Assembly: GCF_028285745.1 (NCBI RefSeq)
Contig: NZ_JANQOP010000089.1
Location: 1-40,064 of the forward strand
DNA: 40,064 nucleotides
Origin: Acaryochloris sp. IP29b_bin.137
Lineage (GTDB): Bacteria; Cyanobacteriota; Cyanobacteriia; Thermosynechococcales; Thermosynechococcaceae
Direction: 5' to 3'
Shown here: one piece after another, positions 1-40,064 of the stretch
Numbering within the stretch: the stretch's first letter is position 1
Layout of the letters: the number at the start of each line of letters is the position of its first letter
Position numbers and translations under genes: made by a program
Notes under the pieces: model-generated
The model's input: the letters and a program-made list of their open reading frames with translations, nothing else
Database searches by the model: none
What the model was told of the DNA's origin: nothing

Positions 1-60
1 GTCTGGTTTAGTGGTCATAACTACGATTTCCTTTATAAATCCTATCTCAACAGCAACTAA
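1..60 (+). CDS. 3' end of an unidentified protein (partial)
   Basis: Reading frame 1 is open from the window edge and ends in TAA at 58-60, giving a 19-residue tail that ends in YLNSN. The aromatic-rich composition (WFSGHNYDF) looks like a protein C-terminus. Frame 2 is also open for 26 codons over the same stretch, so the call is weak. It would converge on the minus-strand DUF3082 gene. No function can be assigned from so little sequence. Confidence 0.3.
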   Translation, partial: VWFSGHNYDFLYKSYLNSN

Positions 61-269
61 CCCCAGGCACCAACCCGTATGAGAAGGGGTTTGCACAGAA
101 TAGAGCATTAAATTGCTCCCTTCTGATATTACTAGGCGTTTGTACCCTCTGGATAGCAAAACCTAGAGGAGATCCCAATCATATGGCTGTCCATACCAAG
201 CTTGGGGATAGCGCAAATTTTGGTAGTAATTCCCATGCTACCAAGATTAGAGCGGTTAACTCAGGATTA

Positions 270-608
270 TTACTCAGATAAGTCCATCGATTCAGATTCA
301 GAAGACGTTAAGGCCGATCTGAGATTCTGCCACAGGATCTGGATGGACAAAGCAGTTAATCCCAAGGCGGCGATACAAAAAATTCCAGTGGCTAAGGTGC
401 TTAACCCTACGACTAAAGTTTTGAGAGCGATCGCAATTTTAAGGGCCGTTTGATTCTCCGAGGTGAACGGATGCTCAGCAAAAGATTGGGCAATCTTGGA
501 AGAAAGCTTGGCCAGAGGGAAGGCCATCGTTCCTGCCAGGATAGCGCCAGTCATGGTTCGCCAAACGCTAGGAGAATTGGACTGTTTTGTGGATGGCGTG
601 TCAGACAT
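270..608 (-). CDS. DUF3082 family small membrane protein
   Basis: A 112-residue protein with two hydrophobic segments: an N-terminal one containing GAILAGTMAFPLAKL and a longer C-terminal one containing TLVVGLSTLATGIFCIAALG. The pattern of a short polar head, G/A-rich helix, polar SSKIAQSF stretch, then a VVGL-TG-F-IAALGL helix matches DUF3082 as I know it from cyanobacteria and chloroplasts. Function is unknown; an integral membrane location is inferred. I chose the ATG at 608 over a TTG at 614 because GGAG lies about 10 nt upstream of the ATG and only 4 nt upstream of the TTG. It stands alone, with an IS relic just upstream. Confidence 0.75.
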   Translation of the reverse strand: MSDTPSTKQSNSPSVWRTMTGAILAGTMAFPLAKLSSKIAQSFAEHPFTSENQTALKIAIALKTLVVGLSTLATGIFCIAALGLTALSIQILWQNLRSALTSSESESMDLSE

Positions 609-654
609 GGGCAAACTTCTCCAGCGGATGATGGCCTCGGAACAATTTCACTAT

Positions 655-930
655 ATTGACGCACTCCCGCCTCTAAAGGGAGTGGGATTCAGCGCTACTG
701 GCGTAGATTGCGGAGCTAAGCCCCGTCTGACATCTACTCGCACTCTAGACAACGCCCTGTGGAGTTGGATTACTCCAAACAACCAGAACTGGTTTTCTTC
801 CTTTAGGTCCGACAGAGATTGAATCCCAGATGTTACCCCTGGCGATTCTGCTTCCCAGCTAAACTGCCAAGACTAGCTTCTTGCAGTACGTGCAGTCCTT
901 TACCAAGAGGACTTCCCTCTAGAACCAGCA
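655..930 (-). pseudogene. Decayed 3' end of an IS200/IS605-type tnpB element (candidate)
   Basis: On the minus strand one frame from about 930 to 680 reads like the tail of a cyanobacterial TnpB reading frame, ending in SSAESHSL and a stop, but is interrupted by at least two further stops. Directly after that stop lies a perfect 7-bp hairpin, CACTCCC/GGGAGTG (662-684), the kind of structure found at the right end of IS200/IS605 elements. No 5' part of tnpB and no tnpA were found up to sds, so this is a fragment. The identification rests on recalled similarity, not on an alignment, and an IscB-type relative is also possible. Confidence 0.35.
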
Positions 931-1061
931 GAGGCCTGAGTGAATCGAAGAATATTATTACTTTATCGCTGAATTAGACTGACAGCACTTGATCGCACAT
1001 TGGCGTTTTCCATTCCCTCTTGAAAGTGGTGGGCTTTCCAACTTCAAAATCTTTGTCAAAG

Positions 1062-1077
1062 CGCTTTCATGAAAGCG
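1062..1077. repeat. 16-bp perfect palindrome
   Basis: CGCTTTCATGAAAGCG is its own reverse complement, lying 229 bp upstream of the sds start. It could be a regulator binding site or part of a dispersed repeat. No second copy was noticed in the window. Confidence 0.5.
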
Positions 1078-1305
1078 TTCACATCATGTCCTCAAAAATG
1101 CGTCTCCCACCTGTGGCCCTTTACAGGGAAGAACGGGACGCGAGAGTATCGGCAGATAATCAATGACCTGCTAGCGGCATCTCCGAAGCGATTTGAATTC
1201 CTGATGGGTGATGAACCCTCTAGCAAACGAAGAGAGTTACAATGTGATAAGCATATGTAAAATTTTGTAATCTCTATTTCATAACCGTCTGAGATAAACA
1301 AATCA

Positions 1306-2277
1306 ATGACCTCAGTAACATCTCTTTTCGATCCAGTTGAAGCCGATTTAGCCATACTGGTAGATAACCTCAAGGATCTGGTACGTGCCCAACATCCAGT
1401 TCTTTACGCCGCGGCTGAACATCTGTTTCAAGCGGGTGGGAAGCGAATGCGTCCAGCCATTGTGCTCTTGCTTTCCAGAGCACTCCTCCCGGATCAAGAT
1501 CTGAGTCCTCGGCATCGGCGGTTGGCCGAAATCACTGAGATGATCCACACGGCGAGTTTATTGCATGACGATGTGGTGGATGATTCAGGGGTGCGCCGAG
1601 GAGTGCCCACCGTCCATAGTCTATTTGGTAATCGGATTGCCATTCAGGCCGGTGATTTCCTGTTTGCCCAAGCCTCCTGGTACTTGGCCAATTTAGACAA
1701 TCTTGAGGTGGTGAAACTGCTGTCTGAGGTGATTAAAGATTTTGCCGAAGGGGAAATTCAGCAGGGTATCAATTGCTTTGATACTGCTCTGACCCTAGAA
1801 GCCTACTTAGAGAAGTCTTATTATAAGACCGCTTCCTTAATGGCGAATAGTGCTAAGGCCGCAGGCGTCCTGAGCGGCACTTCTTTGCAAGCCAACCAAG
1901 ACCTATATGCTTATGGTCGCTGTGTGGGCTTAGCCTTTCAAATTGTTGACGATATTTTGGACTTCACCGGTTCGACTAATGCCCTGGGTAAACCAGCCTG
2001 CTCAGATCTGCGTAGCGGTAATTTAACGGCACCCGTCCTATTTGCGATCGCAGAGAAGCCCTACCTTAAAGTGCTGATTGATCGGCATCTCGACCAGGAA
2101 GAAGATCTAGAAGAAGCGATTGCCCTGGTCAACGATAGTCAAGGAATTCCCAAATCCCGAGCCCTCGCTGAACAATTTGCCCACCAGGCGGTTCATCATC
2201 TCGATTTCCTCCCCGCCTCCGAGTCCCGACAAGCGCTGATTGATTTAACGGAATATATCCTCAAGCGACTCTACTGA
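1306..2277 (+). CDS. sds: All-trans-polyprenyl (solanesyl-type) diphosphate synthase
   Basis: A trans-isoprenyl diphosphate synthase of 323 residues. It elongates an allylic diphosphate with isopentenyl diphosphate; in cyanobacteria this long-chain enzyme supplies the C45 side chain of plastoquinone. Visible motifs are GGKRMRP (44-50), the first Asp-rich motif DDVVD (88-92) preceded by HTASLLH, a lysine in YYKTASL, and the second Asp-rich motif DDILD (215-219). Length is typical of the solanesyl/nonaprenyl group (about 323) rather than of CrtE/GGPPS (about 300). The ATG start gives the usual N-terminus. lepB follows 53 bp downstream on the same strand. Chain length cannot be proven from sequence alone. 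Confidence 0.93.
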   Translation: MTSVTSLFDPVEADLAILVDNLKDLVRAQHPVLYAAAEHLFQAGGKRMRPAIVLLLSRALLPDQDLSPRHRRLAEITEMIHTASLLHDDVVDDSGVRRGVPTVHSLFGNRIAIQAGDFLFAQASWYLANLDNLEVVKLLSEVIKDFAEGEIQQGINCFDTALTLEAYLEKSYYKTASLMANSAKAAGVLSGTSLQANQDLYAYGRCVGLAFQIVDDILDFTGSTNALGKPACSDLRSGNLTAPVLFAIAEKPYLKVLIDRHLDQEEDLEEAIALVNDSQGIPKSRALAEQFAHQAVHHLDFLPASESRQALIDLTEYILKRLY

Positions 2278-2330
2278 GGAGTATTCTAGTGGTTTAGAAG
2301 ATCGTCCATTTTACTAGAGAACTCCTACCT

Positions 2331-2927
2331 ATGACCTCAGAGGATCGACCCACACCTGAGGCAACCCCTATTCCAGCGTGGCGCAAACTGTGGCAATCCC
2401 AGAAAGACAATATAGTAACCCTTGCGATCGCACTGATCCTTGCCCTATTGATTCGGGGATTGGTGGCCGAGTCTCGCTACATTCCCTCAGTCTCTATGGA
2501 GCCCACCCTGACGCCCGGTGATCGCATTGTGGTTGAAAAGCTTTCCTATCGACTCCGCCAGCCAGAAGTTGGCGATATTGTTGTCTTCCATACCCCTTTA
2601 CCTTTGCAGGCTATTGGCTACGCGCCTGAACAAGCCTTTATCAAGCGAGTGATTGCCGTTGCGGGACAAACGATTGCGGTTCAGAATGGTCAAGTTTTTG
2701 TAGATAGCCAGCCGCTATCCGAGAGCTACATTGCCGAAGCTCCTCAGTATGAATTAGCTCCCGTTCAAGTACCTGAGGGCACTCTATTTGTCATGGGGGA
2801 TAACCGCAACAATAGCAACGACTCCCATATTTGGGGATTTTTACCTCTCTCAAATTTAATCGGTCGGGCGAACCTGCGATTCTGGCCTCTGGAGCATCTT
2901 AACTGGCTTCGTAGTCCATTGCCTTGA
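2331..2927 (+). CDS. lepB: Signal peptidase I
   Basis: A 198-residue membrane serine peptidase that removes signal peptides from exported proteins. It has one N-terminal membrane helix (about 28-45), then the catalytic serine in SMEPT (Ser55), the catalytic lysine in FIKRVIA (Lys105) and the conserved box GDNRNNSNDSHIWG near the C-terminus. The size and the single membrane span are typical of cyanobacterial and Gram-positive type LepB. It follows sds with a 53-bp gap, so co-transcription is plausible. All family motifs are intact. Confidence 0.95.
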   Translation: MTSEDRPTPEATPIPAWRKLWQSQKDNIVTLAIALILALLIRGLVAESRYIPSVSMEPTLTPGDRIVVEKLSYRLRQPEVGDIVVFHTPLPLQAIGYAPEQAFIKRVIAVAGQTIAVQNGQVFVDSQPLSESYIAEAPQYELAPVQVPEGTLFVMGDNRNNSNDSHIWGFLPLSNLIGRANLRFWPLEHLNWLRSPLP

Positions 2928-3004
2928 ACGGACTAGCGCTCTTGAGCGGCCTCCATATGGCACAATGGGAAGCACTGGATAAAAGCTATTGATCAGGTAT
3001 TTCT

Positions 3005-4090
3005 GTGAGTTCTACTGCGACCAAAGCGCCTGCACGCGCTGTTTTTCCCTTTACAGCTATCGTCGGTCAAGAAGAAATGAAGCTGGCGTTGATTCTCAAC
3101 ACCATTGACCCCCGGATTGGCGGCGTGATGATTATGGGCGATCGCGGTACAGGCAAAACGACAACCATTCGGGCTTTGGCTAATTTGCTGCCAGAGATTA
3201 ATGTCGTCGTCGATGATCCCTTCAACAGCGACCCCGAAGATCCAGAACTGATGAGTGACGAGGTGAAAGTCTTAACCACGAGTGGTCAAACCCCAGCCAT
3301 AACCCAAATGCAAGTGCCAATGGTGGATTTGCCTTTAGGTGCAACAGAAGATCGGGTCTGTGGCACCATCGATATTGAAAAAGCCCTGGCAGAAGGAGTC
3401 AAGGCCTTTGAACCCGGCTTATTGGCAAAAGCCAATCGCGGTATTCTCTATGTGGATGAGGTGAATCTGCTGGATGATCACCTAGTGGACGTCTTGTTGG
3501 ACTCAGCCGCCTCTGGTTGGAACACTGTGGAACGAGAGGGGATTTCCATCCGCCATCCCGCCCGCTTTGTGTTAGTTGGCTCCGGCAATCCAGAAGAAGG
3601 GGAGCTGCGCCCGCAGTTATTGGATCGGTTTGGCATGCATGCTGAAATTCATACCGTCAAAGATCCGACATTGCGCGTGCAAATTGTGGAAGAGCGAGCC
3701 CAATTTGATCAAGATCCCCACACGTATTTAGAAAATCACCAGGCGGATCAACAAGCCTTGCAAGAGCAGTTGGTCAATGCCCAGAATAATTTAGCCCATG
3801 TAAACATCGATCATGAGCTGCGGGTCAATATTTCCCAAGTCTGCTCTGAATTAGATGTGGATGGGCTGCGCGGTGACATTGTTAGTAATCGAGCAGCGAA
3901 AGCCATTGCGGCATTTGAAGGACGGACTGAAGTCACCGTCGAAGATATTCGCCGGGTCATCACCCTTTGTCTGCGCCACCGTTTGCGCAAAGATCCCCTG
4001 GAATCCATTGATTCTGGCTATAAAGTTAGCAAGGTCTTCCGTCAAGTTTTCGGTTTACCCGATGAAGAAGAAGCTGACATCGCAGCTTAA
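3005..4090 (+). CDS. chlI: Magnesium chelatase ATPase subunit I
   Basis: The AAA+ subunit of Mg-chelatase, which inserts Mg2+ into protoporphyrin IX as the first committed step of chlorophyll synthesis, together with ChlD and ChlH. The 361-residue protein shows Walker A GDRGTGKT (45-52), Walker B ILYVDE (147-152) followed by NLLDDH, the sensor region [19 protein letters not shown], and the C-terminal helical domain. The start is GTG at 3005; the next residues [15 protein letters not shown] match the usual N-terminus, so GTG is preferred over internal codons. A weak AGG lies about 8 nt upstream. The partner subunit genes are not in the window. Confidence 0.96.
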
Positions 4091-4160
4091 ATAGGCGGTC
4101 AAGACTGATCAGACTTTTGTGTAAGCGGACTAGAATCCAAACATAATTGGAGACCGCACC

Positions 4161-4223
4161 ATGGTTAGAAAAAAAAAAGTTCCCAAAACACATTTGATGT
4201 TTAGGCAAAGAATACAGGATTAG
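4161..4223 (+). CDS. Possible 20-residue basic small protein
   Basis: An ATG at 4161 is preceded by GGAG at 4149-4152 with 8-nt spacing, a good ribosome-binding arrangement, and opens a 20-codon frame beginning MVRKKKVPK. It contains a run of ten A residues (4169-4178), a possible slippage site. A terminator-like hairpin follows at 4292-4310. No family is recognised, and the frame may be fortuitous. Confidence 0.22.
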   Translation: MVRKKKVPKTHLMFRQRIQD

Positions 4224-4291
4224 TTTTAGTTTTTGGTTGCCAGCCAACTCTTACGATAAGACATTGCCATTGGAGACGAACCTCTGAGGAT

Positions 4292-4310
4292 GAGGCATTC
4301 AGCCTCTTTT
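4292..4310 (+). terminator. Rho-independent terminator-like hairpin
   Basis: GAGGC, a 5-nt loop (ATTCA) and GCCTC are followed at once by TTTTAATTT. The T-tract is on the plus side, so it would end transcripts from chlI (and the small ORF at 4161). The minus-strand gene at 4328-5629 also ends toward it. The stem is only 5 bp. Confidence 0.45.
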
Positions 4311-4327
4311 AATTTCAATGGCAGCTA

Positions 4328-5629
4328 TTAAAGAACTGAGACATAAGAGTAATCAAATTTCCCAAACTGACTACACCAAGCCAAATTAAGCTTCTCGAAG
4401 CAATGAACTAGCCATTGGACAGATGACTGTTTCTGAGACTCATAGTGGTTGAAGAGAATTGCAAACCGTTTTTCGAGGTAGGGCTTAATCTTTTTGCAGA
4501 CCAAAACCACTTTTAAGACGAGGCTAACCGTGGAGGTTGAGCCTACATTATTGATCAGATCCATAAAGATCCAATGCTTTGGTTTATGACGACTTTCAAT
4601 GACCAAAAAATTGAGGATCTGCTGGCATGTTCGAACCATTAAGAAGTCATTCATTTCCCGATTATTACTCTCTGGGAACATATCTCGCAGACACTGATGC
4701 AGTTGGTTGTTAAAGCGACATTGACCAAACTTACTATCTATTGAAGAGACAAGATATTCATAGAAATCATTCTTGAACCGTTTATAGGTCGGCACCATTG
4801 ATTGCTGTTGCATGACAAACTGCTTAGCCAGATCCAGATGGGTATTGCGGGCATCTACCTTACCCACAAAATGCTTTAGCGAGCTGCGAAGTTCTGAGTC
4901 ACTCAGTAATGTAGGGTTATGAACAGGCTGAATAATTTGGCCATTGTCCATATTGGGTTGGCCAACGGTTTGAATCACCGATCCAGATTTCTTGGTATTT
5001 CGCTTCAACAGATCGGTCATATAAAGCGATAAATCCAGCTCAAACTTTTGTTGAGCTTGGGTTTGAGCATGATGGATCACCTGTTGATGCTCTTGTGAAT
5101 CCCCTTGGGACACTAAACAGTGTTTGTACAGATAAGGATATCGCTGCAGCAAGGTCACCAGCGGTTGTTGCCCAGACGTCAATGCACTGGGATTGATAAA
5201 ATCTGCAAAACGCCGCAGTCGCTGGAAATGAGTACTTTTCGCAAAATGTTTGACAAGTAATCTTAAGCGAGTTTTGGTTTGAGTCCGACCTAAACTCGCA
5301 GGCATACTGCTAGCCTGCCCTAATAGTTCAATTAAACTCGATATCGCGTATCTACAATCAAATTGAATTTGCCAACTATTCACCAGAATGTAGCAACAGC
5401 GATTTAAGAATAAGGAAAAGTCTTCTTGCTTGGTGGTGGACTTGACGATTCCATTAATCGCTTGCTGAATTGCAACATCTGGATAGCTAGAGGTTCCCAG
5501 GAACAGGGATTGAAATCGATGTAACACCTCTTGGGGAGATTCAGTGCGTACGCTAGCCAAAAGATGATCGTACACTCTTTGCTCATTGGAAACAGGGCGA
5601 GATGAGTGATGTGGAAATTGAGTATACAC
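4328..5629 (-). CDS. Conserved cyanobacterial protein of unknown function (433 aa)
   Basis: A 433-residue, predicted soluble and mostly helical protein with no membrane segment or signal peptide. Its features (NEQRVYDHLL near the N-terminus, LNRCCYILVNSWQ, RRYP-type LLQRYPYLYKHCL, IIQPVHNPTLLSD, LKHFVGKV, NDFLMVRTCQQILNFLV and LEKRFAILFNHYES) match a conserved hypothetical family I know from filamentous and unicellular cyanobacteria. I know of no assigned function. The start is GTG at 5629; no in-frame alternative exists before the conserved region and no clear SD is seen. It has a 465-bp upstream region with two CRP-type palindromes, which suggests regulated expression. Confidence 0.8.
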   Translation of the reverse strand: MYTQFPHHSSRPVSNEQRVYDHLLASVRTESPQEVLHRFQSLFLGTSSYPDVAIQQAINGIVKSTTKQEDFSLFLNRCCYILVNSWQIQFDCRYAISSLIELLGQASSMPASLGRTQTKTRLRLLVKHFAKSTHFQRLRRFADFINPSALTSGQQPLVTLLQRYPYLYKHCLVSQGDSQEHQQVIHHAQTQAQQKFELDLSLYMTDLLKRNTKKSGSVIQTVGQPNMDNGQIIQPVHNPTLLSDSELRSSLKHFVGKVDARNTHLDLAKQFVMQQQSMVPTYKRFKNDFYEYLVSSIDSKFGQCRFNNQLHQCLRDMFPESNNREMNDFLMVRTCQQILNFLVIESRHKPKHWIFMDLINNVGSTSTVSLVLKVVLVCKKIKPYLEKRFAILFNHYESQKQSSVQWLVHCFEKLNLAWCSQFGKFDYSYVSVL

Positions 5630-5795
5630 TTGATTTCTCAGTAAAGGATGAGGCTTACAGTTAAGGAATCAGGGCAACACAGACGAGTGACTTGAATAAC
5701 TGCTTCCTAATTCAAGGTGCTCCCAGACCTACTGAATTACGTTGCGTGTGGTTAGTATGCCCAAACTTGTATTCAAATTAAAAAATATCTTATAA

Positions 5796-5825
5796 ATTCA
5801 GGTGTGTTTTTGATCACACCTGAAT
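5796..5825. repeat. 11-bp inverted repeat with 8-nt loop
   Basis: ATTCAGGTGTG (5796-5806) and CACACCTGAAT (5815-5825) are perfect inverted copies. The structure embeds the weaker CRP-like site and touches the first base of the stronger one. On the minus strand it is followed by an AT-rich tract, so a termination or attenuation role is also possible. Confidence 0.6.
5803..5818. promoter_or_regulatory. CRP-like site (one mismatch)
   Basis: TGTGTTTTTGATCACA fits the cAMP-receptor consensus TGTGA-N6-TCACA except for one base in the left half-site. Its centre is 22 bp, two helical turns, from that of the perfect site at 5825-5840. Confidence 0.4.
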
Positions 5826-5840
5826 GTGATCGAAGTCACA
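5825..5840. promoter_or_regulatory. CRP-like site (perfect half-sites)
   Basis: TGTGATCGAAGTCACA matches TGTGA-N6-TCACA exactly, the consensus shared by E. coli CRP and, as I recall, by Synechocystis SyCRP1. It lies about 200 bp upstream of the GTG start of the minus-strand gene ending at 4328. No -10/-35 pair could be confidently placed. Confidence 0.55.
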
Positions 5841-6094
5841 ACACTGATTCACTAATTAAGCATTGGATCAAGCCAAAAAAATCACCTTATTTGCTAACCA
5901 GAATAAATTAAACATAAAAGCGGCATCTTATACGCAAAAAAGCACTTTTATCTCTGATCTTATACAGAAGTTATACATCAGCCAATGATAATGAACTGCA
6001 TACGGAGTCGTGACATTTGAGGTGTTATCGAAAATTTTTTTTTCAAATTTCCTGAAAAGTATTCTTAAATTATTTATTTACACAGAAATAAAAA

Positions 6095-6544
6095 TTAAAC
6101 CTTTTTGCCATCAAAAATTTGTTCAATGGCATTTTTAAATTCTTGGGGTGGGGTACGAAGTACACGGCCACTTTTTGAATGAAGAGGCACGAGGGTGACC
6201 TTGCCTAAAAGGCTCGGCTTACTGTTATTGCCACAATACACATCCTGATCCCAGCACAGCTTGATTTTTTCAATCGCCCTAATTCTAGACTTCACAACAA
6301 CTTCCTTTCCCATCTGAATGGGCTGTCGGTATCGAAGTGATAAGTCAACAACAGGTAAGTTGCATCCCATATCGACCAAGTCCGAATATTCCAACCCTAC
6401 CGAACGGAACACCTCAATACGAGCAGCTTCCATCCACTCCAAACAAGACCCATGCCAGGCAATTCCAGCATAATCCGTATGGCGAGGTTGAACACGGGCA
6501 AAATATTCAAACCATGGACTGGGTGGTGTTGGGTAACCAGGCAT
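6095..6544 (-). CDS. Hotdog-fold acyl-CoA thioesterase (YbgC/4HBT type)
   Basis: A 149-residue single hotdog domain protein. The motif RHTDYAGIAWHGSCLEWMEAARIEVF near the N-terminus is the 4-hydroxybenzoyl-CoA thioesterase signature, with the candidate catalytic Asp at residue 24. The following LPVVDLSLRYRQPIQMG is the usual core strand region. Such proteins hydrolyse acyl-CoA thioesters; the substrate is not readable from sequence. It could be the DHNA-CoA hydrolase of phylloquinone synthesis, but the AWHGSCLEW region resembles general YbgC-like proteins more. A YkvA-like gene lies 44 bp upstream on the same strand and may share its transcript. Confidence 0.8.
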   Translation of the reverse strand: MPGYPTPPSPWFEYFARVQPRHTDYAGIAWHGSCLEWMEAARIEVFRSVGLEYSDLVDMGCNLPVVDLSLRYRQPIQMGKEVVVKSRIRAIEKIKLCWDQDVYCGNNSKPSLLGKVTLVPLHSKSGRVLRTPPQEFKNAIEQIFDGKKV

Positions 6545-6588
6545 TTAGGAATTCAGTGAGATTTGTAGCCAATCTCCCAAAGGATACA

Positions 6589-6891
6589 TCAGTCTTGAAG
6601 GGGAACTGCATCAACATCAACCGTTGTTTGTCCCTCTGGTCCCGCAGTTTCTGCCCTCGTCGTTGCCTGACGCTGTCGATATTCTTCGATGAATACTTGA
6701 AACAGCTCAGAGATAAACAGCGTTAACACAGCTAAATCATCAATTTGCCCGACAATAGGGAAGAATTCTGGTGATATATCAAGCGGACTGAGAAGATATG
6801 CCAGTGTACCCGCAATCATCCATCCCCTGTACTTAGGGTTACGAAGACTATTGCGATACCAGTGATAGAGAGCTTTGATAGAAAATTTCAT
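6589..6891 (-). CDS. YkvA family (DUF1232) membrane protein
   Basis: A 100-residue protein with the DUF1232 signature: KYRGWMIAGTLAYLLSPLD, then PEFFPIVGQIDDLAVL, where the SPLD and DDLA motifs bracket a short membrane-associated hairpin. The C-terminal 35 residues are polar and variable. Function is unknown. The ATG at 6891 gives a typical N-terminus (MKFSIKALYHWYRNSL). It is upstream of and co-oriented with the thioesterase gene, 44 bp apart. Confidence 0.85.
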   Translation of the reverse strand: MKFSIKALYHWYRNSLRNPKYRGWMIAGTLAYLLSPLDISPEFFPIVGQIDDLAVLTLFISELFQVFIEEYRQRQATTRAETAGPEGQTTVDVDAVPLQD

Positions 6892-7132
6892 TGATGTGGG
6901 ACTCCTTTACCTCTCTATCTTGACAAAAATCTTGTGACCGATCTGGTATGGATTTGCGTTAATTGAACGTTTCACCGTCAAATAGGGCTAATCTGGAGAA
7001 CTATCCAAATTTTACTGATGCTTATTTATCGATTAATAGCAAAAGCCCACAATTGATTAACATCTAGATTTATTCCAAAAATGAATAAGACGTTCTATAC
7101 CTTATACTTCAGGATGAGATAGAAACGGACAT

Positions 7133-7152
7133 AAAACGTTGTATACCGTTTT
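7133..7152. promoter_or_regulatory. Inverted repeat upstream of exbB
   Basis: AAAACG and CGTTTT flank an 8-nt spacer and end 30 bp upstream of the exbB start codon, where an operator or leader hairpin could sit. It does not resemble a standard Fur box. The regulator is unknown. Confidence 0.3.
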
Positions 7153-7182
7153 CACATCGTCAGATTGGGCAAAGGAAACGTC

Positions 7183-7851
7183 GTGAATATTATTGAGCTA
7201 TTTGAGAAGGGGGGGCCAACAATATGGCCACTACTCGGGCTTTCTGTACTAGCAATTGGTACCGTTTTTGAACGGCTGTGGTTTTGGAGTAATCTTCTCA
7301 AAGGTGAACGAAAAACGGCTAAGCAAATTATCGATGCTGCTCGCCGTGATTGGGACGAAGCCACTCATCTAGCTCGTCAATCTAGCAACCAACCCATTGG
7401 GCGATTTTTGTTTACCCCATTGCGGTTAGCCAATCAGGAACCTGAAATTTTCCGATTAGCGCTAGAGGCCTCTGCTGATGAAGAACTGACGGCAATGCGA
7501 AAGGGTAGCAAAGTTCTAGAAGCCGTGATTGCTTTGTCCCCTTTGCTGGGGCTGTTCGGAACGATACAAGGTCTCCAAAAGTCCTTAGGAGCATTAGATA
7601 TTGAGGACTTAGGTAAAATTACCCTAGGACTTGACAATGCTTTAACGAGTACGTGGGTGGGATTGCTGGTGGCGATTGTTTCCTTGACCTTTTATCGGCT
7701 GTTTCAAGGGTTGGTCTTTAATCAGGCTCGTATTTTCCGGCGCACTGGGAATGAGCTTGAGCTGGTCTATCGTCAGTTTTGGTTGCAGTCCATTGGAACC
7801 CGACCGGCGCTTCCCCCTCAAAAGGATTCTCCTGAATCCCAAGAAATTTGA
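7183..7851 (+). CDS. exbB: ExbB/TolQ/MotA-family proton-channel subunit
   Basis: Inner-membrane protein of the ExbB-ExbD type, which uses the proton gradient to energise TonB-dependent outer-membrane transport or a Tol-like envelope machine. It is 222 residues from GTG 7183. That start is preferred over an upstream TTG at 7165 because AAGGA lies about 6 nt before it and the product then begins MNIIELFEKGGP like its relatives. Three membrane segments are visible: residues 14-33, a second with SPLLGLFGTIQGL, and a third with STWVGLLVAIVSL. exbD follows after 30 bp. No tonB or receptor gene is in the window, so the energised partner is unknown. Confidence 0.87.
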   Translation: MNIIELFEKGGPTIWPLLGLSVLAIGTVFERLWFWSNLLKGERKTAKQIIDAARRDWDEATHLARQSSNQPIGRFLFTPLRLANQEPEIFRLALEASADEELTAMRKGSKVLEAVIALSPLLGLFGTIQGLQKSLGALDIEDLGKITLGLDNALTSTWVGLLVAIVSLTFYRLFQGLVFNQARIFRRTGNELELVYRQFWLQSIGTRPALPPQKDSPESQEI

Positions 7852-7881
7852 CCTGCCCGCTAATCGCCAGTTTGTACCCCT

Positions 7882-8514
7882 ATGAAAACATTTTTAGAAA
7901 ATGAAGAAGCCGATATTCAGGTTGAGCTGATTCCGCTACTGGATGTGGTTTTTTGCCTATTGGCAGTATTTATTTTGGGGACTGTAGGACTAAGTCGACC
8001 TGAAGGCATCAATCTCAATCTACCCCTTGAGCCACCGGAAGCAGAAACAGGAGCACCCCAATTTATCAGTAAATTTAGGGTTCAGGTTGGCATTCTTGGG
8101 GAGCTATCGGTCAATGACCAGCTTGTCAACCAAACTCAGTTAAAGCAATTGGTGAGTCGTTATTTGCAAACTAATCCCCAAGGGGTCGTCATTGTGAAGG
8201 CCGATAGGAGTGCGACCTATGATCAAGTGATTACGGTATTGGATATGCTACGGTCAGTCGGTGGAGAACGAGTGGCCCTAGAAACGGCAAAAAGTGAGCC
8301 GGTTACTCCCCCTGGGCAAGTCCCTGGCCCAAATCCCGGTCAAGAACCCGACGTTTTACCGGTCCCTTCTGTCGAAGACCCCGGCGCTGGCACATTTCCC
8401 TCTCCACCCAATCAACCTGCTTTGCCAAACCAGCCTATTTCGCCCTTGCCTAGGCAACCTGCGCCATTACCACCCGGGGTACCGGGCTCTCAACCGACTC
8501 CAAATACTCCGTAG
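7882..8514 (+). CDS. exbD: ExbD/TolR-family protein with proline-rich tail
   Basis: A 210-residue partner of ExbB. A short cytoplasmic head is followed by one membrane helix beginning IPLLDVVFCLLAVF, in which Asp21 is the conserved proton-carrying residue, and a periplasmic domain (to about 137) containing the family pattern VVIVKADRSATYDQVITVLDMLR. The last 70 residues are a proline-rich, low-complexity tail (PPGQVPGPNPGQEP and similar), longer than in the usual 140-residue ExbD. The tail could span or bind peptidoglycan, but that is inference. The stop lies 6 bp before the convergent stop of the potassium channel gene. Confidence 0.87.
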   Translation: MKTFLENEEADIQVELIPLLDVVFCLLAVFILGTVGLSRPEGINLNLPLEPPEAETGAPQFISKFRVQVGILGELSVNDQLVNQTQLKQLVSRYLQTNPQGVVIVKADRSATYDQVITVLDMLRSVGGERVALETAKSEPVTPPGQVPGPNPGQEPDVLPVPSVEDPGAGTFPSPPNQPALPNQPISPLPRQPAPLPPGVPGSQPTPNTP

Positions 8515-8520
8515 GGGATT

Positions 8521-9555
8521 CTATTGATTTGGAGACAGTGCTTGGTTAAGGGCTGAAAGTTGCTGCGTGGTCCCCATACAAATAAGGAGATCTTGGCTAC
8601 AAAAGGGAGTTTGGGCAGATGGGGCTCCAATAAGTTCGCCGTTGGCCCGACGGATAGCGAGAATAGAGGCACCTGTTTGAGATCGCACCCCTGCAGCCCC
8701 TAGAGTTTGACCAATAAAGGGGCAACTCTCCCGATCAATCAACAATTCTTCGATATAAAAGTCGGGCTCACTTCCCGTTAGTGCAACATCCATAAAATTA
8801 ACGACTTGAGGTCGTAAGGCTGCAGCGACCATCCGTTTGCCGACGGTTATATATGGGGATACTACAGCATCTGCCCCCACTTGCTGCATTTTCTCTAACG
8901 CTTCTTCGCTATTGGCCCGGACAATCGCTCGAATCCCGCTGTTTAAGGTTTTGGCAGACAGCACTGCATAAAGATTATCCGCATCGGAAGCAAGGGTGGT
9001 CACTAATCCTCTGGCCCGGACAATGCCCGCTTGGAGTAAGGTTTGATCCTGAGTTGCCCCCCCTTGCACACACATATATCCATAGTTTTGAGCCAATCCA
9101 ATTAACTCTGAATCTTGGTCAACCACGACAAAAGGAATATCTTCTGTGGCCAGTTCCTGAGCAATTTGCTGTCCTGTGCGTCCAAATCCACACAAGATAA
9201 AGTGTTCGGATAGCTCATCTAACAGGCGTCTCTGCTGTTGTAGACGCACACCATCCCGGAAATACCCTTGAATAACCGCCTCCGTAAAGCGGTTGGCAAT
9301 ATAACCAAGCCAGCTGACCCCAACAATAATCAAAACGATTGTAAATAGTCGACCGCGATCGCTGAGGGGATTCACTTCCATAAACCCCACGGTAGAGAGG
9401 GTGATCACCGTCATGTACAGAGAATCAGCCAAGGGCCATCGCTCGACCAACCAGTACCACAGGGTTCCTAGAAGAATGACGCCACCAAACGCTGCAATTC
9501 CTAAAAACAACTCCCGCTGAATTTGCTGATATTTTTTCTCCAAGATTGAATACAC
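8521..9555 (-). CDS. TrkA-type (RCK) potassium channel protein
   Basis: A 344-residue two-transmembrane channel subunit fused to a regulatory RCK unit. The N-terminal helix (about 17-36), pore loop, and second helix (about 68-88) are followed by a TrkA-N Rossmann domain with GFGRTG (123-128) that binds nucleotide, and a TrkA-C domain from about 250. The pore reads TLSTVGFMEV (52-61), where most K+ channels have TVGYGD or TVGFGE, so the third glycine position of the filter is Met. Start is GTG at 9555. It converges on exbD with a 6-bp gap. Ion selectivity cannot be asserted given the altered filter. Confidence 0.85.
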   Translation of the reverse strand: MYSILEKKYQQIQRELFLGIAAFGGVILLGTLWYWLVERWPLADSLYMTVITLSTVGFMEVNPLSDRGRLFTIVLIIVGVSWLGYIANRFTEAVIQGYFRDGVRLQQQRRLLDELSEHFILCGFGRTGQQIAQELATEDIPFVVVDQDSELIGLAQNYGYMCVQGGATQDQTLLQAGIVRARGLVTTLASDADNLYAVLSAKTLNSGIRAIVRANSEEALEKMQQVGADAVVSPYITVGKRMVAAALRPQVVNFMDVALTGSEPDFYIEELLIDRESCPFIGQTLGAAGVRSQTGASILAIRRANGELIGAPSAQTPFCSQDLLICMGTTQQLSALNQALSPNQ

Positions 9556-9890
9556 CGCAATTGCCCGTCGACAGTGATAAATCGAGCATCGTAGGACAAA
9601 GATGCCCGCATCTAAATAGTAGGTCTAGATTGATAGGTTGTTTCTTGACAATAGTTCAGATGAATTTGTCATACGTTAACCTCAACGCTTAAAAAATGAC
9701 TTAGTATCACTCTTCTTTATAAAAAAATCTAAATATTCCAGGGATCTGTAGCAAATAGTACGGTAAAAATATTAGAAATCTGATTTTGAATGAAAGCCAC
9801 TCGCAAATTATGCAATCAGCTGGGGGACAACTAGTATATTTGGCTATTGATTACTAGTTATGAACACAGACTTCTGAGGAGAAAAAATCT
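9556..9890. other. 335-bp divergent intergenic region
   Basis: No gene is seen. It separates the minus-strand channel gene from the plus-strand holin-like gene and is AT-rich. A TTGACA occurs at 9645-9650 without a convincing -10 at the proper distance. An 8-bp inverted repeat lies next to the downstream gene (9829-9859). Confidence 0.5.
9829..9859. promoter_or_regulatory. Operator-like inverted repeat
   Basis: AACTAGTA (9829-9836) and TACTAGTT (9852-9859) are exact inverted copies 15 nt apart, ending 31 bp before the ATG of the holin-like gene. A TATATT (9835-9840) in it could be a -10 element, which would put the repeat over the promoter. Confidence 0.35.
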
Positions 9891-10313
9891 ATGATTACTT
9901 TGAGCCTGGGCTCAGCGATAACGGGAGCAGTCATCAAATTCATCGCTACAGTCCTATGTTTTCTATTAATGACCAAACTACCCATATTTGGCGTAGAAAT
10001 CGATTCCACGGGTAAAGCCGTATTTTCAGCTCTAGTCTTTGGCATTCTGAATGGTGTTGCCAGACCGATTAAAGAGATTTTAAAGTTTGGGCCAGGTTTT
10101 ACCGATGTCTTGATTGCCTACCCCATTATTTTTGTCTTAAACATCTTCATTTTTGCGCTTGCAGCTGCCCTTGTCCCTGGTTTTAAGCTCAGAAATAAAA
10201 TTCTAGATCCGATTTTAGGCTCTATCTTTATCACGATCGTATACGCAGTCATTGATCGTTTATTGCACGCTGGATCACCTGCAAACGCCTTTCTTGAGGG
10301 GCTAATTACTTAA
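9891..10313 (+). CDS. Phage-holin-4/YvlD-like four-helix membrane protein
   Basis: A 140-residue protein made almost entirely of hydrophobic helices: about 8-30, 40-60, 72-98 and 110-125. The pattern FGILNGVARPIKEILKF between helices 2 and 3 is the NxxxRPIxxxL motif of the YvlD/DUF360 group, often annotated as phage holin family. The chromosomal setting without other phage genes argues against a lysis role; function is unknown. The ATG follows a strong GAGGAG ribosome-binding site. An inverted repeat lies just upstream. Confidence 0.7.
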   Translation: MITLSLGSAITGAVIKFIATVLCFLLMTKLPIFGVEIDSTGKAVFSALVFGILNGVARPIKEILKFGPGFTDVLIAYPIIFVLNIFIFALAAALVPGFKLRNKILDPILGSIFITIVYAVIDRLLHAGSPANAFLEGLIT

Positions 10314-10380
10314 ATTCTCCTTTATAAAGCATTGGAGAGACAGTACCAAAACATCTTGAAATGTTTGATCCAGACAATTT

Positions 10381-12099
10381 CTATGTTTCTGCACCTTCGA
10401 GATGCCTATTTTCTGGACGCATTGTTAATCTGGCCGCAATCGGCATGCGCCAGCCTGAGCCAAAAGCGCGATCGGTAATTTTGAGCCCTGGCGGTGCCTG
10501 GCGACGTTTGAACTCTGCCTGTTTGACCATCTGAATAATTCGGTCCACAATCGCGGCAGGATGCCCTGCCGCGATGATTTGTTGGCTGGACTGATGATTA
10601 TCGACATAGCGATAGAGAATATCATCCAAAACCTCATAAGGTGGCAAGGAGTCCTGATCCACCTGTCCCGGTTTGAGTTCAGCACTGGGGGGCTTAGTGA
10701 GGACGGATGCGGGGATAATGATTTTCTGCGCTCCCAGCTCTGGCGGTGTGTGAGTATTGAGCCATTGGCATAGTTCATACACCCGGGTTTTAGGGACATC
10801 GGCAATGGCCGCTAAGCCCCCGTTCATATCGCCATAGAGGGTGCAGTAGCCGACCGCCATTTCCGATTTGTTGCCTGTAGATATCAGCAAACGGCCAAAC
10901 TTATTGGCAATAGCCATCAGTAAATTGCCCCGGATGCGGGCTTGAATATTCTCTTCTGCTACACCAGGTTCTGTGCCTGCAAAAACGGGGCCTAAAATTT
11001 GGTCGTAGGTCTGCATCGCTGTTGCGATCGCGAGCTGAGTCGTCGGCATTCCCAGGTTATCAGCCAAATTCTCAGCATCTTGAATCGAATGGTCAGAACT
11101 ATAGGGCGATGGCATCAAGACGCCCAACACATTGTCGGGGCCGAGGGCAGCGGCAGCAATGGCGGCTACTAGCGATGAATCAATCCCGCCACTGAGTCCC
11201 AGAACCGCTTGGCTAAACCCACATTTTTGAGCATAATCCCGAATGCCCAAGACTAAGGCTGACCAAATTTCAGCATTGCTATCGGATAGAGCAGGCTCTA
11301 TTCGACTGGGCAGTAAATCATGGGCGTTATAGGTGAGGAACAATAAATCTGGGGCGAAGCCATGTGCCCGACCGACCACCTCTCCCTGGCGATTAACGGC
11401 CAGACTACGGCCATCAAAAATCAGGTCATCATTGCCCCCCACCTGGTTCCCATAAATCAGGGGACAGTGATACTGCTGAGCATGATGTCGCAACATCGCT
11501 TCTCGCAATTCTTGTTTACCGACGCAGAATGGGGAGGCCGATAGGTTGATGATCAGATCCACGTTGTAGCTCATGAGCTCAGCAACCGGATCAACCGCAT
11601 AGGCTCGTTCCCCCCAAAAATCTGAGTTGTTCCATAGATCCTCACAAATGGTGACCCCAATTTTCCCTTCTTTCAGGTCCAGCACATTGGGTTGATGGCC
11701 CGGTTCAAAATAGCGATCTTCATCGAAGACATCGTAGGTGGGCAGCAAATGCTTGTGAAAACACTGCTGAATCTTGCCATTATGCAAGTGGACGATACTG
11801 TTGAACAAGGGCTTACCCCCCTGAGCCCTGTTCCCCTGATTGTGTTGTGTCGTTCCTACCAGTACGTGGAGTTTGACGGGTAGGCGAGTGGCAAGTTGTT
11901 CTAATACTGTTTGGGCCGCATCCACAAAGCTCGGGTCTAGCAACAAATCTCTGGGGGGATAGCCGCAAAGGGAGAGCTCTGGAGTCAAAAGTAGGGTTGC
12001 CTCCTGTTGATCGGCTTCGGTTGCAGCCGCTTCAATCGCTGCAGCATTCCCCACCAAATCGCCAATGATCGGATTCAATTGTGCGATCGCAATTTTCAT
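10381..12099 (-). CDS. nadE: Glutamine-dependent NAD+ synthetase
   Basis: The last step of NAD synthesis: amidation of nicotinate adenine dinucleotide using ammonia released from glutamine. The 572-residue protein has an N-terminal nitrilase-type glutaminase domain with the triad Glu41 (TPELSLCGYP), Lys116 (KHLLPTYDVFDEDRYF) and Cys152 (TICEDLW). A C-terminal synthetase domain follows, with the ATP-binding loop SGGIDSS (303-309) and the conserved STGNKSE and GDMNGGLA segments. Both halves are intact, so it should use glutamine directly. It is the last gene of the pncB-nadD-nrtR-nadE operon, starting 9 nt after the nrtR stop. Confidence 0.95.
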   Translation of the reverse strand: MKIAIAQLNPIIGDLVGNAAAIEAAATEADQQEATLLLTPELSLCGYPPRDLLLDPSFVDAAQTVLEQLATRLPVKLHVLVGTTQHNQGNRAQGGKPLFNSIVHLHNGKIQQCFHKHLLPTYDVFDEDRYFEPGHQPNVLDLKEGKIGVTICEDLWNNSDFWGERAYAVDPVAELMSYNVDLIINLSASPFCVGKQELREAMLRHHAQQYHCPLIYGNQVGGNDDLIFDGRSLAVNRQGEVVGRAHGFAPDLLFLTYNAHDLLPSRIEPALSDSNAEIWSALVLGIRDYAQKCGFSQAVLGLSGGIDSSLVAAIAAAALGPDNVLGVLMPSPYSSDHSIQDAENLADNLGMPTTQLAIATAMQTYDQILGPVFAGTEPGVAEENIQARIRGNLLMAIANKFGRLLISTGNKSEMAVGYCTLYGDMNGGLAAIADVPKTRVYELCQWLNTHTPPELGAQKIIIPASVLTKPPSAELKPGQVDQDSLPPYEVLDDILYRYVDNHQSSQQIIAAGHPAAIVDRIIQMVKQAEFKRRQAPPGLKITDRAFGSGWRMPIAARLTMRPENRHLEGAET

Positions 12100-12108
12100 A
12101 TCTCATAC

Positions 12109-12873
12109 CTACACAAACACTAGGGGTTTATCTCGAAAAGGGGCAAACGCTTCCACATCAAAACGGTACAAACTCGCAGGCCGTCCCGCACCCCGACAGA
12201 CTTTCTCTCCCGTATCGGCCAAAAAACCTAATTTCAACAGTCGCGATCGGAAATTTGAGTAATCCGTAAAGTGCTCTCCCAAAACAGTGCTATAGAACTG
12301 ATAGAGATCGGCAAGGGTAAAACGGTCGGGTAAGACATCAAAAGCTACAGGACTATACTCGAGCTTGTTGCACAACCGCCGCTGACCATAGTTGAGAATA
12401 TCTCGGTGATCAAAGGCGAGATTGGGTAACATTTCTAGCGGATGCCAATCAATTTCACAGCCTTCATCCACAATCAACAAAGCATCCTCATACCGCACCA
12501 GCGCAAAATAGCTGACAGATAAGTAACGAACCCCAAAATGGTCAGGAGCCTCGCGGGGATCACGATGGGGCCCCCCAAAACTATAGAGCTGCTCCAAATA
12601 CAGGTTTTCAACCCGTAACTTTTCCGCCAAAACTCGATAGGCCGCGGCTTCCAAAGATTCCCCTTCCCGCACCAAGGTTCCTGGTAAGGCCCAATCTCCC
12701 GTATAGGGATCACTATGGCGTTTGACTAGAAGGGCGAGTAAGCGATTCTGCGCCGTATCAACAGAAAAAATGACATTGTCTACGCCTACTTTGAATTCTG
12801 CTAGAGCTGGGTTGGGGTGGTCAAAAGTAGAGGTGGTTGAGGCGCGTCGAGAGGAGGCTTGGGCTCGTTCCAT
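12109..12873 (-). CDS. nrtR: NrtR-type Nudix-related transcriptional regulator of NAD metabolism
   Basis: A 254-residue protein with an N-terminal Nudix-fold domain (about 26-165) and a C-terminal winged-helix region (about 170-254, ending AFAPFRDKPLVFV), the architecture of NrtR repressors. The Nudix box is degenerate: where catalytic enzymes have REUxEExG, this protein reads RVLAEKLR (80-87), losing two metal-binding glutamates. This fits a sensor of ADP-ribose or related NAD metabolites rather than a hydrolase. It sits inside the NAD operon, and a GT-N7-AC palindrome of NrtR type covers the operon promoter. The start overlaps the end of nadD by 73 nt; no other in-frame start exists before the domain. 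Confidence 0.85.
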   Translation of the reverse strand: MERAQASSRRASTTSTFDHPNPALAEFKVGVDNVIFSVDTAQNRLLALLVKRHSDPYTGDWALPGTLVREGESLEAAAYRVLAEKLRVENLYLEQLYSFGGPHRDPREAPDHFGVRYLSVSYFALVRYEDALLIVDEGCEIDWHPLEMLPNLAFDHRDILNYGQRRLCNKLEYSPVAFDVLPDRFTLADLYQFYSTVLGEHFTDYSNFRSRLLKLGFLADTGEKVCRGAGRPASLYRFDVEAFAPFRDKPLVFV

Positions 12874-13433
12874 GAGTACAGATGATGGTGTTGAATATAA
12901 GCGGCAATGGCAGGTGGGACATCATTGATATCCCCTGTATGTCGATAGTGGCTAGAGGAAACCGGAGGGCCCTGAAAACTGGCGATAGAAAACCTTGCCC
13001 CTAGCCGTTCTATCTCTTCTAGATCAGAGGGTTGAAGTTGAACATCAGGTCGTCCCAACAACAATAACTTCACCTGTTGAAATAGAGTTTCAACCCCATA
13101 CCAATGAGACAGTGTGGGCACCACATCTGAACCCACCACCAGGATGAACTCCGCTTGAGGCCAGATTTGCTGTGCATGCTGAACCGTCATCAGGGTCTTG
13201 GCGTAACTCAGCTCTGTATGCAGACCCACCTGCTTAAATCGTTGTTGCGAATCTTGCACCAAGAGGGCCAACATCTGTTGGCGTTCGGCCAAGGCGGACT
13301 GGTGGTGTTTAAAGGGATTATCGGATGTCCAAACGGCAACATAGTCGTACAGCCCTGCGAGCCATTCAATGATGGATTGATGCCCCACCGTCGGTGGATC
13401 AGCACTGGTTCCAAAAAGGGCAATATGTTTCAT
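12801..13433 (-). CDS. nadD: Nicotinate-nucleotide adenylyltransferase
   Basis: Joins NaMN and ATP to give NaAD, the middle step between PncB and NadE. The 210-residue nucleotidyltransferase has the N-terminal ATP-binding signature GTSADPPTVGH (8-18), the central VVGSDVVPTLSHWYG, and the C-terminal SSSHYR version of the ISSTxxR motif followed by the VPPAIAAYIQHHHLY end typical of NadD. About 22 proline-rich residues extend beyond this core and overlap the nrtR start by 73 nt. It starts 55 nt after the pncB stop. Family assignment is firm; preference for NaMN over NMN is assumed from the family. Confidence 0.92.
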   Translation of the reverse strand: MKHIALFGTSADPPTVGHQSIIEWLAGLYDYVAVWTSDNPFKHHQSALAERQQMLALLVQDSQQRFKQVGLHTELSYAKTLMTVQHAQQIWPQAEFILVVGSDVVPTLSHWYGVETLFQQVKLLLLGRPDVQLQPSDLEEIERLGARFSIASFQGPPVSSSHYRHTGDINDVPPAIAAYIQHHHLYSWNEPKPPLDAPQPPLLLTTPTQL

Positions 13434-13488
13434 GTTTGATCAAGTCGTAAAAACTGAGAGATAAAGATATTGCGAAACAAAGAAACTA

Positions 13489-14871
13489 TCAGCGCTTCTG
13501 AGCGGTTCGACGCGTTGCTGACGTCAAAGCCTCTAATTCAGTCGATAACTGCACGGTCATGGGTGAAGGATCATCCACTTGACGAACGGTCGTCGGTAAA
13601 CTGTGTACGGCGGCCAGTGTTCGTTGAGCAATGTCCGCCAAGGACTCTGGTACCACTAATCTTTGTCCTGCCTTCATGACCGGTTGGAGCAGCGGCTGCC
13701 CCATCGCAGATGCATCATCCATGAGTCCAAGACAATCTTTTACCACCTGTCCTTGCTTTGATTGGCGAAAAATTTGCTTGCGTCCTGGATAAGTTAACTT
13801 ACCGTTGGCTTCCTTCATCACGGGGTTGCCATCAATTTCCACCAGCTTATAAACACCGTTGACTGGGGTACCGGTGACCAGTTTGGTCCCAACACCATAT
13901 CCATGGATGAGAGCACTAGCTTGTCGGAGTCGCTGAATCTCAAGTTCATCCAAATCTCCACTCACCAGTATTTGGGTGTCTGGCAGCAGTTGGTGAATTT
14001 CCTGCGATAACTCCACCAAATCACCGGAATCTAGTCGGACAGCAGGGACTTCCAGCTCACCAGCCTTAACCTGATGGGCTAAGGTTTGAGCCGCTGCGAT
14101 CGTGTCATAGGTATCAATCAATAGAGCCGCCTTCGGAAACATTCGGTGAAAAGCAGTAAAGGCTTGTAACTCTGTTCCCTGAGTGGCCGTCATGGCCATT
14201 ACCAAGGCATGGGCCATTGTGCCACTGGGTTGTCTGCCCAGCTTTTGGGCGGCCAACACATTTGAAGTGGCATCTAACCCTGCCGCCAACGCCGCGCGAG
14301 CCGCCCAAACTGAAGCTTGAGGGCCAAAAGCACGCCGGGTCCCAAACTCTAGCACCGTCGCATCTGGTCCGGCCATATCCCTTAAGCGGGCAGCCCGGGT
14401 TGCGATCAAAGTTTGGTAGTTAATTGCGTTTAAGAGAAAGGTTTCTATCCACTGGGCTTGCCAGAAAGGAGCTTCAATTCTCAAGAAAGGCTCATTCGCA
14501 AAAACCGCTGTTCCTTCAGGGACTGCCCATACATCTCCTGTGAAACGACCTTGAGCTAACATCTCCCAAAAATGGGCAGGAGCCGCGGTCAATAAGTCAG
14601 TTTGCTTGAGGTATTCAATTTGTTCCCCAGAGAATCGTAAGTTTTGCAAGTAATCCAAAACCTGAGCTAAACCCATTGCGATTAAATAGCCATAGCCTGA
14701 GGGCATTCGTCGCACTGTTAATTCAAAACTGGCGGGTCTCTCCGCAAGTTTCTCATTGACATAGCAAGCAGACATAGTCACTTGATATAGATCCGTGAGC
14801 AAACTATAGTCTGAGGCAGAGAAACTGAGACTTAAATCGCTCTTCTCAGCAGGCGGAACCAGTCCGAGCAT
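13489..14871 (-). CDS. pncB: Nicotinate phosphoribosyltransferase
   Basis: Converts nicotinate and PRPP to NaMN, the salvage entry point of the Preiss-Handler route. The 460-residue protein shows the family's N-terminal SLLTDLYQVTMSACY, the FELTVRRMPSGYGYL strand, EFGTRRAFGPQASVWAA, the active-site segment GTMAHALVMA containing the histidine expected to be phosphorylated, DTYDT and the phosphoribose-binding VRLDSGDL. The ATG at 14871 has GGAGT about 6 nt upstream. It is the first gene of the operon with nadD, nrtR and nadE, so the upstream operator should control all four. Confidence 0.94.
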   Translation of the reverse strand: MLGLVPPAEKSDLSLSFSASDYSLLTDLYQVTMSACYVNEKLAERPASFELTVRRMPSGYGYLIAMGLAQVLDYLQNLRFSGEQIEYLKQTDLLTAAPAHFWEMLAQGRFTGDVWAVPEGTAVFANEPFLRIEAPFWQAQWIETFLLNAINYQTLIATRAARLRDMAGPDATVLEFGTRRAFGPQASVWAARAALAAGLDATSNVLAAQKLGRQPSGTMAHALVMAMTATQGTELQAFTAFHRMFPKAALLIDTYDTIAAAQTLAHQVKAGELEVPAVRLDSGDLVELSQEIHQLLPDTQILVSGDLDELEIQRLRQASALIHGYGVGTKLVTGTPVNGVYKLVEIDGNPVMKEANGKLTYPGRKQIFRQSKQGQVVKDCLGLMDDASAMGQPLLQPVMKAGQRLVVPESLADIAQRTLAAVHSLPTTVRQVDDPSPMTVQLSTELEALTSATRRTAQKR

Positions 14872-14967
14872 GGTTGGACTCCTAAAAACTTGAAAAAACC
14901 CAAACTAGGCAAGCAAAAAAAGACGAATTGGAATGACTTTTCTTTGCCAAATAGGACGCGTATTTTA

Positions 14968-14995
14968 ATTATAGTAATTTTTACCATAACTGCAA
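14968..14995 (-). promoter_or_regulatory. Sigma70-type promoter of the NAD operon
   Basis: On the minus strand TTGCAG (14995-14990), a 16-bp spacer and TATAAT (14973-14968) form a good housekeeping promoter, leaving a leader of about 90 nt before pncB. The spacer and -10 box coincide with the putative NrtR operator. Confidence 0.6.
14969..14989. promoter_or_regulatory. Candidate NrtR operator
   Basis: A 21-bp imperfect palindrome, TTATAGTAA-N3-TTACCATAA, with one mismatched position. It contains the GT-N7-AC core that I recall as common to NrtR sites (GT at 14974-14975, AC at 14983-14984). It covers the spacer and most of the -10 box of the pncB promoter, so bound repressor would block RNA polymerase. 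Confidence 0.55.
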
Positions 14996-15177
14996 GTCCC
15001 TCGTTCGAAAGAACAAACTCAGCTTCCGGTTCCGCACATGGAGATGGAACAATTTTGTGATGGGGGAACGTCCTAAGAAGGCAAGGTGAAGGCTTCTTGA
15101 GATCATTGCAACGACAGCAAATGATAAGATGACCGAAACCTGAACTGAATACAGTCGCGTCTTTACAGAATTAACTA

Positions 15178-15849
15178 GTGTTTATGCAACCCTCTCGCTC
15201 TTTTATCTCAGGTCGCCGATATATAACGGTGTTGGCTTCCTCTTTAACCCTTTTCACCTTGTTGCCAGTATCAGTTCAAGCTCAACGAGCGGGAGACTTG
15301 GATGGCTCGGGAACCAGTCCATCTTCCGGCTTAGAGAATGTTGAAGTCTTGAGTCCATCCATCACGGGTGGATTATTCAGCATTCCTGCAGGGAAGCGCT
15401 TAATGTCTGAAGCAGAAAGTGCCTACGACTCTCAAAATTTTTCTTTGGCGGCTGGTAAGCTACAAGACGCCCGCCAGATTATGAACCAACTTTCAAATTT
15501 TTATTCGACCTTGACCTCTAGTTTTCTAGGGGTAGATCGACGGGTGTCTGAAAGCCATCGTCGCAAAGCGCTGGAAACTGCACAACTGCGGGATCAATCG
15601 ACTTATCAACTGGCGTTGGTTTATCGCGCCCAAAATAAGCCGGAGAAAGCGATTCCACTGTTAATTGAGATTATTCGCAGCCAAAATCCTTCTCGAGATT
15701 TGGGGCAAAAGTCGTATCAACAATTGGTTGAATTAGGATTTTCCGATATTCCCTATCCCAGAACACCTGGTGCAAAAAAAACTACTTCCCCAGATACATC
15801 ATCTGATGCCCCCCCTGAGTCGCCTGATGCCTCTTCTGAGTCGAAGTAG
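15178..15849 (+). CDS. Exported TPR-like protein of unknown function
   Basis: A 223-residue protein with a clear signal peptide: Arg-rich start, hydrophobic core TVLASSLTLFTLLPV, and probable cleavage after VQA (about residue 35). The mature part has helical segments of tetratricopeptide type (about 72-170, including AESAYDSQNFSLAAGKLQDA and STYQLALVYRAQNKPEKAI). It ends in a Ser/Pro/Asp-rich tail with a repeated SSDAPPESPDASSES pattern. It likely acts in the periplasm or thylakoid lumen. The start may be GTG 15178 or ATG 15184; neither has a strong SD. It is divergent from the NAD operon. Confidence 0.75.
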   Translation: MFMQPSRSFISGRRYITVLASSLTLFTLLPVSVQAQRAGDLDGSGTSPSSGLENVEVLSPSITGGLFSIPAGKRLMSEAESAYDSQNFSLAAGKLQDARQIMNQLSNFYSTLTSSFLGVDRRVSESHRRKALETAQLRDQSTYQLALVYRAQNKPEKAIPLLIEIIRSQNPSRDLGQKSYQQLVELGFSDIPYPRTPGAKKTTSPDTSSDAPPESPDASSESK

Positions 15850-15943
15850 TTTCATTGCTATTGCCCTTCCGAGTGCGAAAGACACAACTGTACTTTAGTT
15901 TAAAGTTAGACTAATTGAGTTCTCTGCATCCTAATTCATTCCA

Positions 15944-16201
15944 ATGATTAATCCAGACGACTTGGCCACGTTAATCCAATCCGGTTTGCCAGGGGCTGAA
16001 GTTTTTGTCCAGGATTTAACTGGAGGCGGTGATCACTACCAAGCAACGGTTATTTCCTCTGAGTTTGAAGGGAAAAATTTAGTTCAACAGCACCAATTGG
16101 TCTATCAGACGGTCAACCAAGTTATGGCTAGTGAGCAACTACACGCTTTAGCCCTAAAAACTTTTACGCCAGAAAAATGGCAGTCTCAGCAAGCTAGTTA
16201 A
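15944..16201 (+). CDS. bolA: BolA family protein
   Basis: An 85-residue single-domain BolA protein with LPGAEVFVQDLTGGGDHYQATV and the helix LVQQHQLVYQTVNQVM, followed by HALALKTFTPEKW, the family's C-terminal strand (here LALKTFTPEKW where ALxLKTxTPxxW is usual). BolA proteins form [2Fe-2S]-bridged heterodimers with CGFS monothiol glutaredoxins in iron homeostasis. The CGFS glutaredoxin gene follows 85 bp downstream on the same strand, which supports the pairing. Length and start are normal for the short cyanobacterial type. Confidence 0.93.
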   Translation: MINPDDLATLIQSGLPGAEVFVQDLTGGGDHYQATVISSEFEGKNLVQQHQLVYQTVNQVMASEQLHALALKTFTPEKWQSQQAS

Positions 16202-16286
16202 GTGAACTCCCCTGAGACGGGTTGTTTACCCCTTGTAATTACATTATGACGATCCATTTCCATTAATTTTTAGGAACTCAAGTATT

Positions 16287-16610
16287 ATGACTCCTGCACT
16301 GAAAGAACGTATTGATAATTTGGTTCGAACCAACAAAATACTGGTTTTTATGAAAGGCTCAAAACTGATGCCTCAATGTGGATTTTCCAACAATGCGGTT
16401 CAAATCCTTAATAGCCTTGGTGTCCCCTACGAAACAGTGGACGTTCTTGAAGATTACGATATTCGTCAAGGTATCAAGGAATACTCAAACTGGCCAACTA
16501 TCCCCCAAGTCTATATCAATGGAGAATTTGTGGGGGGGTCCGATGTGCTTATGGAGTTATATCAGCAAGGGGAGCTACAGCAGTTAGTAGAGGTCGCCCT
16601 TGCATCTTAG
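16287..16610 (+). CDS. grxD: Monothiol glutaredoxin, Grx4 (CGFS) family
   Basis: A 107-residue CGFS-type glutaredoxin. The active-site motif CGFS is at 31-34, preceded by VFMKGSKLMPQ. The cis-proline region WPTIPQVYINGEFVGGSD provides the glutathione-binding residues. These proteins assemble and transfer [2Fe-2S] clusters and partner with BolA, whose gene lies just upstream. In Synechocystis the homologue is a known cluster-binding glutaredoxin. It ends 29 bp from the convergent minus-strand gene. Confidence 0.95.
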   Translation: MTPALKERIDNLVRTNKILVFMKGSKLMPQCGFSNNAVQILNSLGVPYETVDVLEDYDIRQGIKEYSNWPTIPQVYINGEFVGGSDVLMELYQQGELQQLVEVALAS

Positions 16611-16639
16611 AGTTCTAGAATAGAAGCTGGCCGACAGTC

Positions 16640-17659
16640 CTACCCACTTGCAGAGGGGAAATCATCTAGGTAATCGCTGACATCCGCATCAGGAAGAACC
16701 AGCGTGGCGCGCTCACTGGCAGCCGGACGATTGGGTTGATTTGAGGGGACGGGGATGTTCTGGGGTTGCTCCTCTACATTGGCAGCAGTTCCAGCTTGAC
16801 TCATTAATGTTTTTAACAATTTTCTGCTTAACTCTAAGTAGGAAGATGATTGATCTTGGGTGGACGTACGCTCAGGTAGGATCACCTTCTGCATTAGATA
16901 TTCGATGGTTTCTTCTTTCACCCAGCCTCTTCTCACCAAAACTTCTCCCAGCCGCATACCTGTAATTTGCTGGTCAGCGAGTGCTACTTCAATTTGAGCA
17001 GAGGTTAACAACCCAGCTTCCATCAGGTAGTTCCCTAGTTTCTTGCTGTCGGCGAAGTTTTTCTGTTTGGCATGGTTGTCAACACCAGTCTCAGGAATAA
17101 ACTGGCTTAAGTTGTCCTCCCACCCACATTCTGGGCAATCCCAATAAACCGGAGGAGGATCTTGCTGAATATAGGGGCTATTGCATTGAGGACACTTTCC
17201 GGTAAAGAAGGGGTGATCCTGCAAAACTTTCAGATCGTCCAGGCTACTCATATGCAAGAGCACTTCAGCCACAGAAGAGCGCTGAGAGGAATGAACAGGT
17301 GAAGACTGATTCGGAGCCGGACGAGATTTTTGTACTGTTTGAGATGGAGTTGTTGCAGAATCTAAGCTGAATTCATGAATCAGGCTAGCTGTTTTTTTCC
17401 CAGGGTGAGGATTATATACTTTAACGAAGATAAACCCTGCTGGACGGAGCATCATTAATTGCTCGCGTAGCATTTGAATCAAGGTTGACTGTTGAGCTTT
17501 TTGTGGAGTGTGCAACAGGATCTGTAAACAGTTGTCCTTATGCTTTACCTTAATATGAGCTCCCTTGGGCATCAGGTGGCGATTGAGGACAACTGCAATT
17601 GCTTGTTGATTCCCTTGCTGAGCCAGTTTCAAAATCTTTGTTTGATCAACGTCCACCAC
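16640..17659 (-). CDS. Zinc-ribbon and MshEN-like (GspE N-terminal) domain protein
   Basis: A 339-residue soluble protein of unknown function. Residues 1-85 form an alpha/beta domain of a kind recurring in cyanobacterial hypotheticals. A four-cysteine zinc ribbon follows (C156, C159, C175, C178; CPQC and CPECG). Then comes a pair of MshEN-like half-motifs: KLGNYLMEAGLLTSAQIEVAL (207 on, in part) and RLGEVLVRRGWVKEETIEYL (236-255), like the N-terminal domain of type II/IV secretion ATPases, some of which bind c-di-GMP. The C-terminal 70 residues are polar and low complexity. No ATPase domain is present. It probably acts in signalling or assembly, but that is inference. Confidence 0.72.
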   Translation of the reverse strand: MVDVDQTKILKLAQQGNQQAIAVVLNRHLMPKGAHIKVKHKDNCLQILLHTPQKAQQSTLIQMLREQLMMLRPAGFIFVKVYNPHPGKKTASLIHEFSLDSATTPSQTVQKSRPAPNQSSPVHSSQRSSVAEVLLHMSSLDDLKVLQDHPFFTGKCPQCNSPYIQQDPPPVYWDCPECGWEDNLSQFIPETGVDNHAKQKNFADSKKLGNYLMEAGLLTSAQIEVALADQQITGMRLGEVLVRRGWVKEETIEYLMQKVILPERTSTQDQSSSYLELSRKLLKTLMSQAGTAANVEEQPQNIPVPSNQPNRPAASERATLVLPDADVSDYLDDFPSASG

Positions 17660-18034
17660 AAATATTTATCCCAGATTTTGCTGTTAGCACCTTTCCTTAT
17701 CCTACCCATTACGGGGTGTGAAATATCGCAGTTCTTGAAATATCATCATTATGATGGGTCAAATAGATTGTAGACATCTCTTAAGTTTGTTTTTTACTTG
17801 AGGGTTCATTATTCAATCGTAAGCATCTGTTAGGCTAGCAAACAACCATAAAAATACCTTCCAGGAAAGATAACTTACTGGAACGACCAGTTTGTAAAAC
17901 TAAACCAGGCTATTACCCATTTTGACGCAGAAAGACTAAAGTTTGATCGACTGAGCACCCATGATGGTCTTCTCTGCTGGCGCCCCCCTGCTTTAGCTGG
18001 GATAATATTTGTAGTTTTTCTTTCTTTCCTAATT
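17660..18034. other. 375-bp divergent intergenic region
   Basis: It separates the minus-strand zinc-ribbon gene from thf1. No gene or RNA is recognised. A 13-bp palindrome, CATCATTATGATG (17744-17756), lies about 85 bp upstream of the zinc-ribbon gene start. No confident promoter could be assigned to either gene. Confidence 0.4.
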
Positions 18035-18772
18035 GTGACTAACCTGCGTACTGTTTCTGATACTAAGCGAGCTTTTTACTCCATCCATACTCGCCCTGTG
18101 AACTCTGTTTACCGAAGAGTCGTAGAAGAGCTGATGGTAGAGATGCATCTACTGCGGGTTAATGAAGATTTTCGCTACGATCCCATTTTTGCCCTTGGTG
18201 TGACGACCTCTTTCGACCGATTTATGGAGGGGTATCAACCTGTAAATGACAAAGAAGCCATTTTTAGTGCCCTGTGTAAGGCTCAAGAGGCCGACCCCAT
18301 CCAAATCCGCAAAGACGGCCAGCGCTTGCAGGAATTGGCCCAGTCAAAATCTGCTCAGGAGATGCTGGAATGGATTACTCAAGCCGCCAATTCTGGAGGA
18401 GATGAACTGCAGTGGCAGTTACGCAACATTGCTCAAAATCCTAAATTCAAATACAGTCGTTTGTTTGCAATTGGCTTGTTTACCCTTCTAGAGCTGAGTG
18501 AAGGAAACATCACTCAAGATGAGGAGTCTCTGGCCAAGTTTCTGCCCAATATCTGTACCGTTCTCAATATCTCAGAAAGTAAACTGCAGAAAGATCTAGA
18601 AATCTATCGAGGGAATTTAGACAAAATTGCCCAAGTTCGCCAGGCAATGGATGATATTTTGGAAGCTCAGCGTAAACGCAGGTCAGCTGATGAAGTCCAG
18701 AATGGGGACTCGACTGGTGTAAGTGAATCTAATCCCCCCGATTCTGAGTCTGCTTCTGAGATCTCTAGTTAG
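18035..18772 (+). CDS. thf1: Photosystem II biogenesis protein Thf1/Psb29
   Basis: A 245-residue homologue of Thylakoid formation 1/Psb29. It contains the family features RTVSDTKRAFYSIHTRPVNSVYRRVVEELMVEMHLL at the N-terminus (seen in parts), YDPIFALGVTTSFDRFM, and the C-terminal helix LEIYRGNLDKIAQVRQAMDDI. In cyanobacteria Thf1 acts at the thylakoid membrane in PSII repair and FtsH stability. The start is GTG at 18035; the reading frame from there gives the usual N-terminus MTNLRTVSDTKR. The DUF362 gene begins 25 bp after its stop. Confidence 0.95.
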   Translation: MTNLRTVSDTKRAFYSIHTRPVNSVYRRVVEELMVEMHLLRVNEDFRYDPIFALGVTTSFDRFMEGYQPVNDKEAIFSALCKAQEADPIQIRKDGQRLQELAQSKSAQEMLEWITQAANSGGDELQWQLRNIAQNPKFKYSRLFAIGLFTLLELSEGNITQDEESLAKFLPNICTVLNISESKLQKDLEIYRGNLDKIAQVRQAMDDILEAQRKRRSADEVQNGDSTGVSESNPPDSESASEISS

Positions 18773-18797
18773 CCTATTGTTTGGATTGGATAGTGGT

Positions 18798-19760
18798 ATG
18801 ACTCATTCTGTTTGTCTCTTGCCAGCCCATAGTTATGAAACGACTCGTTTGAGGACATCCCTCGACGCGTTACTGGCTCCGCTGGGGGGGATAGCGGCAT
18901 TTGTTAAGCCAGGGGATCGGGTTTTACTCAAACCAAATTTATTAACTGGCGGACGCCCAGAGCGGGACTGTACCACTCGGCCAGCGTTGGTGGCAGAAGT
19001 TGCCAAAATGGTTATTTCAGCAGGAGGACATCCTTTTATTGGGGATAGTCCTGCCTTTGGCAGTGCGCGGGGAGTCGCCAAGGCCAACGGTTATGAGCCC
19101 CTGCTGCAAACCCTGGATCTACCCGTGGTTGAATTACATGGCAGCCGTTACCCCACAGACAGCCCATCCTTTGACCATCTGCGGCTGTCCAAAGAGGCAA
19201 TGGAAGCCGATGTGGTGATCAATCTGCCAAAAGTGAAGTCCCACGTGCAGTTGACCATGACATTAGGGGTAAAAAATTTATTTGGCTGTGTCCCAGGAAA
19301 GATGAAAGCTTGGTGGCATATGGAAGCCGGTAAGGATGTCGATCGATTTGGCGAAATGCTCGTGGAAACCGCACGAGCCCTTGCTCCTAATCTGACGATT
19401 TTGGATGGCATTATTGCCCATGAGGGGAATGGTCCTAGTAACGGTGACCCCAGACCCTTGGGGATATTGGCAGCAGCTAGCAATGTTTTCGCTTTGGACA
19501 GAGCGATTTTAGAGGTGTTGCAAGTGGACGCTGAGCGGGTGCCGACAATGGCTGCGGCACTTCGTCTCGGATATTGTCCAGCTTGGGACGATATTCAATT
19601 TCCCCTCCATCATCCTCACAAGATGCGGGTAGACGACTGGCGCTTACCCGATCAGCTGATGCCCATTGACTTTGGTGCGCCTCGGGTTCTGCGGTCCACT
19701 TTTAAGCATCTCTACATCCGCTGGATCAAGGAGCCAATGGCAGCCTATGCTCAGCGATAG
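18798..19760 (+). CDS. DUF362 domain protein
   Basis: A 320-residue protein with the DUF362 pattern: VKPGDRVLLKPNLL, TTRPALVAEVAKMVISAGGHPFIGDSPA (read in parts), NLPKVKSHVQLTMTLGVKNLFGCVPG and the later DGIIAHEGNGPSNGDPR. Many relatives carry ferredoxin domains, but none is present here. The biochemical role is unknown. I take the ATG at 18798, 25 bp after the thf1 stop, because an upstream in-frame start at 18723 would add a hydrophobic leader overlapping thf1 that is not typical of the family. eda follows within about 20 bp. Confidence 0.85.
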   Translation: MTHSVCLLPAHSYETTRLRTSLDALLAPLGGIAAFVKPGDRVLLKPNLLTGGRPERDCTTRPALVAEVAKMVISAGGHPFIGDSPAFGSARGVAKANGYEPLLQTLDLPVVELHGSRYPTDSPSFDHLRLSKEAMEADVVINLPKVKSHVQLTMTLGVKNLFGCVPGKMKAWWHMEAGKDVDRFGEMLVETARALAPNLTILDGIIAHEGNGPSNGDPRPLGILAAASNVFALDRAILEVLQVDAERVPTMAAALRLGYCPAWDDIQFPLHHPHKMRVDDWRLPDQLMPIDFGAPRVLRSTFKHLYIRWIKEPMAAYAQR

Positions 19761-19780
19761 GTGACGACAACGTTTTTCTT

Positions 19781-20428
19781 TTGAGGCAGGCTGATTGGCT
19801 AGAGACGGTGACCTATCACCGCGCGATTGGTGTGATTCGGGCTCCTGAGTTAACCCTGGGATTTCATATGGCCCAGGCTGTTGCCCAGGCCGGAATGGCT
19901 CTGATTGAAATTGCCTGGAATAGTGAGCAAGCGGCCACTTTAGTCGCTCAGCTGAGAGAAGCGTTACCACACTGTAAGATTGGCGTAGGCACTGTGGTTA
20001 CAGTTGATCAGTTGCATGCGGCCCTGGCAGCTGGTGCACAATTTTGTTTTTGTCCCCATGTCAATCTAGATATTATCCATACTGCCGTCGCAAGAAAGAT
20101 GGCAATTATACCTGGGGCATTATCTCCAACGGAGATTGTGTCGGCTTGGCAGGCAGGCGCAAGTAGTGTCAAAATCTTTCCGGTGGAAATGATGGGGGGC
20201 AGCCAGTATATTCAAAGCTTACAAGGTCCTCTGGGTCATATTCCTCTAATTCCGACTGGAGGAGTATCCTTAGAAAATGCTGCAGATTTGATCGCTGCGG
20301 GAGCCACTGGAGTCGGACTGTCGAGTTATTTATTCCCCAAGCAGGCCCTGCAGTTGAGGGATTGGTTTGCGGTTTCGCGCAGAACAGAACAACTGTTAGA
20401 ACGGCTAAACGCCTATCGCTATGGCTAG
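19781..20428 (+). CDS. eda: KHG/KDPG aldolase
   Basis: A class I aldolase cleaving 2-keto-3-deoxy-6-phosphogluconate to pyruvate and glyceraldehyde-3-phosphate, the key Entner-Doudoroff reaction shown to work in some cyanobacteria. The 215-residue protein has the general base Glu43 in LIEIAWNS and the Schiff-base Lys131 in SSVKIFPVE, plus IPTGGVSLENAADLIAAGATGVGLSS, the phosphate-binding end (read in parts). The only in-frame start is TTG at 19781, with no clear SD, so the start is unusual; coupling to the DUF362 gene ending 20 bp upstream is likely. Confidence 0.9.
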   Translation: MRQADWLETVTYHRAIGVIRAPELTLGFHMAQAVAQAGMALIEIAWNSEQAATLVAQLREALPHCKIGVGTVVTVDQLHAALAAGAQFCFCPHVNLDIIHTAVARKMAIIPGALSPTEIVSAWQAGASSVKIFPVEMMGGSQYIQSLQGPLGHIPLIPTGGVSLENAADLIAAGATGVGLSSYLFPKQALQLRDWFAVSRRTEQLLERLNAYRYG

Positions 20429-20562
20429 AGAGAGAAGAGCCCTCTTAGCCCGATATTATTTTCTCGTGCAGCCCTCTCATATCGAAGGTTGGTTACAATG
20501 GCGAGGAGCGGTACTGTAGGTATGAAGCCTGATCTGTCGTGTTGACACTGGAGAGCTAAGAC

Positions 20563-21153
20563 ATGATTGCCAAAGCAGAGTTACTCGCTGCGATCGCAGG
20601 TACCAATCGCGGCGTGATTACGTCGGAAGCGAATCGCAGTCAAGTTCTCGATCAGGTCGTTCAGCTTGAGGTCCAAAATCCAACACCACAACCCCTCAAT
20701 CACCGGGAACGCTTAAGCGGTGTCTGGCGGCTGATTTACACCACTAGTCAGGACTTACTGGGATTAGCAAGGCTTCCCATGGTGCCCGCAGGGCCAATTT
20801 ATCAATGTATTCGGGGGCAAGAACTGAAACTCTATAATGTCTTAGAACTGCAAGGTCTCCCTTTTTTAGAAGCAGTTGTTTGTGTTGCCGCTCGTCTTTC
20901 GCCTATGTCCGAGCGCCGAGTTCAAGTCCACTTTGAGCGTTCTATTTTTGGTCTCAAGGGGTTGATGAATTATCCATCTCTGGATACGCTCATCTCCCGA
21001 TTGGAAACCCAAAGTCCCGTGGCAGCCCTGAACGTTCCCCTGAACACAGAGCGATCAGCAGGTTGGCTAGAGACCACTTATTTGGATGAAGACTTACGCA
21101 TTGGCCGAGGCAATAATGATAGCCTCTTTGTGCTAACGAAAGTCACTATCTGA
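20563..21153 (+). CDS. PAP/fibrillin family protein
   Basis: A 196-residue plastid-lipid-associated/fibrillin protein. Family features are the N-terminal helix KAELLAAIAGTNRGV, the LSGVWRLIYTTS strand, GPIYQCIRGQELKLYNVLEL (read in parts) and the closing LDEDLRIGRGNNDSLFVLTK. These lipocalin-like proteins associate with thylakoid lipids or plastoglobule-like bodies and help in stress protection. The ATG at 20563 gives the expected N-terminus. It stands alone after eda with a 134-bp gap, so it may have its own promoter. Confidence 0.9.
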   Translation: MIAKAELLAAIAGTNRGVITSEANRSQVLDQVVQLEVQNPTPQPLNHRERLSGVWRLIYTTSQDLLGLARLPMVPAGPIYQCIRGQELKLYNVLELQGLPFLEAVVCVAARLSPMSERRVQVHFERSIFGLKGLMNYPSLDTLISRLETQSPVAALNVPLNTERSAGWLETTYLDEDLRIGRGNNDSLFVLTKVTI

Positions 21154-21455
21154 GGTCGGTATCTCCGCTATCACGGTCGCCAAACTCGCCTATGGCATTT
21201 GCAACAGCCAGCAGCAGGAGTGGAATTGCGCTGCTCTAATGCAGTTTTTGTTGCCGCTAGAAGTTATCGAATTTGATTAATCAGTTGCCTCCCTCAACAA
21301 GGGCAAGCGTATGCTTACAACGGAAGGATTGAATCGTCCATTATTTTGCTACGTTTAGCGTAATACAAAAGTCAATTCTGTAGGGATGAAGTATGGTCTT
21401 AAAGTGATTGCTTGATTGGCCCTAAAGTTGCATCGGTATAGAGCTGTCCCATGCC
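21154..21455. other. 302-bp convergent intergenic region
   Basis: It lies between the fibrillin gene and the convergent transglutaminase gene. A 40-codon open stretch in the same frame follows the fibrillin stop (21154-21276) but has no start codon and no recognised similarity. No terminator with a clear T-tract or RNA gene was seen. Confidence 0.4.
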
Positions 21456-24251
21456 TCATTGGCTTATCGTTGAGTGAGTCCCTTGCCCAGTCAGTTGTTT
21501 AAATTCACTGAGCCAAGATTGGATCATTAATTTCAACTTTGCTCTTTCTTCGTCAGTAAGACCTTGGGGGTCGAAGCGGTACCGATAATGCAGATCAATA
21601 ATGAGGTGTAACTCGCTCATATAGGAATCGGGCAATTCCTGCTCTAGCCGCCCCAACCATTTGCGGACGGTTTCTGAAGGACGGCGTGCAAGGCCCCAAT
21701 CGTTTAAGCGTTTCTCAATTTGGTAAAACTCCGAATCAAGTCCATCCGCAGTCGGTTGACTGATGCGCTCTGAGCCCTGGCTTCTACGCCTTTTTGAACG
21801 CGGGGAAAGCCTTTTGCGGATCATCCGCCAGATTAAATAAATCGATCCAATAACGATTACCAGTCCTAAACCAATCATTGAACCCGCCCAAACCAAGGTC
21901 TCCGAATTTTTAGAGAGCAGGACCATCAACGCAGACCAAACTTCCGATAGTTTTTCGAAGAAAGACTTAGAGGATGGCCTGTTATTTTCCTCAGTTGAGG
22001 AGCCAGCTTCAGATGAAGTACCGTTCTGGGTTGAGTTGCCATCAGTCGAGTTTCCATCTCGTGATACCGAACCCTCCTGGGCTCGGGTGTCATTCCCTTG
22101 AGCGTTGTTATTCTGGGCTGTTTCGCTTGCAGAGTTTCGATCTGGGGTAATTCCACCGCCTGGCGTGGTTTCGACTTTGACCCAAGTATTATCTACATAG
22201 GCTAAGACCCAAGCATGGGCATCTTTTAAGCGGACAATGTATTGTTGTTCAGTGGGGCTGTATTCATGGGCGGTATAGCCGACCGCGTAACGGGTGGGGA
22301 CACCTGCTGCCCTCAGTAATAGCGAGGTGGCCGATGCATAATATTCGCAGTGGCCGGACCGATGGTCTAACAAGAAAGCTGCGATCGGCGTTTTGTTGTT
22401 CTTGGGGGTTGGCAGATCGAGGGAATATTTAAATCCTTGTGCTTTATAAAAGGCTGAAATGGCTTCTACCTTTTCTGCGTCAGATTTACCTTTGAGATCC
22501 AAGGACTTGATAATCTTTTTGAGGGTAGACTTCTCAACAGTAGGAACGGCTTTATCAAAAGCCGAGGGTGGACTATCTGAAGCTTGTTGAGGGTCATACT
22601 GCACCGTGTAGGCGAGGGACCCCGGGTTTCCCTGGATGGCAACTGTACCATACTGATTTTCTTTCAGGGCTTTGACCTTAAGCTGGTTGACTTCAGAAGT
22701 GCCTAAGGGCAGCTTGAGAATTCCCTCTTTTCGGGATAAGTCAGATGAAATGCGGACGGAAGTTGTCCGGCCTGTTTTGGCACCGAAGCGCCAGCTCTGG
22801 CGATTGGACCAAGGACGTTTGGCCAAAAATTTAGATTTGGCAGCTTTCCAGGTGCCAAAATTGTATTGGTTATAGGTGGCTTCTCGAATATAGAGCGGGA
22901 ATTGGGGTTTGGGGTTATTAGCCTTTTGATTGGGGGCAACCCGAAACAGAATGGCGTTCGAGCGTTGCAAAGAGCCAATATTACCGATTTGAGTCTGGGC
23001 CTTTTCAGGATCAACAATGCCGCCCGATCTCTGCACAAGACCGGGGATGGATTGTCCATTATTTCGACCCGGTTTAGTTGGCTGGCTAGGAGGGTTTATC
23101 TGCCCTGGATTCCTGCGGCCTTGCCCGCTGTTTGAAGGTGGCGCTGAACGATTAGAAGGTTGAGACGTTCCAGAGTTTTGCGCAGGACTCGGACCGGGGA
23201 TATTTGGAATACTATCGGGAATATCGGGAGTACTATCGGGGATATCTGGTGTACCTGTGTTCTCGTTGGGCTGAATTACATTGGAATCAGGCTCTTGTTC
23301 GGGTGATGCGGAAGGCAGATCTTCTGCAGTCTCTTCCTGAGTTGAACTATCGGCGGTTGATAGGTTGCGACTATCATTGTTAGCGTTATTTGGCGTTTCG
23401 GGCGCTGAAGTGCTTGAGGATGGCGAGTTCCCGTTCGAACTGCTGGGTAAGTCAGGCGTATTAGATGCTTGATTCCCATTGTCAGTTCTAGTGCTAACGA
23501 TTGTGTCAGTCTCTGTTTTAAGCTCTATATCTTCAACGATCCGATCCAGATCCTCCCGGTAACCTCGTCCTGGATCATTGGGCCAAATTCGAGCCATTTT
23601 CTGAAAAAACTCACCAAAAACGGCGGGGCCAGGCAGCCGAACATTAGTCTGTAGCCAATAGAACTGATGGGTTCCAATTAGACTCAGCACCAATGCCAGG
23701 ACAATCAGACCGTAAAAAGTGGACTGAGAAAAACGCAGAGCCAGTTTGCGATTAACAGGCCAACGGACTGTTCCCAGGAAAAGGGCGATCAGTAGGGCAG
23801 TGATAGCCAGAAAGACGAATAGGTTACCTCCTGTGGTGCTGGCGGCAACCAAACAAATGCCAAAGTAGGGGTAATACCAATTAACGGTTTTCCAAGACTG
23901 GGCCATATTACCCAGATACTGGCGATAGACCGAGACGAAATTCCGACAGTAGGTCTGAGCCAGGACGAAGGGGAATAAGCCAACAGGCAAACACTTGATC
24001 AGGTGATATCTAGCGGCGTAGGGGATGGCTTCGGGAGACACAGGGGGCAAAAAGAAGACCGCCAACAACCACAGGAAAAGGGCGGCAACCTGAAGTTGCT
24101 TGAGATTAGTGAGGGTGAGGGACCAGCGCTGTTTGACCATTTCCCTCGCTTCCAAAGCGAGGGAAATGGGAATCGCGATCATCCATACCCCGGTTTGATA
24201 GCCCCAAAAGCAGATGGATAAGCTACATAGAGTGGGAGTGGATTGCTTCAT
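21456..24251 (-). CDS. Membrane transglutaminase-like protein (TgpA type) with large low-complexity insert
   Basis: A 931-residue protein. Several membrane helices occupy roughly 15-210. A disordered Ser/Asn/Pro/Gln-rich region follows (about 255-400), including a 7-residue repeat of PDSTPDI type. The transglutaminase-like core has catalytic Cys635 (GHCEYYAS) and His679 (KDAHAWV); the third position reads VETTPGG, with Glu694 where Asp is usual. A final membrane helix (about 800-825) precedes a cytoplasmic DUF4129-like tail. Such proteins occur with DUF58 and MoxR genes, exactly as here, and are thought to act on the cell envelope. The start overlaps the DUF58 stop by 4 nt (ATGA), indicating translational coupling. 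Confidence 0.88.
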   Translation of the reverse strand: MKQSTPTLCSLSICFWGYQTGVWMIAIPISLALEAREMVKQRWSLTLTNLKQLQVAALFLWLLAVFFLPPVSPEAIPYAARYHLIKCLPVGLFPFVLAQTYCRNFVSVYRQYLGNMAQSWKTVNWYYPYFGICLVAASTTGGNLFVFLAITALLIALFLGTVRWPVNRKLALRFSQSTFYGLIVLALVLSLIGTHQFYWLQTNVRLPGPAVFGEFFQKMARIWPNDPGRGYREDLDRIVEDIELKTETDTIVSTRTDNGNQASNTPDLPSSSNGNSPSSSTSAPETPNNANNDSRNLSTADSSTQEETAEDLPSASPEQEPDSNVIQPNENTGTPDIPDSTPDIPDSIPNIPGPSPAQNSGTSQPSNRSAPPSNSGQGRRNPGQINPPSQPTKPGRNNGQSIPGLVQRSGGIVDPEKAQTQIGNIGSLQRSNAILFRVAPNQKANNPKPQFPLYIREATYNQYNFGTWKAAKSKFLAKRPWSNRQSWRFGAKTGRTTSVRISSDLSRKEGILKLPLGTSEVNQLKVKALKENQYGTVAIQGNPGSLAYTVQYDPQQASDSPPSAFDKAVPTVEKSTLKKIIKSLDLKGKSDAEKVEAISAFYKAQGFKYSLDLPTPKNNKTPIAAFLLDHRSGHCEYYASATSLLLRAAGVPTRYAVGYTAHEYSPTEQQYIVRLKDAHAWVLAYVDNTWVKVETTPGGGITPDRNSASETAQNNNAQGNDTRAQEGSVSRDGNSTDGNSTQNGTSSEAGSSTEENNRPSSKSFFEKLSEVWSALMVLLSKNSETLVWAGSMIGLGLVIVIGSIYLIWRMIRKRLSPRSKRRRSQGSERISQPTADGLDSEFYQIEKRLNDWGLARRPSETVRKWLGRLEQELPDSYMSELHLIIDLHYRYRFDPQGLTDEERAKLKLMIQSWLSEFKQLTGQGTHSTISQ
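23199..23254 (-). repeat. 21-nt tandem repeat within the transglutaminase gene
   Basis: Two full copies (23199-23219 and 23220-23240) and a partial third of a 21-nt unit encode seven-residue repeats of PDSxPxI form in the disordered region. Such units can change number by slippage; the frame is kept because 21 is divisible by three. Confidence 0.65.
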
Positions 24252-25579
24252 AGGGTCAATAACTGCTGTTGAAGAGTGGGAATCGCACCTGACTGCAAAT
24301 GAAGCTGTGGTCCGAAATAGTCCTGAACCCGTGGATCCATATTTGAGCTGAGTTCAGACAAACAGATGGCTTTGATGGGAATACCATACTGGTCCAGCAT
24401 TTTCAGAAATGCGTAGCGTTGATCATCATATCCCTGCAAAATGCAGAAGCAACCACTGAGTCGGGATAAGCGAGTTTGGATGATGGGGGTTAGGCAATCC
24501 AGTTCTCGATGAGGGTTAGGGTTGAGGGTGGCGACGGTTTCAATAATTTGTGCCCGTTGGCGCAATCCCTTGCCCACCGTAGCCAATCGGGGATCTGGCG
24601 CAGCATAAATCACATCCAGCAGAGAGGCTTCAGGTTGCTCTTGCATCAGAAAAGAAATGGCAACGGCAATTACTTTTTCAAAGGTGGCGCTATAAAGATC
24701 TGGCTGAAAGGTATCCAGAATTAAGGCATGGTGGATAGCGGTCTCGTCCTGTTGTTCTTTGACGATGGGCCGACCAACTTTGGCCCAGCTTTTCCAGTGA
24801 ACCTTATTGGTTGGGTCTCCAGCTCGATAGTCTCGTAGGGAGCGGAATTCTAGGGCTTCTCCAGCAGTAGTGGTGCGTAAGGTTTCACTGGCCTGGTAGC
24901 GACTGGCTAGGGATAGATTAAGCGGAGGAAGCTGATAGCGCTGGGGCAAAATACAAATCGATTGGCCGATATCGTAGGTGTGGCGTTTATAAATTAGGCC
25001 CAAGGGATCAGGACAAGCGAGGGTTATGGTTTGGAGATGCAAGCTACCCCGCCGCAAGGGAAGAATTTCCACCATAGCTTTGGTTTTACCTTTGGTGGAG
25101 AGGGTCGGTAGGTCTTGGAGGTGGGCGGTGGCCCACTGCTGATTGGCTAGGTAGCGTCGCCAATGGGGTCGCCATTGGTTGCCAACGGGATAGCGGCGCT
25201 TAATCTGAATAAACTCCCGGAAGCTAGGGAAGGGGGTGGCAAAGGTCTCCACTAGCTTTAATCCTTTCTGAGGCTGGGGAGAGAGATTCTGAATCACCAC
25301 CTGGTAGGGCAGCGGTTCGCCAACGGTGCCAAAGCGGGGCAGCAGGCGGGTGGCCTTAAACCGAAACTGAATCAACCGGCTGCCAATGGTCCCTATGATC
25401 AGCAGAGCCAAGGCAAAGAAGAACAGAACGTGGCACATGCTGCGGGTGGAGCCGAGACTGACAAGCGCACTGCCAATACCGCCCGCTAGTACCCCTAAAC
25501 CCGCAGGGGTAAACTGCCGCACCAGCCATTTGCGGGTGACATACATCAATCGGAGACAGCGATAAGTAAAGCGATCCAT
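24248..25579 (-). CDS. DUF58 domain protein
   Basis: A 443-residue protein with two adjacent N-terminal membrane helices (about 27-65), a beta-rich domain, and the DUF58 signature GEALEFRSLRDYRAGDP followed by HWKSWAKVGRPIVKE. The C-terminal part resembles a von Willebrand A fold lacking an obvious MIDAS. DUF58 proteins are encoded next to MoxR ATPases, which are thought to act as their chaperones or activators. Here the gene follows the second MoxR by 3 nt and overlaps the transglutaminase start by 4 nt, so the four genes form one operon. Confidence 0.88.
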   Translation of the reverse strand: MDRFTYRCLRLMYVTRKWLVRQFTPAGLGVLAGGIGSALVSLGSTRSMCHVLFFFALALLIIGTIGSRLIQFRFKATRLLPRFGTVGEPLPYQVVIQNLSPQPQKGLKLVETFATPFPSFREFIQIKRRYPVGNQWRPHWRRYLANQQWATAHLQDLPTLSTKGKTKAMVEILPLRRGSLHLQTITLACPDPLGLIYKRHTYDIGQSICILPQRYQLPPLNLSLASRYQASETLRTTTAGEALEFRSLRDYRAGDPTNKVHWKSWAKVGRPIVKEQQDETAIHHALILDTFQPDLYSATFEKVIAVAISFLMQEQPEASLLDVIYAAPDPRLATVGKGLRQRAQIIETVATLNPNPHRELDCLTPIIQTRLSRLSGCFCILQGYDDQRYAFLKMLDQYGIPIKAICLSELSSNMDPRVQDYFGPQLHLQSGAIPTLQQQLLTL

Positions 25580-25582
25580 AAC

Positions 25583-26545
25583 TTAGGCAGGCACCGGAAT
25601 ACTGGTAAGAATACGGTCAATACAGTCCTGAGAGGTTTGCTCAGCAAAGCAGGCTTGAGGGGACATCACTAGCCGATGGGCCAAGACATCCCTGGCAATT
25701 TCCTGAATATGGTCTGGGGTAACATACTCATAGCCATCGAATAGGGCTAAGGCTTGGGCCACTTTCATTAAGGTGAGGGATCCGCGAGGGCTGGCCCCTA
25801 GTTGGACCTCTGGCAACTGTCGAGTGGCGGCGACGATATCGACGATATAGCGCTTGAGTTCTCGACTCACCCGCACCTGCTTCACCGCCTGCTTCAGGGT
25901 AAAAATCTCCTCTAGGGAAATGCAGGGCTGCACTCGCTGGATGGGATGCTCTTCCAGTTGCTGGGTGAGGATTTTAATCTCATCGGCTGGAGACACAAAT
26001 CCTAAGCTGAACTGCAAAGCAAACCGATCCATTTGGGCCTCGGGTAAGGGGTAGGTGCCTTGAAAGTCCACCGGGTTTTGAGTGGCAATCACAAAAAAGG
26101 GATCGCGAAGCTGTCGTTGTTGCCCATCAGTCGTAACTTGGGACTCAGCCATTGCTTCCAAGAGAGCTGATTGGGTGCGGGGAGAGGCCCGGTTAATCTC
26201 ATCCGCTAGAATCAGGTTGGCAAAAATTGGGCCTTCATGAAACTGGAAGGTCTGATCCTGGGGATTGAGAATCGAAACCCCTAAAATATCGGAGGGCAAT
26301 AAGTCAGGGGTAAACTGAATCCGTTTAAAGGCGATATCGACGGAATAGGCCAGGGTTTTAGCAAGAGTAGTTTTGCCCGTGCCGGGATAGTCTTCCAGCA
26401 ATACATGGCCGCCACTAAAAAAGGCCGCCAGTAACTTGCGAATGGCCGCATCCTGCCCCTTAATCACCTGCTGGATATTGCCCGCTAAGTGACGATAAAT
26501 GGTTTGCCCCTCGGAGCAATTAGTTTGAGTTGCTAATACCACCAT
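25583..26545 (-). CDS. MoxR-family AAA+ ATPase (downstream copy)
   Basis: A 320-residue AAA+ ATPase with Walker A EDYPGTGKTT (51-60), Walker B LILADEINRA, the ATQNPVDFQGTYPLPEAQMDRF sensor/arginine-finger block (read in parts) and the lid domain with LGASPRGS. MoxR ATPases are proposed to remodel or activate DUF58/VWA partner proteins. It is very similar to the adjacent upstream MoxR (about 70% identity by eye) and exactly the same length, pointing to tandem duplication. Spacing is 3 nt to both neighbours. Confidence 0.92.
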   Translation of the reverse strand: MVVLATQTNCSEGQTIYRHLAGNIQQVIKGQDAAIRKLLAAFFSGGHVLLEDYPGTGKTTLAKTLAYSVDIAFKRIQFTPDLLPSDILGVSILNPQDQTFQFHEGPIFANLILADEINRASPRTQSALLEAMAESQVTTDGQQRQLRDPFFVIATQNPVDFQGTYPLPEAQMDRFALQFSLGFVSPADEIKILTQQLEEHPIQRVQPCISLEEIFTLKQAVKQVRVSRELKRYIVDIVAATRQLPEVQLGASPRGSLTLMKVAQALALFDGYEYVTPDHIQEIARDVLAHRLVMSPQACFAEQTSQDCIDRILTSIPVPA

Positions 26546-26548
26546 GAG

Positions 26549-27511
26549 TTATGCCGGAACGGGAAGCCGCCTCATGATGTCCATCACCACTTGTTCTGCC
26601 GTTTTACCGGCAAATTTTGCTTGCGAATCCATGACTAGGCGGTGAGCCAAGACGGAAACAGCAGCCTCTTGAATATGCTTGGGGCGAAGGGCAGGTGTGC
26701 CATCAAACAGGGCCAAGGCTTGGGCAATTTTCATTAAGGCAATCGACCCGCGGGGACTGGCTCCCAGCTGGACTTCCTCTGCTTGCCGGGTGGCATTGAC
26801 GATATTAACGACGTATTGCTTAAGGTCTTCGCTAACGGTAATCTGCTTGACCGCTTGCTTGAGGGTAAATACATCTTCTAGAGACAAACAGGGCTGCAAT
26901 TGGTCAATCGGGTGGGCCTGCATCTGGTTGGATAGAATTTCCACCTCTTCTTCAGCGGAGATATACCCTAACCCAAACTGGATGGAGAAACGGTCCATCT
27001 GGGCTTCGGGTAAGGGGTAGGTGCCTTGAGAATCAATGGGGTTTTGGGTGGCAATTACAAAGAAGGGTTCGTGCAGTTTCATTTGCTGACCATCAATGCT
27101 GACCTGAGACTCAGCCATTGCTTCTAGGAGGGCCGACTGGGTGCGGGGAGAAGCTCGGTTAATTTCATCGGCCAGAATCAGATTGGCAAAAATCGGTCCC
27201 TGGTGAAATTCAAAGGTTTGATCTTTGGGATTGAGAATCGATACGCCCAAAATATCTGAGGGCAGTAGATCTGGGGTAAATTGAATGCGCTTAAATTCAA
27301 TATCAACGGATAGAGCGAGGGCTTTGGCGAGGGTGGTCTTACCTGTACCGGGATAGTCCTCTAGCAGCACATGGCCGCCACTAAAAAAGGCTGCCAATAA
27401 TTTGCGAATGGCAGGCTTCTGTCCTTTAACTACGGTTTGGATATTTTTGGCTAAGCGGTGATAGATCTCTTGACCGGAAACCCCGGACATCGGCAAGGAC
27501 GACACTGTCAT
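26549..27511 (-). CDS. MoxR-family AAA+ ATPase (upstream copy)
   Basis: A 320-residue paralogue of the following gene and the first gene of the MoxR-MoxR-DUF58-transglutaminase operon. Walker A is EDYPGTGKTT, Walker B LILADEINRA, followed by IATQNPIDSQGTYPLPEAQ and the LGASPRGS lid motif. Differences from the second copy cluster in the N-terminus and in the lid (for instance ALRPKHIQEAAVSV against YVTPDHIQEIARDV). This would fit hetero-oligomer formation or distinct partners. The ATG at 27511 is followed by a family-like QEIYHRLAKNIQ segment. Confidence 0.92.
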   Translation of the reverse strand: MTVSSLPMSGVSGQEIYHRLAKNIQTVVKGQKPAIRKLLAAFFSGGHVLLEDYPGTGKTTLAKALALSVDIEFKRIQFTPDLLPSDILGVSILNPKDQTFEFHQGPIFANLILADEINRASPRTQSALLEAMAESQVSIDGQQMKLHEPFFVIATQNPIDSQGTYPLPEAQMDRFSIQFGLGYISAEEEVEILSNQMQAHPIDQLQPCLSLEDVFTLKQAVKQITVSEDLKQYVVNIVNATRQAEEVQLGASPRGSIALMKIAQALALFDGTPALRPKHIQEAAVSVLAHRLVMDSQAKFAGKTAEQVVMDIMRRLPVPA

Positions 27512-27763
27512 GAATGCTTTTTTACTTAGGATACCCGACTCTTATGAGGTGTCTTGCAGATTTCTTAGTCTTAAGGTTTGATGAACAATACCTAACCCTA
27601 GTGCAACATCAAACTAATTAGCTAGAGTAAACAATTTCTTAATTAAGATTTTAATAAAAATCGTTCTTTCTAAAATTTAAGATTTTATACTGCACTAGCT
27701 TCCTGATTACTTTTAGTCGATACTGTTGCTTTAGCAATAAAAAGATTTTATTTTTACATCACC

Positions 27764-28430
27764 ATGGATATTGCAAAGCTAATACTTGAGTTCATAAAAG
27801 AGATAGCATGGCCATCTGTAGCAGTGCTTGCAATCTACTTTTTTTAAGAGTGAGGTTAAACTTTTACTAACTCGCCTTGCGAGCGTCAAGATAGGTGATA
27901 ACTCAGTAGAATTTTTTCAGAACGAACTTGGCAAGGCACAAGAGCTGTCTGCTGATGTTCGGACTAATCCAGATATTCAAGAATCACATCGAGAGCGTAT
28001 TGAAGCTGCACCAAAAATTCCACTTACTGATGCCAATTCACAAATGCTCAAACACGACCTTAGACCTTCACCAAGTGGACTTGAGCTGTCATATTATAGG
28101 GAACTCGCAAATCAAGACCCTGCACTTGCACTTACTGGGCTCAGAATTGAACTTGAAATTATTGGTCAAAATTTAGCTAAGGGGTTCAATATAGAGGTTC
28201 CAAAAAATGCATCAGTGGCTAGAGTATTTCATGCTTTAGCCAACGGATACGCTATTACCAATAAACAATATAACTTGGTTCAATCAATTACTCGTCTTGC
28301 CAATAGCGCAGTTCATGGAGCACCAATCAGTCGCGATGATGCAAATGCAGTTATTGACACTGCAGATGTACTCCGGGATTCATACTTATCATGGTTGAGC
28401 TGGGGGTTTAACGAGAATGAACCCCTTTGA
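27764..28430 (+). pseudogene. Membrane-anchored HEPN/DUF4145-like protein, interrupted by a frameshift
   Basis: Two frames join into one plausible protein. The first, from ATG 27764, encodes 27 residues forming a membrane anchor (MDIAKLILEFIKEIAWP, then VAVLAIYFF) and stops just after a run of seven T (27839-27845). The second frame continues from the same run as KSEVKLLLTRLASVKIGDN and runs about 195 residues to 28430. With six T the reading frame would be continuous. The C-terminal part contains RLANSAVHG followed by an ISRDDANAVIDTA helix, resembling the RxxNxxxH region of HEPN/DUF4145 proteins. It could be a true pseudogene, a slippage-decoded gene, or a sequencing error. The area is AT-rich compared with its neighbours. 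Confidence 0.6.
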
Positions 28431-28901
28431 TTTTTTATCGCTAACAAAATTAAAAATGAATTCAAAATTTGCTATAAAAAGCATGTTTAATATGCAGTTA
28501 GATTCCCTTTTCAGTCTTCTGATTTTTGCTAAGTCAAGAAGTAGGAGCAAGTCAACTAAATTACATACATAAATATGAATTATACACTTATTAATACCAC
28601 TCTGTTTTAGTGCTAAAAATAAATAAACAAGCTATTTATCTAGAATTACTCTCAAGTTAACCTTGAATTATAAAGAGTATAAATAACACATTCCCCCTTT
28701 AAGGATTAAGAATTTAATTGCTTGTTAGAAATCCCCAAAATGAATTTCATAGATTAGATCTCTTGCATAATTTAGTTGTCGATATGGTAGAGGACTAAAA
28801 ATTCAAGTCAGATCGCAGCATAAATTGTGTGAGTAACACATCATCAAACAAATTATGCTAGAGGTCTATTTACTTCGCTTCTAAAAATATCAAATATAGC
28901 C
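28431..28901. other. AT-rich 471-bp region
   Basis: No gene is recognised. It contains a 114-bp MITE-like element (28755-28868) and otherwise simple AT-rich sequence. Together with the frameshifted gene before it, this looks like an accessory patch between two conserved blocks. Confidence 0.5.
28755..28868. mobile_element. MITE-like element with 19-bp terminal inverted repeats
   Basis: TAGATCTCTTGCATAATTT (28755-28773) and the inverted copy at 28850-28868 match at 17 of 19 positions. Both ends carry TA, as expected if a Tc1/mariner-IS630-like transposase duplicated a TA target, but an IS5-type origin is also possible. The 76-bp interior encodes nothing. The right end lies 33 bp before the DUF4253 start, so it may supply part of that gene's leader. 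Confidence 0.5.
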
Positions 28902-29684
28902 ATGTCTTTATCCCCCGAACAAAACCAGGAAATTGCGGCCCAAGTTGATTTTGAACCAGAGGTCTTTTCTATTATCGATTCAGAATCTCCTACATTCTTG
29001 AGAAAACTGGAGCTAATTCAATATTGGTATGAAAGGGAAGCAGCTCAACTGGAGCAAGACTTTCCCGCTACCGTACAAATCCAACGAAACGTTGAGCTAG
29101 AGGGAACGGGTAACAGCCGCTTTATTAAATTGCAGCTTGATGGCATTTTCTTTGAAGTGGATACCCCGGATGCTATTGCAGTAGTCTTCAGACTGAGATC
29201 CAAGCTCCCAAAAGGCTATATGCCAATTACGCTAGATTTTCAGCGACGAGAAGAACTTCTCAAAGAAGACTTTGAAGAAGCATTGGGCAACTCAGCCGAA
29301 CGATCCTTGATTGGGGTGGTTAAACTAGACGACCATTTCCAAATCGTCCAATTTTTCGGTACTGCTGCCGGGAACTACGAACTGAGTAACGCCGATATTA
29401 TCGATAAGCTACGCGCCTGGGAAAAGCTCTGCGACTTTGAAATCATGGGTGGTGGAGGAGACACATTAGAATTGGCCTTCAAAACCCTGCCCGAGAACCG
29501 ATTAGCCTTTGCAGAAGACGTTTATGACTTTTGTCCTGATCTGATGGATCAGGGATATGTGGGACCACCATTAGGAGAAGGGGCCACGATGGAAGATTAT
29601 GCAGAAGCAATGGACGAGCAAACCGTAGAAGATTTGGTTGATTATTTAGAGCGGAATATGGCTGTGGGGTTCTGGTGGGATTAG
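28902..29684 (+). CDS. DUF4253-like protein
   Basis: A 260-residue acidic soluble protein. The C-terminal part contains KLCDFEIMGGGGDTLELAF, then LAFAEDVYDFCPDLMDQG and an ending of FWWD, the pattern of DUF4253 (YxFCPDxxDQG and a terminal LWWD). The N-terminal half, with FIKLQLDGIFFEVDTP and LPKGYMPITLDFQRRE, fits no domain I can name. Function is unknown; some relatives occur as immunity-like or scattered accessory proteins. The start ATG at 28902 lies 33 bp after the MITE-like element. The long mostly unstructured acidic linker near residues 225-250 is unusual. Confidence 0.65.
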   Translation: MSLSPEQNQEIAAQVDFEPEVFSIIDSESPTFLRKLELIQYWYEREAAQLEQDFPATVQIQRNVELEGTGNSRFIKLQLDGIFFEVDTPDAIAVVFRLRSKLPKGYMPITLDFQRREELLKEDFEEALGNSAERSLIGVVKLDDHFQIVQFFGTAAGNYELSNADIIDKLRAWEKLCDFEIMGGGGDTLELAFKTLPENRLAFAEDVYDFCPDLMDQGYVGPPLGEGATMEDYAEAMDEQTVEDLVDYLERNMAVGFWWD

Positions 29685-29789
29685 GTTGGGGGTGAGACTT
29701 TGCTTGGTATTGCGGATGCGATCGCACTACTTCTCAAGGGTCTGTTTAGCAGCGGTTCTAGGCTCAGAAAGATTCGATGGAGACCCCTT

Positions 29790-30668
29790 TCAAAACAAGC
29801 TGAGCTGAGTCGAAGGGGGTGTAAGTTGATCCCACGGTAACGGTGGAATCGTGATCTGTTCCTGTAAAAGCTGTTGAAACAACTGAGCCGTTCTGGGCGA
29901 CTGTTCTTCCAACGGGCAATGGACAACGAAATAAGCATCAATCCCTTGTTGTAACCAAGTTTGCAGAATAGTCACCCAATTTCCCAGAAACATGTCATTC
30001 AATTCCCTTTGGGGATGACTAATATAACGAACCACCGTGAAGGGAGCTGTGGTAGCGGGCTGCAGTGGCAGCTTTGGTTTACGGCGTTGAGAATGCACTT
30101 GTGGATCGTCCGGCCCTTGATAAATAGGACGCGAGTCCAACAATACTCTGCCAATTTGGAGTGACAACAACAAATCATTTAGCTGGTTAGCATAGGGTGG
30201 TTGAAACCATTGCGGATGTCGAACTTCCACAGCTAACGGCACTTCAGGCGAATTAATCTTAGTCAGGAACGTTGCTAAGTCTGGGAACTGTTGAGGGCCA
30301 TAACTAGGAGGCAGCTGGACAAAAAGCGGCCCCAGTCGAGGTCCTAAGCCCTGCATCAACTGGATAAAATCGACGGCTTCATCCATATGGGGGTGTAGCA
30401 GGCCGGCATGGGAGACCGTGCGGGGAAACTTGGGGCAGAATTGAAAGGATTCTGGGGTTTGCTCAGCCCAGCGACGGACCGTTTCAGGAGACGGCGTGGA
30501 ATAGAACGTAGCGTTGACCTCGACGGTTGTTAACCGTTCAGCATAAAGCTGCAGCAACTGGCTGGCAGAACTGCCCTGAGGATAAAAATCCCCCAGCCAG
30601 CCCTTATAGGCCCAAATTGCACAGCCCAGATAAAAATTGCCACTGGGCTTGGGTGAGGTCGCAGTCAT
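29790..30668 (-). CDS. DUF72 (YecE-like) TIM-barrel protein
   Basis: A 292-residue DUF72 protein. Family landmarks are FYLGCAIWAYKGWLGDFYP at the N-terminus, VEVNATFYSTPSPETVRRWAE, FCPKFPRTVSH, GPLFVQLPPSYG, VEVRHPQWF and the later YFVVHCPLEEQSPRTAQLFQQLL (read in parts). The biochemical role of DUF72 is unknown. The protein ends exactly in QLSLF (288-292), which matches the bacterial sliding-clamp binding consensus QL(S/D)LF and suggests a link to DNA replication or repair. It is divergent from the ABC-F gene, with an 85-bp shared upstream region. Confidence 0.92.
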   Translation of the reverse strand: MTATSPKPSGNFYLGCAIWAYKGWLGDFYPQGSSASQLLQLYAERLTTVEVNATFYSTPSPETVRRWAEQTPESFQFCPKFPRTVSHAGLLHPHMDEAVDFIQLMQGLGPRLGPLFVQLPPSYGPQQFPDLATFLTKINSPEVPLAVEVRHPQWFQPPYANQLNDLLLSLQIGRVLLDSRPIYQGPDDPQVHSQRRKPKLPLQPATTAPFTVVRYISHPQRELNDMFLGNWVTILQTWLQQGIDAYFVVHCPLEEQSPRTAQLFQQLLQEQITIPPLPWDQLTPPSTQLSLF

Positions 30669-30678
30669 GGTTTCCCCC

Positions 30679-30725
30679 TACAATTGGAGTGTTTGCTTCC
30701 CTGAGACTCGTTTCTCAAGAGGGAA
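30679..30725 (+). promoter_or_regulatory. Leader hairpin of the ABC-F gene
   Basis: A TACAAT (30679-30684) could be a -10 box. About 12 nt further lies a stem of TTCCC-TGAGA paired with TCTCA and GGGAA, with a 3-nt bulge and a 6-nt loop (30697-30725), ending 28 nt before the ABC-F start codon. This may be an attenuator or a site controlling translation; some ABC-F genes are regulated by leader attenuation. Confidence 0.35.
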
Positions 30726-30753
30726 ATCTCCTTACTATCTCAACACAGATCAG

Positions 30754-32682
30754 ATGAGTATCGTCACGCTGCAAGGCATTCGCAAGGATTTTGGCATTAA
30801 GGAAATTCTGCGAGATGCCAGCTTTAGTATTGAGCCCGATGACAAAATAGGTCTGATTGGGGTGAATGGGTCAGGCAAATCCACAGTCTTGAAAATGATT
30901 GCCGGAATGGAATCGATTGATGGGGGCAAACGCCAGGTCAACTCAGGAGCGACTATTGTTTATTTACCCCAGCAGCCGGATCTAGACGACGAATTAACCG
31001 TGCTTGATCAGGTGTTTAACGACAGTAGCGAGCAGATGCAGTTGGTCCGCACCTATGAGGACTTGTCCCATCAAATGTCTCAGGTGGAGGGAGCTGAACT
31101 CGAAAATCTGATGGCAAAGCTGGCAGGGATATCTGCCCAGATGGAGACGACGGGGGCATGGGAACTGGAAACCAATGCCAAAATAATTTTAAGCAAGTTG
31201 GGAATTACGGACTTTGAGGCGAAGGTCGGGGATTTGTCAGGTGGCTATCGCAAGCGAATTGCTTTGGCGACGGCCCTGCTCTCAGAACCTGACTTGCTGT
31301 TGATGGATGAGCCTACCAACCATCTAGATGCAGAATCGGTGGAATGGTTACAGAGTTACCTAAAGCGCTATCGAGGGGCATTGCTGCTGATTACCCACGA
31401 TCGCTACTTTTTGGATCAAGTCACCAATCGGATTCTGGAAATTGATCGCGGGGATTTGTATACCTACTCTGGCAACTATTCCTATTACTTGGAGAAGAAA
31501 GCGTTGGCTGAGACGGCAACCGCCAAAAGTCAGCGCAAACATCAAGGGGTTTTGCGACGAGAACTGGAATGGCTGAAAAGAGGACCAAAAGCCCGCAGCA
31601 CCAAACAGCAGGCTCGCATTGACCGGATTCATGCCATGCAAGACCAAACCTTCAAGGAGGCCCAGGGCAAAGTCGATATTGACACACCGGGGCGTCGGAT
31701 CGGCAAAAAAGTAATTGAACTGTCCCAGATTTCTAAAAGGTATGGCGATCGCATCCTGATCCAGGACTTTTCCTACGAATTTAGTCCTGAGGACCGCATT
31801 GGCATCATTGGCGGTAACGGGACAGGGAAATCCACCTTGATGAACATCGTTACCGGACGGGTTGAACCGGATGCAGGGCAGGTTGAGATTGGTACCACCA
31901 TCCATATTGGCTACTTTGATCAGCATTCTGACGATCTAGTCGCTGCAGCCAATCAGGATCAACGCGTCATTGATTACATCAAAGAGGTGGGGGAGTTTGT
32001 CAAAACGGCGGATGGTAGCCAGATTTCGGCCTCGCAGATGTTGGAGCGATTTTTGTTTCCCGGCAACCAGCAGTATGCCCCTATTCACAAGCTATCTGGG
32101 GGAGAAAAACGGCGGCTGTTTTTACTCCGGGTGTTGATGAGTGCGCCCAATGTGTTGATTTTAGATGAACCGACCAATGATTTAGATGTCCAGACTCTAG
32201 CGGTTTTGGAAGAGTATTTAGAAGACTTTAATGGCTGTGTCATCGTCGTTTCGCACGATCGCTATTTTTTGGATCGAACGGTGGACTACATCTTTGCCTT
32301 AGAGAATGCCCAAGTTCGTCGTTATCCAGGGAACTATTCAATTTATTTGGATATCAAGCAGGCTGAAGCTGAAGACGAGCCCAGCCAACCCAAGGAAAAA
32401 ACAAAACCCGTTGAATCTGTCCCTGAAAAGAATAAAGGAAAACCCCAATCCTCCTCACGATCTCGTCGTCTGTCCAATTATGAGCGGCGGGAATTTGCCA
32501 GCTTAGAAGATAAGATTCCTGAATTGGAAGCGAAGAAAGCCAAGTTAGAGCAAACCCTGTATGGCTCTCCCCCCAGTGATTTTTCCGAGGTACAGCAATT
32601 GTCTGAGGAACTCGCCACCCTGGAAGCGGAAATTGAGACGGCCACAGAGCGATGGATGGAGTTAGCCGAACTAGAATTCTGA
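30754..32682 (+). CDS. ABC-F family ATPase (Uup-like)
   Basis: A 642-residue soluble protein with two ATP-binding cassettes and no membrane domain. The first cassette has Walker A GVNGSGKS (36-43), LSGGYRKR and LLLMDEPTNHLD; the second has GGNGTGKS, LSGGEKRR and VLILDEPTNDLD. A charged linker joins them, and a C-terminal coiled-coil (from about 560, LEDKIPELEAKKAKLEQ) follows a Lys/Ser-rich spacer, as in Uup. ABC-F proteins act on ribosomes, for example in relieving stalling. The ATG at 30754 is chosen over an upstream in-frame start because translation from there begins with the cassette (MSIVTLQGIRKDFG). Confidence 0.93.
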   Translation: MSIVTLQGIRKDFGIKEILRDASFSIEPDDKIGLIGVNGSGKSTVLKMIAGMESIDGGKRQVNSGATIVYLPQQPDLDDELTVLDQVFNDSSEQMQLVRTYEDLSHQMSQVEGAELENLMAKLAGISAQMETTGAWELETNAKIILSKLGITDFEAKVGDLSGGYRKRIALATALLSEPDLLLMDEPTNHLDAESVEWLQSYLKRYRGALLLITHDRYFLDQVTNRILEIDRGDLYTYSGNYSYYLEKKALAETATAKSQRKHQGVLRRELEWLKRGPKARSTKQQARIDRIHAMQDQTFKEAQGKVDIDTPGRRIGKKVIELSQISKRYGDRILIQDFSYEFSPEDRIGIIGGNGTGKSTLMNIVTGRVEPDAGQVEIGTTIHIGYFDQHSDDLVAAANQDQRVIDYIKEVGEFVKTADGSQISASQMLERFLFPGNQQYAPIHKLSGGEKRRLFLLRVLMSAPNVLILDEPTNDLDVQTLAVLEEYLEDFNGCVIVVSHDRYFLDRTVDYIFALENAQVRRYPGNYSIYLDIKQAEAEDEPSQPKEKTKPVESVPEKNKGKPQSSSRSRRLSNYERREFASLEDKIPELEAKKAKLEQTLYGSPPSDFSEVQQLSEELATLEAEIETATERWMELAELEF

Positions 32683-32828
32683 GAGTCTGGCATTTTATTT
32701 ATTCATCGATAAATTTTGTCCTTTAGCTTGATGGGGCTCTATGCTTGAAGAATGCGAAATCCCCATGATCTGAGTAAGATAAGAAGCGGCCTTCTCGCAA
32801 TATCAAGTATTCTCATCAGTAAAGAACA

Positions 32829-33047
32829 ATGGAAAATCCTTCTCTCCGTGAACAACCCCGTGAACAGAAAGCTCCAATCATGGAATCCCGGCAAGACGCT
32901 TCTATCCTCGGATGGCTAGAAGGTTCAGGTCGGCTGATGGATCGGGATAATCAGGAGAAATCCGCTGCTGCAAGGGAAGAAGAAGACAGCGAAGAAATCA
33001 ATGCACTAATGGGCGGAGACGATTTTGATGAAGAGGATGAGGACTAG
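32829..33047 (+). CDS. DUF3134 family small acidic protein
   Basis: A 72-residue very acidic protein. The N-terminal MENPSLREQPREQKAPIM and the central SILGWLEGSGRLMDRD match DUF3134 as found across cyanobacteria; the C-terminus is a Glu/Asp run (DDFDEEDED). Function is unknown. It ends 10 bp before mraY, in the same direction, so the two are probably co-transcribed, which hints at a role connected with envelope synthesis or simply shared control. Confidence 0.85.
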   Translation: MENPSLREQPREQKAPIMESRQDASILGWLEGSGRLMDRDNQEKSAAAREEEDSEEINALMGGDDFDEEDED

Positions 33048-33057
33048 ATAGGGAAAG

Positions 33058-34173
33058 ATGGTCGTAGTAAATAAAGCCTCGGCGTCAACCCGATCTGGGG
33101 CTGGCCGCAACCTTTATTGGCTATTGCTGGCCTGTTTAAGTGGGGTGGCGTTGGCAACTGATATTCATTCAGGTCGAATCAACACGCCCAGTCTGTCTAT
33201 TCTGGCACCGCTGTGGGTGAGTACCCTAATGGTGATCCTGTTGGGCATTTGGGCAGTTCCAATGTTGCGATCGCTCAAAGCATCTCAAATCATCCAAGAA
33301 GATGGTCCTCAAAGCCACTTCAAAAAAGCAGGCACCCCCACCATGGGCGGCATTTTCTTTATGCCAGTTGCTTTGGTCCTGAGCGTGGCTTGGGTGGCTG
33401 CGACCCACCTGACCTTGGTCAATGTATTGGCAGCAGCCCTGCTTACCCTCTGCTTGGGGCTGGTGGGTTGGTTTGATGATTGGCAAATCCTGCGGAAGAA
33501 GTCGAACAAGGGAATCTCGGCAAAGTTGAGGTTAGGCATTGAGTTTGGCAGTGGCCTGATTTTTGGGGTGTGGCTACTCTTAACCCGCCCTGATATCAGT
33601 GCATTGGCTTTACCGTTTGGACTTACCCTCCCCATAGGCGTACTGTTTCTAGCCATCTCTACTTTTGTGGTCGCCGCAGAAAGTAACGCCGTCAACTTAA
33701 CGGACGGCATGGATGGACTAGCAGCTGGAACGAGTGCGATCGCATTCCTCGGACTAGCCCTGGTGGTCGCCCCCAACTGGCCGGGACTGATGATCTTCTG
33801 CGCCTGTTTCTCAGGAAGCTGCTTAGGCTTTTTAGCCCACAATCACAATCCAGCTCAAGTCTTTATGGGCGATACGGGGTCATTGGCATTGGGTGGCGCG
33901 CTTGCCGCAGTAGGGTTGATTACCAATACTTTGTGGGCGTTATTGATCCTGAGCGGTCTTTTTCTTGTCGAATCCTTATCAGTAATCGCCCAAGTCACTT
34001 ACTACAAGGCCACTAAGGGGCCTGACGGTGTGGGCAAGCGCCTCCTGAAGATGTCTCCCATTCACCACCATTTCGAGCAATCTGGCTGGTCGGAAGTTCG
34101 TGTCGTATCCACGTTTTATGCCTGCGTTGCCATTCTGGCTGTGGCTGCTTGTGGACTCAACGCCCTCAGTTAA
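33058..34173 (+). CDS. mraY: Phospho-N-acetylmuramoyl-pentapeptide transferase
   Basis: The membrane enzyme that transfers phospho-MurNAc-pentapeptide to undecaprenyl phosphate, giving lipid I for peptidoglycan. The 371-residue polytopic protein has HFKKAGTPTMGG (87-98), the aspartate pair in GWFDDWQIL (140-141), NLTDGMDGLAAG, MGDTGSLALGG and the cytoplasmic SPIHHHFEQSGW motif, all hallmark MraY sequences. About ten membrane helices are expected. It starts 10 bp after the DUF3134 gene with GGGAAAG just before the ATG, and it converges on gloB with an 8-bp gap. In this genome it stands apart from other mur genes, as is common in cyanobacteria. Confidence 0.96.
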   Translation: MVVVNKASASTRSGAGRNLYWLLLACLSGVALATDIHSGRINTPSLSILAPLWVSTLMVILLGIWAVPMLRSLKASQIIQEDGPQSHFKKAGTPTMGGIFFMPVALVLSVAWVAATHLTLVNVLAAALLTLCLGLVGWFDDWQILRKKSNKGISAKLRLGIEFGSGLIFGVWLLLTRPDISALALPFGLTLPIGVLFLAISTFVVAAESNAVNLTDGMDGLAAGTSAIAFLGLALVVAPNWPGLMIFCACFSGSCLGFLAHNHNPAQVFMGDTGSLALGGALAAVGLITNTLWALLILSGLFLVESLSVIAQVTYYKATKGPDGVGKRLLKMSPIHHHFEQSGWSEVRVVSTFYACVAILAVAACGLNALS

Positions 34174-34181
34174 TTACCCCA

Positions 34182-34955
34182 TTAAAATTGATCTTTCATT
34201 CCCCGTAACCGCGCAAAGCATTGAACCGGGGTATTGCTTTTTGTATAGGTAATTAAATGGGGTTGATCCCAGCGCAGAAAGGGATTGGTTTGTTTCTCCA
34301 GGCCAATGTCTGAGGGAATGGTTGGTTGGGATTGACTGCGAGCTTCTTGCACCTGTTTATATCTATTTTTTAGGTATGAATTGTCCGAGTCGACCGTAAG
34401 GGCAAACTGCAAATTTTTGAGGGTATACTCATGGGCACACCAGACTCGGGTGCTCTCAGGTAATTTGCGCAGCTTACCCAAGGAGTCCACCATCTGAGCT
34501 GGCGTCCCTTCAAATAAACGTCCGCATCCCCCAGCAAATAAGGTATCGCCACAAAACAATTCACCCCAAGCTTCTCCTATACAAGGGGGAAAGTAATAGG
34601 CAATATGGGCGCGAGTATGACCAGGGACGAAAAAAACCTTAGCTGTGCGACTGGCAAACGAGACCTGATCGCCCTCCGTCAGAAAATATTGCTGTCCTGG
34701 AATTCGCCCCCGATCCCGCTCTCCTCCATAGACCAAGGCGGCTGGAAAAGCTTGGAGGAGTGTCCGATTGCCACCCACATGATCTGAATGATGATGGGTA
34801 TTAAAGATGGCCACCAACTCAGCGCCTAAATCTTCTAGTTTCCTCAGAACGGGTTGAGGATCTGCTGGATCAACTACGGCAGCAATATTTTGCTCTGGAT
34901 CGTGGAGGACAAAAATATAGTTATCGGAAAAGGCAGGCAGTCGGTGGATTTGCAT
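34182..34955 (-). CDS. gloB: Hydroxyacylglutathione hydrolase (glyoxalase II)
   Basis: Hydrolyses S-lactoylglutathione to lactate and glutathione, the second step of methylglyoxal detoxification. The 257-residue metallo-beta-lactamase-fold protein has the metal-binding motif THHHSDH (53-59), FVPGHTRAH, the [15 protein letters not shown] block and [11 protein letters not shown], all diagnostic of GloB. The C-terminal domain ends [18 protein letters not shown] use the ATG at 34955, giving [15 protein letters not shown]; an upstream TTG would add six residues absent from relatives. It diverges from hisF with 95 bp between the starts. Confidence 0.94.
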
Positions 34956-35050
34956 GGAGGGTGATCTCAACACATCTATCCCAAGCTTAAGTCGTGATGC
35001 CAGCAGTCATAGAATGTTACTCTGATTGAGTTCCAGAAAAAGCCAAAACC

Positions 35051-35818
35051 ATGCTAGCCAAGCGAATTCTACCCTGCTTAGACGTCAAAGCAGGACGCGT
35101 CGTTAAAGGGGTGAACTTCGTTAACCTCAAGGATGCTGGAGATCCCGTGGAGTTGGCCCAGATTTATAACGAGGCTGGAGCGGATGAGTTAGTTTTTCTG
35201 GATATCACCGCCACCCATGAAGATCGCAACATCATCTTTGATGTGGTGTATCGGACAGCAGAAGCGGTATTTATCCCGCTAACCGTGGGAGGAGGGATCC
35301 AATCCTTAGAAACGATTAAAAAATTGTTACGAGCTGGGGCCGATAAAGTCAGCCTCAATTCTTTTGCCGTCCGCAATCCAGGCTTTGTGAATCAGGCTAG
35401 CGATCGCTTTGGTCGACAATGTATTGTCATAGCGATTGACGCTCGTCGCCGAGGTGACGGCAATCCAGGCTGGGATGTTTTTATTCGCGGAGGCCGTGAT
35501 AACACAGGGCTAGATGCGATCTCCTGGGCCAAGGAAATGGAAGAGCGGGGGGCGGGGGAACTCCTGGTCACCAGCATGGATGGTGATGGTACCCAAGCGG
35601 GGTACGACTTGGAATTAACCCGCACCATTGCAGAACAAGTGGAGATCCCTGTGATTGCATCCGGTGGGGCTGGCACCAGCGATCATATCCGTGAAGCCTT
35701 GACAGAAGGTAAAGCCGAGGCGGCCTTGCTCGCCTCCCTTCTGCACTACGGACAACTTTCAATTGCTGAAATAAAAGCCCATTTGCAAGATCATCAAGTT
35801 CCCATTCGCCAGGCTTAA
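35051..35818 (+). CDS. hisF: Imidazole glycerol phosphate synthase cyclase subunit
   Basis: The TIM-barrel half of imidazole glycerol phosphate synthase, which with HisH makes imidazole glycerol phosphate in histidine synthesis. The 255-residue protein opens with the standard [20 protein letters not shown] (Asp11 is catalytic), has [11 protein letters not shown], and the second catalytic Asp129 in VIAIDARR. Phosphate-binding loops SGGAGTSDH near the C-terminus are intact. Length is typical (253-256). hisH is not in the window. An 83-codon membrane protein gene follows after 72 bp. Confidence 0.96.
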
Positions 35819-35890
35819 TTCTTAAATCAACCTGTAAAATCACAGATTTGTGGTGGATTAGTCTTTAATTTTATTAAAATTAGTAAAGTT

Positions 35891-36142
35891 ATGATTATTC
35901 TACTTGTCGGCGCTATAGGACTTGTGATCTGGTCCCTGCAGTTAATGAAGACGGCTCACCATTCCAGTGAAAAGTCTCTCATTTTTGCTGGGGTACTGGT
36001 TGCTGTGTCTGCGGTAGGACTCATAGCGGTTTATATGCTGATGGACGGCTGCATGGGGTATTTAATTGGGGAAGAACCCCTCTCTGCTCAATCTTCCTCC
36101 ATTCCCCTGATGGTAATCTCGTATCTCTCTGCTCCCCTTTAA
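35891..36142 (+). CDS. Small two-helix membrane protein, unknown
   Basis: An 83-residue protein with two hydrophobic segments: residues 1-19 (MIILLVGAIGLVIWSLQLM) and 28-50 (SLIFAGVLVAVSAVGLIAVYML), separated by a short charged turn with two histidines. The rest is polar and short. No family is recognised. Coding potential is supported by its clean ATG start and membrane topology, but not by similarity, and the AT-rich leader has no clear SD. It may be a cyanobacterial small membrane protein. Confidence 0.5.
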   Translation: MIILLVGAIGLVIWSLQLMKTAHHSSEKSLIFAGVLVAVSAVGLIAVYMLMDGCMGYLIGEEPLSAQSSSIPLMVISYLSAPL

Positions 36143-36253
36143 TTCAACATAAGGCTCATCGTACTTTGAGCTTAAGATGAACCGATAATCGTAAAACCTA
36201 AGGTGATGAGTCCGGCTGGCGTTGGTTTGCCCCAGTCTTTACGCCAAGTCTAA

Positions 36254-36271
36254 ATCAGACCTCGGCCTGAT
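36254..36271 (-). terminator. Weak terminator-like hairpin after hpnI
   Basis: On the minus strand ATCAG-G-CC and GG-T-CTGAT form a short stem with a 2-nt loop, followed by TT. It lies just after the hpnI stop, where the hopanoid operon should end, but the T-tract is poor. Confidence 0.22.
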
Positions 36272-36282
36272 AGCAGCGTGCG

Positions 36283-37440
36283 CTAGGGAGTGCTGGTTGA
36301 CATCACTGAAGTCAGTTTGCCATTTTTGCACAGCTTATAACGATATCCACGCCATTCCACCGTTGTTCCCACCATTCCGTAACACCAAATCGCAAAATTG
36401 ACGAGATCTCGAATAGGCACCAACCACCATAATCTCTGGGCTACTTGATCGCGAAGATAGTGAATCGCAATGACCCAAGCCATGATCCAACGGGTCGCGA
36501 GCATCACCACAAAAACCAACCATCCCCATATAGATCCCTGGGTTACCCATAGAAACAGCAATCCACTCGTGGTGCCATAGGTAAAGAGCAGACCCACATA
36601 CCCCCAAAATCGTTCGACACGAATGCACCGAGCCCAGCGCGCCTGACGATGAAAGAACTCAGCAAGACTAGCCGTCGTTAGTTGATGTTGGACAATATAA
36701 GGGGACAAAATAACCTGGTAACCCACTTGAGTGGGCAAATTCCCTAAATGAAAATCATCGGCTAAGTGATCAGCCAGGGCGGCAAATCCACCAATCTTAG
36801 CCAAAGCAGCCTGGCGAATCACAATGGTGGAGCCAAAGGCAAAATGCATTCCTTCCAATTTATGGGCCGCTAAAACATTGGCATGGTTGCGAGTGGCAAT
36901 ACCCAAGGCTTCAAACCCTGCTAACCACCCTTTTGCCCAGGAATTATAAAGACAGGTGACTACCCCCACCTGAGGATTAGCCAAAGGCTGCACAATTTGT
37001 TGTAAATAATCGGGTTGAACTAGTATGTCGCAGTCTGCCAGCACAATCACCTCATGCTTGGCCTTCTCAACTGCATTGGCCAGGTTGCTGACTTTGAGGT
37101 TGGTACCAATGGTGCGATCGCACACCACCAACTCAATATCCACTTCAGGAAAAGCCTGAATTAGCTGCTCCACAACCGGCAGACTCGGATCCAAGGCTTC
37201 GCGGACGCTAAAAATCACTTGATACTGAGAATAATCCTGCTGGCAAAAGGAGGCCAAATTCTCATAGGTATTCACATCCACCCCGCATAGCGGTTTAAGG
37301 ATGGTCACCGGCGGGTGAAAATCAGGGTCCACGGGATGGTCTTGGCGAAAAAAGTCGATGGTCGCATAGATGGCATAGCAGTAGTACAGGACTGCCGTGC
37401 AGCAAAACGGAAAGATTAGCCAAGGAAGATAAGCAGCCAT
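36283..37440 (-). CDS. hpnI: Hopanoid glycosyltransferase HpnI-like (ceramide glucosyltransferase family)
   Basis: A GT2/GT21-type membrane glycosyltransferase. In hopanoid producers HpnI adds N-acetylglucosamine to bacteriohopanetetrol. From the ATG at 37440 it has 385 residues: an N-terminal membrane helix (5-30), PPVTILKPLCGVD, the nucleotide/metal motif ADCD (135-138), FGSTIVIR, the catalytic LADDFHLG (Asp228/229), the RQARW motif (265-269), and C-terminal membrane helices. An upstream TTG (37497) would overlap the preceding gene by 34 nt and add a Cys-rich leader, so the ATG with GGAT upstream is preferred. It follows the EamA gene by 23 nt in an operon with hpnK. Ceramide-type substrates cannot be excluded. 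Confidence 0.85.
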   Translation of the reverse strand: MAAYLPWLIFPFCCTAVLYYCYAIYATIDFFRQDHPVDPDFHPPVTILKPLCGVDVNTYENLASFCQQDYSQYQVIFSVREALDPSLPVVEQLIQAFPEVDIELVVCDRTIGTNLKVSNLANAVEKAKHEVIVLADCDILVQPDYLQQIVQPLANPQVGVVTCLYNSWAKGWLAGFEALGIATRNHANVLAAHKLEGMHFAFGSTIVIRQAALAKIGGFAALADHLADDFHLGNLPTQVGYQVILSPYIVQHQLTTASLAEFFHRQARWARCIRVERFWGYVGLLFTYGTTSGLLFLWVTQGSIWGWLVFVVMLATRWIMAWVIAIHYLRDQVAQRLWWLVPIRDLVNFAIWCYGMVGTTVEWRGYRYKLCKNGKLTSVMSTSTP

Positions 37441-37463
37441 ACATCCAACATTGCAACAAGGGC

Positions 37464-38297
37464 CTACCCCGTTAGGGAAATAATGCCCACACCCCAACCA
37501 ATGACAATAATGCCAGCTAAACGCCCCGGAGAAATATGCTCCTTCAGGATAAAGTGGGCACCACAGAGATTGATAATGTAGCCTAAGCCCGTGGCAGGAC
37601 GGACTAAGCTAATATCCGCCCAGCTGAGTAACGAAATAAACATCAGAAATGAAACGGTGTAGCTCGCCACCCCGATCAGTACCCCTGGATTTACAAATAC
37701 ACTCTTTAGCCAGCACAGAATAGAGGTCAGAGACCGAGCTGAAAACTTACCAATTTTCTTGACGCCCCGGGCCACCAAAATATCTGCTGTACAGTCGGCC
37801 AAGACCAGCACTAACACACCCAACCACATCTTCGGCCAGTAAAAACTCAAGGGCAGCAGCAGCATCCAAGAGGACTTCATATTGGGATCTGCATCTGGCT
37901 GCAACTGGGCTTTGCGATCGTCTATCCGCTTACTCCACCCCACAATAAACACGCCCAGGGAGATAAAAATTGCCGCTAACCAGCGGGCTAAGGAAACCGG
38001 CTCTTTCAGAATCAGCCAAGCCATCAAGGCATTGAGCACATAGCTAAAGGCGTGCATGGGCAGCACAAAACTCATATCCAGTCGGGTCAGGGATACGAGA
38101 TAAATCAGCATGGAGATCGTCAGGGTGACGACCCCCAACCCAATCCAAGGACTGGTAAATAAATAGCCTGCTAACTGCCAGAGGGCATCAGGGTGATAGG
38201 AGGTAACCTCACCGAAGACTTTCATCCCCCGACTAAGCCAAATATCACCCAGAACTTGGGTTGCAACCAGGAGGACAATCAGCAGAAAATTGATCAA
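37464..38297 (-). CDS. EamA/DMT-superfamily transporter
   Basis: A 277-residue integral membrane protein with an internal repeat of two EamA halves (about 1-120 and 150-277), each with four to five helices. Features include FVLPMHAFSYVLNALMAWLILKEPVS in the first half and the matching LVRPATGLGYIINLCGAHFILKEHIS in the second (read in parts), the GxxxxLKE-type pattern of DMT transporters. Its position between hpnK and hpnI suggests a lipid- or sugar-lipid-moving role, for example transferring a hopanoid or its precursor across the membrane; the substrate is inference. The start overlaps the hpnK stop by 4 nt (ATGA), so translation is coupled. Confidence 0.82.
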   Translation of the reverse strand: MINFLLIVLLVATQVLGDIWLSRGMKVFGEVTSYHPDALWQLAGYLFTSPWIGLGVVTLTISMLIYLVSLTRLDMSFVLPMHAFSYVLNALMAWLILKEPVSLARWLAAIFISLGVFIVGWSKRIDDRKAQLQPDADPNMKSSWMLLLPLSFYWPKMWLGVLVLVLADCTADILVARGVKKIGKFSARSLTSILCWLKSVFVNPGVLIGVASYTVSFLMFISLLSWADISLVRPATGLGYIINLCGAHFILKEHISPGRLAGIIVIGWGVGIISLTG

Positions 38298-39169
38298 AAT
38301 GCAGCTGAAGCAATAAGCTCAGGAAAATTAGTCAGTTGAAATCCACTGGCTTGCAACCGGTCTTTGACCGACTGGCTCAGCAAGGCTGCTAATTCCCGCT
38401 CTCCCGCTCCCTCAGGGCCATTGATCGGTTCATGAGGATATGCGATGGCAGGATGGGCATACAGCTCTACAACATTGGCCTGAATTTGGGGAATTAATCC
38501 CAGCAAATAGGACTCCGTTACAGCACCAGATTGCAAAAGCCCGTAGACCCGCTCAGCATACCGTATCCCCTGACCCGAAAGCACCCGCTCTCCATGACGA
38601 CGCAGCAGCCGAAACACCGACCACCCCAATCCCTTAGCTAGCCAGCCCTGAGAATCTGCCTTTAAGGTATAGGTCAACTCCTCATAGGGGAGCCGGATGA
38701 TCGGTATGTTGTACTTCGGAGCTAAAGCCATCAAAATGTCCAGGACGGCAGGATTAGCATGGTGGTGTAAATGTCCATCCACATGGGAAAGAGGCAGACC
38801 TGTTGCTAAAAAGCGCTGGAGCTGGGCTTCAATTTCTCGGTGCAGCTCTCGGCGAGCCGCCTGATTGAAGTAGTATCGCCAGCCCGCCTGAGCCGGATTA
38901 TCCGGGAACCGACCCTGCTCATCCACCAAGTGAGGAATTTGCGCAGGAGGCAGTACTGCTTTGCCACAGCCCAACACGACATGCAGACCCACTCCCAAGC
39001 TGGGATGCTGTTTAGCCAGGTCAACCGCCTCGTCAACCGCCTCCCCCGTCACCATCAGGCTGGTACTGGTGAGAATGCCTTCGGTATGGGCTTGAATGAT
39101 ACCTTCATTCACCCCATGGGAAAATCCAAAGTCATCGCCGTTGACGATTACATAACGTGGGGATGTCAT
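38294..39169 (-). CDS. hpnK: HpnK-like YdjC-family carbohydrate deacetylase
   Basis: A 291-residue polysaccharide-deacetylase-fold protein of the YdjC/ChbG group. Motifs are VIVNGDDFGFSHGVNEGI (Asp12, Asp13), HVDGHLHHH (129-137), which provides metal ligands and catalytic residues, and VELYAHPA near the C-terminus. HpnK removes the N-acetyl group from the sugar added by HpnI, giving the glucosaminyl form of bacteriohopanetetrol. Co-operonic HpnI supports this over chitobiose deacetylation. It starts 30 nt after the stop of the ferritin-like gene and is coupled to the EamA gene by a 4-nt overlap. Confidence 0.87.
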   Translation of the reverse strand: MTSPRYVIVNGDDFGFSHGVNEGIIQAHTEGILTSTSLMVTGEAVDEAVDLAKQHPSLGVGLHVVLGCGKAVLPPAQIPHLVDEQGRFPDNPAQAGWRYYFNQAARRELHREIEAQLQRFLATGLPLSHVDGHLHHHANPAVLDILMALAPKYNIPIIRLPYEELTYTLKADSQGWLAKGLGWSVFRLLRRHGERVLSGQGIRYAERVYGLLQSGAVTESYLLGLIPQIQANVVELYAHPAIAYPHEPINGPEGAGERELAALLSQSVKDRLQASGFQLTNFPELIASAAF

Positions 39170-39199
39170 TGCCGCCCTATCCTAATCCAACTTAGCATC

Positions 39200-40063
39200 T
39201 TAGCCTCCCTGGACTGAGGGAATCGGCTCACGCCTGGGCCAAAGACGCAGGCAGGTCAAGGCCAATTTGGATAACCGAGGCATCAATAGGGGCTGTAATA
39301 GTTGTTCATCAAACCGCTCCATGCGTTGGTGATTGGCATCCAAGCAAGTCATAAAGAACTGGTTGGCCGTTAAATCGTCCATAAAATGTCCAGCTTCTGA
39401 AGCTGTAAAGGGCTTACCTTCTTGCTGCTCCGCACTGCCACCAAAAGCTTGAATTAAGGTCTTTAGAGCCTTGCCGTAATGCCAGAGAGCCCGGAAACTG
39501 CGTAGCCCTTCCATGTTCCAACCCTGCTGGATATGTAGGTAGGTCACCCAATTGACGAAGAAGACAATATGGCGGGCTTCTTCATCCAGAATCGGATCGA
39601 AAATTTTAAATACGCTCTCCGGCATGTACTGGGCTTGGCGGGCTAAATCAAACATGCCAAAGGCAAAGTAGGAATCCAGGCATTCGCCAAAGCCAAAATC
39701 CGTAAAGGCCGTTTCAATTTGATCGGGAACGGTAATCTCGGGTAGGGGGGACACTTCAATGTCATAGCGCTCGATTAGATGCCGCAATAAACGGGCATGG
39801 CGATGCTCTTCTCGGCCCTGAAGCGCGACGGCTTCTCTAATCAGGGGGTCCGTAATGGTTTCGGCAAAAGCACTAACCATCACCCCGGCTTCGCTTTCCG
39901 TTAAGAGTGCTTCCCGCCAAAAGGGAATCCCGCGTAAGCGCTCCAAGGAAATGGGATCGAGATCTGGCCAGGGTAAGGTTTCTGGCTCGTAATCCAAATA
40001 GGTGTCTAAAAAGCTACGACAGAACAGTTGTTTATGGTCCCTGCTGCCCAGTTTGATCATCAC
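39200..40063 (-). CDS. Ferritin-like domain protein (possible di-iron), may be partial
   Basis: At least 287 residues; the frame is open to the window edge, and start codons at 40063 (GTG) and 40060 (ATG) lie at the very end, so the true start may be upstream. It is helical with a ferritin-like four-helix pattern of metal ligands: Glu68 (AFAETI), EEHRH (85-89), Glu127 (GECLDSYF) and DEEARH (160-165). This spacing suggests a carboxylate-bridged di-iron site and possible oxygen-dependent chemistry. It heads the operon with hpnK, the EamA transporter and hpnI, so a role in hopanoid or lipid modification is plausible but unproven. Confidence 0.75.
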   Translation of the reverse strand: MMIKLGSRDHKQLFCRSFLDTYLDYEPETLPWPDLDPISLERLRGIPFWREALLTESEAGVMVSAFAETITDPLIREAVALQGREEHRHARLLRHLIERYDIEVSPLPEITVPDQIETAFTDFGFGECLDSYFAFGMFDLARQAQYMPESVFKIFDPILDEEARHIVFFVNWVTYLHIQQGWNMEGLRSFRALWHYGKALKTLIQAFGGSAEQQEGKPFTASEAGHFMDDLTANQFFMTCLDANHQRMERFDEQLLQPLLMPRLSKLALTCLRLWPRREPIPSVQGG

Positions 40064-40064
40064 T

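Follow-up and report, generated by a model that had tools for sequence, protein, structure and literature searches.

Upstream of a group of NAD synthesis genes in Acaryochloris sp. IP29b_bin.137 lies a palindrome that overlaps a predicted promoter, which raises the question of what reads it and which genes it controls. We analysed a window of 40,064 nucleotides, contig 30 of a 5.5-Mb assembly, and compared it with the rest of that genome and with related genomes; positions without a contig label refer to the window. We consider it highly likely that the palindrome serves as operator for NrtR, the product of the third operon gene, which would repress pncB-nadD-nrtR-nadE and nadA and be released by ADP-ribose. 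The arrangement is widely conserved, and cyanobacteria very probably use it as a switch to lower the expression of their NAD synthesis genes. Control of such genes by NrtR is already published, and the present circuit belongs to that known regulator family; the NrtR proteins of Synechocystis and Shewanella oneidensis were reportedly described by Rodionov et al. in 2008.

The operon and its predicted Nudix-related repressor

The four genes lie on the minus strand and are, by their NCBIfam and Pfam profile matches, what the initial annotation had called them. They are pncB (13489–14871), encoding nicotinate phosphoribosyltransferase (NF006696, above cut-off); nadD (12801–13433), encoding nicotinate-nucleotide adenylyltransferase (NF000842, above cut-off); nrtR (12109–12873), encoding a Nudix-related repressor with a C-terminal winged helix, as judged from Pfam domain matches and an ortholog alignment; and nadE (10381–12099), encoding an NAD+ synthase with an N-terminal CN_hydrolase (glutamine-using) domain (NF010588, above cut-off). 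The same gene order on a single strand was present in 29 of the 48 stretches fetched from relatives, some of which are cut by contig ends. As listed, nrtR shares 73 bases with nadD (12801–12873); outside the genus, nrtR orthologs align mostly only from about residue 10–25, and the alignment leaves room for a real nrtR start that may be further downstream.

The window NrtR has the N-terminal Nudix domain and the C-terminal NrtR-type winged helix that mark the NrtR family, with all Pfam matches above cut-off (NUDIX, 3.5e-14; NrtR_WHD, 3e-20; AraR_C, 4.6e-47). Its Nudix box had been described as degenerate (RVLAEK), and the signature GX5EX7REUXEEXGU was indeed impaired in all 49 aligned orthologs. 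The first glutamate of REUXEE was absent from every one of them, being replaced by I, V, T or A, the last had become K in 47, R in 1 and T in 1, and T stood in place of G in 46. The operon NrtR does not carry the intact box of an active Nudix hydrolase (ADP-ribose pyrophosphatase), and on its sequence the degenerate box fits a sensor. The NrtR proteins of four named Acaryochloris assemblies are 78–90% identical to that of the window. Among solved structures, the sequence relatives of NrtR were 5bs6 (AraR) and 3gz5, deposited under the name 'MutT/nudix family protein', which we take to be the Shewanella NrtR.

The NrtR proteins of Synechocystis and Shewanella oneidensis likewise have a Nudix-like sensor, a C-terminal DNA-binding domain and NAD genes as targets, and we saw no essential difference between them and the window NrtR; one of the tested members comes from a cyanobacterium. 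NrtR proteins that regulate NAD metabolism share an impaired Nudix box (PMC4666351). ADP-ribose suppresses DNA binding by both proteins (PMC4666351), and by analogy with them ADP-ribose would be the ligand of the window NrtR. It seems rather unlikely that NrtR binds here with NAD+ as its effector, as does NdnR of Corynebacterium, or with another nucleotide in place of ADP-ribose. Effectors do vary within the NrtR family, with NAD for NdnR and arabinose for AraR (PMC4666351), AraR_C was the better-scoring C-terminal model, and NF050029, an equivalog model for ADPR-responsive repressors that is narrower than the family, matched at 121 bits (E 5.5e-35), below its 400-bit cut-off; against this, the tested cyanobacterial protein, that of Synechocystis, responded to ADP-ribose according to the work cited in PMC4666351. 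AraR of Bacteroides (PDB 5bs6) is the best solved sequence match and has the same two-domain layout, but it responds to arabinose and controls sugar genes (PMC4666351), whereas the window nrtR sits in an NAD operon.

A palindrome fused with the predicted −10 element

On the plus strand, positions 14968–14995 read ATTATAGTAATTTTTACCATAACTGCAA. In minus-strand order, TTGCAG (14995–14990) is followed by a spacer of 16 bases (14989–14974) and TATAAT (14973–14968), so that the promoter region on the pncB strand is TTGCAG-TTATGGTAAAAATTAC-TATAAT. The predicted NrtR operator (14969–14989, minus) reads TTATGGTAAAAATTACTATAA in the direction of pncB; it rests on motif scans and genome comparison and has the consensus TTWTGGT-N7-ACTATAA. 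It forms a 9-N3-9 palindrome whose arms pair at eight of nine positions, and it spans the entire spacer and five of the six bases of the −10, correct to the base as originally placed. The pncB-strand letters of 14989–14968 are TTATGGTAAAAATTACTATAAT, and 97 bases separate the operator from pncB.

The proposed TTGCAG-N16-TATAAT promoter stood up in part. Its layout is present, as is TATAAT, the predicted −10 element (14968–14973, minus), the first five bases of which are shared with the right operator half-site. The proposed −35, TTGCAG (14990–14995, minus), is weak, however: it is identical to TTGACA at three of six positions, it was absent from the output of a promoter scan of the window, and the −35 region carried little information in the profile, except for A at −2 and −1. 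In 9 of 38 operons, TTGACA itself preceded the site at 17-base spacing.

Palindromes of the 9-N3-9 type with at least eight of nine pairs occurred three times in the window versus 4.8 ± 2.2 expected from 30 first-order Markov sequences; symmetry alone therefore proves nothing, and we did not use it as support. No second place in the window came within three mismatches of the initially proposed pattern, for which shuffles averaged 0.05 matches.

The best pncB sites of the first scan ended in ACTATAA in 33 of 38 cases, although the query was the symmetric ACCATAA form. Later profiles comprised 33 of the 38 operon sites (five rows with low scores or short flanks were dropped) and 45 of the 56 nadA sites described below (the 11 site-less ones were dropped). 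These rows were picked by consensus, which makes the consensus letters constant partly by construction, but the next base lies outside the selection: it was T at all 45 nadA sites and at 21 of the 33 operon sites, which completes TATAAT. The left half-site is TTWTGGT, not the mirror TTATAGT, an asymmetry that would fit a right half constrained as a −10. Because the right half-site reads as the promoter TATAAT, bound NrtR should block RNA polymerase. The fusion of half-site and −10 is not absolute, since at two Dolichospermum loci the site preceding nadD is inverted.

Conservation, nadA and co-occurrence with nrtR

Conservation of the palindrome upstream of pncB in relatives had been put forward as a check on the initial reading. 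Our sample consisted of 48 neighbourhoods of nrtR orthologs from relatives and, with the window added, 38 of 49 contained pncB. The best pncB-upstream site matched at least 13 of the 14 consensus bases in 36 of these 38 operons; the other two were G038 (12) and G007 (10, counted as none). Across 58 genomes including our own, exact TTWTGGT-N7-ACTATAA occurred 88 times, versus 8 for the reversed pattern, and 82 of the 88 copies preceded pncB, nadD or nadA at a distance of at most 241 bp, measured on the same strand only and up to where the protein match starts. The 88 divide into 46 at nadA (two in G027), 28 at operon pncB, 4 at detached pncB, 4 at nadD and 6 elsewhere; such genome counts are inflated by relatedness, and per genus a match was present in 29 of 38. 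The comparison across genomes thus makes the palindrome significant, unlike the symmetry statistic of the window. A further check covered 16 loci, from which we set aside six that probably come from genomes already used and L231, which may correspond to the G005 locus. Among the remaining nine, L233, L240 and L241 carry the site (14, 13 and 14 of 14 bases), its orientation is reversed in L234 and L237, no good site was present in L235 and L236, and the sequences of L238 and L239 start only at nadD.

The initial annotation had called the NAD circuit self-contained, which was wrong because nadA bears the same operator: in the same genome, TTTTGGTAAATTCAACTATAA stands 48 bases before nadA on a different contig from the operon (C174), so that two transcription units of this genome have exact sites. 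An exact 14-of-14 site was present upstream of nadA in 45 of the 56 genomes having a nadA match, and the 11 without it were G031, G032 and G057, in which nrtR is present, together with eight genomes that have no nrtR ortholog. Scored with a matrix built from the pncB sites of other genera, the 45 nadA sites reached 24–35 bits, and the best of 1120 mononucleotide shuffles reached 10.8. Two genomes without nrtR, G017 and G042, retain site-like remnants before nadA (12 and 11 of 14 bases; 13.2 and 13.8 bits) that score above all shuffles. The part of the literature that was searched held no published cyanobacterial motif or nadA target, and we claim no priority.

These data bear on whether the conserved TATAAT block is merely a strong promoter with incidental palindromy. 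The convergence of the pncB sites on ACTATAA despite a symmetric query reads as a −10, and chance palindromes of like quality are common in the window, as such a promoter would allow. Yet both halves are exact in the 45 nadA upstream stretches, so that TTWTGGT, though not a −35, is conserved to the same degree as the −10 half; almost all exact sites stand at NAD transcription units; and in the eight nrtR-less genomes where nadA lacks an exact site the best match stays below 13 of 14 bases, the remnants in G017 and G042 included. We regard a promoter alone as very improbable.

Consistent with an NrtR operator, the exact site was present in 46 of 49 genomes with nrtR versus one of nine without, the ortholog cut-off (E 1.1e-58 or better, passed by 49 of 58 genomes) having been drawn after a gap in the list was seen. 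Together with the conservation, this co-occurrence supports the original proposal that the palindrome is the NrtR site of the NAD operon. The nrtR genomes missing an exact site are G014, G031 and G056. The lone nrtR-less genome with one, G037, is split into 720 contigs and has no nadD match, so its operon may sit in an assembly gap. No clear pncB was found in the nine nrtR-less genomes (G019 had a weak match at 2.2e-4), nor was one clearly found in seven genomes with nrtR (G006, G013, G014, G015, G016, G044 and G049); loss of pncB is thus not tied to loss of nrtR alone. In G032 and G057, pncB is detached from nrtR and preceded by two tandem sites. G007 has pncB-nadD-nrtR with no site before pncB, and G033 has none before its detached pncB, though its nadA has one. 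The fetched stretches around nrtR in G013, G014, G016, G032, G033, G049 and G057 held no good site, so autoregulation is not universal. An ORF divergent from the operon (15184, plus strand) was rejected as the real target: only 8 of the 48 other operon stretches contained a relative of it, and the site tracks pncB and nadA.

We infer binding, repression and a promoter start at this site. An NrtR dimer would grip the half-sites TTWTGGT and ACTATAA and, with the second half-site forming most of the −10, would keep RNA polymerase off the pncB-nadD-nrtR-nadE promoter; the second copy of the operator would shut the nadA promoter likewise. One repressor would then stand over nicotinate salvage (pncB), the last two common steps (nadD and nadE), de novo nadA and its own gene. 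NAD turnover would raise ADP-ribose, which would bind as a ligand in the degenerate Nudix domain, take NrtR off the DNA and let NAD synthesis rise. MsNrtR of Mycobacterium smegmatis is also a catalytically inactive autorepressor of NAD genes with a palindromic operator containing a 7-base gap (PMC6800001), but it differs in its operator (GTTTTCGA-N7-TCGAAAAC), its targets (nadA/B/C) and its reported acetylation. The consensus TTWTGGT-N7-ACTATAA, usually followed by T, would provide a precise cyanobacterial operator that could be used for predicting NAD regulation and tuning NAD supply in cyanobacteria, and it leaves the picture of the family unchanged.

A second NrtR-like protein and sites away from NAD genes

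The genome encodes a second NrtR-like protein, NrtR2 (G000:C75:6940–7632, L081; relatives L082–L092), which combines NrtR_WHD with an intact Nudix box. The box was intact in 12 of 12 aligned sequences, which comprised 11 of the 17 paralog matches and L091, a short plain Nudix protein. Upstream of NrtR2 are two TAGTGT-N7-ACACTA palindromes, one exact and one with one mismatch (G000:C75:6860–6878 and 6897–6915). The exact form occurred at 11 places in the 58 genomes, not above the 12 of the reversed control; seven of the 11 copies preceded an NrtR2 match by 17 to 222 bases. That another regulator such as NrtR2, not the operon NrtR, binds the NAD sites is scarcely credible: NrtR2 matches the same winged-helix family and both palindromes have a GT-N7-AC core, but the palindrome adjoining NrtR2 is a different one, and G011, G018 and G020–G028 have NAD sites with no NrtR2-class match (such matches have E near 1e-40).

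NrtR2 is divergent from a PP2C gene in its own genome and in G001; in G001 an ADP-ribosylglycohydrolase gene then follows, and the corresponding place in the own genome showed none. Isochorismatase-like and VWA-like ORFs, read from their translations and without a Pfam match, lie nearby. The locus resembles ADP-ribosylglycohydrolase systems with Nudix regulators (PMC9503650). One doubtful reading, which we judge improbable, is that Acaryochloris-type cyanobacteria have two NrtR circuits with one messenger: the dead-box NrtR would sense ADP-ribose and set NAD synthesis, both salvage and nadA, through the −10 half-site, and the live-box NrtR2, with its own operator TAGTGT-N7-ACACTA, would control the divergent PP2C cluster and hydrolyse the same messenger. 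If true, this would couple ADP-ribosylation stress to NAD resupply.

Allowing two mismatches, the pattern gave 36 and 42 matches in the own genome versus 79 and 80 for the control; we treated these as noise and interpreted only exact matches. Two further exact matches in this genome were not taken as targets, one inside an ORF (C37:20115) and one among clustered repeats within a DUF3854 ORF (C353:12818). The latter cluster (G000:C353:12662–12838, L110) contains about five NrtR-site-like GGT-N7-AC palindromes within 180 bases in the 5′ part of the ORF, which may be, we presume, a plasmid replication gene; a distant DNA search of a plasmid collection gave no match to it. A one-mismatch match (C100:8266), left out of the counts, directly precedes a peptidase-like ORF and has a serine-protease-like ORF next to it, both named from their translations. 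In relatives, the four exact matches away from NAD genes were in G016, G044, G045 and G049; the analysis covered the flanking sequence of all four and the ORFs at those of G016 and G045. At L182 (G045:C403:13866–13886), a TTATGGT-N7-ACTATAA site and a TAGTGT-N7-ACACTG palindrome lie side by side ahead of an isochorismatase-like ORF of 349 aa on the opposite strand, and this locus is a possible meeting point of both NrtR types.
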